Below are positions 1 through 64,000 of a DNA stretch of 64,000 nucleotides, piece after piece. The stretch covers positions 124,001-188,000 of the forward strand of contig NZ_FNSD01000001.1 in the NCBI RefSeq assembly GCF_900105625.1. The letters are read 5' to 3'. The notes under the pieces are model-generated. The model was not told the origin of the DNA. It did not search any database and saw only the letters and a program-made list of their open reading frames with translations. A program made the translations under genes and the position numbers. Within the stretch, counting starts at the first letter, position 1. Every line of letters starts with the position of its first letter. The stretch comes from Terriglobus roseus (GTDB lineage Bacteria; Acidobacteriota; Terriglobia; Terriglobales; Acidobacteriaceae).

Positions 1-1911
1 GAGTGCCGTCAGATCTTCGACAGTCGTCGGCTTGTAGCGCCGCAAAACGTCGCGCATACCGCCCGATTCAAACTGGAACACGCCCGAAGTCAGCGCGCGA
101 TGGAAGACTTTCTCGTAGGTCACCTGGTCGTCGAGGTCGATGGTCGCCATGTCGATCGTGACGCCCTGGTGCTGCTTTATGAGCTTCAAGCAATCATCGA
201 TGACGGTCAGCGTCGTTAGCCCAAGGAAGTCCATCTTGAGCAGACCCATCTTCTCGACGGCCTTCATGTCATACGCGGTGACAAGATCGTCCGTCTTCGT
301 GAGCGTGACAGGCACAAGCTCCGTCAGCGGCTGCGGTGCGATGACGACGCCGGCCGCGTGAACACCGGCGCCACGCACAAGACCTTCCAGGCGCAAGGCG
401 GTGTCGATGACTTCACGGATCTGAGGGTTGCTCTCGTAGACGGCGGCCAGTGGTGGCGAGTCCTTCAGCGCCTGATCGATGGTGATGCCGATGGTCGCGG
501 GAATCATCTTCGCGATGCGGTCGATCTCACCGTAGGGAATCTCCAGCGCACGGCCAACGTCCTTGATGGCGGCCTTCGCAGCCATGGTGTTGAACGTGAT
601 GATCTGCGCGACCTGGTCCGCGCCATACTTACGCTTGACGTAGTCGATGACCTCGCCGCGACGGTTCATGCAGAAGTCGATGTCGATATCGGGCATGCTC
701 ACGCGCTCAGGATTCAGGAAGCGTTCGAACAGCAGCTCGTTCTGCAGCGGGTCGACGTCCGTGATCTCCATGACGTACGCGACGAGCGAACCCGCAGCCG
801 ATCCGCGGCCCGGTCCAACCGGGATGTTCTGCTCCTTTGCGTAGCGGATGAAGTCCCACACGATCATGAAGTAGCCGGGGAACTTCATGCTCTTGATGCA
901 ATCCAGTTCGCGCTGCAGACGAGCTTCGTACGCGTCGATCTCGTAACGCAGCAGACCACGCGACCGCAGATGCGATACCGCGGTGCTGAGCCGCTTCTTC
1001 AGACCCTCACGGCAGACAGCCTCGAAGTAATCGTCGAGGGACATGCCTTCGGGGACCGGGAACGCCGGGAAGGGGTCGTCCACCTTCTTCAGCTTCACGT
1101 TGCAGCGGTCAACGAACTGCATGGTGCGCGTGCAGACTTCCTCATGGCCAGCGAAGGTGCGATGCATCTCCTCCGCGGACTTGATGTAGAACTCCTGCGT
1201 GTCGAATTTGAACCGGTTCGGATCGTTCATGGATCCAGCGGTCTGTACGCACAGCAGGATCTCGTGTGCTCGGCTGTCGTCGGCTGCGACATAGTGTGAA
1301 TCGTTGGTCGCGATCAGCGGGATGTCGAGGTCCCTCTCCATCCGGAAGAGCTGGTCGCACACGCCTTTATCGGGCTCCAAGCCGTGATCCTGAATCTCGA
1401 GGAAGAAGTTGCCCTTGCCGAACATGTCCTGAAACATGCCCGCACTACGCTTCGCCTCTTCGTACTTGTCCTTCATCAGGTGCTGATTGATCTCACCGGC
1501 AAGGCAGCCACTGAAAGCGATAAGGCCTTCTGTGTGCTTCGACAGGAACTCCTTCGAAACACGCGGCTTGCGGTAGAAGCCATGCACCGCTGCTTCACTG
1601 GTCAGGCGCACCAGATTGCGGTAGCCGGCGTCGTTCTCTGCCAAAACCAGGAAGTGGTTATAGCCGCCGCTCCGTTCACGATGGTCATCGGTCTGCGACA
1701 GGTAAAGCTCGCAGCCGATGATGGGCTTGATGCCCTTCTTCTGCATGGCGTCTGCAAAGTGCACCGCACCGAAGATGTTGCCGTGGTCGGTCATGGCAGC
1801 GCCCGTCTGGCCCAGCTTACTCATGTGCGCGGCGAGTTTGTCGACGTCGCAGGCGCCGTCCAGAAGGCTGTAATCGGTGTGGAGATGCAGGTGCGTGAAA
1901 TCAACGGCCAT
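1..1911 (-). CDS. dnaE: DNA polymerase III alpha subunit, N-terminal part (cut by window edge)
   Basis: This is the catalytic subunit of the replicative DNA polymerase. The 637 visible residues run open to the left edge of the window. The PHP domain opens the protein (HLHLHTDYSLLDGA near residue 7, then MTDHGN). The polymerase palm carries the acidic motif PDIDIDF with Asp408, Asp410 and Asp412, corresponding to the catalytic aspartates of the C-family polymerases. FNTMAAKAAIKDVGRAL and GAGVHAAGVVIAP are further DnaE signatures. The start ATG (1911-1909) fits the family N-terminus. No Shine-Dalgarno sequence precedes it; instead TAGAAT lies 6 nt upstream, suggesting a leaderless transcript. 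The beta-clamp and OB-fold parts lie outside the window. Confidence 0.97.
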   Translation of the reverse strand, partial: MAVDFTHLHLHTDYSLLDGACDVDKLAAHMSKLGQTGAAMTDHGNIFGAVHFADAMQKKGIKPIIGCELYLSQTDDHRERSGGYNHFLVLAENDAGYRNLVRLTSEAAVHGFYRKPRVSKEFLSKHTEGLIAFSGCLAGEINQHLMKDKYEEAKRSAGMFQDMFGKGNFFLEIQDHGLEPDKGVCDQLFRMERDLDIPLIATNDSHYVAADDSRAHEILLCVQTAGSMNDPNRFKFDTQEFYIKSAEEMHRTFAGHEEVCTRTMQFVDRCNVKLKKVDDPFPAFPVPEGMSLDDYFEAVCREGLKKRLSTAVSHLRSRGLLRYEIDAYEARLQRELDCIKSMKFPGYFMIVWDFIRYAKEQNIPVGPGRGSAAGSLVAYVMEITDVDPLQNELLFERFLNPERVSMPDIDIDFCMNRRGEVIDYVKRKYGADQVAQIITFNTMAAKAAIKDVGRALEIPYGEIDRIAKMIPATIGITIDQALKDSPPLAAVYESNPQIREVIDTALRLEGLVRGAGVHAAGVVIAPQPLTELVPVTLTKTDDLVTAYDMKAVEKMGLLKMDFLGLTTLTVIDDCLKLIKQHQGVTIDMATIDLDDQVTYEKVFHRALTSGVFQFESGGMRDVLRRYKPTTVEDLTAL

Positions 1912-1917
1912 GGATCG

Positions 1918-1923
1918 ATTCTA
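1918..1923 (-). promoter_or_regulatory. Candidate -10 element of leaderless dnaE
   Basis: On the minus strand TAGAAT is followed by CGATCC and then the dnaE ATG. A transcript starting about 7 nt after this hexamer would begin at the start codon. No -35 box is obvious. Confidence 0.5.
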
Positions 1924-1967
1924 GGCCGCGAGCGGTGTGGTAGATGCCTCTGGAAAAGCCGTCCCAA

Positions 1968-3692
1968 TTACGTGACGGTCTCTCCCCTGCCCAGCTGTGC
2001 AACGGCGGCCTCGGCACGTTCGCGCAAGGCCTTCCGCTCCGTCGCAGTCTTCTTCCGAAGAGCCACATACGGCATGCGTAGACGCTGATTCGACTGCAGC
2101 AGCTCTGCGTTCCGCTCCAGGAACGTCCAGTAAAGCGCGGTGTATGGACAGGAACCCGGGCCCAACGATTTCCTGGGATCAAGCGCGCATTTGCCACAAT
2201 AATCGCTCATCCGGTTGATGTAAGCGGCACCTGACACGTAGGGCTTCGTTGCCGTCAGGCCGCCGTCGGCAAACGTCGCCATCCCCAGAACATTCGGCTC
2301 CACGACCCAGTCGTAAGCGTCGATATAGGCGACCCAGAACCAGTCGGTCAGCTCGCGTGGAGAGAAACCGCACAAGACGGCCAAGTTCGACAGGACCATC
2401 AGGCGAGTGATGTGGTGCGACCAGCCCTGCTGCCGGACCTGCGCGACGACGGTATCGAGACAGAACATCCCTGAACGCTCGCCCCAGTAAGCAGCGGGCA
2501 GTGGTAGATGAGCCTTCAGCGCTGAGGGGGTAGCCGGACGGTCAGGGGTGGCGGGATCGATGGTCTGCACGATGGTGGCGCTGTAGGCGTGCGCATCACG
2601 ATTCGACAGTGGATCGGGACTCTGTGGCAGCAAGCGAAAGCCATCGGTGGTCTCGTGGATATGGCGCATGAACTCGCGCCAACCCAGGATCTGGCGGATA
2701 AAACCCTCAGCACTCGCCAGCGGGATCTTACCCCGATGATAGGCAGCTTCGACATCCGCAACCACTTCGCGAGGCAGCAGTCGACTGACGTTCATCAAGG
2801 CCGACAGCGCCGAGTGGAAGAGCATCGGCTCCTGCGTACTCATCGCGTCTTCCCACGGCCCGAAGAACGGCAGCAAGCGATCGAGGGCAAAGCGCCACGC
2901 TGTCTTCGCATCGACTTCGGTGACGGGGAGATCGAACCCGTCTACAGAGCCGAACGCAACCGGGTTCACTGCCTGAATCATCTCCATCAGTTCAAGCGTG
3001 ATGGCATCCAATTCAAAACTGGGCCGAGGCGGAGGAGTGATCTGGCCACGATAGGGCTCGCGATTCTGTTCGTCGAAGGAGAGCTTGCCGCCTGCGAACT
3101 TGCCGGCTTCCATCAGGATGCCGCTGGTCTGACGCATGTGACGGTAGAAACGCTCCATCAGGAACTGCCGCCCGCGTGAGGTCCCTTTCCCAAACGCTGC
3201 CTGCCAGTCGTCCGGCTTTGACAGCCATGCGGTGTCTTCGTGCTCCTCCAGTTGCAGACCCGCGGCGCAGCCGCGCTCCAGATCCTTCCGGAGTTCGCGT
3301 TCAGCGGGACGAGTGTAGAGGATCGAGCCAAGCTGAAAGCGCTGCTGCGCCGCCCGAAGTTGCTCTCCGTAACTTTCGGGCGAATTCAGGTAAAGCACAC
3401 TGCGGCCACGCTCGATCTGCTCCAGCGCGAAGTGCCGCATGTTGGAAAGGACAAGCAACACCTTCTTGTGGTGATACGGGCGTGCCCTGCCCTTTGCGTG
3501 CGACTCCACCAGAATGATGCCAGCATTGCTGTCTGTTGCAAGCGGACCGATGCGATCGTTCAGCCGGTCATACGGCACGAAGACCCAGGAGCGATCTCTG
3601 GCCTCCCCGACGGTGGGATAGCGTTGCCTCATTGCTTCCAGAAAACTCATGCCGCGTTGGATGCGGGCTGGATCGGGCGCTCCAGTGGACAC
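1968..3692 (-). CDS. Iron-sulfur photolyase/cryptochrome, PhrB-type (6-4) photolyase
   Basis: This 574-residue protein belongs to the iron-sulfur bacterial cryptochrome/photolyase group (deoxyribodipyrimidine photolyase-related), which uses FAD and light to repair (6-4) lesions. Four cysteines, C411, C499, C502 and C515, have spacings 88, 3 and 13, the same as the [4Fe-4S] ligands of Agrobacterium PhrB (350, 438, 441, 454). Other signatures are EGFIRQILGWREFMR, HHITRLMVLSNLAVLCG, WVVEPNVLGM and YINRMSDYC. The start is uncertain: GTG at 3692 gives 574 residues, while ATG at 3650 would begin MSFLEAMRQRYP. It lies between dnaE and an aminotransferase on the same strand, without tight coupling. 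Confidence 0.9.
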   Translation of the reverse strand: MSTGAPDPARIQRGMSFLEAMRQRYPTVGEARDRSWVFVPYDRLNDRIGPLATDSNAGIILVESHAKGRARPYHHKKVLLVLSNMRHFALEQIERGRSVLYLNSPESYGEQLRAAQQRFQLGSILYTRPAERELRKDLERGCAAGLQLEEHEDTAWLSKPDDWQAAFGKGTSRGRQFLMERFYRHMRQTSGILMEAGKFAGGKLSFDEQNREPYRGQITPPPRPSFELDAITLELMEMIQAVNPVAFGSVDGFDLPVTEVDAKTAWRFALDRLLPFFGPWEDAMSTQEPMLFHSALSALMNVSRLLPREVVADVEAAYHRGKIPLASAEGFIRQILGWREFMRHIHETTDGFRLLPQSPDPLSNRDAHAYSATIVQTIDPATPDRPATPSALKAHLPLPAAYWGERSGMFCLDTVVAQVRQQGWSHHITRLMVLSNLAVLCGFSPRELTDWFWVAYIDAYDWVVEPNVLGMATFADGGLTATKPYVSGAAYINRMSDYCGKCALDPRKSLGPGSCPYTALYWTFLERNAELLQSNQRLRMPYVALRKKTATERKALRERAEAAVAQLGRGETVT

Positions 3693-3771
3693 TTTGTTCC
3701 GATGAACTTGTCAGACGCGCCTTTTCGCTCTCATTGTGGTCGCGGCTAATGCTGAAGGAGCGTCAGGTCGC

Positions 3772-4932
3772 TTAAGCCCACGTCTGCATCATGGACTCCA
3801 GGCCACGGCGAAACAGCTCGGGCTGCGGCAGCAGGCTGATAACCAGCCAGCCACTCGCTGGAAACCCATAGAACGATCCGGGATGTACCGCGACGCTCCT
3901 CTGCTCAAGGACCTGGATCGCGAGTTCGGAGTCGTTTGCAGTTGCCGGTACGCGAAGGACTGCGGCCCATCCGCCTTCCACCTTCAAACGACTTACCATG
4001 CTCCCTCGGATGCTTTCATCGAGTGCTAGCAGGTTCGATGCCACCCGCTCCCTGATCTGCTGCTGCGGGCCTTCGCGAAGCATCAACCACTGCGGCAGGG
4101 CGACCTGTGGCGGCGTCGCGACGGACAGGAAAGTATCTGCAATGACCTCAAGCCGCTCCATGGCAACCTCAACCTCCTCCGCTGGTCCACAGACGAGCGT
4201 CCAGGCAAGCTTCATCTGCGGCAGCGCCAGCAGCTTACTGAGCCCGCCCATTACAAAGGTCAGAATCTCCGAGGGCAGTGCTGCAAAACTGGGCTGATTC
4301 CCAGACTCGACCCTGTAGTCCAGAAAGACCTCATCGATGACCAGCGGCAGATCGTGTTCGCCAGCTACCCTCCAGAGAACCTCGCGGTCCACCGCGCTGC
4401 AGTAATGCCCTGTCGGGTTATTGGGATGGATGGCGACGATCGCCCGCGTGCGGGGCGTCACGGCAGCGGCAAGCGAAGAAGGATCGATCTGCCAGCCATC
4501 GTGATAGACCAGCGGGTACGGAATGAGTTCAACATCATGCAGGCGAGCCAGCAGATCGAAGAGCGGGTAGCTCGGCGATGGCACAAGGATGGCATCGCCC
4601 GGCTCACAGAAGAGGCGAAGCAGATAGCCATAAGCCTCGCTGGTACTTGCTGTGAGAAGAATCCTGTCTGGTGTGACGTTCGCACCGTAGCTCTCTGCGT
4701 AGAGCTCGGCGATCGCCCGACGAGTGGAGATCATCCCCAAAGCATTTGCGTCGTAATGAAGCACAGATGTATCACCAAGAGCCGTAGCAATGGCGGGCGG
4801 ATAGACGAATCCGCAGCGAGTCGGGTTGGACACCGTCAGATCGGCAAATCCCTCGCGCGAACGCGCCAAGGCCAGAGCCTCTCCATAGGCTGAGGCCGTA
4901 TCTCCAAAGTCGCTGCGTGAGGCGAAACGCAT
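3772..4932 (-). CDS. Class I/II pyridoxal-phosphate aminotransferase
   Basis: This 386-residue fold-type I PLP enzyme probably transaminates an amino acid; the substrate cannot be read from sequence. Visible motifs are SNPTRCG at the N-terminus, HPNNPTGHY, LVIDEVFLDY with the cofactor-binding Asp, and GGLSKLLALPQMKLAW, whose Lys should form the internal aldimine. It is divergent from the HAD hydrolase gene with only 51 bp between the two start codons. The start has no Shine-Dalgarno sequence, but TAGCAT lies 6 nt upstream, consistent with leaderless transcription. Confidence 0.9.
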   Translation of the reverse strand: MRFASRSDFGDTASAYGEALALARSREGFADLTVSNPTRCGFVYPPAIATALGDTSVLHYDANALGMISTRRAIAELYAESYGANVTPDRILLTASTSEAYGYLLRLFCEPGDAILVPSPSYPLFDLLARLHDVELIPYPLVYHDGWQIDPSSLAAAVTPRTRAIVAIHPNNPTGHYCSAVDREVLWRVAGEHDLPLVIDEVFLDYRVESGNQPSFAALPSEILTFVMGGLSKLLALPQMKLAWTLVCGPAEEVEVAMERLEVIADTFLSVATPPQVALPQWLMLREGPQQQIRERVASNLLALDESIRGSMVSRLKVEGGWAAVLRVPATANDSELAIQVLEQRSVAVHPGSFYGFPASGWLVISLLPQPELFRRGLESMMQTWA

Positions 4933-4938
4933 AGACCC

Positions 4939-4944
4939 ATGCTA
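4939..4944 (-). promoter_or_regulatory. Candidate -10 element of leaderless aminotransferase gene
   Basis: On the minus strand TAGCAT is followed by GGGTCT and then the ATG at 4932. Confidence 0.45.
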
Positions 4945-4971
4945 CGCAACCATCGGACGACAGACCTTGGT

Positions 4972-4977
4972 TACAAT
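4972..4977 (+). promoter_or_regulatory. Candidate -10 element of leaderless HAD gene
   Basis: TACAAT is followed by CGACCG and then the ATG at 4984. Together with the opposing TAGCAT it packs two divergent promoters into about 50 bp. Confidence 0.5.
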
Positions 4978-4983
4978 CGACCG

Positions 4984-5631
4984 ATGTCCTCCCTCGATGC
5001 AGTGTTATTCGACTACGGTATGGTCCTCAGCGCACCGCGTAACCCTCAGATCTGGAGCGAGCTGGCAGGTCTCAGCGGCATGTCAGAAGCCGAACTGGAA
5101 CGCGTCTACTGGATGTATCGCGACGAATACGACGCAGGTATCCTGACCGGCGAAGAGTTCTGGAGCAATGTGGGCGCCAGCGCAGGCGCGACTTATTCCC
5201 CGGACCTGTTATCGCAGATGAACGCAGGAGATGTACGCCTGTGGGGAGATCTTAATGAGCCCATGGTCCAGTGGGTGCTACAACTGCATAGAGCCGGCAT
5301 TCGTACGGGCATCCTGTCCAACATGGGTGACCGCATGTCGGAAGGGCTTGCATCCCGCTTTGATTGGATTGGCCGCTTCCATCACACGGTATGGTCGCAC
5401 GCGCTGAAGATGCGCAAGCCCGATCCCGCCATCTACGCAGAGTCGGCCTCCGGACTCGGAGTGGCCCCGGCCAGGATTCTTTTCATCGACGACAAACCCG
5501 AGAACACCTCCGCCGCGATCGCATTTGGTATGCAGGCCATCGTGTACAAGGACTTCGATAGCTTCACCGCGGAGATGGAGAGTCGCGGCTTCGGCGACCT
5601 TCTGCGCATCGCCTCGTCGGGCGCGAGATAG
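4984..5631 (+). CDS. HAD-superfamily hydrolase
   Basis: This 215-residue protein is a cytosolic haloacid-dehalogenase-fold hydrolase, probably a small-molecule phosphatase of the YihX-like group. Motif I is LFDYGMVL with the nucleophile Asp10. The usual second Asp at +2 is Gly, as in YihX-type sequences. GILSNM is motif II, KMRKPDPAIY supplies the motif III Lys, and LFIDDKPEN is motif IV. The in-frame region extends upstream to 4939 without an ATG, but the ATG at 4984 gives the standard N-terminus. It ends 306 bp before the convergent ribBA gene. Confidence 0.88.
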   Translation: MSSLDAVLFDYGMVLSAPRNPQIWSELAGLSGMSEAELERVYWMYRDEYDAGILTGEEFWSNVGASAGATYSPDLLSQMNAGDVRLWGDLNEPMVQWVLQLHRAGIRTGILSNMGDRMSEGLASRFDWIGRFHHTVWSHALKMRKPDPAIYAESASGLGVAPARILFIDDKPENTSAAIAFGMQAIVYKDFDSFTAEMESRGFGDLLRIASSGAR

Positions 5632-5937
5632 AGCATCGGCAGCACAACGCAGACATTCGTCACTCAGAACGCCGCCAGCATTTCCACGGTTACACGATCG
5701 TTGGAGAAGCCAGCACCTGCGCGCCCGCAGGAGATGGCATCAGCAAAGTTCTGTCCCGCGGCGGTTCATGCACCACCGCGCTTGGCCTCAAAGCTGGCAG
5801 CGCCCCCTCGAACGATGGACAAGCTTGAGGTTTACGCATCGGCAAAGGGTCGTTCCGTCCTAATGGTGCCGCTGGGTGTGCGGCGACGGGTCGCCATGCT
5901 CCTTGTTGTGTGCCTGGCAATCGCCCTGAGTCTTTGT
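5632..5937. other. Intergenic stretch between convergent genes
   Basis: These 306 bp separate the HAD gene from ribBA. Reading frames exist on both strands but none has a convincing start or recognisable family. On the minus strand a short frame near 5670-5770 (ending EMLAAF) reads like a plausible protein C-terminus but is closed upstream by a stop. No strong terminator was found; a weak 6-bp stem lies near 5882-5895. Confidence 0.4.
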
Positions 5938-7098
5938 TTACGAGACGCGAGCAGGAGCCATCGCGACCTGTTCGACGATTTCGATCCCGAATCCCTGCAG
6001 TGCTGGGACGTGCGTGGGTCGCGAAACGAGCAGCCGGATGCGATGGATGCCAAGGTCCGATAGAATCTGACCGCCAATGCCGGTGTGACGCAGCGTTTGG
6101 GACTGGTCCTTCGTATTGGCTCGCATTGCCGCGTCGCGGTGCATCACCATGCGCGGCGGCGTGGTTGTTCGGTCGATGCCAAAACCGCGGCTGCCATTAT
6201 GCAGGTAGATCAACGCGCCACGGCCACGCTCTGCGATGAGCCGCATGGCATTCTCGACGCTCTGACGGCACTCGCAGCCGTCATGGCAGAAGATTCCGCC
6301 AGCCATGCAGTGGGTATGCACCCGAACCAGCACCGGTTCGTTCCCCCCCGTCTCGCTCACATCGCCCAGCACCAGCGCAACGTGGCTTTCGCCCTCTTCC
6401 ACATCACTGGCGTAAGCAATGGTCCGGAACTCGCCCCAGGGCGTCCGCAACATCGTCTCGGCTTCGCGACGGATATATCGCTCATGCTGCAGCCGATAGC
6501 GGATCAACTCCGCCACCGTAAGCATGCCCATGTCGTGGGTCTTGCAGAACTCGATCAGGTCCGGCACCCGCGCCATGCTGCCGTCGTCGTTCATGATTTC
6601 GCAGATCACGCCCGCAGGGATCAGGCCACTCATACGAGCGAGGTCGACCGACGCTTCCGTCTGGCCTGCCCGAACCAGGACACCGCCCTTGCGTGCACGT
6701 AACGGGAAGATATGTCCGGGGCGGGCAAGGTCGGCAGCGGTCTTACCCGCTGAGACAGCGGTAAGAATGGTGTGCGCGCGATCAGCCGCGCTGATACCGG
6801 TGGAGACACCTTCGCGGGCTTCGATGCTCTCGGTGAAGGCCGTACCGAATCGTGACGTATTCTCGGCCGCCATCGGCGAGAGTCTGAGGTAGTCCGCACG
6901 CTCTTCGGTGAGCGTCAGGCAGATCAGGCCACGGCCATATTTCGCCATGAAGTTGATTGCTTCAGGCGTGGTGAACTCGGCGGCAAGCGTCAGATCGCCT
7001 TCGTTCTCGCGGTCTTCATCGTCGACCACCACAATCATGCGCCCCGCGGCAAACTGCCGCAGCGCCTCCGGAACGTCGATGAAAGGACTTTCAGGCAT
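5938..7098 (-). CDS. ribBA: RibBA: 3,4-dihydroxy-2-butanone-4-phosphate synthase with divergent GTP cyclohydrolase II domain
   Basis: This 386-residue fusion supplies both starting branches of riboflavin synthesis. The N-terminal RibB half (about 1-205) is canonical: [38 protein letters not shown] and [14 protein letters not shown]. The C-terminal half resembles GTP cyclohydrolase [12 protein letters not shown] followed by FCHDGCECR keeps a cysteine set for zinc, and [12 protein letters not shown] matches the family end. However, the block normally reading GIGLxNKIRAYxLQ..DTVEAN is replaced by a sequence beginning [11 protein letters not shown], so the usual catalytic Tyr is absent. The ATG at 7098 gives the standard RibB start; the longer open frame upstream is ignored. 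No FMN riboswitch was seen upstream. Confidence 0.9.
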
Positions 7099-7176
7099 AG
7101 GTCTTGAGTGTATCTCCCACGGTTTGGATGATCCGGGAGGAGCGAAAGCCTCAGAACAAACAGGGATGCTGGACCA

Positions 7177-7202
7177 AAGAAAAGCCCCGCATTGCGCGGG
7201 GC
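7177..7202 (-). terminator. Rho-independent terminator
   Basis: A 7-bp GC stem (gccccgc 7184-7190, gcggggc 7196-7202) with a 5-nt loop is followed on the minus strand by a T-rich run. It lies 24 bp beyond the stop of the 75-residue gene and separates that gene from ribBA. Confidence 0.75.
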
Positions 7203-7225
7203 CCTCCTGAGTTGCTGACACGCTT

Positions 7226-7453
7226 TTACAGCGTGGACTCGATTTCGAAACCCCAGGCCTCGAGCAGCGCCTCCGGGATGTACTTCGAGTTCTTATTACG
7301 GCGCGCCCATTCACGAAGACGCGTCGACCGGATGTACTGGTCCGGGGTCAGCTTGTATTCCTTTACGACCAACTCAAACGATGTGACGGTCGGCACTACC
7401 GGTCCAATCGGCTCCGGCTTGCCCCAATTCGGGTTTCCACGACGCTTCGCCAT
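7226..7453 (-). CDS. Small conserved-looking protein, function unknown
   Basis: This 75-residue protein starts with a basic segment (MAKRRGNPNWGKPEP) and ends with a probable helical part (REWARRNKNSKYIPEALLEAW). It has no signal peptide or membrane segment. A strong Shine-Dalgarno GAGGAG sits just before the ATG, and a clear terminator follows the stop, so it looks like an independently expressed gene. The basic N-terminus could bind nucleic acid or ribosomes, but this is a guess. I do not recognise the family. Confidence 0.75.
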   Translation of the reverse strand: MAKRRGNPNWGKPEPIGPVVPTVTSFELVVKEYKLTPDQYIRSTRLREWARRNKNSKYIPEALLEAWGFEIESTL

Positions 7454-7684
7454 CTTTTCTCCTCAACCCTAAGTCGCATGCCACGCGGAGCCTGATCGGG
7501 CGCAGCCCACAAGGCGTAGCAAACACCTTAGTTTACCGCACTTTCGCCAGAACTCCAAGGCACTCTCATGCTGTGATCGCGTCAATGTGGCGCTCCAGGC
7601 GTGGACATCCTACGCCCCTGAACGAATCATCACAGACTTGTCGCGTTTACACTTCTCTGCCAACGCACCACAATTTGAGGCCCC

Positions 7685-8380
7685 ATGAGCAATCCAAAGT
7701 GTCACACCGTTGATACGGCCCCCGGACCGGAGGAACTCCGCAACTGGGAGGTCAGCCGCCGAACTTTCCTGCAATCGGCAACAGCGCTCGGCGCAACGAT
7801 GGCTGCAGGTCTTTCTCCTACGGAAGCAAGCGCGCAGGGTGCAATGATCGGCGCCGCAAAGACCAAGTCCGTTACCTTGAACATCAATGGGGAAAACCAC
7901 TCCATCCAGCTGGATACCCGTACCAGCCTGCTGGACGCCCTCCGGGATCACCTGGACATGACCGGCTCGAAAAAGGGCTGCGATCACGGGCAGTGCGGCG
8001 CCTGTACTGTCCTTGTGAATGGTCGACGGGTGAACAGTTGCCTGTTGTTAGCCGTCTCCGCCGAAGGCGATCCGATCACAACGATCGAGGGACTCTCCCA
8101 TGGCGAAAATCTGTCGCCAATGCAGGCTGCCTTTCTGGAACACGATGCCTTCCAGTGCGGTTATTGCACGCCTGGCCAGATCTGCTCAGCCACTGCTCTG
8201 CTGGACGAGATCAAAGCCGGTCAGGCATCCGTTGTCTCGTTTGAGGACGGATCCCAGAACGCACCGAAGCTGACCGACCGCGAGATCAAGGAGCGCATGA
8301 GCGGCAACATCTGCCGCTGCGGCGCGTACCCAAACATTGTGAGCGCAGTACGCGCCGTCGCGAAAGGAATGAGCCTGTGA
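7685..8380 (+). CDS. paoA: Periplasmic aldehyde oxidoreductase, [2Fe-2S] subunit (YagT/PaoA type)
   Basis: This 231-residue small subunit of a xanthine-oxidase-family molybdoenzyme passes electrons from the molybdenum centre to the FAD subunit. A twin-arginine signal (SRRTFLQSATALGATMAAG, residues 24-42) indicates Tat export of the assembled complex. The first cluster motif is CDHGQCGACTVLVNG plus a following Cys, and the second is CGYCTPGQ with CRCGAYPN. It is the first gene of a three-gene operon whose members overlap by 4 bp. GAGG upstream of the ATG is the likely ribosome site. Confidence 0.93.
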   Translation: MSNPKCHTVDTAPGPEELRNWEVSRRTFLQSATALGATMAAGLSPTEASAQGAMIGAAKTKSVTLNINGENHSIQLDTRTSLLDALRDHLDMTGSKKGCDHGQCGACTVLVNGRRVNSCLLLAVSAEGDPITTIEGLSHGENLSPMQAAFLEHDAFQCGYCTPGQICSATALLDEIKAGQASVVSFEDGSQNAPKLTDREIKERMSGNICRCGAYPNIVSAVRAVAKGMSL

Positions 8381-9423
8381 ACCCCTTCGCCTATCAAAGA
8401 GCCACCGCGCCCGAGGGCGCCATCCACTCCATCGCGACAGACAAGAACGCCAAGCTGCTCGGGGGTGGTACCAACCTGGTCGACCTAATGAAGCAGGACG
8501 TCGAACATCCGACGACGCTGATCGACATCACACGTCTGCAGGCGCTGTCGCACATCGAAGCGGCTGAAGGTGGTCACCGCGTTGGCTCGCTGGTTCGCAA
8601 TAGCGATCTAGCCAATGATGCTGCTGTACGCAAGACCTATCCGCTGCTCTCGCAAGCGCTGCTGGCCGGTGCCTCCGCACAGCTACGGAACCTCGCAACC
8701 ACCGGCGGTAACCTGATGCAGCGCACCCGCTGCTACTACTTCTACGATCCCGCGCTGCCCTCCTGTAATAAACGCGCGCCCGGCTCCGGTTGCGGCGCCA
8801 TCCAGGGCTTCAATCGCATCCACGCGATCCTTGGTCAGACGGATGAAGGCGCAACCAGCGCCCACACTTGCATCGCAACCAATCCGAGCGACATGAATGT
8901 TGCGCTCTCGGCACTTCATGCAGTGGTTGAAATCAGCGGGCCTAAGGGTAAGCGTACCGTGCCCGTCCGCGAGTTCCACCGTCTGGTCGGTAAGACGCCC
9001 GACCTCGACACCAACCTGCGGCAGGATGAGCTGATCACCGGCGTCCACCTGCCGGCATCCGCCGCAAAGTTCGCGGCGAACAGCTACTACCTCAAGGCAC
9101 GCGATCGCCAGAGCTATGCCTTCGCTCTCGTCTCGGTTGCTGCCGGTCTCGAGATGGACGGCGGCAACATCAAGTCCGTCGCGCTCGCACTTGGCGGAGT
9201 AGCGCACAAGCCATGGACAAGCGAAGCGGCTGAGAAGGCGATGGTCGGCAAGCCGGCCACCGAAGAGACATTCAAGGCGGCGGCGGAAGCTGCACTCCAG
9301 GGTGCGAAGGGCTACGAGCACAACGCCTTCAAGATCGAACTCGCCAAGAGCTGCATCGTCCGCGCCTTCACCCTCGCGGCACAGGGCACCGGCAACCACG
9401 GTGCAGAAGGAGCAGCAGCATGA
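8377..9423 (+). CDS. paoB: Periplasmic aldehyde oxidoreductase, FAD subunit (YagS/PaoB type)
   Basis: This 348-residue protein is the medium, FAD-binding subunit. LLGGGTNLVDLMKQ near residue 28 and TTGGNLMQRTRC near residue 108 are the FAD-binding signatures. The cysteine-rich stretch RTRCYYF...PSCNKR...SGCGA matches the extra [4Fe-4S] site known in E. coli PaoB. It begins at GTG 8377, overlapping the paoA stop, so it is probably translationally coupled. It has no signal of its own and would be exported together with the Tat-tagged small subunit. Confidence 0.92.
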   Translation: MNPFAYQRATAPEGAIHSIATDKNAKLLGGGTNLVDLMKQDVEHPTTLIDITRLQALSHIEAAEGGHRVGSLVRNSDLANDAAVRKTYPLLSQALLAGASAQLRNLATTGGNLMQRTRCYYFYDPALPSCNKRAPGSGCGAIQGFNRIHAILGQTDEGATSAHTCIATNPSDMNVALSALHAVVEISGPKGKRTVPVREFHRLVGKTPDLDTNLRQDELITGVHLPASAAKFAANSYYLKARDRQSYAFALVSVAAGLEMDGGNIKSVALALGGVAHKPWTSEAAEKAMVGKPATEETFKAAAEAALQGAKGYEHNAFKIELAKSCIVRAFTLAAQGTGNHGAEGAAA

Positions 9424-11681
9424 TTGACGCGATGCAAGACGAAAAGAGTCCCGTCGGCAACGGCAAGGAACTTCCAGTGCGTTACGACGGCAAACTGAAA
9501 GTCATGGGCAAGGCGAAGTACGCCGCGGAGTTCTCGAAGGAGATGGAAGAGCAGTTCAAGGGCAAGGGCATGGTGTACGCCTACCTCGTTCTCTCGCACA
9601 TCGCTTCCGGCGAGATTGTCAGCATGGACACCACCGCTGCGGACCGTGCTTCCGGCGTCGTCAAAATTCTGACGCCCTTCAATGCACCTAAGCTCCCCAT
9701 GGTCGCGCCGCAGCCGCCTGCCACGCGCAAGCTGTCACTGCTGCAGGACCGCAACGTCTATTACAACGGCGAGCCGATTGGCGTCGTCGTGGCCAAGTCC
9801 CAGGTTGAGGCTGCGCATGCTGCCTCGCTGATCAAAGTGAAGTACAAGGCATCACCCCCGAAGCTCGGCTTTGAAAAACGTCTCGGAGAAGCCCGCATGC
9901 CTAAGGGCGGCAATGCTCCCAAGGCACAGAAGCACGGTAACGAGGCGGAAGCTTGGGCTAAAGCGACGACCGTCGTTGAGCAGACGTACTCCACACCGCT
10001 GCAGACGCACAATCCCATGGAGCCGCATGCCACCATTGCTGCGTGGGACGGCGAAAAGCTCACTGTCTACGACGCCACCCAGTACATCAGCGGCGACAAA
10101 TTGACGCTGGCCAAGCACTTCTCTCTACCGCTCGACAACGTTCATGTCATCGACCCTTACGTTGGCGGTGGATTTGGGTCAAAGGGATCCACGTGGTCTC
10201 ACGTGATCCTGTGCGCCGTGGCCTCAAAAGTGGTGGGCGCGCCGGTACGACTGGCCATGGAGCGCACACAGATGTTTGGACCGGTCGGTGGCCGTCCAAA
10301 GACCGTCCAGAAGATCAAGCTCGGCACAGACGCGAATGGCAAGCTCGTGGCCATGCAGCATGACGTCATCATGCCGGCCTCGATTATGGAGGACTTCCTG
10401 GAGGCTGCAGCCACGCAGACTACCATGCTCTACCAGTGCGATCAGATCTCCACCTCGCACAAGATGGTTGACATGAACATCGGCGTGCAGACGTTTCAGC
10501 GAGCGCCCGGCGAATCCGTCGGCACCACGGCGCTCGAATCGGCGATGGATGAGCTTGCCATCAAGCTGAATATGGATCCGCTCCAATTACGTCTTCTGAA
10601 CTACGCGGAGAAGGACCCGGGTGAGCAGAAAGAGTTCTCGTCGAAGAACCTGAAGCAGGCCTACACCGACGCAGCCCAGCGCTTCGGCTGGACCAAACGC
10701 AACGGCACGCCCGGAGCCATGCGCGAAGGCAACAAGCGCGTCGGCTACGGCATGGCGACGGCAACGTATCCCGCAAATCGCTCGGCTGCCATGGCTGTCG
10801 TTCGCCTGCTGCCCAGCGGGCGAATCTTCATCGGCTGCGGCACGCAGGATCTCGGCACCGGCATGTACACCATGATGGCGCAGACGGTCGTGCAGGAATT
10901 GGACGTGCCGTGGGATATGGTCGACGTAAAACTCGGCGACTCAACGCTGCCGAAGGCTCCGGTGTCTGGCGGATCGCAGTCAACTGCTTCGGTTGGGCCA
11001 GCGGTCAAGGACGCATGCAGCCAGTTGAAGCTCAAGCTGGCATCGATGGCCGTCTCTGACCCTTCTTCGAAGCTCTACCAGGCCATGCCGCAGGACATCG
11101 ACGTTAAGGGCGGCATGCTGACTTCAAGGACGGACCCTTCGAAGTCGGAACCGCTCTCCCTGTCTATCACCCGGAACAAGGGCGCGGTTATCGAAGAAAT
11201 GGGCTCTGGCGAACCCAGCCAGGAAGCTTCCAAGCAGCTCTCAACGCACAGCTGGGGCGCGGTCTTCGTAGAGGTTGCGGTCGACGAGCACACGCACATG
11301 GTAGAAGTACGTCGCGTCGTCGCGACCTACGACATTGGCAAGCTGCTCAATCAGAAGACGGGCATGTCGCAGCTTGAAGGCGGCATCGTGTGGGGTATCG
11401 GCACCGCGCTGACGGAAGAGACAGTGCTGGACAACATCACAGGCCGCATCGTGAACAACAACCTCGCGGAGTACCACGTGCCCGTGAACCTTGACGCCGG
11501 GACCATTGACGTCAGTGTGATCGACAGACCGGACATCAAGTTCAATCCGCAGGGTGCTCGCGGCATCGGCGAGATCGGAATCACCGGCATCGCAGGCGCC
11601 ATAGCCAACGCCATCTACAACGCAACAGGCAAACGCGTCCGCGACTTCCCCATTACGCCGGACAAGATCATGGCTGCATAA
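9420..11681 (+). CDS. paoC: Periplasmic aldehyde oxidoreductase, molybdenum-binding subunit (YagR/PaoC type)
   Basis: This 753-residue large subunit carries the molybdenum cofactor and the substrate site. Visible family motifs are GGGFGSKG in the middle, QRAPGES, GCGTQDLGTGMYTM, SGGSQSTASVG, and ARGIGEIGITG near the C-terminus, which contains the conserved Glu used as catalytic base in this family. It overlaps paoB by 4 bp. The chaperone gene usually found with this system (paoD/XdhC type) is not next to it: the operon ends at a strong stem-loop and recQ follows. Confidence 0.93.
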   Translation: MIDAMQDEKSPVGNGKELPVRYDGKLKVMGKAKYAAEFSKEMEEQFKGKGMVYAYLVLSHIASGEIVSMDTTAADRASGVVKILTPFNAPKLPMVAPQPPATRKLSLLQDRNVYYNGEPIGVVVAKSQVEAAHAASLIKVKYKASPPKLGFEKRLGEARMPKGGNAPKAQKHGNEAEAWAKATTVVEQTYSTPLQTHNPMEPHATIAAWDGEKLTVYDATQYISGDKLTLAKHFSLPLDNVHVIDPYVGGGFGSKGSTWSHVILCAVASKVVGAPVRLAMERTQMFGPVGGRPKTVQKIKLGTDANGKLVAMQHDVIMPASIMEDFLEAAATQTTMLYQCDQISTSHKMVDMNIGVQTFQRAPGESVGTTALESAMDELAIKLNMDPLQLRLLNYAEKDPGEQKEFSSKNLKQAYTDAAQRFGWTKRNGTPGAMREGNKRVGYGMATATYPANRSAAMAVVRLLPSGRIFIGCGTQDLGTGMYTMMAQTVVQELDVPWDMVDVKLGDSTLPKAPVSGGSQSTASVGPAVKDACSQLKLKLASMAVSDPSSKLYQAMPQDIDVKGGMLTSRTDPSKSEPLSLSITRNKGAVIEEMGSGEPSQEASKQLSTHSWGAVFVEVAVDEHTHMVEVRRVVATYDIGKLLNQKTGMSQLEGGIVWGIGTALTEETVLDNITGRIVNNNLAEYHVPVNLDAGTIDVSVIDRPDIKFNPQGARGIGEIGITGIAGAIANAIYNATGKRVRDFPITPDKIMAA

Positions 11682-11698
11682 GACAACCTGCACAGGAA

Positions 11699-11734
11699 AA
11701 GATAAGCGGCACCAGCAATGGTGCCGCTTATCTT
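11699..11734 (+). terminator. Strong stem-loop after the paoABC operon
   Basis: This is a perfect 15-bp inverted repeat (arms 11699-11713 and 11720-11734) with a 6-nt loop, beginning 17 bp after the paoC stop. The arms end in AAGATAAG/CTTATCTT, giving a short T-rich end on both strands. Confidence 0.8.
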
Positions 11735-11769
11735 TGTGCATCATCGTAGAGGCGAACGCTATGCGAAAA

Positions 11770-11775
11770 TAGCAT
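11770..11775 (+). promoter_or_regulatory. Candidate -10 element of leaderless recQ
   Basis: TAGCAT is followed by 7 nt and then the recQ ATG at 11783. No Shine-Dalgarno sequence is present. Confidence 0.45.
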
Positions 11776-11782
11776 TCACCGC

Positions 11783-14188
11783 ATGGCCTCCACTCCGCCC
11801 CAGCCCGACCTTCAGGCACTGCTCCACAGCACCTTTGGCTTTCGCGATTTTCGCGTGAACCAGCAGGCTGTATGCGAGGCTGCAACGGCAGGTCGGGATG
11901 TCCTGCTCGTCATGCCGACGGGCGCTGGCAAGAGTCTTTGCTACCAACTCCCCGCGCTTGCACGGGGCGGCACAGCCCTCGTGATTTCACCGCTCATTGC
12001 ACTCATGGACGACCAGGCGCACAAGCTCACAGCGCTTGGGCTGAACGTGGGGCGCATCCACTCCGGCATGGATCGTGAACACAGCCGTCAGGTCTGCCGC
12101 GACTATCTGGACGGCAAACTGCAGTTCCTGTTCATCGCACCCGAACGCTTCCGCGTACCGGGTTTTGGCGCCATGCTGACCAAGCGCCTGCCTTCGCTGA
12201 TCGCGATCGACGAAGCACACTGCATCTCGCAATGGGGCCACGACTTCCGGCCCGACTATCGCAACCTGGCAGCGCATCTGCGATCGCTCCGCCCAGCCCC
12301 GGTGATCGCCCTCACAGCCACGGCCACCCCGCAGGTGCAGCGAGACATCGTCAGCGAACTCGCCCTGCACGACCCCAGGCAGTTCATCCACGGCTTCCGC
12401 CGCACCAACCTCGCGGTCGAAGTCGTCGAGGTCAGCAAGCCGCGCCGCATTGAACTCGCGCGTAAGTTGCTGAAGGACGCGTCCAACCGCCCCGCCATCA
12501 TCTACGCGCCATCGCGCAAGGACGCTGAGGCACTTGCGATCGAACTCAACACCGACTTCCCTACAGCCAGCTACCACGCCGGCCTGGACCCCGGTACGCG
12601 CGACCGGGTGCAGCGCAGCTTCCTTGACGGCAAGACGGAGGTCGTCGTTGCGACCATTGCCTTCGGCATGGGTATCGACAAGGCAGACGTACGGACGGTG
12701 CTACACATGGCCATGCCTGCGTCGGTTGAGAGTTTCTACCAGGAGATTGGTCGTGCCGGCCGCGATGGCAAGCCTGCCCGCACCGTGCTGATGTACAGCT
12801 TCGCCGACCGGCGGATGCATGACTTCTTCCTGGAGCGCGACTATCCACCTGCAGACACACTGGCACGCATCGCGACTGCACTCGGAGACGAGCCAATCCA
12901 TGCGGACGACCTACGCATCCGCCTGAAATTGGACCTCGATATCTTCGGACCTGCGCTCGATAAGCTGCTGGCCCAGGGCGCCGCGCAGATCGACATGGGC
13001 GGCAACGTCACCCGTGCAGAAAACCCGAACGCACAATGGCGTCGCACCTACGACACCCAGGTAAATTTCCGCCGTAGCCAGATCGACGCGATGATGCGCT
13101 TCGCCTCGGGCGCAGAGTGCCGCATGGCCGCGCTCATCAAGCACTTCGGCGACTCCTCCGACAGCAGCCGCAGTTGCGGCCTTTGCGACTTCTGCTCGCC
13201 GGAGCGCGCCTCCGCACAGGCGTTCCGTGAACCGACCAGCGACGAGATGCGCGAGATCAAGCGCATGCTTCGCGCCCTCTCCGGTGCTTCCGCCGGCAAG
13301 TCCACCGGGAAGCTCTACACCGAGCTGTACCCTGGCGGAGCGCTTGACCGGAAAGAGATGGACGCGCTCCTCGATTCGCTGACACGCGCCGGGTATACCG
13401 CCGTCGAGTCCGCCAGCTTCGTCGCAGAAGACGGCCGCGAGATCAGTTACCGTCGGGCCCTTCTGACTCATGAAGGTCGCGAAGTCGAAGACACGGGCGA
13501 GGACCCCGTCGGGCTTCAGCTACGCGACGCCGAAACCGTCAACGCAGGACGCACGCGAACGCGTGACCGCAGCACATCGACGGCCGCGAAAAAGAAGTCG
13601 GCCGACACCGAGAACACCCCGCTCTCCGCCGAACAGAAGCAGCTTGATGCGGCACTGCGCGCCTGGCGAGCCTCGGAGGCGAAAACCATCGGCAAGCCCG
13701 CATTCGTTGTCTTTGGTGACCGCACACTTCGGGCTATCGTCCTGGACGCACCCGCCTCCATGGCCGATCTGCAAAACATCTCAGGCATCGGCCCGGCAAA
13801 GGCCGAGCGCTTCGGCGAGGCAATCCTGGCCGTCGTCAGTGGTAGTCCCACACCTGTGAGGAAGCCTACGCCCCGTGCTGCCGATACGAAGACGACGCGC
13901 GCACCTGCCGCGACGACCGTGCAGAAGACCATCTCCTATGCGTCGCCGACTCCCGCAGCGGTCACCCCACACCAATCGCTGGAACATGCTTTGAAAGTTT
14001 GGCGCATGCGAGAGGCACAGCGGCAATCCACCGCCCCCTTCGACCTCCTGCACGACCGGACCATCCGCGAGATCGCGGAACAGAAGCCCCAATCCCTGGA
14101 GGACCTTCGCACTGTCGATGGTATCGACGGTGCCTGGATCGACCGCTTTGGCGCTGCTGTTTGCTCACTAGTGTCGCAGCACGCGTAA
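11783..14188 (+). CDS. recQ: ATP-dependent DNA helicase RecQ with two C-terminal HRDC-like repeats
   Basis: This 801-residue superfamily 2 3'-5' helicase works in recombination and fork repair. The helicase core has [14 protein letters not shown] (Walker A), [18 protein letters not shown] (DEAH box), ALTATATPQ and [10 protein letters not shown]. The RecQ zinc site is seen as [13 protein letters not shown] with CGLCDFC. A winged-helix region follows. The C-terminus contains two related HRDC-like units, about residues 621-685 and 733-801, both reading LxxALxxWRxxEA...DRTxRxI...L..(V/I)xGIxxAxxxRFG; they are joined by a Pro/Thr/Ala-rich linker. Standard RecQ of about 610 residues has one HRDC. 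Confidence 0.95.
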
Positions 14189-14379
14189 AGTTGTGCACCG
14201 GCCCACCGCTGTGTGCTGCAAACAAACCGACCCCACCTCGTCCGCCTACCGCACACAGTCGTAGATCGAAGAACTACGCGATAGATTCGCTGCTAAACTT
14301 ACTTTGCTGGCCGGAATGCACGCTGATTCGGCACTTACCCGTCCAAATTTTCAGAACCACCCGAAGGAGCAATTGCGCC

Positions 14380-15336
14380 ATGGCTGACCTCTCTTCTTCT
14401 AACGGCAACTACGCACCGCACGGTTTGCGGCTGAAGACCGGCCTGGCCGAGATGCTTAAGGGCGGCGTCATCATGGACGTCATGAATGTTGAGCAGGCGC
14501 GCATCGCGGAAGAAGCCGGCGCTGTCTCCGTCATGGCTCTCGAGCGCGTTCCTGCGATGATCCGCGCCGAAGGCGGCGTGGCTCGCATGGCGAACCCCAA
14601 GCTCATCAAGGAAATCATCGCCACGGTTTCCATCCCGGTCATGGCAAAGGCCCGCATCGGCCACTTCGCCGAAGCGCAGGTCCTGCAGCACCTCGGCGTT
14701 GACTTCATCGATGAGAGCGAAGTCCTGACGCCCGCCGATGAGGTCTACCACATCGACAAACACGCCTTCACCACACCCTTCGTCTGTGGCGCACGCAATC
14801 TCGGCGAGGCGCTTCGTCGCATCGCAGAAGGCGCTGCCATGATTCGCACCAAGGGTGAGCCCGGCACCGGTGACGTCGTTCACGCCGTGCAGCACATGCG
14901 CCAGATCATCCGCGAGATCAAGGGCCTCACCGTCCTCGGCGACGAAGAACTCTACAACGCTGCCAAGGTCCACGGCGCGCCGTATGAGCTGGTACGCATG
15001 GTTGCGCAGACGGGTAAACTTCCCGTTCCGAACTTCTCAGCGGGCGGCATTGCCACACCGGCTGACGCTGCACTGATGATGCAGCTCGGCGCTGAGACAG
15101 TATTCGTTGGCAGCGGCATCTTCATGAAGGAGGGCGCAACCCCCCTCAACGTGGAGAACGATCCCAAGGATCGCGCCGAGGCCATCTCCCGCGCTAAGGC
15201 CATCGTGATCGCGGCGACGCACTACGACGATCCAAAGATCCTTGCGGAAGCCAGCGAGGCTGTCATCGGTTCGATGAAGGGGCTTGCAGCAGCAGCCATC
15301 GAGGAGAAGAACCTGATGCAGACTCGCGGCTGGTAG
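14380..15336 (+). CDS. pdxS: Pyridoxal 5'-phosphate synthase, lyase subunit PdxS
   Basis: This 318-residue (beta/alpha)8 enzyme makes PLP from ribose 5-phosphate, glyceraldehyde 3-phosphate and ammonia delivered by PdxT. The sequence is highly canonical: [50 protein letters not shown] with an active-site Lys, [14 protein letters not shown] with the second Lys, and [17 protein letters not shown]. The open frame extends far upstream, but the ATG at 14380 with GGAG 10 nt before it gives the family N-terminus. A 191-bp leader region separates it from recQ. Confidence 0.97.
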
Positions 15337-15397
15337 GCGTCGAGCGCCCACTGACCGCTTTCCGTGGGCTTTCGTCGGTCAACGCAAAGATGTAGAC

Positions 15398-15431
15398 GAA
15401 AGGCCGCGAGCTATCGTGGCCTTTCTCTTTT
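15398..15431 (+). terminator. Probable terminator after pdxS
   Basis: An 8-bp stem (gaaaggcc 15398-15405, ggcctttc 15418-15425) is followed by tcttttgg. It lies just before the Rid-like gene, so it may only reduce read-through. Confidence 0.5.
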
Positions 15432-15441
15432 GGAGAATCCA

Positions 15442-16203
15442 ATGGACGACGTGACCCTGATGAAAGTACCGGACGGTGGCTTTGCGTACGTCCCGAGCCG
15501 CGGGCGTGCTTTCTCAACGGGAGTCGTCGCGCTGGAAGGTCACGTGTTGCGCCGCGTCCATCTGCAGCACCCTCTTTCCTTCGAGGCCGGATTCCAATTT
15601 GCAGCGGGGTCCATCCGAGCTGCGGGGCGTCCGCTCAATGCTCTCTGCGGGTGTGAGCTGCGCATTGCGAGACGTCTGACACGTTCGGAATTCTCGGAGT
15701 TCAACCAGCGATATATTGCTGCGCTTCGGACTGCTGGTTTCAACACAGAGCCCGTAAATCCAGCCGCTCGAACAAATGTGGTGCCCTTCGCCGGAACACC
15801 AACAGATGCGACACTTACCGCTTTCACCTTCGCGACGCCCGGGTGCGCACGACCGACGGGCCCGGACTTTCTCGTCTCCGGCAAACCCGAACTCACGGGA
15901 GACTCTGATGAGGTCATTGCTCCCTCCGACCAGTCGGTTGCAGGATTGGAAGCGAAGGCTGCTTTCGTCCTAGAAGAGTTGCAGCTCATCGTGCGGCAGC
16001 TTGGCGCTCAATGGGTCAATGCCACTGCCGTACAGATCTACTCACAGCATTCGGTGGGTAATCTCAAAGTGGTTTCCGAATCAGGCCTGCCGATTGCCGT
16101 TTTCACGCACGTACCTGGCGACCCACCCGTCTTCGGACCCGGCGGCGTGCCACTTGAATTTGAGGCCGATGTTCGCTCGGTCACTCTTGAGGACGCCCTA
16201 TAA
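15442..16203 (+). CDS. Rid-superfamily-like protein between pdxS and pdxT
   Basis: This 253-residue protein appears to contain two Rid (YjgF/UK114) type segments. The first shows FQFAAGSIR followed later by EFSEFNQRYIAALRTAGF and NPAARTNVVP, like the Rid pattern 'F..FN..Y..........PARTxV' with its conserved Arg. The second shows AAFVLEELQLIVRQLGAQWVNATAVQIY, matching the helix and strand that follow in Rid proteins. Rid enzymes hydrolyse reactive enamine/imine products of PLP enzymes, and the position within the PLP synthase locus fits that role. The assignment comes from pattern reading only. A GGAG precedes the ATG at 15442. Confidence 0.55.
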   Translation: MDDVTLMKVPDGGFAYVPSRGRAFSTGVVALEGHVLRRVHLQHPLSFEAGFQFAAGSIRAAGRPLNALCGCELRIARRLTRSEFSEFNQRYIAALRTAGFNTEPVNPAARTNVVPFAGTPTDATLTAFTFATPGCARPTGPDFLVSGKPELTGDSDEVIAPSDQSVAGLEAKAAFVLEELQLIVRQLGAQWVNATAVQIYSQHSVGNLKVVSESGLPIAVFTHVPGDPPVFGPGGVPLEFEADVRSVTLEDAL

Positions 16204-16227
16204 GTCTCGGCAGCGCCATGCAGCCGC

Positions 16228-16233
16228 TATGAT
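16228..16233 (+). promoter_or_regulatory. Candidate -10 element of leaderless pdxT
   Basis: TATGAT is followed by ggcggt and the pdxT ATG at 16240. If used, pdxT has its own promoter despite lying downstream of pdxS. Confidence 0.45.
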
Positions 16234-16239
16234 GGCGGT

Positions 16240-16833
16240 ATGGCCGATCTTTCCGCGCAACCAACCATCGGTATCCTCGCGCTCCAGGGCGCTTTCGACG
16301 CACATGCGCGCATGCTCCAGGCGCTCGGAGCAAAGACCGTGCTGGTCCGTAAGCCCGAGCAACTAGCTACCATCGACGGCCTCGTGATTCCGGGGGGCGA
16401 ATCGACCACCTTTCTGAAACATCTGGAGCGAGCCGGTTTTTTTGAGGCACTTGCTGACTTCACCCGTGTAAAGCCTACCTTCGGCACTTGCGCCGGCGTC
16501 ATCCTATTGGCCAAGACGGTGCTCAGTCCTGCTCAGAAATCTCTGAAAGTGCTCGACATCACCATCGAACGGAATGCCTACGGCCGTCAGAACGACTCGC
16601 GCATCCTCGAGGCTGAGACGACTTTGCCTGGCGGGCCCATCGAGATGGTTTACATCCGCGCGCCACGCATCACAGCGATGGGTCCGGGGGTCGAGGTTCT
16701 GGCCGATCGAGAGGGCTCCCCGACCCTCGTCCGTCAGGGTCACCTTCTTGCCGCGACCTTTCACCCGGAACTGTCAACCGACCCGCGTGTGCACCAGCTA
16801 TTTCTTGACCTTGTGACGTCCGCGCGGATCTGA
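16240..16833 (+). CDS. pdxT: Pyridoxal 5'-phosphate synthase, glutaminase subunit PdxT
   Basis: This 197-residue class I glutamine amidotransferase releases ammonia from glutamine and channels it to PdxS. Start-region motif IGILALQGAFDAH, the PGGEST segment, the nucleophile Cys in GTCAGVILLA and the His-Glu pair in TFHPELSTD are all present. It is separated from pdxS by the Rid-like gene instead of being adjacent. The ATG has no Shine-Dalgarno sequence but a TATGAT 6 nt upstream. Confidence 0.96.
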   Translation: MADLSAQPTIGILALQGAFDAHARMLQALGAKTVLVRKPEQLATIDGLVIPGGESTTFLKHLERAGFFEALADFTRVKPTFGTCAGVILLAKTVLSPAQKSLKVLDITIERNAYGRQNDSRILEAETTLPGGPIEMVYIRAPRITAMGPGVEVLADREGSPTLVRQGHLLAATFHPELSTDPRVHQLFLDLVTSARI

Positions 16834-16928
16834 CGTCCGATTTTCGAAGCTCTGACTGCAGATTTGCGCCTAACGGGTTTTCAGCAGCGCGGGCACGGAG
16901 TACACTCAACGCCAACAGCGCCTGCGCC

Positions 16929-17708
16929 ATGCCCGCTATTCTTCATCCCGATGAGGTCGTTGAAAAACGGCCGTCCCGCCGCGTAGACGAGGGTGATACC
17001 GGTGGCGGTCGCCTGCCTCCGATTGAGCCGAAGCACACCGGCGGTGGCGGTGATGGTGACAACTGGAACAACAAGCCGGTGGGCCGTCGCGGTCCGCGCG
17101 AACGGCTGGGAAACTATCGTCGTGGCCTGTTCTTTGCCCTGGCCGGCGACCTGATGTTCTTCGTTGCAATTGTCTGCGCCTTCTTCGCAACCAAGCATTC
17201 CGGCCACATCGATGCCTATAACCACTGGGTCTATTCGTGGGTCCCGATCACAATCCCCGCAATCCTGTGGCTGAATACGGGTGCGCTCATCCTTTCGTCC
17301 ATTACGGTGGAGGTGGCACGCCGCTCCATATTCCGTGAGATCGACGTCATGGAAGAGTGGCTGGGCATGGGCACTCCAACGCGTAAGCGCGTGATGCCCT
17401 GGCTGGCCGCATCGACCCTGCTCGGACTTGCTTTCCTGTGGGGACAGTACCTGGCCTGGAAGCAACTGGCACGCGAGCCGCTCTTCATTCGCGGCAACCA
17501 ATCATCGCGTTTTTTCTACCTGATTACCGGCATTCACGGCGTCCACCTGCTGTTGGGGATCGTCCTCTTGATCGCTGCATTTATCGGGATGCGGACCGTC
17601 CGGCAGATCGAATCGCGACAGATACTAGTAGACAGCAGCGCCTGGTACTGGCACACCATGGGCGTGCTCTGGATCTTCCTCTTCGGTCTGCTGATCTACG
17701 GACAGTAA
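16929..17708 (+). CDS. Cytochrome c oxidase subunit III-like membrane protein
   Basis: This 259-residue haem-copper oxidase subunit III family protein has a Gly/Pro/Asp-rich soluble N-terminus (about 1-60) and about five membrane helices, including LFFALAGDLMFFVAIVCAFF, the TLLGLAFLWGQYLAW helix, GIHGVHLLLGIVLLIAAF and WYWHTMGVLWIFLFGLLI. The GIHGVH and YWHxMGVLW motifs are typical of the short CtaE type. No other oxidase subunit genes are nearby, so it is either an orphan subunit or belongs to an oxidase encoded elsewhere. Confidence 0.85.
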   Translation: MPAILHPDEVVEKRPSRRVDEGDTGGGRLPPIEPKHTGGGGDGDNWNNKPVGRRGPRERLGNYRRGLFFALAGDLMFFVAIVCAFFATKHSGHIDAYNHWVYSWVPITIPAILWLNTGALILSSITVEVARRSIFREIDVMEEWLGMGTPTRKRVMPWLAASTLLGLAFLWGQYLAWKQLAREPLFIRGNQSSRFFYLITGIHGVHLLLGIVLLIAAFIGMRTVRQIESRQILVDSSAWYWHTMGVLWIFLFGLLIYGQ

Positions 17709-17744
17709 CTCCGGAATACTGACAGGCTTACCTGAAACGAAGAT

Positions 17745-17773
17745 GCTGGTCGGCCAGTGAAGACCCGACCAGC
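17745..17773. terminator. Stem-loop between convergent genes
   Basis: A 9-bp perfect inverted repeat (gctggtcgg 17745-17753, ccgaccagc 17765-17773) with an 11-nt loop lies between the oxidase subunit and the peptidase genes. It could serve both directions, though no T-run is strong. Confidence 0.5.
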
Positions 17774-17800
17774 ACAGAACTCAGGCATCGCTGCAAGAGG

Positions 17801-18829
17801 CTAGAGCCCCTTCGCCAGTCCGCTCACCAACTCCGCATACTTTTCAACGGCTTCCAGTAGTTCCGACTTGAGTACGCGCTCATCTGGCGTATGTGCGACG
17901 TGGATGGTACCCGGTCCCAGCAGCATCGGCTCGCCCCAGTTGGTAAGTGACGAGATATCCGTCGCGTACTTCGCCACCATCGTCTCCCAGCCGGGCATGC
18001 GCTTCATGCGAACGGCCGACAGGTCGAGAGCGAATTTGATATCGCAGCGGCCCGCGACCACTTTCTCCACGATGTCCTTCACTTCGCGCGAGTCGCCAAT
18101 GGTCCGGATCAGCACATGCGCTTCCGCAGCATCTGCGATAACGTTCGGTGCGCGACCGCCGCTTATCAAGCCGGCGTTCACCGTGGTCTCACCGATCTCA
18201 ACATCCGCTGGGTACTCCGTCCGCTGCAGCTCGTGCAGGACGTCGACCAGCTTATTGATTGCTGAGTCACCGAGCTCCGGATAGGCCGAGTGCGCCATCT
18301 TTCCGCTGGCACGTAATTCCACACGGAGTGCACCCTTGGTGGCGAGCGCAAGCTTATTCTCGGTGGGCTCACCGTTGATCAGGTAGCGCGAGCCGTTTCC
18401 GTTCTGGTTTGCGACCTTCGCTCCGGCTGAATCGCGCTCTTCGCCGACGACGTACAGCAAGCCGACGGCAACACCGCCATTGTGCAATTTCTCTGCCGCG
18501 CACACCTGTGAGGCAAGGATGCCCTTGGCATCGCACGACCCGCGGCCATAGACGTATGTGTCGTCTTCGCTCGATTCGAAGTACGGCGGAACCGTGTCGA
18601 AGTGCGTGGAGAGCGTGATCACCGGTGACGTGCCGGGCATGGTGGCGTACACGTTGAAGCGTTCCCCGGAGGAGCCGTTGATGCCTGGCTGTTCTACCTT
18701 CTGCCGTTCTACGTTGTAGCCCAGACCGCGCAGGTATTCGTCAAGAAACACGCCGCAGCGGCCTTCGTTATAGGTCGTCGATTCGATGTCGACAAGCTTT
18801 CGTGTCAGCGCAATAGGATCGATGGCCAT
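17801..18829 (-). CDS. M20-family metallopeptidase/deacylase (ArgE/DapE/CPG2 type)
   Basis: This 342-residue zinc hydrolase cleaves an amide bond in an N-acylated amino acid or small peptide; the substrate is not determinable here. Metal-binding motifs are STHFDTVPPY (HxD), GRGSCDAKG with the bridging Asp, GEERDSAGA with the catalytic Glu pair, and a C-terminal His in GTIHVAHTPDE. The central NGEPTENKLALATKGALR is typical of the family. The start is taken as ATG 18829 (MAIDPIAL); longer versions would run into the divergent hydrolase. TATCCT lies 7 nt upstream and no ribosome site is seen. Confidence 0.9.
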   Translation of the reverse strand: MAIDPIALTRKLVDIESTTYNEGRCGVFLDEYLRGLGYNVERQKVEQPGINGSSGERFNVYATMPGTSPVITLSTHFDTVPPYFESSEDDTYVYGRGSCDAKGILASQVCAAEKLHNGGVAVGLLYVVGEERDSAGAKVANQNGNGSRYLINGEPTENKLALATKGALRVELRASGKMAHSAYPELGDSAINKLVDVLHELQRTEYPADVEIGETTVNAGLISGGRAPNVIADAAEAHVLIRTIGDSREVKDIVEKVVAGRCDIKFALDLSAVRMKRMPGWETMVAKYATDISSLTNWGEPMLLGPGTIHVAHTPDERVLKSELLEAVEKYAELVSGLAKGL

Positions 18830-18836
18830 GCACACA

Positions 18837-18842
18837 AGGATA
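18837..18842 (-). promoter_or_regulatory. Candidate -10 element of leaderless M20 gene
   Basis: TATCCT on the minus strand lies 7 nt before the ATG at 18829. Confidence 0.4.
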
Positions 18843-18859
18843 CTCGACGAAGCGATGAC

Positions 18860-18865
18860 TATCAT
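18860..18865 (+). promoter_or_regulatory. Candidate -10 element of leaderless hydrolase gene
   Basis: TATCAT is followed by cgaagg and then the ATG at 18872. The GAAGG touches the ATG and is too close to act as a normal ribosome site. Confidence 0.45.
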
Positions 18866-18871
18866 CGAAGG

Positions 18872-19558
18872 ATGGCTGCAACCATTCAAACCATTGAGAC
18901 ACTGCGCGGACCTGCGGGTCTGTTAGAGGGTCTACTGAACGTCGGCAGGACCGACGCGACTTATTCCGCGCTGGTTTGCCATCCACACCCGCCGTCTGGT
19001 GGCACCATGCATACGAAGGTCGTGTACCAGGCGGCGAAGGCGTTCTCGCACTTCGGTGTACCGGTATTGCGTTTCAACTTCCGTGGTGTTGGCCGCAGCG
19101 AAGGCGTGCATGACAATGGCCCCGGTGAGATCGAAGATGTGCGCGCCGCGATCGACTGGCTCAGCCACGAGTTCGGCCTGCCGATCCTGCTCGCTGGGTT
19201 CTCCTTCGGAGCAAACATTGCGTTCCGTGCAGGATGCGGCGACCCACGCATCAAGGGGCTCGTCGGCCTGGGGATGCCGGTGGAGGCAGGCGGCCGCAAG
19301 TACAGCTACGAGTTTATGAAGGACTGCACGGCGCCTAAGCTCTTCCTAACCGGTGCTGAAGATCCATTCGCACCGCGAGCACTGATGGAGCATGTGTTTG
19401 CGAACGCCCCAGGCGACACCCAGATGCAGTGGATCGAAGGGGCGGAGCACTTCTTCGCGGGTGTGCCGTCTTCGCCCACGGTCAAGCTCGATCGCATGCA
19501 GCTCGCCCTTCGCGAGTGGCTGCATGCACGGTTTTTCCCGACGATACCCGTCGCCTAG
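18872..19558 (+). CDS. Alpha/beta hydrolase (HPHP-type small serine hydrolase)
   Basis: This 228-residue cytosolic hydrolase has CHPHPPSGGTMH (oxyanion region), FNFRGVGRSEG, the nucleophile elbow GFSFGA, an acid in LTGAEDPFAP, and GAEHFF supplying the His. This arrangement is typical of small alpha/beta hydrolases annotated as dienelactone-hydrolase-like. The substrate is unknown. Its start codon is only 42 bp from that of the divergent M20 peptidase. Confidence 0.88.
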   Translation: MAATIQTIETLRGPAGLLEGLLNVGRTDATYSALVCHPHPPSGGTMHTKVVYQAAKAFSHFGVPVLRFNFRGVGRSEGVHDNGPGEIEDVRAAIDWLSHEFGLPILLAGFSFGANIAFRAGCGDPRIKGLVGLGMPVEAGGRKYSYEFMKDCTAPKLFLTGAEDPFAPRALMEHVFANAPGDTQMQWIEGAEHFFAGVPSSPTVKLDRMQLALREWLHARFFPTIPVA

Positions 19559-19641
19559 TCTTGGGAACGCCCCATAGGCAAAGCCACGAAGTTCCGGGAG
19601 ATGCTGTGGCTTCCGCTTTGGTATGAGGCCCCTTCAAAGCA

Positions 19642-20892
19642 CTAACGAGCGGCGACCAGCACCTCGCGTTGAATCGTCTCAGCGGCCCGCTCCATCAGTG
19701 GTTCCAGGATTCCCATGGCGGCATTGACATGGGAGCGCTCGAGCAGGAACGCCGGCAGGAAACGCATGACGCTCCCTTGTACAAAGTTGAGCATCAGCCC
19801 TTGACGTAGCGCCTCCTCGGCCATGGGACGTCCCGGGAGCGTCAGTTCAAGCGCCTGAAGCAGGCCGACACCACGCGCCTCGACGGCGATGTCGCTTGAA
19901 GCCGCGAGCGCCTGCAGACGCTGCTTTAAGTAAAGTCCCGTATCTGTCACCCGGTCCAGCAGCCTCTCATCCTCAACGACGTCGAGAAACTCCAGTCCAA
20001 GACGGCATGCCAATGGGCTTCCGCCAAGCGTACTGCCGTGCTTTCCAAGGCCCAGGACGTGGAAAAGATCGGCGTTCACCAGGAGTGCGGAGAGCGGCAG
20101 CCCGCCGCCCAGAGGCTTGCCCAGGATCAAGACGTCGGGTTTAACACCGGAATGCTCGTACGCAAACCACTTACCGGTCCGGCCCAACCCGCACTGGATC
20201 TCGTCCAGAATCAGCAGTGCATGGTGCTTGTCCGCAAGGCGGCGCGCCTCCTGCAAAAAGTCGCGAGAGAGTTCGTAGACGCCGCCCTCACCAAGCACGG
20301 TCTCTAGAAGGATGGCGCAGGTGTCGTCGCTGACCATCGCGCGCAGCGCTTCAATGTCTTCACGCGGCGCGAAGTCCACCCCCGGCAGTCCGGGCTCAAA
20401 GTCATCGCGATACTTCGCCTGTCCCGTCACCGAGAGCGAGCCATAGGTGCGGCCGTGGTAGCTGCCTAGTAAAGAGACCACCCGCATCTTGCCCGGATGG
20501 AAATTTTCTTTGCCAAAGGCGCGCGCAAGCTTCAGCGCCCCTTCGACCGCTTCCGAGCCGCCTGTCGAATAGAAAGCACCCGCCATGCCAGACAAACTGC
20601 ACAACCGCTCCGCGAGTTCGCCCGCATACGGCGTGCAGTATTGCGGAGACAGGTGGACAAGTTTCGCTGCCTGGTCGGCCGTGGCCTGCACCATGCGGGG
20701 ATGGGCGTGCCCAAGGGCGTTGACGCCCAGACCGGCCATCATGTCCAGGTACCTGTTTCCCGAACCATCGAAAAGGTACACCCCCTCACCACGCTCCATT
20801 ACAACCGGGAAGCGTGCGTAAACGGGCAACAGGTATTCGCTGTCGCGACGAAGGATGGCCTGTGCAGCTGCGCTTTGTCCGAACCGTCTCAT
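19642..20892 (-). CDS. Class III aminotransferase, acetylornithine/ornithine aminotransferase type
   Basis: This 416-residue PLP enzyme is in the ArgD/RocD group. It shows YLDMMAGLGVNALGHAHP, FYSTGGSEAVEGALKLAR, SYHGRTYGSLSVTG, LILDEIQCGLGRTGK and ILGKPLGGGLPLSA, the last carrying the cofactor Lys. The family fits acetylornithine (argD) or succinyl-diaminopimelate transamination. No arginine genes are adjacent, so the exact substrate is open. AAAGG precedes the ATG at 20892. Confidence 0.88.
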   Translation of the reverse strand: MRRFGQSAAAQAILRRDSEYLLPVYARFPVVMERGEGVYLFDGSGNRYLDMMAGLGVNALGHAHPRMVQATADQAAKLVHLSPQYCTPYAGELAERLCSLSGMAGAFYSTGGSEAVEGALKLARAFGKENFHPGKMRVVSLLGSYHGRTYGSLSVTGQAKYRDDFEPGLPGVDFAPREDIEALRAMVSDDTCAILLETVLGEGGVYELSRDFLQEARRLADKHHALLILDEIQCGLGRTGKWFAYEHSGVKPDVLILGKPLGGGLPLSALLVNADLFHVLGLGKHGSTLGGSPLACRLGLEFLDVVEDERLLDRVTDTGLYLKQRLQALAASSDIAVEARGVGLLQALELTLPGRPMAEEALRQGLMLNFVQGSVMRFLPAFLLERSHVNAAMGILEPLMERAAETIQREVLVAAR

Positions 20893-21010
20893 GTAGCCTT
20901 TGAGTTCATCGCAAACGCTTCAGCGGGTCAAGGATTTTGCACCTATTCTCTTCTCGCCGAGGTCGATTGGCGACAACGGAAGTGCAGTGATCTACAAGCT
21001 TTTGCAGTCA

Positions 21011-21032
21011 CTTCTATGGGAAAACATAGAAG
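21011..21032. repeat. Inverted repeat, possible operator or hairpin
   Basis: cttctatg (21011-21018) and catagaag (21025-21032) form a perfect 8-bp palindrome around ggaaaa. It sits in the shared upstream region of the aminotransferase and the sensor kinase. Confidence 0.4.
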
Positions 21033-21129
21033 TTGCCGGCGTTCCGGTCACCGGTATGATGATTAAGTACGAACAAGCCATTTCCACTACAAACAGTGCA
21101 TATCGGTGGCGTTGATCGCCGCAACTGAT

Positions 21130-21145
21130 TGGCCTTTAACGTGCA
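21130..21145 (+). promoter_or_regulatory. Candidate sigma-54 promoter (-24/-12) upstream of sensor kinase
   Basis: TGGCCTTTAACGTGCA contains GG and GC separated by exactly 10 nt, as required for sigma-54, with a TGGC and TGCA core. The middle bases are less well conserved. It lies about 58 bp before the kinase start. Since the next gene encodes a sigma-54-type activator, autoregulation is possible. Confidence 0.35.
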
Positions 21146-21202
21146 CTATACGGGTAACGTGGCCGCACTCCGCGGCTCGTTACCGGAGACAAGACCAGAG
21201 GA

Positions 21203-24139
21203 ATGGGCAAGGCGCTACAAACCCGCGTGACCGCCATCGTGTTGGCGATAGTGACGTTGCTGGTCTGCGCTTTGGGCATCGCCAACTTCCTTCAGGAGAG
21301 CTCCTACGAAGCGCCGACGGATGGCGTCTGGTGGATCGAGGGCTCTGGTGGACTGCTCGCGGAACGTGTTCCGGCAAACTCGCCTGCCCACCGCGCTGGC
21401 GTTCGTGAAGGCGATCTCCTCGTAACCGCCAATAAGCGCGACACACGAGTAGCCGCCGCTCTGCAGCGCGAGATGGGCCATACCGGCACCTGGGGCCACA
21501 TCAACTATTCGCTGATGCGCGGCAGGGCGCCGCTTGACGTTCCGGTCATTCTTGAGCCAACGGACCGCAGTCGTAACCAGGGTCTGCGGCTGATCGCGTT
21601 GGCGTATCTCGCCATCGGGATGTACGTTCTGCTGCGACGCTGGACGGCGCCGAAGGCGATGCACTTCTACGTCTTCTGTCTGGTGTCCGGCGTGCTCTAT
21701 AGCTTCCGATACACCGGCGTCTTCGATACGCTGGACTGGATCTGTTACTGGGGCGTGCTTGCCGCGGGTGCATTGCAGCCTGCACTCTTTCTGCACTTCG
21801 CCGTTTCGTTCGGAGAGGTGGCACAGTCGCTGCGTCGCAAGGCGCTGGTCGCGATCCTGTACGTCCCGGGTGCCGTTGTCTTCGGCCTCCAGATCGCAGC
21901 GATTACCCGCTGGTCCGCCACCGAGCGCCTGAAGCATCGGCTGGATCAGATCGGCGTAGGCTACCTGGCGCTCTTCTATGTGATCGCGGCCGTTGTCTTC
22001 TGGTTCCGTTACCGCGCTGCGGACAAACCTCTTGAGCGTCAACAATTGAAGTGGCTGACACGCGGCACGCAACTCTCAGTCATTCCCTTCACCGCGCTCT
22101 ATGCCATCCCATATCTGGCAGATGCCGATGTCCCCCTGACGCTCGCCCGCATCGCCGGCTTCGCGCTGATCTTCCTGCCGCTGACCTTCGCATGGGCCAT
22201 CGTTCGTTACCGGCTGATGGACACAGACCTGATCTTCAAGCGTGGTGTTACCTACACGCTGGCGACGGCGGCGCTCATCGGCGTTTACTTTGGCGTGGTC
22301 GCTCTATCGGCCGAAGTCGTTCACACGCGGTTGCCCAGCCTTAGGATATGGGGTCTCCTTGCGGGTATTGTCGCCACCGCGCTGATCTTCGAGCCGATCA
22401 AGGCTGCTATCCAGGCCCGCGTCGATCGAGTTTTTGATCGCAAGCGCTACGACTACCGTGAAACCCTGATCGAATTCAGCCGGGGCCTCTCATCCCAGAC
22501 GGACCTGCCGACACTCTCGCAGTCGATCGTTGAGCGCCTTTCTCAGACGTTGCTGGTTTCACGTGTTGCAGTCTTCGTCGCGTCCGACGAAGGGACCGGT
22601 CGCGACTTCTCGCTCGTCGCATCTCATGGCCTGCCGGATAACATCCTTGTCGATCTACCGACACAGACCTCGCGGAACTCGTTCCTGAACTTTGGCCTGC
22701 TCTCGCAGGACCACATCTTCTTCGAGAATCCGCAGCAGTTGCTCCACCTGGAGCCTGCTGAACAGCGGATGGCATCGCTGCTGGACCTGAACTACTATCT
22801 GCCGTGCCGCGTATCGCGACAAGGCCATGCGTCGCGCACCATCGCTGTCATCGGCCTGGGCCGGACGCAAGAAGGCGACTTCCTCTCGTCGGAAGACATG
22901 GAGTTGCTGAGCTCACTTGCCGGCTACATCGGCATCGCCATTCAGAACGCGCAGCTCTTCTCGCGGCTTGAGCAGCAGATCACGGAATTCGAACGCCTGA
23001 AGGAATTCAACGAGAACATCGTCGAGTCGATCAAGGTTGGCATCTTCACGCTGGACCTCAACAATGCCGTGGAAAGCTGGAACGCCGAGATGGAAGTGAT
23101 GTATGCGCTGCCACGCGCAGACGCCATTGGCCGTAATGTCGCGGAGCTCTTCCCGGAGACCTTTCTCGAGCCCTTCTTCGAGGCGCACAATCAGCCTGGA
23201 ACGCACCACCTCTCCAAGGTGCGGCTTGACCTGCGCACCGGCGAGAGCCGCACGGCAAATATTGCCATCGCTCCACTGCTGACGCGCGATTTCGTCTCCG
23301 TTGGTTCCATCGTCATGATGGAAGACATCACGGACCGGACGCGCCTGGAAGGCCAGCTCACACAGGCCGAGAAGCTCTCCTCCATCGGTCTGCTCGCGGC
23401 GGGCGTGGCGCATGAGGTGAATACGCCGCTGGCGGTCATCTCCTCCTACGCACAGATGCTGCAGAAGCACACGCGCGATGACGTTCGCCTGACTCCGATC
23501 CTTGAGAAGATCACGCAGCAGACCTTCCGCGCGTCTGAGATCGTGAATGGCCTGTTGAACTTCTCGCGGACCAGTTCGACGGTCTTCGCATCGCTCGATC
23601 TGAATGCAGTCCTGCGCGAGACGCTGACGCTCATCGATCACCAGCTCCGCACGGCGCGTGTCACGGTTGACGCAGATCTGCAGCTTCCGCTGCCGCGCAT
23701 CTATGGCAGCCAGGGCAAGTTGCAGCAGGTGATCCTGAATCTGTTGCTGAATGCGAAGGATGCCATGAACGACGGCGGTGGCGGTACCCTCCGCCTGGTC
23801 ACTTTTGACAACGGGCACGACGTGACGCTGCGCGTCACCGATACCGGTTCCGGCATCGATCCAGAGCATCTGCACCGCATCTACGACCCCTTCTTCACGA
23901 CAAAGAATGCGCCGCGTCAGGGTCAGCACAAAGGCACGGGTCTGGGCCTGTCAGTTTCTTATGGCATCGTGCAGGAGCATAATGGCCGTATCGCGGTGGA
24001 GAGCACCGTCGGCGTGGGCACCACGTTCACGCTCGACTTCCCCATTGAGCCATCGCCCAAGGACGACCCGAGCGCACAGCGCGAACCGTCGGCTGTCGCG
24101 GCGACCGATACCAGCGAAGCAAGGACTGTGAATGCCTGA
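21203..24139 (+). CDS. Membrane sensor histidine kinase with PDZ, GAF and PAS domains
   Basis: This 978-residue kinase begins with a membrane anchor (about 8-28) and then a PDZ-like domain (GLLAERVPANSPAHRAGVRE, about 48-115). About seven to eight membrane helices follow (about 130-405), then a GAF-like domain (about 440-600), a PAS domain (about 615-730), a HisKA helix with the phospho-accepting His in AAGVAHEVNTPLAVI, and an ATPase domain with NLLLNAKDAM, DTGSGI and GTGLGLS. It should detect an envelope or membrane signal and phosphorylate the regulator encoded next, with which it overlaps by 8 bp. GAGGA sits almost against the ATG, so the start is not fully certain. Confidence 0.93.
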   Translation: MGKALQTRVTAIVLAIVTLLVCALGIANFLQESSYEAPTDGVWWIEGSGGLLAERVPANSPAHRAGVREGDLLVTANKRDTRVAAALQREMGHTGTWGHINYSLMRGRAPLDVPVILEPTDRSRNQGLRLIALAYLAIGMYVLLRRWTAPKAMHFYVFCLVSGVLYSFRYTGVFDTLDWICYWGVLAAGALQPALFLHFAVSFGEVAQSLRRKALVAILYVPGAVVFGLQIAAITRWSATERLKHRLDQIGVGYLALFYVIAAVVFWFRYRAADKPLERQQLKWLTRGTQLSVIPFTALYAIPYLADADVPLTLARIAGFALIFLPLTFAWAIVRYRLMDTDLIFKRGVTYTLATAALIGVYFGVVALSAEVVHTRLPSLRIWGLLAGIVATALIFEPIKAAIQARVDRVFDRKRYDYRETLIEFSRGLSSQTDLPTLSQSIVERLSQTLLVSRVAVFVASDEGTGRDFSLVASHGLPDNILVDLPTQTSRNSFLNFGLLSQDHIFFENPQQLLHLEPAEQRMASLLDLNYYLPCRVSRQGHASRTIAVIGLGRTQEGDFLSSEDMELLSSLAGYIGIAIQNAQLFSRLEQQITEFERLKEFNENIVESIKVGIFTLDLNNAVESWNAEMEVMYALPRADAIGRNVAELFPETFLEPFFEAHNQPGTHHLSKVRLDLRTGESRTANIAIAPLLTRDFVSVGSIVMMEDITDRTRLEGQLTQAEKLSSIGLLAAGVAHEVNTPLAVISSYAQMLQKHTRDDVRLTPILEKITQQTFRASEIVNGLLNFSRTSSTVFASLDLNAVLRETLTLIDHQLRTARVTVDADLQLPLPRIYGSQGKLQQVILNLLLNAKDAMNDGGGGTLRLVTFDNGHDVTLRVTDTGSGIDPEHLHRIYDPFFTTKNAPRQGQHKGTGLGLSVSYGIVQEHNGRIAVESTVGVGTTFTLDFPIEPSPKDDPSAQREPSAVAATDTSEARTVNA

Positions 24140-25547
24140 GGCAACACCCGACAACGTATCCGCACTGGGCGCACGCATTCTCATCATCGACGACGAAGCC
24201 GGCATCCGCGACTCACTCGAGGCGCTGCTCACCCTGGAAGGCTTCACCGTCGATCTGGCCACGGAGGGCACCAGCGGCCTCGAAAAACTTTCGACCAACG
24301 AGTACGACCTGCTCCTGTTAGACCTGTCCATGCCCGGTGAGAGCGGCATCGACCTGCTGCCGCGCATCAAGCGCATGCGGCCGGAGCTGCCGGTCATCAT
24401 GATTACGGCCTTCGGGACAGTCGGCAACGTCGTTGATGCACTCCGCGCGGGCGCAGACAACTTCGTCCAGAAACCCTGGGACAACGAAAAGCTGCTGGCG
24501 GACATGCGTACCGCCATCGCGAAGCACCGGTCGCAGCAGGAAGTCGTTCAGCTTCGCAAGACGCTCAAGCAGCGCTACAGCTTTGACAACATCATCGGCA
24601 AGTCCGACATCATGGGAAAGCTGCTGGACACGGTCGCCCAAGTGGCGCCGGCGAAGACCACCGTCCTGATTCAGGGCGAGAGTGGTACCGGTAAGGAGTT
24701 GATCGCCAAGGCGATTCATACAGCCAGCCCGCGCCGCGACAAGCCTTTCGTCGCCATCAACACAGGCGCCGTACCGACCGACCTGCTGGAATCAACTCTC
24801 TTCGGCCACGTGAAGGGTGCGTTTACTTCTGCTGTTGCCGCAAAGAAGGGCCTCTTCGAAGTAGCCGATGGCGGCACACTTTTCCTGGACGAGATTGGCA
24901 CCATGCCCATCGAGACCCAAGCCAAGGTACTCCGCGCGCTACAAGAGCGCCGCTTTATGCCGGTGGGTGGCACGGCTGAGATCGCGGTTGATGTCCGCAT
25001 CGTCGCCGCTACCAACGTCAATCTTCAGACCGCCGTACGCGACGGCCGCTTCCGCGAAGACCTGTTCTATCGTCTCTCGGTCATCACGCTGGACCTGCCC
25101 GCACTGCGTCAGCGCAAAGAAGATGTGCCCCTGCTGGCGGCGCACTTCCTCCGCCATTACAGCGAGGAGAACGGCTTCGAACTTCGCACGCTGGCTCCTG
25201 ATGCTCTGCGCGCCATGCTGGACTACGACTGGCCCGGCAACGTCCGCGAACTGGAGAATGCGATGGAGCGCGGCGTCGTGCTCTCCGGCGGCCCCACCAT
25301 CACGCTGGAGTTGCTGCCACAACAACTCAGTGGCACGGTGTACACCGCAGCCGTTCTTGACCACAAGACCGACGCATCTCTCTTCGACATCATGGAAGAG
25401 ATCGAGCGCCGCATCCTGGCCGACCGCCTGGAGCGCTGCAACTGGAATCAGACAGAAGCCGCAGAGTTCCTGCGCATCCCGCTCAGCACGCTAAACCAGA
25501 AGATTAAGCGCCTGAACGTTGAGATCAAAAAGCGTCATCGAGACTAA
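24132..25547 (+). CDS. Sigma-54-type response regulator (NtrC family) with GAFTSA loop
   Basis: This 471-residue regulator has a receiver domain (about 13-130; IDDE, the phospho-acceptor Asp in LLLLDLSMPG, and a Lys in FVQKPW). Its AAA+ domain has GESGTGKE (Walker A) and GTLFLDEIGTM (Walker B), and a Fis-type helix-turn-helix lies at the C-terminus (RCNWNQTEAAEFLRIPLSTL). The sigma-54 contact loop reads KGAFTSAV where the consensus is GAFTGA, so the second Gly is Ser. It is translationally coupled to the kinase. Targets cannot be read, but the upstream kinase promoter is one candidate. Confidence 0.94.
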   Translation: MPEATPDNVSALGARILIIDDEAGIRDSLEALLTLEGFTVDLATEGTSGLEKLSTNEYDLLLLDLSMPGESGIDLLPRIKRMRPELPVIMITAFGTVGNVVDALRAGADNFVQKPWDNEKLLADMRTAIAKHRSQQEVVQLRKTLKQRYSFDNIIGKSDIMGKLLDTVAQVAPAKTTVLIQGESGTGKELIAKAIHTASPRRDKPFVAINTGAVPTDLLESTLFGHVKGAFTSAVAAKKGLFEVADGGTLFLDEIGTMPIETQAKVLRALQERRFMPVGGTAEIAVDVRIVAATNVNLQTAVRDGRFREDLFYRLSVITLDLPALRQRKEDVPLLAAHFLRHYSEENGFELRTLAPDALRAMLDYDWPGNVRELENAMERGVVLSGGPTITLELLPQQLSGTVYTAAVLDHKTDASLFDIMEEIERRILADRLERCNWNQTEAAEFLRIPLSTLNQKIKRLNVEIKKRHRD

Positions 25548-25551
25548 ATCC

Positions 25552-26481
25552 TCAAACGCGCGCCTTCAAGGACGCGGGCAGCAGGAACGAAACCGTACGC
25601 GCTGGCAAAAGATCCATCGTGGCGGGAAGGCTGCCAATCCACTCGCCATCCGCTTGTACATACGTTTTTCCTTCTGCTCCATCACAGGTGAACGAGGTGA
25701 CGTCGAGCTTGCTGGTGAGTGGATTCCAACGTTCCAAGCGCAGCCATGCCGACAGGAACCAGAACGGCATGGCGAGCAGCGCCGGCGATTTCACCAGGAC
25801 AAGACGCATCGTCTTATCGTTCAACGTGGCTCCCCGTGCGACACCGGGGAAGATGCCGCCCAAGTTGCCGATGCGCAGCGCCATCGCGCTTACCGCCTGA
25901 GATGCTCCCCTTGTTCCGTCCGCAGTCTTCCATCGCACCGTGAAGTGATGGAAGCGTCCGCGCAAGAGTAGCCGAACAGCGTGCCACAGGTAAGACCATC
26001 GTCCCGCATGACTTCGGTCCACCGTAAGCATCCGGTACATCAAGGCGCCGTCAGGACCAGCGCCAGCCATCGTCAGGAAGTAGCGTTTGCCGTCCGTTGT
26101 GACGCATCGGCCAACGGCTGTAGTCCGCTCGTGTGTTGCCGCGTAGGCGGCGGCGGCTCGCAGTGGATCGGGTGGAATCGAAAGCTCGCGGCAGAGAGCG
26201 TTTGCGCTGCCGAGTGGAATGACGGCCAGCTTTGCAGATGTGCCGACAACGCCCTGTAGTACGTCGTGCACGGTGCCATCACCGCCGCAGGCGAAGATGA
26301 CTTCCGCGCCGTCTGCAATGGCAGATCGGACCTGCGCATCTGCACTACTGCGATGCGTCGTTGCACTGACTGTGAGGTCATAGCCGTACCCGCGCAGTAG
26401 CGCAGCGATCTGCGATACCGTTAGTTCACGCGAGGACCGATTGCGACCCGACTGCGGATTGTAGAGCAGCAGGCCGCGCAT
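25552..26481 (-). CDS. Diacylglycerol/lipid kinase family protein
   Basis: This 309-residue kinase of the DagK/YegS group phosphorylates a lipid hydroxyl, possibly diacylglycerol or another membrane lipid. YNPQSGRN at the start, the ATP-binding ACGGDGTVHDVLQG and IPLGSANALCRELS are diagnostic. The C-terminal half has a beta-rich region with VQADGEWIGSLP. It is the last gene of the minus-strand hopanoid series and its stop is 4 bp from the convergent regulator stop, with no terminator between them. A link with hopanoid lipids is only suggested by position. Confidence 0.88.
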   Translation of the reverse strand: MRGLLLYNPQSGRNRSSRELTVSQIAALLRGYGYDLTVSATTHRSSADAQVRSAIADGAEVIFACGGDGTVHDVLQGVVGTSAKLAVIPLGSANALCRELSIPPDPLRAAAAYAATHERTTAVGRCVTTDGKRYFLTMAGAGPDGALMYRMLTVDRSHAGRWSYLWHAVRLLLRGRFHHFTVRWKTADGTRGASQAVSAMALRIGNLGGIFPGVARGATLNDKTMRLVLVKSPALLAMPFWFLSAWLRLERWNPLTSKLDVTSFTCDGAEGKTYVQADGEWIGSLPATMDLLPARTVSFLLPASLKARV

Positions 26482-26493
26482 GATGTCTGCCTT

Positions 26494-27588
26494 CTAGGGC
26501 TGGATGACGATCTTCATGGAGTTGGCTACGGGGTGCGACGCAAGGTCGATGCCCTTTACGGCGTCTTCCAGTGAGAAGCGGTGCGAGATCAGCTTTGTCA
26601 GATCGAAGCTGCCATCGCGATAGCCGCTGAAGACAAGCTCGATCGCCTCGTCCTGAATGGCGACGGAGGATGAGTACGAACCCATCAGCGTCTTCTCATC
26701 CATGCAGACGGCTGCTGGATCGAAGGGCGCTTCGCCATGCTGCGTCTGCGCGAACAGGCAGACGCGGCCACCGGGCCGAATCGCATTCATGGCGAGCGTG
26801 ATCAGGCTGTTCGCGCCAACGGCGAGCAGCGCCACGTCTGCTCCCCGGCCCTCGGTGACACGTTTGCACTCCGCAACGACGTCGGCGTTGGCATCCAGCG
26901 GATGATCAAGGCCGTAGCCCGCTGCAACGGCGTGACGTTCCGCGTAGAGATCGCTCGTAAGCACATGCGGCGTCTTGCGCTTGGCGAGCGCCGCCAGCAG
27001 GATGCCGATGGGACCCTGGCCGATGACGAGGACCGTTTCGTCGTCTTTCAGTTCGAGGAGTTCGATGGCCTTGTAGCAGGTATTCACTGGCTCGATCCAC
27101 GCCGCCTGCTCGAATGGAATATCGTCCGGCAGCTTGATCAACCCCTTGCGGACGATCCAGTCCATGACGCGAATGTACTCCGCGAAGCCCCCACCGGAGG
27201 GTTCCCCGAAGCCCGCGGTTGCGCCGACCTTCTTGTAGGTCTCGCACTGCGCGAAGGTCTGCTTGCGGCAGTAGTAGCACTCGCCGCAGGGGATGTGGTG
27301 GAAGCTCATGACGCGGTCGCCGACGGCGAAGCCTTCGAGATCTTCGCCGACCTGCACGATGGTGCCCGCCATCTCATGCCCGAAGATTCGCGGCGCGGAG
27401 TGCGAGCCGGTATGGATCTTCTTAAGGTCCGTGCCGCAGATGCCGCAGGTGTCGATCTTCATCAGCACTTCACCCGGGCCGATGCCCGGGACGGTCACGG
27501 TCTCCACGCGCACGTCGTTTACGGCGCGATAGACGGCAGCGCGCTGCTCGTTTGGGATCTTGCTCTCTGTCTCTGCGGTAACACTCAT
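26494..27588 (-). CDS. Zinc-dependent medium-chain dehydrogenase (sorbitol/threonine dehydrogenase type)
   Basis: This 364-residue MDR enzyme has both zinc sites: the catalytic site TCGICGTDLKKIH with IFGHEMAG, and the structural site IPCGECYYCRKQTFAQC. The nucleotide-binding loop is VLVIGQGPIGILLAALA. The family oxidises or reduces polyols and sugar-like substrates with NAD(P). It sits 10 bp after hpnG, and AAGGAA precedes the ATG at 27588. In this operon it could reduce the ribose-derived side chain of ribosylhopane to bacteriohopanetetrol. That role is my inference from chemistry and position. Confidence 0.88.
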   Translation of the reverse strand: MSVTAETESKIPNEQRAAVYRAVNDVRVETVTVPGIGPGEVLMKIDTCGICGTDLKKIHTGSHSAPRIFGHEMAGTIVQVGEDLEGFAVGDRVMSFHHIPCGECYYCRKQTFAQCETYKKVGATAGFGEPSGGGFAEYIRVMDWIVRKGLIKLPDDIPFEQAAWIEPVNTCYKAIELLELKDDETVLVIGQGPIGILLAALAKRKTPHVLTSDLYAERHAVAAGYGLDHPLDANADVVAECKRVTEGRGADVALLAVGANSLITLAMNAIRPGGRVCLFAQTQHGEAPFDPAAVCMDEKTLMGSYSSSVAIQDEAIELVFSGYRDGSFDLTKLISHRFSLEDAVKGIDLASHPVANSMKIVIQP

Positions 27589-27598
27589 CGGTCTTTCC

Positions 27599-28288
27599 TT
27601 ACTTCGGTCGTTCAATTCCAATGTCATCGGCGATGGCTGCGCAAAGATTGGCGGCGGCCAGACTCGCCTGCTTGCCGAATTGCGCAAGCGAACTCCAGTA
27701 CTTCGGCTTGGTGGCAACGTGTGCGATGAAGCGTGTCGTTGCAAACCGTCCTGCCGCGGTCACGAACGGATTCATGTCCGGGAGGTCCTCCTCAAGGGTA
27801 TCGCTGATCGCCTTGAGGGCCCGAAAGCCCAGGCCATTCGCCTGCGCCAGTCGCGCGAGCGTCGAAGCTTCCATGTCCACCGCAACAGAACCCGCGTAGG
27901 TTCCTGCCAGGCGATGCTTCTCTTCACGCACCGCGACCCGCGAGGAAGTCAGCAACAAGCCACCTGATCCGTTTGCTGGCAGCATTTCACCAGTGTTTAA
28001 ATCGCGCACCATGCTTGGCCGGATAATGGCGCCCGGTGCAAGCTCCTCCCTTAGCGCGCCAGCCCAGCCGACCGAGAGCACTTGCATCGGTTCACACACT
28101 TGTCGTGCGCGTGCGAAAGAGCGCATCGCTGCGTTCGCCCCCATGCCACCTGCAAAGGCCATGATGGGACCGTTGGGATGTTGCCAGCCGTCGACGCCGT
28201 CCTTTGTCTCCAGCGCAGCCCAGCTACGAACCAGGGGCTTCAACTCGCCGGGCATAGCCGCGATGATCACGATGGCATCGTTCATCAT
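27599..28288 (-). CDS. hpnG: Hopanoid-associated nucleoside phosphorylase HpnG
   Basis: This 229-residue protein belongs to the purine nucleoside phosphorylase/MTAN family, in the form associated with hopanoid loci. HpnG removes adenine from adenosylhopane. Motifs include IIAAMPGELKPLV at the start, FAGGMGANAAMRSFA, VLSVGWAGALREEL and VAVDMEASTLARLAQ, where the Met-Glu pair binds ribose. It overlaps hpnA (GCATGATGA), so translation is coupled. Its context between hpnA and hpnH makes the assignment firm. Confidence 0.9.
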   Translation of the reverse strand: MMNDAIVIIAAMPGELKPLVRSWAALETKDGVDGWQHPNGPIMAFAGGMGANAAMRSFARARQVCEPMQVLSVGWAGALREELAPGAIIRPSMVRDLNTGEMLPANGSGGLLLTSSRVAVREEKHRLAGTYAGSVAVDMEASTLARLAQANGLGFRALKAISDTLEEDLPDMNPFVTAAGRFATTRFIAHVATKPKYWSSLAQFGKQASLAAANLCAAIADDIGIERPK

Positions 28289-29292
28289 GCGGTGGCCTCA
28301 TAGGCGGGAGCATAGCCATTCGCAACGAACCACTCCATTGCGGACCGCAACGCGGTTTCAACCGGCTTCACAGCGAATCCGAGTTCTCTCTCCGCCTTTG
28401 CGGACGAGGCGAACATCATTTTGCGGCCCATGCGTACGGCTTCCACGGTTGCGCGAGGTTCTTTGCCACGGAGCTTGCCGGTGATGGTCTCATCGAAGAA
28501 CGCAAAGGCCATGGCAACGCTGTGCGGGACCTTGTGCTTCGGAGAAGGCAGGCCACTGATCGCAGCCATGCGATCGAGGATCTCCTTTAAGGTGAGGTTC
28601 TCACCGCCGAGGATGTACCGATCGCCGGGTGTGCCACGATTTAGCGCAACGACATGCATGCGCGCGATCTCTGCCACATCAACGAGGTTCAAGCCGGTAT
28701 CAACATACGCAGGAAAGTTCCTGTTGAGGAAGTCGACGACGATGCGACCTGTCGGCGTTGGCTTGCGATCCTGCGCACCAATCGGCGTCGTCGGATTCAG
28801 GATCATCACGTGTTGGCCGGCACGAGCGGCGGCAATCGCTTCCTGTTCGGCAAGCCACTTCGACCGCTTGTAGTGGCCGATCATATCGGCTTCGCTGACT
28901 GGTGTTGTCTCGTCGACGATGATGTGCGACTTCGTGAAGCCCATCGTCGCGACACTCGAGGTGTAGACCACGCGTGGCACGCCAACCTCACGCGCCAGCT
29001 TGAGCAGCTCGCGCGTGCCTTCGACATTTGCCTGGTACATATCAGCAGGATCCGGCACCCATAGGCGATAGTCCGCCGCGACATGCACAAGCGCATCACA
29101 GCCCGTTAGCGCCGACCGCAGCGTGGAAACATCCCGGAGGTCACCCACGACCGTCTCGCCAACAGTGCCCTCGAGCGAGGCCAAATTACTGGAGGAACGT
29201 GTCAGCAGCCGTAGCTCGGCGCCACCATCGCTATAGGCACGCGCGACATGGCTTCCCACGAATCCAGTCGCACCTGTAAGAAAGACCTTCAT
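28285..29292 (-). CDS. hpnA: Hopanoid-associated sugar epimerase-like protein HpnA
   Basis: This 335-residue extended short-chain dehydrogenase/epimerase has the NAD-binding FLTGATGFVGSHVARAY, the active-site YKRSKWLAE and LNPTTPIGAQDRKPTPTG, a motif characteristic of HpnA. In hopanoid loci this gene is common but its reaction is not firmly established. The start is taken at ATG 29292, overlapping the upstream stop as ATGA; a GTG at 29304 would add four residues. Confidence 0.9.
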   Translation of the reverse strand: MKVFLTGATGFVGSHVARAYSDGGAELRLLTRSSSNLASLEGTVGETVVGDLRDVSTLRSALTGCDALVHVAADYRLWVPDPADMYQANVEGTRELLKLAREVGVPRVVYTSSVATMGFTKSHIIVDETTPVSEADMIGHYKRSKWLAEQEAIAAARAGQHVMILNPTTPIGAQDRKPTPTGRIVVDFLNRNFPAYVDTGLNLVDVAEIARMHVVALNRGTPGDRYILGGENLTLKEILDRMAAISGLPSPKHKVPHSVAMAFAFFDETITGKLRGKEPRATVEAVRMGRKMMFASSAKAERELGFAVKPVETALRSAMEWFVANGYAPAYEATA

Positions 29293-29477
29293 GAGATTGA
29301 ACACGCTGCTTTCGGTGCAAGTTCAGCTTCGTTCACCGGCGGAGTGACCCTCATCAGAACGAGTCGCCCATCTCCATCCTGTGTCGCTTCAAAGATAGAG
29401 CCCGGCCCAGCGGCCAGGCTCTTCGTCAGTTCGTCAGGTAGCGCGATGCAGCCGCAGTCCTGCACCTTGATCTGCAC
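29289..29477 (-). CDS. Small AbrB/SpoVT-like protein in the hopanoid operon
   Basis: This 62-residue protein starts MQIKVQDCGCIALPDELTKS, then has PGSIFEATQDGDGRLVLMRV. The pattern of a short strand, G-x-I-x-LP, a helix and then paired strands resembles the swapped-hairpin AbrB/MazE fold used by small transcription factors and antitoxins. It overlaps hpnA by 4 bp and follows the 150-residue gene by 3 bp. No toxin gene is adjacent. A regulatory role for the operon is plausible but unproven. Confidence 0.6.
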   Translation of the reverse strand: MQIKVQDCGCIALPDELTKSLAAGPGSIFEATQDGDGRLVLMRVTPPVNEAELAPKAACSIS

Positions 29478-29480
29478 GGA

Positions 29481-29933
29481 CTAGTCCAGCTTCTCCGGCT
29501 CAATCTGAATGTTCTTTTCGCCGGCTGCCTTTTTCTCCCAGTACTTCTTCACCCAGGCGTCAAACGTTCTGCCGGCAGCCGTATCACGACCGCTGAAGTT
29601 CACTGCGGCAATCTCGCCGTAGGGAATGCTGCGGCGAGAACGGTCCTCCCCCTTCGAGGGCATAAGACGAACCATCGAATCAAGAAGCGTCTTTCCCTCG
29701 CGGCGGTCGTAGATGTAACCCTCGACGACTTCGCCGGAGCGAAGCGTCAGCGTCACATCACCGCGATAGTCGAATGCCTTCTCGAGCGCATCGCGGGTTT
29801 CAGCCTCGGTTGCAAGCTCCGGGATCCAACCCTCAAGGTTCTCGCGCTCACGGCCTGCCATCACTTCAAGCTGGTCAGGAGAGGCTGTCTGCAACTCTTC
29901 AATCTTCAGGTGTTCCTGCTGGTCAGTAGCCAT
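29481..29933 (-). CDS. Uncharacterised 150-residue protein of the hopanoid operon
   Basis: This acidic, soluble protein has no signal peptide. The core FDYRGDVTLTLRSGEVVEGYIY...RRSIPYGEIAAVNFSGRD looks like a small beta-barrel with a repeated strand-turn pattern, reminiscent of Sm-like or ribosome-maturation barrels. The C-terminus is a charged helix (FDAWVKKYWEKKAAGEK). It lies 2 bp after hpnH and 3 bp before the AbrB-like gene. I do not recognise the family. Confidence 0.75.
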   Translation of the reverse strand: MATDQQEHLKIEELQTASPDQLEVMAGRERENLEGWIPELATEAETRDALEKAFDYRGDVTLTLRSGEVVEGYIYDRREGKTLLDSMVRLMPSKGEDRSRRSIPYGEIAAVNFSGRDTAAGRTFDAWVKKYWEKKAAGEKNIQIEPEKLD

Positions 29934-29935
29934 AC

Positions 29936-31087
29936 TTAGTCTCCCGCCACCAGCGATTCGGCGTGGTTCACGCGCTCAGCTTCAGGCGATAGAATTCCCG
30001 AGCCGATCTGCACCAGTTGGCCGTGGTTCGTCGGGCGCCAGTCGTTCAAAATCTTGTTTGCGCCGTCGTCCTTGTAGGTATTGAAGAAGATCGCCTTCGC
30101 GGTCTGCAGCAGTCCCTTAACGGAGCCAAAGGTGTAGTTGACGCCGCTGGCCTCATAGCCCGAGTGCACCATGCAGTTCGCGCAACGCGGATTGCCGCTC
30201 TCAGTGCCATAGTTGGCCCACTCGACCTCCTGCATCAGCTCCGCGAACGAGTCCGCATAGCCATCCTGCAGCAGGTAGCAAGGCTTCTGCCATCCGAAGA
30301 TGGAGTACGTCGGCATGCCCCAGGGGGTGCACGTCAGTTCCTTCTTGCCCATCAGGAATTCCATGAACATGGGCGAAGCATTGAAGCGCCAGGTCTTCTT
30401 GCGGTTCGAAAGCAGAGCGCGGAAGAGCTTTCGCGAACGGGCGCGGCCGAGGAAGTGCTTCTGGTCAGGAGCCTTGTCGTAGGTGTAACCGGGCGACACC
30501 ATCATGCTCTCGACGCCGGCTTCCATCAGCTGATCGAAGTGGCGGCGAACAGAGTTCGGATCTGCACCATCGAAGAGCGTCGTATTCGTCGTGACGCGGA
30601 AGCCTGCTGCGACAGCGGCATGAACGCCTTCCATCGCGATGTCATATCCACCTTCACGGCAGACACCGAAGTCGTGATGCTCGCGCTCACCGTCCACATG
30701 GACGGAGAACGACAGGTACTTCGACGGCTTGAACAGGTGCAGCTTTTCCTTCAGCAGCAAAGCGTTCGTGCACATGTAGACGTACTTCTTGCGCGCGACC
30801 AATCCGGAGACAATTTCCGGCATACGCGGATGCAGCAATGGCTCACCGCCGGGGATGGCGACCATGGGCGTTCCGCACTCGTCGACCGCCTTGAAGCACT
30901 CTTCGGGCGTCAGCTCAGCCTTCAGAATGTGGGCCGGGTACTGGATCTTGCCGCAGCCGGCACATGCCAGATTGCAGCGGAACAACGGCTCCAGCATTAA
31001 CACCAGCGGGTACCGCTTCTTGCCCATCATCTTCTGCTTCAGGACGTAGGTTGCCACGGTCCAAGCTTGCGAAACTGGAACTGCCAT
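29936..31087 (-). CDS. hpnH: Adenosyl-hopene transferase HpnH (radical SAM)
   Basis: This 383-residue radical SAM enzyme joins the 5'-deoxyadenosyl group to the hopene side chain, the first step of extended hopanoid synthesis. The cluster motif is FRCNLACAGCGKIQYP (CxxxCxxC). The rest follows HpnH: GEPLLHPRMPEIV, MVSPGYTYDKAPDQKHFL, the PWGMPTYSIFGWQKPCYLL segment and NPRCANCMVHSGYEASGV. GGAGGTAAAG is a strong ribosome site before ATG 31087. It follows shc by 67 bp. Confidence 0.95.
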   Translation of the reverse strand: MAVPVSQAWTVATYVLKQKMMGKKRYPLVLMLEPLFRCNLACAGCGKIQYPAHILKAELTPEECFKAVDECGTPMVAIPGGEPLLHPRMPEIVSGLVARKKYVYMCTNALLLKEKLHLFKPSKYLSFSVHVDGEREHHDFGVCREGGYDIAMEGVHAAVAAGFRVTTNTTLFDGADPNSVRRHFDQLMEAGVESMMVSPGYTYDKAPDQKHFLGRARSRKLFRALLSNRKKTWRFNASPMFMEFLMGKKELTCTPWGMPTYSIFGWQKPCYLLQDGYADSFAELMQEVEWANYGTESGNPRCANCMVHSGYEASGVNYTFGSVKGLLQTAKAIFFNTYKDDGANKILNDWRPTNHGQLVQIGSGILSPEAERVNHAESLVAGD

Positions 31088-31154
31088 TCGCTTTACCTCC
31101 AGCGTGCTTTACACGCATGCCGCGCAGATGCGCCGCAAATTCAAGAATTAACGT

Positions 31155-33191
31155 CTAAGCGTCGCCGCGTGACATGGCCTTATCGTAGGTCGTCAGCGCC
31201 AGCAACGGGAAGTACTGCTTATACAGGTGGTACCCCAGATAGAACACACGCGGGAACCCTGTGCCGGTGTAGTAGCTCTCGCCATTACGTCCCGGTACCA
31301 ATTCACTCCACGAACCATCCTCAGCCTGGCGATCCACCAGCCAGCGAACGCCCTTCGCAACCGAATCAGACCGCGTGTCGCCACCAGCGAGCAGTGCCAA
31401 CAAAGCCCACGCTGTCTGCGATGGCGTCGAAGGACCGACTCCGCGCGATCCGGGATTGTCGTAGGTACCGCAGGTTTCGCCCCATCCGCCATCGTTATTC
31501 TGCACGGACCGTACCCACTCAACAGACTGCTGCACCTGAGGCTCGTTGGTATCGAAGCCGATCGCCTCGAGGCCACGCAGAACAAGGAACGTGCCGTACA
31601 GGTAATTGACACCCCAGCGGCCGAACCAGGAACCGTCGGACTCCTGCTCGCGCAGGATGAACTGTACCGCGGCCTCTACACGCTTATCGCGGCGCGTGTA
31701 GCCATAGGCAGCCAGCGTCTCAAGGATGCGACCTGTGATATCGACCGTCGGCGGATCCAGCATCGCGTTGTGATCTGCAAACGGGATGTACTGGAAGATC
31801 ATCTTCGTGTTGTCGCGATCGAACGACGCCCATCCGCCGTTGCGGCATTGCATGGCGAAGACCCAGTTGATGGCGCGTTGCGCAGCATCGTGCTGACGCT
31901 GTTCCTGGGGATGATCCACCATCTTCAACGCGAGCAGAACCTCGCCCGTGTCGTCTACATCGGGGTAGTGAATGTTATTGAAGAAAAACGCCCATCCGCC
32001 GGGCTCAACGTTCTTGACCTTCTGCGCCCAATCACCCTTGTGTCGATTCTCCTTGCTCAGGAGCCAGTCAGCAGCTTTGACCATGACGGGGTCAGTGGGC
32101 GAGATGCCTGCCTCACCGAGTGAAGAGACGACCTGCGCTGTATCCCAAACGGGCGAAAAGCACGGCTGCATGCGGAAGGTTGGCACCGGGTACTCCGGCG
32201 TTCCTTCCGGGCAATCGATGCCCAGCTTCTCAAACTCGTCCATGGCGCGAATCATCTGGGGATCGTCCAGCGAGTAGCCCAGATGCCGCAGAGCGACGAT
32301 GGCGTTGAGCATGGCCGGGTAGATGGCACCAAGGCCATCCGATCCTTCGAATCGCTCCAGCATCCACTCCTCCGCCTTCTTCAGAGCCTTCTTGCGTAGC
32401 GGTCGAATGTGGACACGCTCCGCTCCATGCACCATTCGATCGAGGAAGAGGAAGAAGTTACGCCAGGAGAAAAACTTCTTGTCCCATCGCAGATGAAGAT
32501 CCGCGTTCGCACGACCGCCGACGAACAGTTCGTCAATGCCCTGCTCAGGCGGCAGTAGCTTCAGGGGCTTCTTCGCGTAAATGATCGACAACGGCACAAG
32601 GATGCCGCGTGACCAGGACGAAATCTCGTAGATGTTGAAGTAGAACCAATTTGGCGCAAGAACGATCTCCGGCGGAATAGCCGGCACAGCGTCATAGTCG
32701 TACTGCCCAAAGGCACACAGGTAAATCTTCGTGAAAGTGTTGCACTCGACCACGCCGCCGTTGGCCAAAACCCATTCACGGGCTTTCACGAGCACAGGGT
32801 CGTCCTGGGACCAGCCCATCAGCTTCAGCGCGTGGTACGCCTTGACACCGTAGTTGATGTTGGACGGTCCACCCGGGTAAAGGCTCCATCCGCCATCGGT
32901 ATTCTGATGCCGCAGAATCTCGTTGACTGCGCGCTGCAATTTGCCGGGATCGCCTGTACCGAGCAGGGTGTGGAGGAAGATGTAATCCGCCTCCAGCATG
33001 ACATCGGCCTCAAGTTCGCCACACCAGTAGCCGTCTGCGTGCTGCTGGCCCAGCAGCCAATCCTTTGCCGTGGTCACTGCCGCACGGACACGGTCCAGAC
33101 CGAGGTCCAGGCGACCAAAGCGCGGCTGTGCGGGGCTCGCAGGTGCGGTGGTTGCCGCCGGCGTACCCGATCTGAAGTCTTGTTCCTGCAT
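31155..33191 (-). CDS. shc: Squalene-hopene cyclase
   Basis: This 678-residue membrane-associated terpene cyclase converts squalene to hopene/diplopterol. The catalytic DXDDT motif is present in HYPDVDDTGEVLLAL. Several QW repeats are visible: QHADGYWCGELE, QNTDGGWSLYP, CRNGGWASFDRD, SDGSWFGRWGVNYLYGT, NNDGGWGETC and AEDGSWSELV. The C-terminal GTGFPRVFYLGYHLYKQYFP is typical. It opens the minus-strand hopanoid series. Genes for squalene formation (hpnCDE) are not in the window. Confidence 0.96.
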   Translation of the reverse strand: MQEQDFRSGTPAATTAPASPAQPRFGRLDLGLDRVRAAVTTAKDWLLGQQHADGYWCGELEADVMLEADYIFLHTLLGTGDPGKLQRAVNEILRHQNTDGGWSLYPGGPSNINYGVKAYHALKLMGWSQDDPVLVKAREWVLANGGVVECNTFTKIYLCAFGQYDYDAVPAIPPEIVLAPNWFYFNIYEISSWSRGILVPLSIIYAKKPLKLLPPEQGIDELFVGGRANADLHLRWDKKFFSWRNFFLFLDRMVHGAERVHIRPLRKKALKKAEEWMLERFEGSDGLGAIYPAMLNAIVALRHLGYSLDDPQMIRAMDEFEKLGIDCPEGTPEYPVPTFRMQPCFSPVWDTAQVVSSLGEAGISPTDPVMVKAADWLLSKENRHKGDWAQKVKNVEPGGWAFFFNNIHYPDVDDTGEVLLALKMVDHPQEQRQHDAAQRAINWVFAMQCRNGGWASFDRDNTKMIFQYIPFADHNAMLDPPTVDITGRILETLAAYGYTRRDKRVEAAVQFILREQESDGSWFGRWGVNYLYGTFLVLRGLEAIGFDTNEPQVQQSVEWVRSVQNNDGGWGETCGTYDNPGSRGVGPSTPSQTAWALLALLAGGDTRSDSVAKGVRWLVDRQAEDGSWSELVPGRNGESYYTGTGFPRVFYLGYHLYKQYFPLLALTTYDKAMSRGDA

Positions 33192-33309
33192 TCTGATTAG
33201 ACGGATCCCTCAGCAGAAGCGATGCAGCCTGCGAACCTGCGTGGATGCTGCGAATTACTGCATTTGACGCGACGAGTGCCGGTCAGTTTCGACGCAATTA
33301 CCAACGAAC

Positions 33310-34329
33310 CTAAACGCGAACTGTCTGCGATCCCGGTGCTGAAGCAATGGCTTGGACAATCTCAGGCGGCAGGCCGAAGCGAACATTCTCCGGCATCACC
33401 TCGACCTCATCGACATCACCATAACCCTTGCCCTGCAGGTACGCCACAACTTCCTGAACCAGAACCTCAGGCGCAGATGCACCGGCCGTAATGGCGACGC
33501 GCTCCTTGCCCTCGAGCCACTCCGGCTTGATGTCTTCCGCGCTGTCGATCAGGTACGACGTAGTGCCGATGTTCATGGAAACCTCAACCAGACGGTTGGA
33601 GTTTGAGCTGTTACGCGAACCCACCACGAGCACCAGATCGGCACCGTGCGCCACGTTCTTCACCGCAGTCTGACGGTTCTCGGTGGCGTAGCAGATGTCC
33701 TGTGCATGCGGTCCGACGATCTTTGGGAACTTCTTCTTCAACGCCTCGATCATGTACTTCGCTTCGTCAAGCGAGAGCGTCGTCTGCGTAAGATACGCAA
33801 CCTTCTCAGGATCGGGAACGATCAACTGGTCGACTTCTTCGATTGTCGAAACCACTTGGGTCACATCCGGCGCTTCACCCTGCGTGCCCTCAACCTCTTC
33901 GTGATCGCGATGACCGACCAGCACAAGGGAGTAACCCTGCTTGGCAAATTTGATAGCTTCGACGTGAACCTTCGTGACGAGAGGGCAGGTCGCGTCAATC
34001 ACCTTCAGCCCACGTTCTTTCGCGCGCTCCCGGACGGCCGGCGAAACGCCGTGCGCGGAGTAGATCACGCGCTTGCCCTCCGGCACCTCGTCCAGTTCAT
34101 TGACGAAGATCGCGCCTTTCTGGCGCAGATCGTCCACCACGTAGCTGTTATGCACGATCTCCTTGCGCACGTAGATCGGCGCGCCAAAGGTATCCAGCGC
34201 GATCTTCACGATGTCCACTGCGCGCACAACACCGGCGCAGAAACCGCGGGGCTTCAGCAGCAATACGCGCTTCTGCTTTGCGCTGTCGTTTTCGGTGGAT
34301 ACGGGCGGGTCGAGGGTAAGAGTGCTCAC
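33310..34329 (-). CDS. ispH: 4-hydroxy-3-methylbut-2-enyl diphosphate reductase IspH
   Basis: This 339-residue [4Fe-4S] enzyme performs the last MEP-pathway step, giving IPP and DMAPP, the precursors of squalene and hopanoids. The three cluster cysteines lie in KPRGFCAGVVRAVD, DATCPLVTKVH and DICYATENRQ. HGVSP, GHRDHEEVEG and TAGASAPE complete the signature. The open frame runs farther upstream, but the GTG at 34329 gives a normal N-terminus. TATACT lies 6 nt before it and no ribosome site exists, so the mRNA may be leaderless. It ends 118 bp before shc. Confidence 0.95.
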   Translation of the reverse strand: MSTLTLDPPVSTENDSAKQKRVLLLKPRGFCAGVVRAVDIVKIALDTFGAPIYVRKEIVHNSYVVDDLRQKGAIFVNELDEVPEGKRVIYSAHGVSPAVRERAKERGLKVIDATCPLVTKVHVEAIKFAKQGYSLVLVGHRDHEEVEGTQGEAPDVTQVVSTIEEVDQLIVPDPEKVAYLTQTTLSLDEAKYMIEALKKKFPKIVGPHAQDICYATENRQTAVKNVAHGADLVLVVGSRNSSNSNRLVEVSMNIGTTSYLIDSAEDIKPEWLEGKERVAITAGASAPEVLVQEVVAYLQGKGYGDVDEVEVMPENVRFGLPPEIVQAIASAPGSQTVRV

Positions 34330-34335
34330 CTTGAA

Positions 34336-34341
34336 AGTATA
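34336..34341 (-). promoter_or_regulatory. Candidate -10 element of leaderless ispH
   Basis: On the minus strand TATACT (close to consensus) is followed by TTCAAG and the GTG at 34329. Confidence 0.5.
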
Positions 34342-34442
34342 CCGCGAAGTAAACACCGAGTGGTCCGAATTGAACCTGCTCTGGTGCACAGTACTCACAA
34401 CTGGAGCGCGTTGCATGGCGCGATTTGGCGTTACGGTAAAGG

Positions 34443-34598
34443 CTAGAGCCGCCCTCCGCAGCTGGTGTGTGGGCAATGACAGCTAAGGGTATTCGGGGCG
34501 GCTGCAGCCGCATCTTTGCAGTTTTCCGAGCAGAACTTGCCCTCGGTGACCATGCAGCGGCAGGGCACGTGAGCACACTTCTTAGGGTCGTGGGACAT
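34443..34598 (-). CDS. Bacterial metallothionein (SmtA/BmtA type)
   Basis: This 51-residue protein contains eight cysteines (residues 8, 13, 15, 23, 27, 40, 42, 47) and histidines at 3, 10, 41 and 44. The pattern CAHVPCRCMV, then GKFCSENCKDA, then CHCPHTSC matches the bacterial metallothionein family, which binds zinc or cadmium in clusters. A CGGAGAG ribosome site lies about 7 nt before the ATG. It is encoded between recN and ispH on the same strand. No metal-responsive repressor gene is adjacent. Confidence 0.85.
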   Translation of the reverse strand: MSHDPKKCAHVPCRCMVTEGKFCSENCKDAAAAAPNTLSCHCPHTSCGGRL

Positions 34599-34665
34599 GG
34601 GAGACTCTCCGAGGCGGGAAGCCGCACACAGTATGATCTCCCTGCCCCTTGGCAGGTTGTCAGCG

Positions 34666-36438
34666 CTACTTGCTGGCTTTCAGCATCTGTTCGGCATGAC
34701 GCAGACTGGTCTCCGTCACCGTCGCGCCGCTGATCATGCGGGCGATCTCGTTGGTACGCTCTTCTTCCTTCATTTGCCGGATCTGTGTGCGGGTACGACC
34801 GTCGCGCTCGGACTTTTCGACCAGGAAGTGCTGGTTCGCGAACGCGGCAATCTGCGGCAGGTGCGTCACGCAGAGCACCTGCTGGTGCGACGCGAGAGCT
34901 TTCAACTTCTGGCCGACCGCTTCGGCAGCGCGACCGCCGATACCGATATCGATTTCGTCGAAGACCAGTGTGCGTGGCAGCGGGATCCGCCGGCGCGTGC
35001 GGTCTGCCCCGCCCTCTTCGACGGAAACCTTCAGAGCCAGCATCACGCGGCTCATTTCACCACCGCTTGCGATCTCTTCGAGAGGCTTCAGTGGCTCACC
35101 CGCGTTGGTCGCGATCAGGCACTCCACGTGATCCCAGCCCACCGCAGTCCAGAAGCTCTGCTCCTTCTGCGGTGCGACTTCCACGCGGAACTGTACCTTC
35201 ATGGCAAGGTCGTTGATCTGTTGCTCCGCCAACTTTTCCAGGCTGCGCGCAGCAGAGGTTCGCGTCTCCGTCAGGTCACTGGCGACGCAGGTATAGACGT
35301 GCTCTGTTTCGGCAAGCGTCTTCTTTGCCTCGGCAATCAGGACATCACGGTTCTCAATCTCCTGCAGTTTCGTTGTGACGTCCTCCCCGTAGGCGATGAC
35401 CTCGGCGAGGGTGCGGCCATACTTACGCTTCAGGCGATCCAGCGCCGCGAGCCTGTCCTCAATCTCCGCAAGACGATCGGGGGAAGCATTGATGTTCTCT
35501 GCATAGTGACGCGCGGTGGCGCTGATGTCCGCGACTGTTGCGCGGGCGTTCGCGATTTGAGTCGCTGCCTCCGCGAAGTTGCTGTCGTAGCGTGCGAGTT
35601 CCTCCACGTGCTTCTGCGCGGCTGCGAGCGTACTCTCCGCTGAACCTTCGTTCTCGTACAGAACTTCGTGCGCGCTCATGGCAGCGGTATAGAGCTTCTC
35701 GGCGTTCGCAAGAACACGCTTCTCCGACTCAAGCTGTTCGTCTTCATCTGCCGAAGAGATCGCTGCCTCAGCGATTTCAGTGCGCTGAAAACTCCACAGA
35801 TCGGCATTCCGCAGGCGTTCCTGCTCTTCTCCGCTCAGACGGTCGAGTTCTTCTCGCGCCTCGCGCCACATCGTATAAGCCGTTCGGATATTCTCTCCAG
35901 CCTGTGCAGAATCGATTCCCTTCCGTGTCTTCAGGCGCGCACGCAGATCGCTCGACAGTTCGCGGCCGGGGAGCAGTGCTGTCTGGATGCCCGCATAGCG
36001 GTCCAGCAAGCCACGCTGCTGCGACTGGTCAAAGGAGTTGGTCGTCTCGGACTGCGCGTGAACCAGCGCAAGTTCCGGTGCAAGCTGCCGCAGGACGCCT
36101 ACCGTCGCGGGTTGATTATTCAGAAACACACGGCCCTTGCCGCTGATATTGACCTCGCGGCGCAGGAGAATCTCCGCGCCTTCCACGTCGATACCGTTGG
36201 CCTCCAGGATGGCCTCGGCGCCGGGTGTGGCTTCAAAGACGCAGGAGACAACAGCCTTCTCAGCGCCATGCCGTACGACATCGCTGGCTGCGCGGCCGCC
36301 CATGAGGAGCGCGAGAGCGTCCACGAGGATGGATTTACCTGCGCCCGTTTCACCCGTGAGGAGGTTCAGGCCACTCCCAAAGGTTGCGACGGCGTGGTCG
36401 ATGACGGCGTAGTTTTCGGCTCGAAGCTCCAGCAGCAT
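34666..36438 (-). CDS. recN: DNA repair ATPase RecN
   Basis: This 590-residue SMC-like protein acts at double-strand breaks. It has an N-terminal ATPase half with LLTGETGAGKSILVDAL and VVRHGAEKAVVSCVFE, a long central coiled coil (about 150-360), and a C-terminal half with ASGGEMSRVMLALK (ABC signature) and LVFDEIDIGIGGRAAEAVG (Walker B). The segment usually reading HGQHE is VHAQSETTN here, a local divergence. GAAGG and AGGG lie just before the ATG at 36438. Confidence 0.93.
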   Translation of the reverse strand: MLLELRAENYAVIDHAVATFGSGLNLLTGETGAGKSILVDALALLMGGRAASDVVRHGAEKAVVSCVFEATPGAEAILEANGIDVEGAEILLRREVNISGKGRVFLNNQPATVGVLRQLAPELALVHAQSETTNSFDQSQQRGLLDRYAGIQTALLPGRELSSDLRARLKTRKGIDSAQAGENIRTAYTMWREAREELDRLSGEEQERLRNADLWSFQRTEIAEAAISSADEDEQLESEKRVLANAEKLYTAAMSAHEVLYENEGSAESTLAAAQKHVEELARYDSNFAEAATQIANARATVADISATARHYAENINASPDRLAEIEDRLAALDRLKRKYGRTLAEVIAYGEDVTTKLQEIENRDVLIAEAKKTLAETEHVYTCVASDLTETRTSAARSLEKLAEQQINDLAMKVQFRVEVAPQKEQSFWTAVGWDHVECLIATNAGEPLKPLEEIASGGEMSRVMLALKVSVEEGGADRTRRRIPLPRTLVFDEIDIGIGGRAAEAVGQKLKALASHQQVLCVTHLPQIAAFANQHFLVEKSERDGRTRTQIRQMKEEERTNEIARMISGATVTETSLRHAEQMLKASK

Positions 36439-36678
36439 TTTCGCCCTACCTTCGCGCAGAGAATAGCACGGAGGCGTGACCGACCGGAGCGCTTTTGACC
36501 GACGGCATTGTCAAAAGAAGTACGCAGCCAGTTTCCGCACGCCGGGAAACCAGTTTTGAGAATGCCTCTCGAGCCCTGTCCGCTCGACCAATGATGGGAG
36601 CTTGGATATCGTCCGCGCATCTTCGAAGGTTCGTCCTTCCCTCAACCCACATTGCAAGCCGATACACTTCCTGCAGGT
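36439..36678. promoter_or_regulatory. 240-bp divergent region between recN and tolQ
   Basis: This region must hold the promoters of recN (minus) and the tol operon (plus). TATTCT on the minus strand about 21 nt before the recN ATG is a possible -10 box. No SOS-type palindrome was recognised. Confidence 0.35.
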
Positions 36679-37458
36679 ATGGCTATTCTCCTCGCGCTCC
36701 TGTTGCAAGACGACGTCCCGGTATCCGCCGCCACTGCGCCACCCGCTGCGGCAAACTCTTCTGCCCTGGTGGAGATGCTTCACAACAGTGGGCCCATCGC
36801 CCTTGCGGTGTTGGTGCTGCTGCTGGCGATGTCCGTGTTTTCGTGGACCATCATGCTGACGAAGGCCGGCGCCTTTCGCCGCGCCCGCGCGAAGAGCCAG
36901 GCCTTTCTGCGTGCCTTTCGCAAGTCGACACGGCTGAGCGAAATCGCCACCGTGTCCGACACTTACAAGCCCTCGCCCCTGGTGTCTGTATTTACGGAGA
37001 TTGTCGATGAGTACCAGCGGCAGACTGGTGGCCGCGGCTTCCCGCGCAACCCTGTTGCGATCGAGCGCGCGGCGCAGATCGCATCCAGCGAAGCACTCTC
37101 CGATCTTGAGAGCCAGCTCACATGGCTTGCCACCATTGCTGCTGTCGCGCCGTTCATCGGCCTGCTGGGCACGGTGATGGGTATCGTCGATGCGTTTCAC
37201 GGTCTTGGAACGCAGGGCGCCGCGACACTGCGCGCTGTTGCGCCGGGCATTAGCGAGGCGCTGATCACCACGGCTGCCGGCCTTGTCGTGGCAATCCCAG
37301 CAGTTGTTGGCTACAACCAGCTTTCGGCCAGCACGAAGGAATTCGACGCACGCATGGATGACTTCAGCCGCGAACTTCTGAATGCGCTTGAGAACGCCGC
37401 CGCCGGCGCCCAGACGCCAGCCGACGATGCCCGCCGCCGGGCACCCCAGTCCAACTAA
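36679..37458 (+). CDS. tolQ: TolQ/ExbB-type proton channel protein
   Basis: This 259-residue inner-membrane protein harvests proton motive force for the Tol-Pal machine. A first membrane helix lies at about 40-62 (IALAVLVLLLAMSVFSWTIM); helices two and three include LATIAAVAPFIGLLGTVMGI and ISEALITTAAGLVVAIPAVV, the family's conserved core. Its place immediately before tolR, a TonB/TolA-like gene, tolB and pal favours TolQ over ExbB. ATG 36679 is chosen over a TTG nine codons upstream. Confidence 0.9.
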   Translation: MAILLALLLQDDVPVSAATAPPAAANSSALVEMLHNSGPIALAVLVLLLAMSVFSWTIMLTKAGAFRRARAKSQAFLRAFRKSTRLSEIATVSDTYKPSPLVSVFTEIVDEYQRQTGGRGFPRNPVAIERAAQIASSEALSDLESQLTWLATIAAVAPFIGLLGTVMGIVDAFHGLGTQGAATLRAVAPGISEALITTAAGLVVAIPAVVGYNQLSASTKEFDARMDDFSRELLNALENAAAGAQTPADDARRRAPQSN

Positions 37459-37477
37459 GCATAGGAGATCGACACCC

Positions 37478-37882
37478 ATGGCCTTCTCCACGAGACGAAC
37501 GCAGTCCTCACTCGCCGAGATCAACATCACGCCCCTAGTGGATGTGGTGCTCGTGCTGCTGCTGATCTTTATGCTGACCGCACCCGTGCTGCAATCGGGT
37601 ATCGAAGTGGCGGTGCCGCAGACACGCACCGTCAACCAGCTCACGGAAGAACGCACCGTCGTCTCCATCGATCACGAGCAGCGGGTCTTCCTGCAGGATA
37701 AGCCGGTCAACATCGCAGAGTTACCGCGACTACTCCGCACCAAGGGTGATCCATCCAAGAAGGTGATCTACCTGCGCGCGGATCAAAAGGTTCCCTTCGG
37801 CGCTTTTGCATCCGTGATGGATGCCGTCAAGCAGGCGGGCATCATCAATATCAGCATTGTCACCAGGCCTTTCGAGAAGTAG
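37478..37882 (+). CDS. tolR: TolR/ExbD-type protein
   Basis: This 134-residue protein has one membrane helix (about 20-40). It begins with LAEINITPLVDVVLVLLLIF, which contains the conserved Asp of the proton path. A periplasmic domain follows (VYLRAD-like segment VIYLRADQKVPF). It partners TolQ in the inner membrane. TAGGAG lies before ATG 37478, and the TonB-like gene follows after 4 bp. Confidence 0.9.
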   Translation: MAFSTRRTQSSLAEINITPLVDVVLVLLLIFMLTAPVLQSGIEVAVPQTRTVNQLTEERTVVSIDHEQRVFLQDKPVNIAELPRLLRTKGDPSKKVIYLRADQKVPFGAFASVMDAVKQAGIINISIVTRPFEK

Positions 37883-37886
37883 AACC

Positions 37887-38684
37887 ATGCCGGTAGTACA
37901 GCAGCCAACCCGGGCCGCACGCACGACGAAGCAGAACTTCGTCGTCGCACTGGCGCTGCATGGAATCATTCTTGGTGGCGTCATCGGTTCGGCGTACATC
38001 TTTCATAAGACGGGCGACGCCTGGGGAGACAAGGCAGACGTTGCCGGTGCCGTTCAGGCCACCATGGTCAACTCCGTCCCGCTGCCGCCCAAGGTGCAGC
38101 CAAAGGCCGATAACGTCCTTGCGTCCGAATCGCCCAGCGAAGTTCCGCCTCCTCCAAAGCCTGCAGCGGAACCACCGCCGAAGCCTACCGACATCCCCAT
38201 TGTCGTGAAGCAGCCTGACAAAAAGCAGCCGAAGACGGCCGAAGCGCCCTCGCCCAAGCCACCGGAGCATCCGCAGCCTGCCAAGCCACAGCCCGATAAG
38301 GCCACGACCGGGGAAACGGCGGGCCTGCGTGTCGCCATGACGGCCGTCGAAAATCGCGCGGGGACGTCCTCTACGAACGTTGCGGACTCAGCCTTTGGCC
38401 AGCGCTACGCCTACTACGTCCGAGCCCTGACGCAGAAGGTGGCACAGCAATGGTTTACGCAGACGCTGGATAGTGGAGCCCCCGGCCACCGTGTCTACAT
38501 AAGCTTCCGCGTGGAGCGGGACGGCACACCGTCGCAGATCCAGATTGCAAAGCCCAGCGGCGATGCAACCCTTGATGCCAGCGCGCTGCGCGCCCTGCAG
38601 CGCATCGATACCTTCGGTCCGCTGCCGGACGGCTACACCGGCCAATTCATCAATGTCCAGTACTACTTCGACCCGAAGCAGTAG
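37887..38684 (+). CDS. TonB/TolA-like energy transducer
   Basis: This 265-residue protein has a cytoplasmic N-terminus, one membrane helix (about 18-42), a long Pro/Lys-rich periplasmic spacer (about 65-145) and a C-terminal TonB-fold domain (YISFRVERDGTPSQIQIAKP...LDASALRALQRI). It should take the TolA position, linking TolQR to the outer-membrane partners TolB and Pal. The C-terminus looks more TonB-like than E. coli TolA, as is common outside Proteobacteria. Confidence 0.85.
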   Translation: MPVVQQPTRAARTTKQNFVVALALHGIILGGVIGSAYIFHKTGDAWGDKADVAGAVQATMVNSVPLPPKVQPKADNVLASESPSEVPPPPKPAAEPPPKPTDIPIVVKQPDKKQPKTAEAPSPKPPEHPQPAKPQPDKATTGETAGLRVAMTAVENRAGTSSTNVADSAFGQRYAYYVRALTQKVAQQWFTQTLDSGAPGHRVYISFRVERDGTPSQIQIAKPSGDATLDASALRALQRIDTFGPLPDGYTGQFINVQYYFDPKQ

Positions 38685-38762
38685 CCAAATCATCACTTTG
38701 CCGTACCGAATCTGGCACCCCTCCGAGCCACTGACAAAGAGCTGCGTCTACCATAGAGAGCG

Positions 38763-40097
38763 ATGACGATCCGTATACAGCAATCTCTTCGTCGCGCGCT
38801 TCTGGCGCTTGCCGCAGTCGGCTGCGCAGGACGACTGCATGCACAGGACAATGTCTTTACCGGGACCAACACCGGCGCCGACCGCGTCCGCATTGCCGCT
38901 GCCGATTTTCGCGGAACTTCGCCTGACGCCGCAGCGCTGAAGCGCACCTTCGACTCTGTCCTCTACAGCGATCTTGGCAATGCCGGCGTCTTCGATCTGG
39001 TCTCCAAGAGCATGCAGCCGCAGGGCACGCCGGGCGCACCCGCTGAGATTCGTCTGCCGGAATGGGCCGGCGGCACGACCAACGCAGCCTTCGTTGCCTT
39101 CGGTTCTTTCGGCATCAATGCCGGCCGCGCCGTCGTGAGTGCTTACGTCGACGACACGCACAATGCACAGTTCCCGCAGGTGCTTGGCAAGCAGTACACC
39201 GAAGCCGCGGATGAGAATGGCGCCCGCACCATCGCGCATAAGCTGGCCGATGAGATCATCCTTCGTCTTGGCGGCGGCATTCCCGGCATCGCAGAGAGCA
39301 AGATCTATTACGTCCATGCAGCCGGCGGTGCGAAAGAGATCTGGGCGATGGACTACGACGGTGCGAATGCGCACGCGATCACCAACCTGGGAACCATCTC
39401 CCTCTCACCCCGTGTATCGCCGGACAACTCGCGCCTGGCATTTTCATCGCTGGGCAAGTACGGCTTCCAGATCCGTGTCTTCTCCCTGTTGCTCAACCGC
39501 ATGGTCACATTTCCCGACAGCGGTGGCACCAATCTGTCACCAGCTTGGTCGGCGAACGGGCAGCTCGCCTATTCCTCCTCGCGGCCCGGCGATCCGGAGA
39601 TTTACGTCTCCGACGGCAGTGGTAACAATGCGCGTCGCATTACAAATTCCCGTGGACCGGATGTTTCGCCCACATGGAATCCCAAAACCGGTTCTCAGAT
39701 CGCGTGGATCAGTGGTCGTACGGGCCTTCCGCAGGTGTACATCATGGATGTCGATGGTGCCGGCGTGCAGCGTATGACTGACTCCGGTTACGCGACATCG
39801 GTTTCCTGGTCACCGAACGGACAGTTCCTGGCCTTCGCCTGGGACCGCAAGTATGGCCCGGGCGCGCCTGGCGGGCAGGACATCTACCTGATGGACGTTG
39901 CCAGTAAGAAGTGGGTACAACTGACCAATGGCATTGGCCGTTGCGACTTCCCGTCGTGGTCTCCGGACGGCCGCCACATTGTCTTCGCCGTAGGTTCAGG
40001 TGCACGAGCCGAGGTCTGGACCATGCTCGCCGACGGAACCGGGAAACATAAGCTCGCAGGCACCGGCAGCGACATGCCAAACTGGAGCTTCCGGTAG
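38763..40097 (+). CDS. tolB: Tol-Pal system protein TolB
   Basis: This 444-residue periplasmic protein begins with a signal peptide (about 1-28, ending LHAQ). An N-terminal domain (about 30-170) is followed by a six-bladed beta-propeller with repeats such as GTISLSPRVSPDNSRLAFSS, LSPAWSANGQLAYSS, VSPTWNPKTGSQIAW and FPSWSPDGRHIVFA. TolB couples Pal with the TolA-like protein. GAGAG just before the ATG could be the ribosome site. A T-run follows the stop codon. Confidence 0.94.
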   Translation: MTIRIQQSLRRALLALAAVGCAGRLHAQDNVFTGTNTGADRVRIAAADFRGTSPDAAALKRTFDSVLYSDLGNAGVFDLVSKSMQPQGTPGAPAEIRLPEWAGGTTNAAFVAFGSFGINAGRAVVSAYVDDTHNAQFPQVLGKQYTEAADENGARTIAHKLADEIILRLGGGIPGIAESKIYYVHAAGGAKEIWAMDYDGANAHAITNLGTISLSPRVSPDNSRLAFSSLGKYGFQIRVFSLLLNRMVTFPDSGGTNLSPAWSANGQLAYSSSRPGDPEIYVSDGSGNNARRITNSRGPDVSPTWNPKTGSQIAWISGRTGLPQVYIMDVDGAGVQRMTDSGYATSVSWSPNGQFLAFAWDRKYGPGAPGGQDIYLMDVASKKWVQLTNGIGRCDFPSWSPDGRHIVFAVGSGARAEVWTMLADGTGKHKLAGTGSDMPNWSFR

Positions 40098-40153
40098 ACT
40101 TTTTTTGATCTCATTGCAAGCAAGCGCGAGCCACTGGCCGCGAGGAGAACTGA

Positions 40154-40912
40154 ATGACACTGCACACTTTGCGGACTAACACGCTGCTCACCTTTGCTGC
40201 GGCCTCGCTGATCCTGTTGTCAGGCTGCCACAAGAAAGTCAGCGCACCGCCGCCGTACACCGCACCGCCCGCAGTGGACGCTGCCGTCGCACCGACTGCT
40301 GTGCTGACAGCCGATCCCTCGGCGATTGATCTCGGCCAGTCCGTCGTGTTGAACTGGCGCACGACCGGCGCGACCTCTGTCAGCATCGATGGCATTGGCC
40401 CGGTGAATCTCAGCGGCACACAGAACGTCACGCCGTCGAACTCGACGAACTTTCACCTGGTTGCCAAGGGTGACGGTGGCGTTGCTGAAGCGAACGTTCG
40501 CGTGACGGTCCGCGTCCCGGCGCCGCCAACCGCTGATCTGGGCACCTCCAATGACCTGGGCTCGGACGCTGCCTTCCACGCAGCGGTTCAGGATGCCTTC
40601 TTCGACTACGACAGCTACGACCTGCGTGCCGATGCAACGGCCAGCACGGTGCAGGCAGCCAGCTATCTGTCCCAGCACCCGGCCATCAAGATCACCATTG
40701 GCGGCTACTGCGACGAACGTGGTTCGGCCGAGTACAACCTGGCACTTGGCGAGAACCGCGCCAACGCAGCGAAGACCGCGCTGGTCAATGCCGGCATTGC
40801 AGCCAGCCGCATTCGCGTGATCTCGTTCGGTAAGGAAAAACAGTTCTGCACCGAGCAGAACGAAAGCTGCTGGCAGCAAAATCGCCGCGCGCAGTTCAAC
40901 ATCGACCGCTAG
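40154..40912 (+). CDS. pal: Peptidoglycan-associated lipoprotein Pal with extra beta-sandwich domain
   Basis: This 252-residue outer-membrane lipoprotein has the lipobox LLSGC (Cys about residue 25). The C-terminal OmpA-like peptidoglycan-binding domain is canonical (FFDYDSYDLRADA, IGGYCDERGSAEYNLALGENR, SFGKEKQFCTEQ). Between them, about residues 47-125, is an added Ig-like segment (LTADPSAIDLGQSVVLNWRT... ending EANVRVTVRV). This makes the protein about 80 residues longer than a usual Pal. GAGGAG is a strong ribosome site. Confidence 0.92.
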   Translation: MTLHTLRTNTLLTFAAASLILLSGCHKKVSAPPPYTAPPAVDAAVAPTAVLTADPSAIDLGQSVVLNWRTTGATSVSIDGIGPVNLSGTQNVTPSNSTNFHLVAKGDGGVAEANVRVTVRVPAPPTADLGTSNDLGSDAAFHAAVQDAFFDYDSYDLRADATASTVQAASYLSQHPAIKITIGGYCDERGSAEYNLALGENRANAAKTALVNAGIAASRIRVISFGKEKQFCTEQNESCWQQNRRAQFNIDR

Positions 40913-40919
40913 GCATCCG

Positions 40920-40953
40920 GTTCGTTCGGCTCTGTGGATAGAGCCGAACGAAC
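40920..40953 (+). terminator. Long stem-loop between pal and cpoB
   Basis: This is a perfect 14-bp inverted repeat (40920-40933 and 40940-40953) with a 6-nt loop, 8 bp after the pal stop. It lacks a T-run, so it may be an mRNA-stabilising or processing stem instead of a full terminator. Confidence 0.6.
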
Positions 40954-40981
40954 GCCGATGGTTCACTTACCTAACCTTTGC

Positions 40982-41007
40982 CTGCGGCAAGCGAAAGCCT
41001 GCCGCAG
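40982..41007 (+). repeat. Second stem-loop before cpoB
   Basis: An 8-bp perfect inverted repeat (ctgcggca 40982-40989, tgccgcag 41000-41007) lies 22 bp before the cpoB start and just upstream of its ribosome site. Confidence 0.45.
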
Positions 41008-41028
41008 CCTTCGTTTGAGGGACACACC

Positions 41029-42000
41029 ATGCGCCGATTCTTTCGCCTCGCGCCCGCCACACTCGCCATCGCTGCCGTGCTCCTGTCGACGCCGACACCA
41101 GCATTCGCCGTCAACAAGGACATGATCCAACTGCAGACGCAGATCCAGCAGTTGCAGGATGCGGTGGCTCGTCTGCAACAGTCCAACGATGAACGCATGG
41201 GCGTAATGAAGGACCTGGTGCAACAGACCACGGACTCCGTCAACAAAATGGCGGGTGCGTTGGACACTCTACAAAAGCAGATGCGCGTGCAGTCGGAAGC
41301 AACTGGCAAGGGACTGGAGACTGTCAGCGGCCAGATGCAGTCGCTAAATGATTCGGTCGATGAACTGAAGGCACGGCTCGCCAAGATCGATCGCGCCATT
41401 GCCGATGTACAGAGCGCACAACAGTCGATGGGTGCTCGCATGGATAACGGTGGCTCGCCTGCTCCGGCAGCTGCTCCCATGGATTCGCCACCCTCTGCAT
41501 CCAGCGGCAAGACATCGAAGCAGGCGCCTCCGCCAAGTGCCGGGCCCTCAGCAAGCGCTTTGCTGCCCTCCAACGCGGAGCTGCCGACCAGCTCCACCGC
41601 GCCGCCGGTCGACGATCTGTACCGAACCGCTTTCAGCGATTACAACGGTGCGAAGTATTCCCTGGCTTCGGCCGAGTTTACCGACGTGATCAAGTTCTAT
41701 CCAGATTCCAATCTCGCAGGAAACGCCTACTTCTATCTCGGCGAGATCGATTACAAAGCTGGCCGCTTTGCATCGGCATCGAAGAACTACGACAAGGTCA
41801 TCGAACAGTATCCCGGCAATCAGAAGATTCCCGTCTCGCAACTGCGTAAGGGCGAGTCGCTGCTCTCAATGAAGCAGACGGAAGCCGGCGCACGCGAGCT
41901 GCGATCGTTGATCCAGCGTTATCCCAATTCGCAGGAAGCACTCGCCGCGCGCACCAAGCTGAACGCGCTTGGCATCACCATCGTGCCGCGCACGCGCTAA
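41029..42000 (+). CDS. cpoB: Cell division coordinator CpoB/YbgF
   Basis: This 323-residue periplasmic protein has a signal peptide (about 1-27, ending AFA), an N-terminal coiled coil (about 30-130), a Pro/Ser/Ala-rich linker (about 140-195) and three C-terminal TPR units (LYRTAFSDYNGAKYSLASAEF, NAYFYLGEIDYKAGRFASASK, GARELRSLIQRYPNSQEA). In E. coli CpoB ties Tol-Pal to peptidoglycan synthesis at division. GAGGG precedes the ATG. Confidence 0.92.
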   Translation: MRRFFRLAPATLAIAAVLLSTPTPAFAVNKDMIQLQTQIQQLQDAVARLQQSNDERMGVMKDLVQQTTDSVNKMAGALDTLQKQMRVQSEATGKGLETVSGQMQSLNDSVDELKARLAKIDRAIADVQSAQQSMGARMDNGGSPAPAAAPMDSPPSASSGKTSKQAPPPSAGPSASALLPSNAELPTSSTAPPVDDLYRTAFSDYNGAKYSLASAEFTDVIKFYPDSNLAGNAYFYLGEIDYKAGRFASASKNYDKVIEQYPGNQKIPVSQLRKGESLLSMKQTEAGARELRSLIQRYPNSQEALAARTKLNALGITIVPRTR

Positions 42001-42015
42001 GCGTTCCAAAGCTCT

Positions 42016-43095
42016 CTAGGAGCGCATACCCCGCAGCCGCGTTGCGATCTCTGCGGCACGCTCGCCCGTCACCGGCAGCAATGGCAACCGGGGTCGTCCA
42101 CCAAAGTAGCCCGACAGCTCGCTTCCAGCCTTGATGGCAGGAATATCCCAGGGTGCAATGCCCTGTTCTGCAGTCGCCAGCCGTCCTTGCTTCTCCTTCA
42201 TCAGCGACACATCGCCGTCCTTCCAAGCAGCCCACACCTCAAACGCAGCCTGCGGCACAGCAGAAGCGATCGGCATCAAGAGACCGCTCGCCCCGGCACG
42301 CAGAGCCTCGGTGGCTCCTTCGGCCATGGCCCAGAGGACCTGGAAGCCAACCTGCTTCGTACGTGTCTTCAATGCTGCGACCGGCGGCGCAGTCGCCACG
42401 GCAGTCTCTCCAGCAGCTGCTCCACTGAGCGACGCAGCACTTACAAAGCTGCCTCCCACGGCTGCAGCCAGTTCCGGCACATGCAACATGCGAGCCGTTG
42501 CAGCGGTAAATGTGATAGTGGTCGTCACCGTGCGTGCGACCGACGTGGTCAGTTCACGCATCTGCACGACGCGACTGATGTGCGACGACTGTTCCAGCAA
42601 ACCAAGCACGTTGGGATGCCCGCTAAGGCGCTCCATCAGTGCGATCGGCAGAACCACGCGGGCAGCATCCGACACCAATACGACAGGTAGCGGGGATGCA
42701 TCCGCGATGGCTTCGAAGTAAGTCAACAATGCGGTGGTTGCATTGCCGTCATCCCACAGCAGGTTCCCGTATTCGATAGGTGGCTCAACCATGACAGCGT
42801 CAAAGCGAGCCTCTGAAGCGACCTGTGCAAGGGCCAGCGAAGCGAAGACGCTGGGCAGCCCAATGCCAGCCAGTAGCACCTTCTCTTTCGCGGCCTCGGC
42901 GCCGACGGTACGAAGTACCTGCGCGCGCTCGTCGTCGGTCAACGACGCAGACTCGCCCGTGCTGCCCAGGGCGACAAGGCCACTCACGGGTGTCAGCGAC
43001 AGGCGCCGCACGTTGTGTTCCAACTTGCGCAGGTTCAGCCTGCCATCTGGGTAAAACGGCGTCGTCAGCGGTACATGAATTCCATCGAGCAGCAT
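42016..43095 (-). CDS. DapA-superfamily protein lacking the Schiff-base lysine
   Basis: This 359-residue protein has the dihydrodipicolinate synthase/N-acetylneuraminate lyase fold start (GIHVPLTTPFYPDGRLN) and GSTGESASLTDDER. At the catalytic site it reads NVLGLLEQSSH where the family has GIKxSS, so the Schiff-base Lys is Leu167. The Tyr normally about 28 residues earlier is also missing (VVLVSDAA). An Ala/Ser/Thr-rich insertion sits near 215-245. Canonical aldolase chemistry is therefore unlikely. GGAG supports ATG 43095; ATG 43116 is an alternative. Confidence 0.75.
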   Translation of the reverse strand: MLLDGIHVPLTTPFYPDGRLNLRKLEHNVRRLSLTPVSGLVALGSTGESASLTDDERAQVLRTVGAEAAKEKVLLAGIGLPSVFASLALAQVASEARFDAVMVEPPIEYGNLLWDDGNATTALLTYFEAIADASPLPVVLVSDAARVVLPIALMERLSGHPNVLGLLEQSSHISRVVQMRELTTSVARTVTTTITFTAATARMLHVPELAAAVGGSFVSAASLSGAAAGETAVATAPPVAALKTRTKQVGFQVLWAMAEGATEALRAGASGLLMPIASAVPQAAFEVWAAWKDGDVSLMKEKQGRLATAEQGIAPWDIPAIKAGSELSGYFGGRPRLPLLPVTGERAAEIATRLRGMRS

Positions 43096-43199
43096 ATAAC
43101 TCCATGGTATCGCCATCGATGTCACCGCGACGCGAGTGCGGAGCGCAACGTCCCGTTTCTCCTTTGCATTCGAGCTGAGAACGGCTAACGTAGGAGGCG

Positions 43200-43685
43200 A
43201 TGGAATCCGTAGAGATCCGTGGAAACAAGACGACAAACGACCTGCTGCGCGAGGCCGCCTGGTTCGTATTGCACACGCTACTCGCGGTCGTGGTGCTCGT
43301 CGTTCTGCTGACCGCCTTCTGGGCGGCACACGTCAATCCTGACGCGGCGGGACCGAAGATGCTGTGCACAGGGCTGGCATTCCTTGTGCCTGCGGCCGCT
43401 GGCTTTGCGATCATGCGGTCACAGCCGGATGATGTCGCGCCCTACGTGTGGATCTCAGGCGCTCTCTTCTTCGGCACCGTCTGTGTCTATGTCCTCGATC
43501 TGCCAACCGGCCCGGGCCTATGCGAACACTGCACCCTTGTGGAGCGGCTCTACCGAACCTTCTTCTCCATCACGCACAACAGCGGCATGCTGGGTGGTGA
43601 TGGCGTCCTGATCGGCGCCTGGATCCCACTGTCGATCATCGGCTACGCAGTCGGGGCGAAACTTGCCGCTGCGGCTGACGAATAA
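43200..43685 (+). CDS. Small multi-pass membrane protein, function unknown
   Basis: This 161-residue protein has about four membrane helices (around 20-42, 55-72, 80-100 and 138-155). LPTGPGLCEHCTLVE, in the loop between helices three and four, holds a CxxC. AGGAGG is an excellent ribosome site. A strong terminator follows. Family not recognised. Confidence 0.75.
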   Translation: MESVEIRGNKTTNDLLREAAWFVLHTLLAVVVLVVLLTAFWAAHVNPDAAGPKMLCTGLAFLVPAAAGFAIMRSQPDDVAPYVWISGALFFGTVCVYVLDLPTGPGLCEHCTLVERLYRTFFSITHNSGMLGGDGVLIGAWIPLSIIGYAVGAKLAAAADE

Positions 43686-43703
43686 CAACACTGCACTTTA
43701 CGC

Positions 43704-43737
43704 AGGAACGGCCTCCGGGTATCCGGAGGCCGTTCCT
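43704..43737. terminator. Strong stem-loop between convergent genes
   Basis: This is a perfect 15-bp inverted repeat (43704-43718 and 43723-43737) with a 4-nt loop, then gtcttt on the plus strand. It lies 19 bp after the membrane protein gene and before the end of carB, so it may serve both. Confidence 0.8.
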
Positions 43738-43816
43738 GTCTTTCATGAGACGAGGGATTGCCTGGAGGCGAATCCACGTCACTGGGAGCGAATCGTGGTC
43801 CACCTGCTCGCCTTTC

Positions 43817-46800
43817 CTAGGCGGTCTCTCGTCCTGCGTGCAGTTCCTGGAGGTTGTAGACCGTCACGCTTCCGCCCTGCAGGGACGCGATACCTTCGGC
43901 AGCCGCACGTGCTGCGGCAACCGTCGTAATCGTCGGGATACGTGCCAGCACTGCAGCGCGCCGGATTGCCTTCTCATCGAAGAACGTGTCCTGGCCACGC
44001 GGCGTGTTGACGATCAGTTGAATGCGCTCACCCTTGATAAAGTCGACCACGTTCGGTCGGCCTTCCTTGACCTTGTGTACGCGCTCCACTTGCAGGCCCG
44101 CTTCCGACAAGACATCCGCTGTCCCGTGGGTCGCGACGAGATGGAACCCCATCTCAACGAATTGCTTCGCCAGCGGTACGAGCGTCTCCTTGTCGTGATC
44201 ATTCACGCTGAGGAAGACATTGCCTGTCGTGGGAAGGTTCTGACCGGCTGCGATCTGCGCCTTTGCGAAGGCTTCACCGAACGTCTCGGCAACGCCCATC
44301 ACTTCGCCCGTCGAACGCATCTCTGGTCCAAGAACCGGATCGACACCCTGGAACTTGCCCCATGGGAAGACCGGGGACTTCACAAAGTAGTGCGCGCCCG
44401 TTCCGAGATCCCTGCCGCTCGCGAGCTCCGCAGGCAGCAGTTCCTTCAGGGTGCGGCCCGTCATCAAACGCGAAGCGATCTTTGCCAGCGGCACGCCCGT
44501 TGCCTTCGAAACATAAGGAACAGTACGTGATGCACGCGGGTTGACTTCGATGACGTAGACGACGCCACGCTGGATCGCGAACTGGATGTTGCACAGGCCG
44601 ACCACATTCAGTGCGAGAGCAAGCTGCCGTGTGTAGCGGCGGATCTGAGCGAGTACGTCGTCCGTGAGATCGACCGAAGGCAACACGCACGAGGAATCGC
44701 CCGAGTGGATACCGGCCTCTTCGATGTGCTGCATGATGCCCGCGATCAGGACGTCCTTGCCGTCGCAGAGTGCGTCAACGTCCACCTCGGTCGCGTCTTC
44801 CAGGAAGTGGTCGATCAGTACCGGCCGTTCCTGCGAATACTCGATCGCTGTGTTCATGTACTGCACGATCGCAGCATCGTCATAGGCGATGACCATGGCG
44901 CGACCGCCGAGCACAAAGCTGGGACGTACGAGCACCGGATACGTGATCTTGTTCGCACCCGCAAGAGCCTCGGCGACGCTTGTTGCAAGGACGCCGGCAG
45001 GCTGCGGAATCTTCAACTCTTCGATCAGCTTCTGAAAGCGCTTGCGATCTTCCGCGAGTTCAATCGACTCCGGCGAGGTGCCGATGATGGGCACACCAGC
45101 AGCCTTCAACGGCTGCGAGAGGTTCAGCGGCGTCTGCCCGCCGAACTGCACGATCATGCCGATATCCGCACCACCCGAAGCCTCATGCTTGTAGACAGCC
45201 AGCACGTCTTCGAAGGTCAGCGGCTCAAAGTACAGGCGGTCGCTTGTGTCATAGTCGGTCGAAACTGTCTCAGGATTGCAGTTGACCATGATGGTCTCGT
45301 AGCCATCCTCGCGCAACGCGAAAGCCGCGTGGCAGCAGCAGTAATCAAACTCGATGCCCTGTCCGATACGATTTGGACCACTGCCCAGGATGATGATCTT
45401 CTTGCGATCCGTCGGTGCTGCTTCATCCTCTTCGTCGTAGCTGGAGTACAGATACGGCGTGTAGCTCTCGAACTCGGCCGCACAGGTATCGACCAGCTTG
45501 TAGACCGGCATGACGCCCATCTTCTCGCGCAGAGCACGCACCGGCGCCGCTGCATCCTTACCCTCGAGACCCCAGGATGCTGCCAGGATGTCATCGCTGA
45601 CGCCCATGCGCTTCACTGTACGCAGCTGATCTTCGGTGATGGTATCGATGCTGTCACCAGCGGTCGACTTAATCTCGTCGACGATCTGCTTCACCTGGAA
45701 GAGGAACCAGGGATCCATCCCCGTGAGGCGAGCGACCTCGCGCACGGTCATGCCGCGCTCAAAGGCGTAAAGAACATAGCGCAAACGCTCAGGATGAGCC
45801 GTTACCAGGCGCTGCGTCAGACGGCGCGGTTCGATGTCAGCAGCCGAGGCCTTCTTGCCCGTCTCGAGCGAGCGGACGGCCTTCATCATCGCTTCCTTGA
45901 AGGTCCGGCCGATCGCCATCACTTCACCGACCGACTTCATCTGCGGCCCAAGCGACTCATCGGCACCAGGGAATTTCTCAAACTGCCACTTGGGAATCTT
46001 CACGACCACATAGTCAATCGTCGGCTCAAAGCAGGCCGGGGTCGCCTTCGTGATGTCGTTTTGCAACTCGTCCAGCGTGTAGCCGACGGCCAGACGTGCG
46101 GCTATCTTTGCGATCGGGAAGCCTGTCGCCTTCGACGCCAGCGCGGATGAACGAGACACACGCGGGTTCATCTCGATGACGGTCATGCGACCGTTCGCAG
46201 GGTTTACCGCAAACTGCACGTTGCTGCCGCCGGTCTCAACACCAATCTCGCGGATGACGCGGATGGCTGCATCGCGCATGCACTGGTACTCGCGATCGGT
46301 CAGCGTCTGCGCAGGCGCTACAGTGATGGAATCGCCGGTATGCACGCCCATCGGATCGAAGTTTTCAATCGAGCAGATGATGATGACGTTGTCCGCAAGA
46401 TCACGTACAACCTCGAGCTCATACTCTTTCCAACCGAGCACGGACTCTTCCAGCAGGCACTCGCCCACCGGCGAAAGATCCAGGCCGCGCGACAGAATCT
46501 CCGTCAGTTCCTCACGGTTGTAAGCGATGCCGCCGCCCGATCCACCCAGCGTGAACGAGGGACGAATAACTGCGGGGAAGCCGATCTTCTGCGTGAAGTC
46601 CAGGCCGTCACGCAGGTTGTTCACCAGCGCGGAACGCGGCATGTCCAGACCGATCTTGTTCATTGCGTCCTTGAACAAAAGACGGTCTTCTGCCTTCTTG
46701 ATCGCGTCCAGCTTCGCGCCGATCAATTCTACGTTGTACCTGTCGAGCGTCCCCGCATCCGCCATATCGACAGCAAGGTTCAGCGCCGTCTGTCCACCAA

Positions 46801-47098
46801 CCGTGGGCAGCAGTGCGAAGACTCCGGGGCGGCCGCTCTCTTTGAGAAGCTCGCTCTCCACGCGCAGAATCTCTTCCACGTACTTCGGCGTCAGCGGCTC
46901 AACGTAGGTGCGGTCGGCAACCTCCGGGTCCGTCATGATGGACGCCGGGTTGCTGTTAACCAGCACCACCTCATAGCCTTCGGCCTTGAGCGCCTTACAC
47001 GCCTGCGTACCGCTGTAATCAAACTCGGCCGACTGGCCAATGACAATCGGACCAGAGCCGATTACCAGAATCTTTGCGATGTCATTCCTGCGTGGCAT
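43817..47098 (-). CDS. carB: Carbamoyl-phosphate synthase large subunit
   Basis: This 1093-residue enzyme makes carbamoyl phosphate from bicarbonate, ATP and ammonia supplied by CarA. It has two homologous ATP-grasp halves: [20 protein letters not shown] begins the first and [20 protein letters not shown] the second. The central oligomerisation region and the C-terminal MGS-like regulatory domain ([23 protein letters not shown]) are complete, so length and order match the E. coli enzyme. It lies 77 bp after carA with a terminator-like hairpin between them. Confidence 0.97.
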
Positions 47099-47144
47099 CT
47101 ATCTCTTCTCTCTTACTCGCCTGGCGAACACACAAGCTCTCGTG

Positions 47145-47173
47145 AAAAGGGGCATCCTCAGGATGCCCCTTTT
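47145..47173 (-). terminator. Terminator-like hairpin between carA and carB
   Basis: A 13-bp perfect stem (47145-47157 and 47161-47173) with a 3-nt loop begins 3 nt after the carA stop. On the minus strand it ends in a TTTT run. It would stop or attenuate transcription before carB, unless carB has its own promoter. Confidence 0.75.
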
Positions 47174-47175
47174 GA

Positions 47176-48315
47176 TTACTTCTTCCACTCATCCATCATC
47201 TTGCGGAAGTCTTTGAACAGGTAATGCGAATCGTGCGGACCCGGGCTTGCTTCCGGGTGGTACTGCACGCTGAACATCGGATGTTCCTTGTGCTTCAACC
47301 CGGCAACGGTACCGTCATTCAGATTCGTATGCGTCACCGCAACGGTCGCGTCGTCCAGTGTCTCCGGATCGACTGCGTAGTTATGGTTTTGCGAGGTGAT
47401 CTCGACCTTACCCGTCTCAAGATTCTTGATGGGGTGATTCGCTCCATGGTGGCCGAACTTCAGCTTGTAGGTCTTCCCGCCAAGCGCGAGGCCGAAGATC
47501 TGATGTCCCAGGCAGATGCCGAACATTGGCGTCTTGCCCGCAAGGTCCTGCACGTTTTTCTGCGCGTAATCCAGAGGCTCGGGATCGCCAGGACCATTCG
47601 AGAAGAAGACACCGTCTGGGTTCATCGCCAGCACTTCTGCAGCGGAGGTTTTCGCAGGCACCACCGTCACGCGGCAGTTCTCTCGAGCCAGCATACGCAG
47701 GATGTTCTGCTTGATACCGAAGTCATACGCGACGACGTGCATCTGCTTGCCGTCCGTGCTGATGGACGCAGGCAAAAACTTGTCGCCTGTTTCGTTTGCA
47801 GCGCTCGAACTGGAGAACTCATAGGGGGTCTTCGTACTCACCACCGATGCCAGGTCCGTCCCGTCCATCTTGCGAATGGCGCGGGCCTTTGCCACGAGGG
47901 CATCAACGTCCGTCACCTTCGTGGAGATGACGCCACGCATGACGCCGTTCGCGCGCAAATGCCGCACGATGGCGCGCGTGTCGACTTCTGCGATCACGGG
48001 CACGTTGTACTTCTCAAGGTATTCGTCGGTCACCTGCGTTGAGCGCCAGTTGCTGGACACCGGAGAGAACTCCCGTGTCACCAGGCCTTCAATATAGGGT
48101 TTGGTGCTCTCGTCATCATTCGGCGTGGTGCCGTAATTTCCAATCTGCGGATTGGTGAGAACAACGATCTGTCCGGCATAGGAAGGATCGGTGAAGATCT
48201 CCTGATAACCGGTCAATGCAGTGTTGAAAACGACTTCCCCGGAACATTCGGCAGGGGCACCGAAACCTTTACCGCGGAAGATGCGCCCGTCTTCGAGCGC
48301 GAGAATAGCTTGCAT
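47176..48315 (-). CDS. carA: Carbamoyl-phosphate synthase small subunit (glutaminase)
   Basis: This 379-residue glutamine amidotransferase hydrolyses glutamine for CarB. The N-terminal CPSase domain has [17 protein letters not shown] and IGNYG. The glutaminase triad is in [17 protein letters not shown] (Cys) and [14 protein letters not shown] (His, Glu). The start is ATG 48315, preceded by AGGAGAGG, instead of the longer frame from 48366. TAGAAT about 30 nt upstream is the likely -10 box. Confidence 0.96.
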
Positions 48316-48344
48316 TGCCTCTCCTACTGGAGTGGATTCAATCG

Positions 48345-48350
48345 ATTCTA
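48345..48350 (-). promoter_or_regulatory. Candidate -10 element of carA
   Basis: TAGAAT on the minus strand lies about 29 nt before the carA ATG, leaving room for a short leader with the AGGAGAGG ribosome site. No pyrimidine-responsive leader structure was recognised. Confidence 0.4.
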
Positions 48351-48424
48351 TCAGCGTTAGGCCCATCGAACGGCATGAACTCTGACTTCCTCGATAGAAC
48401 TTTATGAATCCGCTCCCGCAAGGC

Positions 48425-48733
48425 CTACGTGATGTCGACCAGCACGTCTCCGCCTTCAGTCTTCAGCGGAAAAATATCAACGTGAGCATGCTCTTCCGGA
48501 CAGTTGCCGGTGCTGACCTCAAAACCCCACGCGTGCCACGGGCACACCACGCGATCGCCCTCAATCCAGCCCTCGCCCAGCGGCCCACGGCGATGCGGAC
48601 ACCAGTTGTCCATCGCACTCAGCGTGCCGTTCACATTCGCCAGGCACACATCCACGCCCTGCGCTTCCAACTGCACCACCTTGCCCGGCTGCGGCACTTC
48701 TTCCACACCGCACAAACGAACCCATTGCGCCAT
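48425..48733 (-). CDS. Rieske-type [2Fe-2S] ferredoxin
   Basis: This 102-residue soluble electron carrier has the Rieske motif [12 protein letters not shown] plus [10 protein letters not shown], giving the two Cys/two His ligands. The size and absence of other domains resemble NirD or dioxygenase ferredoxins. No oxygenase or reductase partner lies nearby. GGGAGCAGGG is the ribosome site before ATG 48733. It lies upstream of carA on the same strand. Confidence 0.92.
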
Positions 48734-48820
48734 TCCCTGCTCCCATTTGCTCTGTCGAGATTGGATGCAGCATGACCGCACGCGGCGTCCATCGATCCTG
48801 CGCGCTACTATGAACCCAAC

Positions 48821-49774
48821 ATGGCTCAGCAATCCAAGACCTCGTCCAAGTCGCAGTCCCGCAATGCATCCACCCGCCCAACGACGAAGACGGTCGAGGT
48901 TGTGGACCCGCGCTGGCTCCTCCGCATGCTCGGAGCATTCATTGTCCTGGGATTGCTTTGCAGCTATCTGGCGCTCGGCCTGTTGTTCTACATGGGATCG
49001 TGGCAGCTCGTGCTGCATCCCACTCGGACCGCGAATGGCGGCACACGCCTCTCGTCCGAGAAAACCCACTTCGGTCCAAACGGTGCAGGTGACCCACAGC
49101 TTGCGGGAGAATGGCTCAGCGCTCCGGCCAGTTCACCTCGCGCGGACTTCGCTGCGCTCTATCTTCGCGGCGGTGACGGGCAGCTTGATGCTGCTGATGG
49201 ATCGCAGATCGCGCAGTTACATGACCTCGGACTGAATGTTCTCGCCTTCGACTACCGTGGCTACGGCAACAGCGCGCAACGCCCGCATCCCAGCGAAGAC
49301 CGCATGCAGGCCGACGCCGTCTCTGCCTGGGAGTACCTCGCCGCGACGCGTCACATCGCCCCCGATCATGTGATCCTCTTCGGCAGCGGCACCGGTGTTT
49401 CGCTGGCCGTGAAGCTACTACAGAACTATGGCCCCGGCGGCGGCCTGATTGCCTACAACGCGGATTCCACCGTCCGCGCGCGGGTCGCACACGATCCGCG
49501 CAGCCACCTCTTTCCCCTTAGCCTTGTCTTCCACGACAACTTCTCGCTCGACGGTCTGCAGCACATCACGACCCCGAAGCTGCTCTATACCGTAGGCCAC
49601 GCAGATGGCGCTCGAAAAGCCGTCTACCAGACAGCTGCCGACCCTAAGCTGACGGTCGAAGTGCCCACACATGACGCGGCCGCCGAGAAGGCCGCACTCG
49701 TGCGCTTTCTCGACAGCATCCTGCCCGGCGAGGCCTTCCCTGTGCTGACGCCGCAGATGCCTTCGGGAAAATAG
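48821..49774 (+). CDS. Membrane-anchored alpha/beta-hydrolase-like protein without nucleophile
   Basis: This 317-residue protein has a membrane anchor (about 35-65) and a periplasmic alpha/beta-hydrolase fold related to the BEM46/YfhR group (NVLAFDYRGYGNSAQRPHPSE). The nucleophile elbow reads LFGSGTGVSLAV, placing Gly where the family has Ser (GxSxG). The late His (VPTHDAAAEK) is present. It is therefore probably non-catalytic or unusual. A 20-bp tandem duplication spans the stop codon. TACTAT lies 9 nt before the ATG. Confidence 0.78.
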   Translation: MAQQSKTSSKSQSRNASTRPTTKTVEVVDPRWLLRMLGAFIVLGLLCSYLALGLLFYMGSWQLVLHPTRTANGGTRLSSEKTHFGPNGAGDPQLAGEWLSAPASSPRADFAALYLRGGDGQLDAADGSQIAQLHDLGLNVLAFDYRGYGNSAQRPHPSEDRMQADAVSAWEYLAATRHIAPDHVILFGSGTGVSLAVKLLQNYGPGGGLIAYNADSTVRARVAHDPRSHLFPLSLVFHDNFSLDGLQHITTPKLLYTVGHADGARKAVYQTAADPKLTVEVPTHDAAAEKAALVRFLDSILPGEAFPVLTPQMPSGK

Positions 49775-49802
49775 CCACGCGGTCGGGAAAATAGCCACGC
49801 GG
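49763..49802. repeat. Perfect 20-bp tandem duplication at gene end
   Basis: tcgggaaaatagccacgcgg occurs at 49763-49782 and again immediately at 49783-49802. The first copy includes the TAG stop of the hydrolase-like gene, the second is non-coding. It looks like a recent slippage duplication. Confidence 0.9.
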
Positions 49803-49845
49803 TCGCACTCCTGTCGACTTAGCCTGAACGTAGAGGTGTTCGTCC

Positions 49846-50268
49846 ATGGCTCGATTCTTTGATCGTCTGCAGCCCTATGCCCTGCTTCTCCTTCGCGTAG
49901 TCCTGGGCTGCGCGCTGGTATCGGCAAGCTATACAAAGATCATTCCTCACGGCGGTTTCCACGGTAACAACACCTTCGCGGCCATCGAGCACTGGAACGC
50001 CTACGTGATCAAACTGGGTATGCCAGCGTGGCTCGGCACCGTCTCCGCGCTTGGAGAGTTCCTTGGCGGTCTTTGCCTTATCGTTGGCCTGTTCACAAGA
50101 TTCTTCGGTGGTCTCAACACGCTCACGCTGCTCGTCGGCGTCGCCAAGGTCACCTTCCCGGACTACGGTGCCTCAAAATATCCGCTCGCCTGCATGGCAC
50201 TTGCGTTCATCGTGTTGGCCTTCGGCGCAGGCCCGCTGTCTCTGGATCGCAGACTCGGTTGGGAGTAA
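49846..50268 (+). CDS. DoxX-family membrane protein
   Basis: This 140-residue protein has four membrane helices (about 10-28, 60-80, 85-103 and 110-130) and the DoxX core LLLRVVLGCALVSASYTKI, then GEFLGGLCLIVGLFTRFFG. Family members act in quinone-linked or oxidative-stress complexes. GAGGTG precedes the ATG. A 9-bp stem-loop follows about 90 bp after the stop. Confidence 0.85.
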   Translation: MARFFDRLQPYALLLLRVVLGCALVSASYTKIIPHGGFHGNNTFAAIEHWNAYVIKLGMPAWLGTVSALGEFLGGLCLIVGLFTRFFGGLNTLTLLVGVAKVTFPDYGASKYPLACMALAFIVLAFGAGPLSLDRRLGWE

Positions 50269-50597
50269 TTGCAACATCCCATCAATGCTCTGAGTAATTA
50301 ACAATTCTGAAACATTCCCCAACATCACAGCGCTGAAAAAAACACCCAGACGAAGTGAAGGCCTCCGATACTCTGGAGGCCTTACATAAAAGGTGGGAAG
50401 ATTTGGTGCGGATAGGTGAGACCAGGGTCGTAGAAGGGTGACCCCGGCATTATTACTGACTACATCGGATAAGACGCAGTCTCGCTTGAAAGGTTGCGCT
50501 GCAAAAGCTGGTCTTTCTGAGTAATCAAGTTGTATACGCAATCAAATCTGAGATGGATTGCGCAAAACTGTTGAAACCATACGCGCGGCGAGCCAGA
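50269..50597. other. 329-bp intergenic stretch
   Basis: This AT-richer non-coding stretch separates the convergent DoxX and DUF1501 genes. It holds one hairpin (50358-50383) and nothing else I can name. Confidence 0.5.
50358..50383 (+). terminator. Possible terminator stem-loop
   Basis: aaggcctcc (50358-50366) pairs with ggaggcctt (50375-50383) over an 8-nt loop. The T-run is weak. Confidence 0.45.
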
Positions 50598-51842
50598 TCA
50601 GGCAAATCGCAGAAATTGCGCAGGCGTAACGGAGCCGCCCGGAAAGACTGTACTCAGGTCCCGCGTACCCAATGCGTGATAGGTCGCCTCGCCCAACACC
50701 TGCCGAAAATCTGTCGTGATCGCTAAGTCGCGTCCCTCATTTAACTGCTCTTCATCCAACCCAGGCCAGCGGCCATAGACCTTCCCGCCCTTGATACCGC
50801 CGCCCAATACAAACATTACATTTCCGTGACCGTGATCCGTACCGCCCGTGCCGTTCTGCCGCGCCGTTCTTCCGAACTCACTCATGGTCACCAGCGTGAT
50901 CTGTTCTGCGTCCTGGCCCATGTCATTCCAGAAGGCGGCAATCGCTTCGCTGAACTCTTTTAGCCTGTTGGACAGGCGTCCGTTTACGCCGCCCTGCGCC
51001 TGATGCGTATCCCAGTCGCCGATGTCGGCGAAGGCCGCCTCTACTCCAAGGTTTGCCTTCATCAACTGAGCGATCTGCTTCAGGTTGTTGGCGAATGGCG
51101 AATTGGGATAGACCACACCATTCGCCGGTTGGTAGTGCGCCGGATCGGTCGCCTTCAGCATGCGCACAGCTTCGAACGTCTCCTGCCCCTCGCCGCTCAG
51201 GATGCGGTCATGGGTGCCCGCGTACATCGCCTGAAATGCGGCAGAGGCAGCAACACCCTGTGCGCCTTGTCCGCCCACCGAGAAATTTGCAACATTTGAG
51301 ACCGCGACAGCCGGAAGACGCCCCTGCAGCGTGCGCGGAACCTGCGTCCCCAGAGCGACAGCACGGAAGGCGCTCATCGCCTTCGGGTCGATTCGTTCCG
51401 CCTGCAGCGCGCGATTCAACCAGCCGTCCTGGGTGCTCTTAATGCCCGGCGTGCCACTCTCCATATAGTCCTGCGCGTCGAAGTGCGAGCGCGTCGTGTC
51501 GGGCGATCCCACGGCATGGATCGCCGCAAGATGACCTTGCTTGAAGAGCGGCAACAACGGCGCCATGGCTGGATGCAATCCAAATTGCCCATCCAGATCG
51601 AGCACCTCGTTGGGCTGCAATGCGATGGATGGCCGCATGGCGTAGTAGTTCTTCTCCTTGTACGGCACGACGATATTCAAGCCATCGGCCGCGCCCCGCT
51701 GGAAGAGCACGACCAGTTTCTTGCCGTTAGCCTGCGCCGCCGCCTGCTCCGCCATCACACTGCGCACCAGGAAACTCGGCACGGTGGCCGTACCCACGAG
51801 CGCCAGGGCGCCATTTCGAACGAAAGCTCTACGAGAAAACAT
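50598..51842 (-). CDS. DUF1501 family exported protein
   Basis: This 414-residue protein has a Tat-like signal (MFSRRAFVRNGALALVGTA). It contains LVVLFQRGAADGLNIVVPY, AVGSPDTTRSHFDAQDYMESG, FADIGDWDTHQAQGG and EFGRTARQNGTGGTDHGHG. These metal-ligand-like residues give DUF1501 an alkaline-phosphatase/sulfatase-like look. Function is unknown. It is paired downstream of the DUF1800 gene, the usual arrangement of this family. GGGGGG forms the ribosome site. Confidence 0.92.
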   Translation of the reverse strand: MFSRRAFVRNGALALVGTATVPSFLVRSVMAEQAAAQANGKKLVVLFQRGAADGLNIVVPYKEKNYYAMRPSIALQPNEVLDLDGQFGLHPAMAPLLPLFKQGHLAAIHAVGSPDTTRSHFDAQDYMESGTPGIKSTQDGWLNRALQAERIDPKAMSAFRAVALGTQVPRTLQGRLPAVAVSNVANFSVGGQGAQGVAASAAFQAMYAGTHDRILSGEGQETFEAVRMLKATDPAHYQPANGVVYPNSPFANNLKQIAQLMKANLGVEAAFADIGDWDTHQAQGGVNGRLSNRLKEFSEAIAAFWNDMGQDAEQITLVTMSEFGRTARQNGTGGTDHGHGNVMFVLGGGIKGGKVYGRWPGLDEEQLNEGRDLAITTDFRQVLGEATYHALGTRDLSTVFPGGSVTPAQFLRFA

Positions 51843-51980
51843 CTTTGGTACCCCCCACCGGTTTCGCCGGCGACTTCAGCTCTTTGGACCGACTAGACCG
51901 AAACGTTCGGCGCGCGACTCCGTTCGGAAGACCGCCAATCGGATGCGACCTTCTTGAGTGCTCTACTGCCATGAGTGGCA

Positions 51981-54161
51981 CTACCGTCGCTGAAACTCCG
52001 GTGAACCGAGCAACAGTCCTGCCATCGCAGCAGCCTGTTTATCCGCGGGAGCCGGACCGGGCTTGATGACTGCCACACCCAGTCCACGCGGTGGAGCCAT
52101 TCCCTTCTGCGGCGGCGGGCCCTTAACCTTACCGGCCATCATCGCGTCCAGACGATCCTGCTGCTGCGCCTGCTTCTCCGCATCGGTCAACTGACGCGTG
52201 CCAGTCGCGGAGAACTGTTGTGCTGCCTGCTGCGCCGTCGCATCGTTTCCCTGCGTGATTACAGCGGTCCGCGTCTGGGCGCTCACGGGTACTTCAAAGA
52301 GCCGCGATTCCAATAGCGATTCCTTGCGGCTGGCGTCAGGATCCGCCGCACCCGAGCCCGAAGTCAGGGATACAGGACGGATCGTCGGCGCGCCACTTGC
52401 CAGCACAGGCATCCAGTCCACCGTTGCCCCGCCAATGCGATTCGTGCTGAGCGACAGGGAGAAGTTCATCCGGTTGATGAGTGCGGACGATGACAACCAG
52501 GTAGCCTCATCCCACTTGTAGCCGGTCGGCGGCTGGCAGCCATACAGCGGCATGCCGAGTTGCTGCAGTGACTGGATCAATGGCTGCGGATTCGATATCT
52601 CGGCGCCACTCGCGCGAACCGCGCTGGTGACATACTCCAGCGGCGTCTTCAGTTTGGCATTGACCGTTGCCGTCGTGAAAAATTCCGGGGAATGCACCAT
52701 CGCGCGGAGCACCTGCTTGATGTCCCCGTTGCTCGTAAGGAAGGCTTTGGCCATGCGGTCGACCATGGCCTGTGGCGGACTGTCGCTGACGAAGCGCTGC
52801 GCAATTTCTGTCGAGATAAAGTGCGCAGTCGCCGGGCTGGTCGCCAGCATGTGCAGCGCCTGGTACCCCTCTTCCTCACCGCTTGGCTGGATCGTCCTGC
52901 CCAGCACCGTCTTCGGGCCCGGTTCGTGCCGATTCATGTTGAAGTTGTAGGCGCCACCATCGTATGGCCGGTCGAGTGTCCAGCCGGTGAAGACCTTCGC
53001 CAGTTCGGTGACATCCTTCTGCGTATAGCCGCCATTCACGCCGAGCGTATGCAGCTCCATGACCTCGCGGGCGTAGTTCTCGTTCAGGCCCAGATCCTGC
53101 TTGTTCTTCGGATTCTTGTTCGCGCGCACCGCTGCGATGGAGTTCGGTCCCATGCTGGTTGCGTTGTTCAGATACATCAGCATTGCCGGACTTTGCGCCG
53201 TCGCAATCAGCAGGTCTTCAAACTTACCCAGGGCGTGCGAGCGAATCGTCTGTTCGTAGTCGGGGAGCACCGCCGGTATCTGGCCGTTCGCACCCACGAA
53301 GACATTAAAATGATTCAGCCAGAAGTCGGTCATCACCGCTTCAAGCTGACGCTCCGAGTAGATGTCCCGCAGCAGCCTGGCTCCCTGCGTCTCCGCGTTG
53401 ATCATGCGGTTGGTACCAGAGAGCGCCAGCAGCGTCTCTTTCTGCAATGGCGTCATGCCGTCCGTCAGCTTCGCCTCCAACGGCCCGCGGGCTCCCTTCC
53501 GTAGGGCGATCAAGTCGGCCGGCGGCATGCTCAACAGGCGGCCATAGCGATCGTTCGGGGCGAGCGACACCAGCGAATCGACCTCAGCCTTCGGCATCGC
53601 TGGAGTGCTCTGTTCCAGGTTCACGACCGCTGCCTGCGCCTGGGCGGCGACGCTCTGCGTGGAACCATTCATCATCATGGCGTCCGCAGTGCCGGTTTTG
53701 GCAGCATCAGCCTTGGCCTTGTTCTCGCGGATCATCTGGTAGAACTCGACCTGGTCACCGACGATAGCGCGCAGTTCGGGGTCATTCGGCAGCACGCCGG
53801 TCTTGGCGATCTGTCGCAGCGTCGCCGGTTCCGGGTACCGACGCAGACGATCGCTCTGTGTCATTCGAAGCGCCGGGTAAGCATCCAGTCTGCCCTCAAA
53901 TGCGCTGTCGTTAATGGTTTGAGGCTGCAACTGGCGCTCGAACCATGATTCGACTCCAAGAGACTCAAGCGAAAGGAGTTCCGACTTTGTTGGGCCGAAG
54001 GTGAGACGATTCAGAATCAGGTTGGCGCGCGCTTCTTTGTCCAACGGACGCGTCACCGGCGCTGGCTTTTTTGCAGCGGTCGCGCTCAGCGGTCCGAGGG
54101 CTAAGCAACCACATAACGCTGCGGAAAGCATGAAACGAAACCGGTGTTGAGCGATGCCCAT
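51981..54161 (-). CDS. DUF1800 family exported protein
   Basis: This 726-residue protein has a signal peptide (about 1-29). DUF1800 signatures are ILNRLTFGPTKSELLSLES, MTDFWLNHFNVFVG, LGLNENYAREVMELHTLGV and VTELAKVFTGWTLDRPYDGG. The C-terminus (after about 650) is Gln/Ala/Pro-rich. Function is unknown; it is normally encoded with a DUF1501 partner, which follows 138 bp downstream here. GAGGTG precedes the ATG. Confidence 0.92.
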   Translation of the reverse strand: MGIAQHRFRFMLSAALCGCLALGPLSATAAKKPAPVTRPLDKEARANLILNRLTFGPTKSELLSLESLGVESWFERQLQPQTINDSAFEGRLDAYPALRMTQSDRLRRYPEPATLRQIAKTGVLPNDPELRAIVGDQVEFYQMIRENKAKADAAKTGTADAMMMNGSTQSVAAQAQAAVVNLEQSTPAMPKAEVDSLVSLAPNDRYGRLLSMPPADLIALRKGARGPLEAKLTDGMTPLQKETLLALSGTNRMINAETQGARLLRDIYSERQLEAVMTDFWLNHFNVFVGANGQIPAVLPDYEQTIRSHALGKFEDLLIATAQSPAMLMYLNNATSMGPNSIAAVRANKNPKNKQDLGLNENYAREVMELHTLGVNGGYTQKDVTELAKVFTGWTLDRPYDGGAYNFNMNRHEPGPKTVLGRTIQPSGEEEGYQALHMLATSPATAHFISTEIAQRFVSDSPPQAMVDRMAKAFLTSNGDIKQVLRAMVHSPEFFTTATVNAKLKTPLEYVTSAVRASGAEISNPQPLIQSLQQLGMPLYGCQPPTGYKWDEATWLSSSALINRMNFSLSLSTNRIGGATVDWMPVLASGAPTIRPVSLTSGSGAADPDASRKESLLESRLFEVPVSAQTRTAVITQGNDATAQQAAQQFSATGTRQLTDAEKQAQQQDRLDAMMAGKVKGPPPQKGMAPPRGLGVAVIKPGPAPADKQAAAMAGLLLGSPEFQRR

Positions 54162-54283
54162 GAAGCACCTCGGGGCTGGATCTCAAGGCGACCAAAGCCG
54201 CCGGACTCCAGAGAAAACCCAGTAGCCGCAGCATTGTTGCGGCTACTACTAGTTTCCGAGGTCATCTTACGCCCGCGGGCGGG

Positions 54284-56458
54284 CTAGAACGCTGCCAGTT
54301 CCGCCATGGCTTTATACAGGTGCTCTGTCTGGGGCAGGATCGCGTCCTCCAGAATCGGCTGGTAGGCCACAAAGGTGTCCATGCCGGCAACGCGGCGGAC
54401 AGGCGCATCCAGATCGTGGAAGAGCTCGTCGGCGACGCGCGCTGCCAGCTCCGCGCCGAAGCCCCAGCTCCGCATGTCCTCGTGCGCGATGATGACGCGG
54501 TTTGTCTTGCGGACGCTCTCGGCGATCGCCTCAAAATCGTACGGCGAAAGCGAGCGGAGGTCGATCACTTCCACGCTGATGTCCTGCTCCCGTTCGATCT
54601 TCTGTGCCGCCTGCAGGGCCCGCGGAACCACCGCGCCGTAGGTGACAACCGTAAGATCGGTGCCAGCCTTCACTGTCTTCGCTTTGCCGAACGGTATAGC
54701 GTATTCCGGTCCCGGATAGGGCGCGCGGCCGTAGGCTTCCCGGTAGAGGCGCTTGTGCTCCAGGAAGAGTACGGGATCATCGCAGCGTATCGCAGTGCGC
54801 AGCAAACCTGCTGCATCGAGGGCGTTCGACGGCATCACGACGCGAACACCGGGGGTGTGCGTGAAGATGCTTTCGCCCGACTGCGAATGATAGAGCGATC
54901 CCCCTGTCAGGTAGCCACCGATCGGAACACGGATCACCAGCGGCGATGAGTGGTTACCGTTCGACCTCCAGCGGAATACCGATAACTCGTTCCGCATCTG
55001 ATGCATAGCAGGCCAGATGTAATCAAAGAATTGAATTTCTACAACGGGCTTCAGACCACGCGAGGCCATGCCGATGGCGCGGCCAACAATGTTTGCCTCG
55101 GCAAGTGGCGAGTTGAAGACACGGTCCGATCCAAACTCGGTCTGTAGACCGGCGGTGATCTTGAAGACACCGCCTTTACCCTTCAGCGTGCCGGTCTTCA
55201 GGTGCTCATCCCGCGTGGCATCCGCAACGTCCTCGCCGAAGATGACGATGCGCGGATCGCGCCGCATCTCGTCCCGCAGCGTGTGATTGATCAGGTCCGC
55301 GATGGTGTGATCAACGGCATCTTCCAGCTTTACTTCCGTCGCAAAGACAGGATCGGTCGGCTTCAGATCCTCGGAATAGACGTGCTTCGTGATGTTCTCG
55401 ACCAGCGGCAGAGGTGCGCCCAGGGCGACATCTGCAGCGGCTCGCACCTCGTCATCGACTTCCTTCTTCAGCAGGTCAAGCGCTTCCTCGGTCAGGACGC
55501 CCTCGCGCAGCAGCAGAGCCTCGGTACGGCCAAGCGGATCGCGAAGAGCATCTGCCTCAAGCTCAGAGGGATGACGGTACCAGCGCTCATCGTCACTTAG
55601 CGCGTGGGAGTAGGGCCGGATGACATGGCCATGCACCAGTGCGGGCCCCTTGCGGGCGCGGCAATAGGCGACCGCCTCCTTCATCGCCTCATAGCTGGCG
55701 ACAGGATCAGTGCCATCCACTTCGGCAAAGTGGAAGTGCGGGAAGTTGGCCACCAGGCGCGAGATGTTGCCGCCCGGGGTGTTCGCCTCTACCGGCGTGG
55801 AGATGGCATAGCCATTGTCTTCCACGACAAAGATCACCGGCAGGCGCTTGTTCGAGGCTGTATTCAGCGCCTCCCAGAACTCGCCCTGCGAAGTGGAACC
55901 CTCGCCAATGGAGGTGTAGGCGACCTCGTCCGACTCGAAGCTGACGTCTTTGAAGCGGCGATAATCTCCTGCGCCGTAGTCGCCTTCGGCGGACTCAGGA
56001 TGATCCGTAAAGTAGATGCCTGCCTCGGCGCAGCCAACCGCGTGCAGGCACTGCGTTCCGGTAGCCGAGGAGGGAGAGACGAGGTGGATGGGCTTGCTGG
56101 TCCAGTGGGACGGCATCTGCCGGCCACCGCTGCCGGGGTCGTCCGCACCCACCGCCTGCAGCAACTGGTCGGTCACGGTCTGTCCCAAAGCTAGGCAAAG
56201 CGCGCGGTCACGATAGTACGGGAAGAACCAGTCATAGCCGGGCTTGAGTGCAAGGCCCGCGGCAACCAGCAGTGCCTCGTGTCCGGCGCAGGAAATCTGG
56301 AAGAAGATCTTCTGTTGACGCTTCAGCAGGATTTCGCGGTCGTCCGTCTTCCGCGACAGGTACATCAGCCGGTAAAAGCGGATTAACTCTTCGCCCGTTA
56401 GGGAACCAAGCGCACTCTCTGCCTTCGTCGTCCCTGCTGTCGTGGTGCGTGCCGCCAT
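54284..56458 (-). CDS. 2-oxoacid dehydrogenase E1, fused alpha and beta subunits (branched-chain type)
   Basis: This 724-residue thiamine-diphosphate enzyme decarboxylates 2-oxoacids, probably branched-chain ones. The alpha part (about 1-365) has the TPP motif [14 protein letters not shown]...EDNGYAIS. The beta part (about 390-724) has [28 protein letters not shown] and [16 protein letters not shown]. Fusion of the two subunits into one chain is known in several phyla. No E2 or E3 gene is adjacent. AAGGG lies before the ATG. Confidence 0.93.
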
Positions 56459-56948
56459 GCTGTTGCCCTTGTCCCGAAGATCCGGTCCACCGTCACGACG
56501 CCACGGCCTTCCCTGCTGATTGTAAAGCGGTAGCGCCTGCAGCGCATCCGGCGCCCCGCCGGAGTCCGGGGCTTAAAGCTTGCATCGGGAACGCAGATAA
56601 GGCAAACGTCGCGGATTGGCGGCGGGATGCGAAGGTGTCACTCAGCACCGCCGCGCCCGGAACCGATCTGCCAGGGAGGCTCTCTTCAAGCCCTCGATCT
56701 TCAGACCGCGATGGCTTCCCCCTCTGGCTTTCGCTAGCGCTCGCGGTCCCGCGCAGCATTCGCGCCCAGATGGTCCCGGCGAAGGCTGCCAGCGTGCTTG
56801 GTGTTCATCGGCTACTGGCGATCTATCGTAACGGCAGTAGCCCGGGTGATGCCGAGAGCACAGCGGGCCTACGGCGTCGTGAATGCCGCCGCAGCTCTGG
56901 CGTACGAGCCGTCGGACCGATCGATCGATCAGATCCATTGATGTGGCG
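56459..56948. other. 490-bp stretch without a recognisable gene
   Basis: Reading frames exist in both directions (for example 56616-56831 plus and 56642-56938 minus), but they are rich in Arg, Pro and Cys as expected of GC-rich non-coding DNA. A short GC hairpin lies near 56560-56580, and gatcgatcgatc near 56920. The promoter of the E1 gene should lie at the left end. Confidence 0.45.
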
Positions 56949-57251
56949 CTACTGTCGCATGCGATCTTTCACGGACTTCGCGAGTTTCTCGATCTGATCG
57001 GCCTGCTTAATCACCTGGACGGACAATTCGTCCTTTTTCGTCTGGTCCACGGCCGACTTTAACTGTTGCGCCATGGCAACCAGTTGGTCGGCGTCGGCCA
57101 GCATCTTCTTCTGACGGTCTTCCGCAACCATCTCTGCCCGTGCATGCTCTGCAGCCTGCACAGCCGATGCGATGTGCTGCTGCGCGCGGGCAGAAGCCAT
57201 CAGAACGCTCATTGCAAGAACAACCCTGAACAGTCGAACGAGGTTCAACAT
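56949..57251 (-). CDS. Small secreted coiled-coil protein (paralogue 1)
   Basis: This 100-residue protein has a signal peptide (about 1-23, ending ARAQ) and a charged helical remainder. The end, KMLADADQLVAMAQQLKSAV...QADQIEKLAKSVKDRMRQ, is clearly related to the neighbouring 139-residue protein. Family not recognised. It lies 65 bp after its paralogue on the same strand and has no clear ribosome site. Confidence 0.75.
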   Translation of the reverse strand: MLNLVRLFRVVLAMSVLMASARAQQHIASAVQAAEHARAEMVAEDRQKKMLADADQLVAMAQQLKSAVDQTKKDELSVQVIKQADQIEKLAKSVKDRMRQ

Positions 57252-57316
57252 CCCACACCATCCACACGGCCCGTGCCGGCATCCCTTGCCGACATGCGGT
57301 TCCGCCAGGCAGGCAC

Positions 57317-57736
57317 TCAGTCCCGCATCTGGTCCTTCACCAACCGCGCCAGCTTTGCAATCTCATCGAGGCGTTTTGCATCATCGGCAGTTGCTTCCCG
57401 CGTCGCAAGTTCCGTCTTCAACTGTTGCGTCAGCTGCAGCAGCCGGTTGGCGCTGTCAACCATACGCTTCTTTCGTTCCAGTTTGCGAGCGGCGTCGCGC
57501 CGATAAATCATCGTGGGGGAGTCAAGCTCACCCGCAAGATCGGGCGTGTGCATGCTGCCAACTCCAGTGCCGATGCCCGTACCACTTCCGCCAATCGACC
57601 GAGCGCCAACGCCCTGGGTTGTATTCATCGTGGGATAGCTGGGGGCCTGGGAAAAGAGAGCCACCGGGGAGAGGATGACCATACCCGCGGCAAGCCAGGC
57701 AGGCAGCAGAGAGCGTAAGGAAATCGGTGCCTGCAT
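57317..57736 (-). CDS. Small secreted coiled-coil protein (paralogue 2)
   Basis: This 139-residue protein has a signal peptide (about 1-30), a Gly/Ser/Thr-rich segment (about 40-65) and a helical C-terminus, KRMVDSANRLLQLTQQLKTEL...LDEIAKLARLVKDQMRD. It shares the A-x-x-L-x-x-x-x-Q-Q-L-K-x-x and I-x-K-L-A-x-x-V-K-D-x-M-R pattern with the downstream gene, so the two probably arose by duplication. GGGAGG is a strong ribosome site before ATG 57736. Confidence 0.8.
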   Translation of the reverse strand: MQAPISLRSLLPAWLAAGMVILSPVALFSQAPSYPTMNTTQGVGARSIGGSGTGIGTGVGSMHTPDLAGELDSPTMIYRRDAARKLERKKRMVDSANRLLQLTQQLKTELATREATADDAKRLDEIAKLARLVKDQMRD

Positions 57737-57870
57737 AACGCCTCCCTGCCCTCGTCCCGACGTACGTGGCTTCGCCCCGGCTTGCAGCAGTCGATGCAGT
57801 GCGCGATGCTGAATGGGGCGTGCCTTTGCCACATAGTATCCCGGCTTATCGGCCACAGGTTGTCACTCTT

Positions 57871-58815
57871 ATGTCTTTGTTGATCCAACTCGCACTCGTT
57901 GTGACGGAACCGGAAACTTCTTTCCGCGAGCTCGGCCATAGCTGGCACACGGACATTGTCGACTTCGTCCGGCATGACGCTCCGAAGATCGTGGTGATCC
58001 TGCTGGTGTCGTTCGTACTGCAGCGGATCGTGTCTTTCTTCGTGAATCGCATGCGGCGGGTCGCCGATGCCTATGCCGGCCACAATCAGCGTGCGTCGCA
58101 ACTTCGGACGGTCGCAGCGATCCTGCGCGCCACGTGCTACGGCCTCATCGGCTTCATCGCCCTGATGCAGATTCTGCCACTCTTCAACATTGATCTGAAG
58201 CCCCTGCTGGCATCAGCCGGTGTCGTCGGCCTGGGCATCTCCTTTGGTGCGCAGTCGCTTTTCAAGGACATGCTGAACGGCATCCTCATCCTGATTGAAG
58301 ATCAGTTCAACGTGGGCGACGTGGTGAAGCTGGCGGGGCTGACCGGTACCGTGGAAGATCTATCGCTGCGCGCGACGACCCTGCGCGATGGCGACGGCAC
58401 GCAGTACTTCATACCCAACTCGCAGATCGCGACGGTGTCGAACCTGTCACGCGAGTTCTCCGTGGCTTCCCTTTCGGTCTCCGTCGATGCATCCGCCGAT
58501 CCGGACCGCGTCATTGCGTTGCTCCGCGAGGTCGCCATGGAGGTTCGCAACGACGCTGCCTTCAAGAACGTCGCCATCTCTGACGGAGACATTCTCGGCG
58601 TCGACAAGATCATTGGCCGTGAGGTCATCTATCCAGTTAACTTCCGCGTCAAGGCGAATCAGAAAGACGGGATCCTTCGCGAACTGCGGCGGCGTGTTCT
58701 GCAGCGGTTCGATAAGGAAGGCATCCCGCTCGGCACGCAGACCAGCACGGTCGTCATGCAGGGCCTGCCGGATCCCACGATCACACAACAGGCGCCCTCC
58801 CTCTCCGGGAACTAG
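57871..58815 (+). CDS. MscS-family mechanosensitive channel
   Basis: This 314-residue small-conductance channel has three helices at about 30-55, 75-100 and 105-130. The pore helix is LASAGVVGLGISFGAQSLFKD, and the beta domain has FNVGDVVKLAGLTGTVEDLSLRATTLRDGDG with IPNSQI. It releases solutes on osmotic downshock. The ATG at 57871 gives the expected N-terminus; the longer frame from 57766 overlaps the region of the divergent gene. No strong ribosome site is seen. Confidence 0.92.
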   Translation: MSLLIQLALVVTEPETSFRELGHSWHTDIVDFVRHDAPKIVVILLVSFVLQRIVSFFVNRMRRVADAYAGHNQRASQLRTVAAILRATCYGLIGFIALMQILPLFNIDLKPLLASAGVVGLGISFGAQSLFKDMLNGILILIEDQFNVGDVVKLAGLTGTVEDLSLRATTLRDGDGTQYFIPNSQIATVSNLSREFSVASLSVSVDASADPDRVIALLREVAMEVRNDAAFKNVAISDGDILGVDKIIGREVIYPVNFRVKANQKDGILRELRRRVLQRFDKEGIPLGTQTSTVVMQGLPDPTITQQAPSLSGN

Positions 58816-58824
58816 GGCACGGCC

Positions 58825-61107
58825 CTACATCTTGCGCGCAAGCACCAGGGTGATGTCGTCCGGCTGTTCGCCGCCACCGATCCATGCATCCAGTGCCGCC
58901 ATCACCTCGTGCGAGATCACCTCGAGCGGTTGATCGCGGTGCTGATGCACCACCTCCAGCAGACGGTCTTCGCCGAACTCGCCAAAGTCATTTTCGGGCT
59001 CCGTGACGCCGTCCGAGTAGGCGATGAGCAGGTCACCCGGATCGAGCGCGACTGTCTCCTGCTCGTAGTGCATACCATCCATCAGGCCGACGACGGTACC
59101 GCCTCTGTCCAGGCGCACGATACGTCCATCGCGCTTCATCACGAAGGGCGGTAGCTGCCCGGCGTTGGCGTAGGTCAGGCGACCGCTGGCGTCGTCGTAG
59201 TGTGCCAGGAAGAGTGTGGCGTACTTCTCCGGCTGCGTGGAGCGGTAGAGGTGTTTGTTCAGCAAGGAAAGAATGCGGGCTGGCGACTCGAACAACTCAC
59301 CGCACTCCAGTGATTCCTGGTGCGTCAGAGCGCGGGCACTGTCGCCAAAGAGTTCTTCGCTGGCCAGGCGATAGGCACGAACGGCAGAGTGAAGCGTCGC
59401 CATCAGCAGCGCGGCCGAGATGCCCTTGCCGCTGATGTCACCCAGCGCGAGGCCAAGGCCGGTAATCCTTCGGGCGTTGTCATGGTCATCGTGGAAGACG
59501 AGGAAGTCGTAATAGTCGCCGGAGACGGTCCGCGCGGGACGGCAGATGCCATGCAGCTGCAGCGATGGAACGCGCACCGAAGCCCGCGGGAAGAGGTTCG
59601 CCTGGACCTCCTGCGCGATGCTCAGTTCGCTCTGCATCCGCTCCTTCTCCTTCTGCTCTTCAATCAGCTTGCCGAGCGACCACGACATGCGATTGAACGA
59701 CCGGCACAGATCCGCGAGCTGATCGTCGCGTTGCACCTGGATGCGATGCGACAGGTTGCCACTATCGATGGAGAGCGTCGCCGCGTACAGATCTTCGACG
59801 GACCCCGTCATCGTCTTCGTCAGCCGTATCGCGACGTAGAAGGCAAAGATCTCAAAAATCGCGAAGACAAGGCAGATGAGGAGAAAGGCCACCCGCACCG
59901 TGTCGGTGATACGACCTGTCAGGCCGGCTCCGAAGAGCTGTTCGAACAGAATCGACGGGCGCGACTCCACATTGAAGGGGACGGACTGAATATTACCCGT
60001 CTCCCAGTCGACGACGGAGAGGGTGGAAGGAAAGCGGACGCCGTAGTCGAAGAGCGAGGAAGCAGGAGGTCGCGCGCCGCCCACCAGGCGTGTCCGGCGC
60101 AGTTCCCTGGCGGTCAGGTTGGTGCGGTGCGTCTGCTGCAGAACAAGGCCAGGTACGAGCGTCACCTGGCCAAGACCCTCGGCCACTCCATTCAAGAGCT
60201 GCTCTGAGACCGGCACGCTGCCGATGACCGTCACGGTATGGTTGTTGCCGGCGGGCACACGATCCACGACCGCCATGTAAAGCACGCCGCCATCCGCAAC
60301 GAAAACCTTCAACTGGCCGAAGCGGCGCTTGCCTACCCAGTCGGCCAGACGCAAGGGGCTGCGCGCATTTCCTGCAAAGCCAGGGGTATCGATGGGCTTT
60401 TCGTCGATATAAACCGCACGCTGCCGATTTGCAGGACCACGTCCCACGCCGTTCGCCGGACCATTTGTGCCAGGGCCACCGTTATTCGGCAGATTGCTCG
60501 CAGTCACCGGACCAGACGTAGCCGTAGCCGCGGGCGTACTCGCGACCACTGGCTGGTTACCCGCCGCAGGACCGCCTCCGCGAGTTGCGGCACCTGGGCC
60601 GTCGGGACCGCGCATCAGGCTTTCGACACTGGCGCCGTTCTCCAGCCGTCGTGCCAATCCGAACGCCATACCGGCGTCGGTCGTTCCCATGCTGTCCAAC
60701 TGCAACTGCAGGTGCGACGCGACGAGATGGATCGCAAACTGTCCTGCAGCCACATATGCCGACAGAAAGACCAGCGTGAAGAACAGCACGACCGGCGTAA
60801 GGCCGATCAGAAGATACGTCAGAATCAGCTTGTTCCGCAGTCGCCACAACATCCCATGCCGGGCAGCTCGGTACAGCAGCGGGATGCCCGCCAGCACAGC
60901 GAGAGCGAGCATGACCCAGCGGAGAAAGGACGCTGCGTCTCCGATGATGCCGGGCAGATAAGCAAGCAGAAAGAACAGCGCGACAAGACCCCAGATCACG
61001 CGGACCCAAAACGGTATGCGTGTCCAGGGGCCCGGCGAAGGTGCACCCGTAGCCGCGTAGAGCGGGTCAGAGACATTCTGCTGGCGTGGACGAAGCACTA
61101 GCGGCAT
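58825..61107 (-). CDS. Membrane SpoIIE/RsbU-type PP2C phosphatase with HAMP domain
   Basis: This 760-residue sensor phosphatase has two or three N-terminal membrane helices (about 35-130) and a large extracytoplasmic part (about 130-415) containing a Gly/Pro/Asn-rich stretch (about 170-245). Another membrane helix lies at about 415-440, followed by a HAMP linker (about 440-495) and a PP2C domain (LALGDISGKGISAALLMA, NAGQLPPFV, IAYSDGVTEPEN, GEQPDDITLVLA). Such proteins dephosphorylate anti-sigma-antagonists. The start is ATG 61107, 4 bp after the yihY-like stop. Confidence 0.9.
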   Translation of the reverse strand: MPLVLRPRQQNVSDPLYAATGAPSPGPWTRIPFWVRVIWGLVALFFLLAYLPGIIGDAASFLRWVMLALAVLAGIPLLYRAARHGMLWRLRNKLILTYLLIGLTPVVLFFTLVFLSAYVAAGQFAIHLVASHLQLQLDSMGTTDAGMAFGLARRLENGASVESLMRGPDGPGAATRGGGPAAGNQPVVASTPAATATSGPVTASNLPNNGGPGTNGPANGVGRGPANRQRAVYIDEKPIDTPGFAGNARSPLRLADWVGKRRFGQLKVFVADGGVLYMAVVDRVPAGNNHTVTVIGSVPVSEQLLNGVAEGLGQVTLVPGLVLQQTHRTNLTARELRRTRLVGGARPPASSLFDYGVRFPSTLSVVDWETGNIQSVPFNVESRPSILFEQLFGAGLTGRITDTVRVAFLLICLVFAIFEIFAFYVAIRLTKTMTGSVEDLYAATLSIDSGNLSHRIQVQRDDQLADLCRSFNRMSWSLGKLIEEQKEKERMQSELSIAQEVQANLFPRASVRVPSLQLHGICRPARTVSGDYYDFLVFHDDHDNARRITGLGLALGDISGKGISAALLMATLHSAVRAYRLASEELFGDSARALTHQESLECGELFESPARILSLLNKHLYRSTQPEKYATLFLAHYDDASGRLTYANAGQLPPFVMKRDGRIVRLDRGGTVVGLMDGMHYEQETVALDPGDLLIAYSDGVTEPENDFGEFGEDRLLEVVHQHRDQPLEVISHEVMAALDAWIGGGEQPDDITLVLARKM

Positions 61108-61111
61108 CGAG

Positions 61112-62116
61112 TCACTCTGCCTCCGCCGCACGGGCCATGCGCAAGGCATGGCGAGTCGCGGAAAAATGTGCTCCGGCCAGCAGCATCAGGCCGCTGAGAA
61201 ACGCCCACAGCATCAGTCCGACGGAGATCTGAAAAGGCCCATACACATCCTGGAAGTTGAGGTGCGGCAGCGTGAGGATGTAAAGATGCTTCGCACCCTC
61301 CCACAGCAGACCTGTCACGACAGCGGTGGGCAGAACGGCTAACGCAGGAATCTTTCGGTTCGGCAGTATCCAGTAGATCAGGAAGAACAACATCACGGAG
61401 CTCAGCGTCGCGAGCACACTGATGAAGCCTTTCGACAGCACGGCGTACGCAATGTTGTCTGTATGCCCCATGAACAGGAAACCGAGCACAGTCTGCTGCG
61501 CAGAAGACACACCGATGGAGAACATCGCCAACAGCCCTACAGAGAATGCCAGCCCGAGCGACACTGCCTGATTGTGCAGGTAGCTCCTGTTTTTCGAGAC
61601 GCGCCAGACGTTATTCAATGCCACTTCCAATGGCAGGAAGACACCAGTGCTGCTGACCAGCAGCATGCCTACGCTGAAGAACTGAACGCCCTTGTGCGGA
61701 TGGACCAGCAGCTGCATATTCCGCATGACGAAGTCCTGTCCCGTGGGCAGGTAGTTGTACATCAGCTGACTCACCACCGTGACCATGGCTGGCGAATGAA
61801 AGACCACGCGCGAGATGGTCAGCAGCAGCACGATAAAAGGAAAGAGCGACAGGATGACGTTTGCCGCAACCGAGAAGGCATACGTGTGGACGCTGGTCTG
61901 AGTCAGGTACCGCAGTAAGGCGATGATCTGCGCGCCGGAGCCGCCTTCAACCGGTTCGGGCCACAGCTCACGCTCCCCCGGGGCGGCCTTCGCCTCTACC
62001 GGAACGACCTCATCCGGCTCTTTCGGCGCTGCGGCTTCGTAGGGCGGCGTAATGAATGGCATAGGCTCGCAACGGGCCTCCATCCGCCCGGTTCCAACGA
62101 TGCTAGCAGAGGCCAT
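61112..62116 (-). CDS. YihY/BrkB family membrane protein
   Basis: This 334-residue protein has a soluble acidic N-terminus (about 1-65) and six membrane helices. Family motifs include YAFSVAANVILSLFPFIVLLL, LPLEVALNNVWRVSKNRSYLHNQ and the C-terminal YGPFQISVGLMLWAFLSGLMLLAGA. The family was once called ribonuclease BN but its function is unsettled. It is co-transcribed with the phosphatase downstream. ATG 62116, 62083 and 62062 are alternative starts; TAGCAT lies 16 nt before 62083. Confidence 0.87.
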   Translation of the reverse strand: MASASIVGTGRMEARCEPMPFITPPYEAAAPKEPDEVVPVEAKAAPGERELWPEPVEGGSGAQIIALLRYLTQTSVHTYAFSVAANVILSLFPFIVLLLTISRVVFHSPAMVTVVSQLMYNYLPTGQDFVMRNMQLLVHPHKGVQFFSVGMLLVSSTGVFLPLEVALNNVWRVSKNRSYLHNQAVSLGLAFSVGLLAMFSIGVSSAQQTVLGFLFMGHTDNIAYAVLSKGFISVLATLSSVMLFFLIYWILPNRKIPALAVLPTAVVTGLLWEGAKHLYILTLPHLNFQDVYGPFQISVGLMLWAFLSGLMLLAGAHFSATRHALRMARAAEAE

Positions 62117-62159
62117 CCGGCGTTATCTGCTCTTCTTCAGTGACTTGCGAGGACGACTG

Positions 62160-63293
62160 CTACAGGGACGTCGCACTCCCCGCAATTTGTTCCAACGCCC
62201 AGAGCGCCGCTTCGCGCAGCATCTCGTCCTCACCCGCAGCCCATGCCTCCAGACGCGGCACATGGCACGCATCGTGACTATTGCCCATGGCGATCGCCAC
62301 GTTGCGTTGCAGCCTGCGACGACCAGTTCGTTCCAGGGGAGATCCGCGGAACCGGCGTTTGAACTCCGGTGTGTCGATCGCCGCCAAGTCCTCAAGCGAA
62401 GGGTTCACCAGCGCCGTCCGTGCCTGCATGTCCTGCGCCGTGCCGATTGGGGCCCGTCGATTCCACGGGCAAACGTCCTGGCATATATCGCAGCCGAAGA
62501 CCTGCCGTCCCATCTGCGGACGAAGCGACTCATCAATGCTGCCCTTCTTCTCAATCGTCAGATAGGCGATGCAGCGCGAAGCATCCATCTTCCGCGGCGC
62601 GATCAGTGCGTCCGTCGGACACGCATCGATACACCGCGTGCACGTGCCACAGCGATCTGCTGTGGGCAACAACACCGCTTCGTCGGACAACGGCAGCGAC
62701 GTGAGAAGGACGCCCAGCAGCATCCACGATCCCTGGCCCTGATTCAGAACGCACGTGTTCTTACCGATCCATCCGATGCCGGCAAGCTGCGCGAACCACC
62801 GCTCCACGACCGGGCCGGTATCGACATAACAACGAGTCTGGATCGCTTCTTCACCTGCAGGAACCGTCGCGTGCAGATCTGCCTCAACCTGCTTCAGCCG
62901 CGCCAGCAGCACCTCGTGGTAATCCGTTGGGACGGAGTCCTCGCCAGTCCCCGTCCCGCTCCACGCATACCGCGCAATCCATCCCGCCCCCGCAGGTGCC
63001 GCATCCACAGAACGCGGCTGCGCGCTGTTGTAATTCACGGCACACAGCACCACGGAGCGCGCCCACGGAACGGCCCGCTGCAGCGATGACCGCAACGGTA
63101 CGCCGTCCGCGTCCGCACGCAACATCCAGGCCATGTCGCCCGCGAAGCCAGCGCGAGCCCATTCCGTAAAGCGCTCGCTCTGCAGACGCTCCTGAGGAGA
63201 GTCGCGCTCCGGCACAGCCGCAACGCCAGCCAGATCAAAGCCAGCGCAAAGCGCACGTGCCACAAGTTGTTCGCGAAGCCGCGGTGTGATCAT
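62160..63293 (-). CDS. queG: Epoxyqueuosine reductase QueG
   Basis: This 377-residue enzyme performs the last step of queuosine tRNA modification, using cobalamin and two [4Fe-4S] clusters. The cluster motifs are CGTCTRCIDACPTDAL and CDICQDVCPWN. Other signatures are YHEVLLARL, CYVDTGPVVERWFAQLAGIGWIGKN and ASRCIAYLTIEKKG. The C-terminal HEAT-like helices are present. GATAAT about 20 nt before the ATG is a possible -10 box with a short leader. Confidence 0.95.
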   Translation of the reverse strand: MITPRLREQLVARALCAGFDLAGVAAVPERDSPQERLQSERFTEWARAGFAGDMAWMLRADADGVPLRSSLQRAVPWARSVVLCAVNYNSAQPRSVDAAPAGAGWIARYAWSGTGTGEDSVPTDYHEVLLARLKQVEADLHATVPAGEEAIQTRCYVDTGPVVERWFAQLAGIGWIGKNTCVLNQGQGSWMLLGVLLTSLPLSDEAVLLPTADRCGTCTRCIDACPTDALIAPRKMDASRCIAYLTIEKKGSIDESLRPQMGRQVFGCDICQDVCPWNRRAPIGTAQDMQARTALVNPSLEDLAAIDTPEFKRRFRGSPLERTGRRRLQRNVAIAMGNSHDACHVPRLEAWAAGEDEMLREAALWALEQIAGSATSL

Positions 63294-63376
63294 GGTCGTC
63301 TCAACTCACCCCATTATCGCGTTCGCGAGGGGGGAGCTGGAACTTGCGATGACGCACGCCGTGACGACTGCGATCC

Positions 63377-64000
63377 CTAAAGCAGCTTGTCGGGGCGGAA
63401 GCCTGCTTTGCTGAAGGCGAGTGAGACTTCAGGATTCTTGCTGAAGGTATCCCAGACAAAGCCGCTGCGGAGGTTTTCTGCCATCAGCATTCCGATGCCG
63501 AGGTCGATGCCGAGAACGTCTGCGTTATACCAGTCCAGCTCGGGATTCAAGGCGTCCGTGAAGCCATAGCGTCCCCAGACTTTGTCGCCGCGGCGCGCCA
63601 GGTAGCGGAGGACGCGCAGGCACTCGTTCGGCCGGAACGGCAGAGAGCCTGCCGCAGCATTCGGCACAACGCTGCCGTCCAGCCTGCCGATCTTTGGCGG
63701 TCCTCCCCATGCCTGATAACCGGTCCTGGAGTCGGAAGCACTGATGCCCCAGTAGTCCTTCGAGTAGGGCTTTCCCAAGTCGAGACAGAACTGCTCGTGC
63801 GCCCGCGTGGCGATGACGGAATTCTCGAAATAGTTCGCGAACTCGTCGCGCTTATAGCGGAAATCAAAGTATGCGTGGCTGTATTGATGAACGAACAGCG
63901 GATCCGATCCGCTGAGGTAGATGAACTTTTTGTACTGCATGCGCGGCCGCGAGAAGGCCGACCACACGGCCGGATCCACCGGGTGCGTGGGCGATGCGAT
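63377..64000 (-). CDS. Glucoamylase-family protein, C-terminal part (cut by window edge)
   Basis: These 207 visible residues belong to the glucoamylase-like family (the 'Glycoamylase' domain found in secreted proteins and cyclic-glucan synthases). Recognisable segments are FVHQYSHAYFDFRYK, YWGISASDSRTGY, YGFTDALNPELDW and GIDLGIGMLMAENLRSGFVW. It probably acts on polysaccharide. The N-terminus, signal and first half lie beyond the right edge. It is followed by queG 83 bp downstream. Confidence 0.85.
   Translation of the reverse strand: MASPTHPVDPAVWSAFSRPRMQYKKFIYLSGSDPLFVHQYSHAYFDFRYKRDEFANYFENSVIATRAHEQFCLDLGKPYSKDYWGISASDSRTGYQAWGGPPKIGRLDGSVVPNAAAGSLPFRPNECLRVLRYLARRGDKVWGRYGFTDALNPELDWYNADVLGIDLGIGMLMAENLRSGFVWDTFSKNPEVSLAFSKAGFRPDKLL

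Follow-up and report, generated by a model that had tools for sequence, protein, structure and literature searches.

As biomarkers, bacteriohopanetetrol and its derivatives are in wide use. In the formation of their C35 side chain HpnH would attach adenosine to the hopane, and HpnG would take off the adenine to give ribosyl hopane. An extract of Methylobacterium organophilum reportedly had ribosylhopane-reducing activity (work attributed to Bodlenner et al. 2015), which is the activity proposed for the dehydrogenase MDR1 considered here, in a different phylum. According to the available part of PMC12583986 (2025), the enzyme converting ribosylhopane to bacteriohopanetetrol is not established. 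For Acidobacteria, the available part of PMC5462960 (2017) describes a hopanoid “gene cluster C” in which hpnA and hpnG are followed by a gene termed ug1, together with a zinc-binding alcohol dehydrogenase gene, ug2, that precedes hpnC; the places of both are given as conserved and their function as unknown. In the same account hpnA is suggested for the ribosyl-to-tetrol step, with contrary evidence noted, the hopanoids of these bacteria are mainly tetrafunctionalised polyols, and bacteriohopanetetrol derivatives are recorded in Chloracidobacterium thermophilum, which is without both the cluster organisation and ug2. No assignment of a medium-chain dehydrogenase to the ribosylhopane-to-bacteriohopanetetrol step was found in the literature searched, which lay mostly outside the subscription journals and included the available parts of PMC5462960, PMC12583986, PMC5358736 and PMC6373157.

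In the window (the whole stretch of 64,000 nucleotides of DNA that was analysed), the minus strand carries the order ispH-shc-hpnH-u150-hpnA-hpnG-MDR1-DAGK (Table 1). MDR1 is the gene directly after hpnA-hpnG, as in cluster C. By position it corresponds to ug1, and MDR2, a second dehydrogenase gene of the same genome, to ug2; for MDR1 the correspondence is by position only, because the available text of PMC5462960 does not state the product of ug1. Two features reported below, the pairing of these genes in a second phylum and their opposite cofactor types, are absent from that account as far as it was available.

The span 26494-28288 singled out in the sequence-only reading comprises MDR1 and hpnG. 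The open reading frame of MDR1 covers 26494-27744(-), and its likely start, judged from the sequence, is an ATG giving a protein of 364 aa. With hpnG ending at 27599 and this ATG at 27588, the gap is exactly 10 bp, in agreement with the spacing given in the sequence-only reading. The label of hpnG, which scores under the TIGR03468 cut-off, rests on its superfamily, its position and a partial score. A promoter and terminator scan gave no more matches than shuffled sequences did.

Table 1. Features of the hopanoid cluster in the window, and the second dehydrogenase gene of the same genome.
Feature	Position	Strand	Assignment	Basis or remark
DAGK	25552..26481	-	diacylglycerol/lipid kinase family gene	PF00781 99.2 bits; 12 bp after MDR1
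MDR1	26494..27588	-	zinc-dependent medium-chain dehydrogenase, 364 aa from the likely start, predicted NAD(H)-type	PF08240, PF00107, conserved ligands, D213
AAGGAAAG	27593..27600	-	Shine-Dalgarno-like	4 nt upstream of MDR1 ATG; overlaps hpnG stop codon; read from sequence
hpnG	27599..28288	-	hopanoid-associated nucleoside phosphorylase/nucleosidase family	TIGR03468 80.3 bits (cut-off 187.1); PF01048 55.6 bits
hpnA	28285..29304	-	hopanoid-associated SDR (“sugar epimerase”)	TIGR03466 465.3 bits (cut-off 367.65)
u150	29481..29933	-	conserved 150-aa protein	between hpnH and hpnA
hpnH	29936..31087	-	adenosylhopane synthase (radical SAM)	TIGR03470 520.5 bits (cut-off 225.05)
shc (hpnF)	31155..33191	-	squalene-hopene cyclase	TIGR01507 743.8 bits (cut-off 431.1)
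ispH	33310..34476	-	HMB-PP reductase	TIGR00216 335.7 bits (cut-off 187.85)
MDR2	G000:C1:14427-15482, outside the window		second zinc medium-chain dehydrogenase	directly before hpnC-hpnD-hpnE in the window's genome

By its domains MDR1 is a zinc-dependent medium-chain dehydrogenase, with a GroES-like catalytic domain (PF08240, 94 bits, cut-off 23.5) and a zinc-binding dehydrogenase domain (PF00107, 65.1 bits, cut-off 31.8). The MDR1 alignment holds 119 rows, only 112 of them distinct proteins because some genomes were entered twice, and it includes L075 and L076, the loci of genomes G145 and G128. C51, H71, E72 and E166 (the Glu of an EP motif), which we take from the enzyme family to be the catalytic zinc ligands, are present in all 119 rows. 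The four cysteines that presumably bind the structural zinc are C104, C107 and C115, also present in every row, and C101, present in 118. Both zinc sites had been recognised in the sequence-only reading, and they are borne out here as near-invariant. The motifs TDLKKI and HHIPC are near-invariant as well, and the two residues next to the catalytic cysteine, K56 and K57, are each kept in 117 of 119 rows; it may be speculated that these lysines would suit an anionic substrate.

The AlphaFold model of MDR1 (mean pLDDT 93.8) has the fold of the medium-chain dehydrogenases. Its structure matches include 4ej6 (Z 39.9) and 1e3j (Z 38.5, 28% identity); the latter, a ketose reductase, is also the best PDB profile match (5.6e-55). 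Fold, catalytic zinc ligands and polyol-type character are shared with NADP(H)-dependent ketose reductase/sorbitol dehydrogenase (1e3j, 1pl6, 3qe3), at an identity of only about 26-28%. L-threonine 3-dehydrogenase and scyllo-inosose 3-dehydrogenase (IolM) belong to the same superfamily and gave the top NCBIfam scores (IolM 159.9 bits, cut-off 450; threonine dehydrogenase NF003808 153.1 bits, cut-off 380; TIGR00692 151.5 bits, cut-off 458.35), but these are far under the cut-offs, and no such pathway context was seen. Of the 21 NCBIfam models listed for MDR1, not one attains its cut-off, which rules out membership of a listed equivalog, and not one is named sorbitol dehydrogenase. The polyol family proposed in the sequence-only reading therefore stands as a likeness to zinc polyol dehydrogenases, and the name sorbitol dehydrogenase expresses likeness only.

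NAD(H) enzymes are marked by an acid where the second Rossmann strand ends. At this place, position 213 of MDR1, Asp is found in 118 of the 119 rows and Glu in one, whereas the aligned 1e3j sequence lacks an acid; NAD(H) is the predicted cofactor of MDR1. A site of this type is more usual for oxidation, which counts against MDR1 as a reductase. MDR2, 33% identical to MDR1 in the window's genome, has its own complete set of zinc ligands. Its alignment consists of 96 rows, 89 of them distinct, six loci having been left out (short pieces, an internal stop, an unrelated paralogue). In 92 of these rows the acid is missing from the cofactor position, which is occupied by K, R or N and followed mostly by R, as would suit an NADP(H)-type enzyme. 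The pair thus seems to combine an NAD(H) with an NADP(H) enzyme, and the single candidate gene gives way to two conserved partners of opposite cofactor type.

In the Acidobacteriota surveyed, MDR2 occurs in 43 of 43 MDR1 carriers and is the next recognised gene downstream of MDR1 in 24 of them; among the best 80 of 563 confirmed relatives in named records, it follows MDR1 in 74 loci and lies directly before hpnC in 58. In the window's own genus and in g18, MDR1 stays with hpnG and MDR2 is elsewhere; in each of the five genomes read (G000, G003, G084, G138, G239) it immediately precedes hpnC-D-E. Several identical genome groups appear in both the MDR1 and the MDR2 subtrees of a quick tree of 76 thinned rows with SH-aLRT values only, which was used for the groupings within MDR1 and MDR2; the rows of paralogues from the window's genome, taken as the longest open stretches and in part out of frame, had branches of length up to 10 and were uninformative. 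MDR2 without MDR1 was found in 8 survey genomes, namely the Shc-negative G156 (E 8.6e-123) and a further seven with E values of 1e-81 to 1e-89.

Since MDR1 appears to be NAD(H)-type and MDR2 NADP(H)-type, MDR2 is as good a candidate for a reductase. MDR2 might be an NADPH-type ribosylhopane reductase, with MDR1 oxidising, in a separate NAD-linked step, either the side chain or a by-product. The cofactor site without the NAD-type acid, which resembles that of the NADP(H)-dependent 1e3j, and the presence of MDR2 in every MDR1 carrier favour this division of labour. It is nevertheless improbable, given that in the window's genome MDR2 lies with hpnC-D-E and MDR1 with hpnG, and that both cofactor classes are predicted from residues only.

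The survey of Acidobacteriota comprised 247 genomes, requested at a completeness of at least 90%. MDR1 (E <= 1e-96) was found in 43, Shc in 69 and HpnH in 68. The distribution of MDR1 follows that of the cyclase closely, with 42 of the 69 Shc-positive genomes carrying it as against 1 of the 178 Shc-negative ones. Two of the 45 initial hits, in G145 and G128 (E 5.0e-58 and 1.1e-57; 34-35% identity), were left out; if they are kept, the counts are 42 of 69 and 3 of 178. Fisher tests of the co-occurrence gave p values of 8e-28 for Acidobacteriota and 7e-12 for Armatimonadota (see below), which are only indicative because the relatedness of the genomes is ignored.

Gene order points in the same direction. 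The next recognised gene upstream of MDR1, counted on the same strand within 1.5 kb and with only the query genes recognisable, is hpnG in 30 of the 43 carriers, hpnA in 11 and proline dehydrogenase in 2. The 11 cases with hpnA belong to family f30, where no hpnG stands between hpnA and MDR1. A neighbourhood of hpnG or hpnA in 41 of 43 carriers is far above chance, and its conservation in relatives rules out a chance or local linkage. The sequence-only reading had hung its proposal on such linkage in relatives, which proves to be deeply conserved. MDR1 follows hpnG even in G154, where about 50 kb separate these two genes from ispH-shc-hpnH-u150-hpnA. The usual order among the best 80 of the 563 relatives in named records is ispH-shc-(hpnH)-hpnA-hpnG-MDR1-MDR2-hpnC-hpnD-hpnE. 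Of these loci, 71 include hpn genes, 4 have proline dehydrogenase instead and 5 have neither (L104, L105, L109, L141, L147). L147 may belong to a split cluster, since 255 bp of sequence precede MDR1 there, Shc is present in the genome, and hpnA-hpnG stand at the end of another of its contigs. Linkage and co-occurrence are thus both as looked for in the proposed ribosylhopane reductase.

There are exceptions in both directions. MDR1 is present in the Shc-negative genomes G243, G283, G284, G286, G287, G288 and G290 (the last a UBP4 genome) and in the Shc-negative Armatimonadota G292, G321, G399 and G437, so that it is not confined to genomes able to make hopanoids in Acidobacteriota, UBP4 or Armatimonadota. 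All of these except G292 have MDR2 alongside. G243, which looks like the same genome as G285, is listed as 100% complete, and most of the others are of unstated completeness. The MDR1 of G243 is not a broken gene, its TAG being the regular stop codon that ends a protein of 349 aa. G243, G283, G287 and G290 have HpnC; in G284, G286 and G288 neither HpnC nor Shc was found. The MDR1 rows linked to proline dehydrogenase are acidobacterial and fall into a single clade with L104 and L105 in the quick tree.

Carriers of this kind might suggest that the pair is a general alcohol or polyol dehydrogenase module whose gene order is ancestral and without a hopanoid function. The proline dehydrogenase context, the Shc-negative carriers, among them the three genomes with neither Shc nor HpnC found, and G156, with MDR2 in the absence of MDR1 and Shc, would fit such a module. 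Yet co-occurrence with Shc is strong in two phyla, and the linkage survives several rearrangements. Moreover, the window's genome has 14 ADH_N places, and among the 8 with short flanks read only MDR1 and MDR2 adjoin hpn genes, hpnC-D-E being absent from the queries for the other six. We therefore give a general module the least probability of the readings considered.

Conversely, MDR1 is missing from 27 of the 69 Shc-positive Acidobacteriota. The hopanoid region was read in 16 of these, and in 8 (G068, G103, G118, G120, G175, G214, G265, G274) shc, hpnH, hpnA and a weak hpnG match occur together with no medium-chain dehydrogenase gene there. The pattern of G047 (family f1), which keeps shc and hpnH and misses hpnA, MDR1, MDR2 and hpnC altogether, fits the loss of a block or a gap at a contig end. 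Retention of shc-hpnH-hpnA-hpnG in 8 of the 16 regions would be understandable if the pair modified finished polyols, epimerising or oxidising a side-chain hydroxyl by NAD oxidation followed by NADPH reduction, and took no part in the synthesis of bacteriohopanetetrol. Opposite cofactor types within one conserved pair are consistent with such a sequence of reactions, as is the common neighbour HpnA, a third NAD(P)-type enzyme. Against this stand the mainly tetrafunctionalised polyols of these bacteria, with no special product indicated in the available part of PMC5462960, and we regard polyol modification as very unlikely.

The second phylum is Armatimonadota, of which 201 genomes of unstated completeness were searched. 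MDR1 (E <= 1e-94) was found in 23 and Shc in 41, with both in 19; MDR1 is thus present in 19 of 41 Shc-positive and 4 of 160 Shc-negative genomes. Three of the 26 initial hits (G401, G455, G459; E 5.6e-69 to 1.7e-65) were left out, and with them the counts would be 19 of 41 and 7 of 160. In 21 carriers MDR2 adjoins MDR1; the exceptions are G292 and G477, the latter ending at a contig edge. Neither hpnG nor hpnA adjoins the pair in any of the 23 carriers, several of whose contigs are short; in L253 a weakly matching hpnA-like sequence is about 7 kb away. Among the 19 genomes with both Shc and MDR1, hpnH lies beside shc in 9 and the contig ends in 3; in the remaining 7 (G298, G313, G320, G344, G348, G373, G450) hpnH was absent from the stretch read around shc.

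In 7 of the 23 carriers the Armatimonadota pair adjoins hpnC-D-E. This arrangement raises the main rival to a role in the side chain, namely that the pair serves the squalene or isoprenoid end of the pathway, acting on an alcohol or aldehyde near farnesyl diphosphate, on hydroxysqualene or on another squalene-derived lipid. The same neighbourhood is seen in the Shc-negative Armatimonadota G321 and G399 and in L114, from a UBP4 bacterium without Shc; HpnC is present in 4 of the 7 Shc-negative carriers from Acidobacteriota and UBP4, and the frequent place of MDR2 directly before hpnC, noted above, also agrees with it. In the window's genome, however, MDR1 is apart from hpnC-D-E and lies with hpnG, and the absence of Shc from metagenome-assembled genomes of unstated completeness may be a gap. 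Furthermore, we know of no squalene step that needs two zinc alcohol dehydrogenases. A function at the squalene end is, in our view, unlikely.

A role for MDR1 in making hopanoid or squalene lipids is probable, and we suggest, tentatively, that the pair may well act at the side-chain step, which is the best of the readings considered. MDR1 would be an NAD(H)-type zinc alcohol or polyol dehydrogenase that is dedicated to the hopanoid pathway in this lineage and has the NADP(H)-type zinc enzyme MDR2 as its partner, the C35 side chain being the most likely place of action; as an overall description this remains tentative. Its basis is the gene order, the intact zinc sites, the co-occurrence with Shc in two phyla, the pairing and the opposite residues at the cofactor site. 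After the action of HpnG, the pair might interconvert the open-chain ribosyl aldehyde and its alcohols, so that bacteriohopanetetrol is made or adjusted; the substrate, the direction and the reducing member of the pair are inferred. The joint absence of MDR1, MDR2, hpnA and hpnC from G047 agrees with this description. Against it count the f30 order, with no hpnG between hpnA and MDR1, and the bacteriohopanetetrol derivatives recorded in Chloracidobacterium thermophilum.

MDR1 and MDR2 are therefore put forward as two named candidate genes for the conversion of ribosylhopane to bacteriohopanetetrol in Acidobacteriota. The sequence-only reading had proposed MDR1 as the side-chain reductase. The polyol-type zinc enzyme, the conserved linkage to hpnG or hpnA and the persistence of MDR1 with hpnG even in G154 speak for that proposal, whereas the NAD(H)-type site, the Shc-negative carriers, the hpnC-D-E context in Armatimonadota and the Shc-positive genomes without MDR1 speak against it. 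MDR1 itself is a plausible candidate for the ribosylhopane reductase, although rather an unlikely one, and MDR2 is a candidate of low probability. A two-enzyme redox module, one member NAD-linked and the other NADP-linked, possibly performs the ribosyl-to-tetrol stage in Acidobacteriota and Armatimonadota, with unrelated enzymes in other lineages, but this we hold with some doubt. Since MDR1 occurs in Shc-negative genomes, stands beside hpnC-D-E in Armatimonadota and is missing from more than a third of the Shc-positive Acidobacteriota, the pair cannot be the universal enzyme for the bacteriohopanetetrol step.

DAGK adjoins MDR1 in 3 of the 4 survey genomes of the window's own genus and, with this query, in none of the 39 other carriers. 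For the protein u150 neither Pfam nor NCBIfam gives a match at E 1e-5, nor does Pfam at 0.01, and a PADLOC search gave no lead. By position it is probably ug3 of PMC5462960, as far as the available text allows. Its gene adjoins hpnH in 14 of the best 80 of the 563 confirmed relatives' loci, and its structure model, although weak, has a small beta-barrel core.

In one Acidobacteriota clade, which includes Vicinamibacteria, a proline dehydrogenase-like gene is followed by the pair formed by the NAD(H)-type zinc dehydrogenase MDR1 and its NADP(H)-type partner MDR2 (loci L070, L074 and L100-L103). Squalene-hopene cyclase (Shc) is mostly absent from the genomes of this clade. More distant tandem MDR pairs occur in other Acidobacteriota families (L219, L220, L222 and L227), at 31-35% to MDR1 and 41-45% to MDR2; apart from a weak hpnA-like match at L222, their flanks contain no recognised hpn gene. 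In Armatimonadota, the MDR1-MDR2 pair adjoins hpnC-hpnD-hpnE at seven loci (L254, L255, L256, L258, L260, L268 and L269), and a search for Shc found none in two of the genomes with this arrangement (G321 and G399).

One surveyed genome, G011, carries MDR1 twice (L010 and L034), with equal scores, approximately 460 kb apart on a single contig, and the flanking genes are identical in kind around both copies. Because this genome is listed with 10% contamination, the two copies possibly result from assembly duplication.

Additional genes, their coordinates and family matches
Feature	Location	Strand	Note
u150, conserved, 150 aa	window 29481-29933	-	between hpnH and hpnA
HpnJ gene	L180:14791-16269	-	TIGR03471, 755.6 bits
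Class III aminotransferase, ArgD family	window 19642-20892	-	TIGR00707, 400.9 bits, slightly below cut-off (410.05 bits)

Pfam and NCBIfam searches with the u150 protein gave no match. Its predicted structure is of low confidence (mean pLDDT 65.4) and suggests a small beta-barrel core; a Foldseek search with this model returned no match at E < 0.001, the weak matches (best E 0.006) including Sm/Hfq-like and WYL proteins.

The HpnJ gene belongs to the window's own genome, where it lies near MDR2-hpnC-hpnD-hpnE. Aminotransferases of the class III/ArgD type are described as close relatives of HpnO in a 2017 paper on acidobacterial hopanoid genes (PMC5462960).
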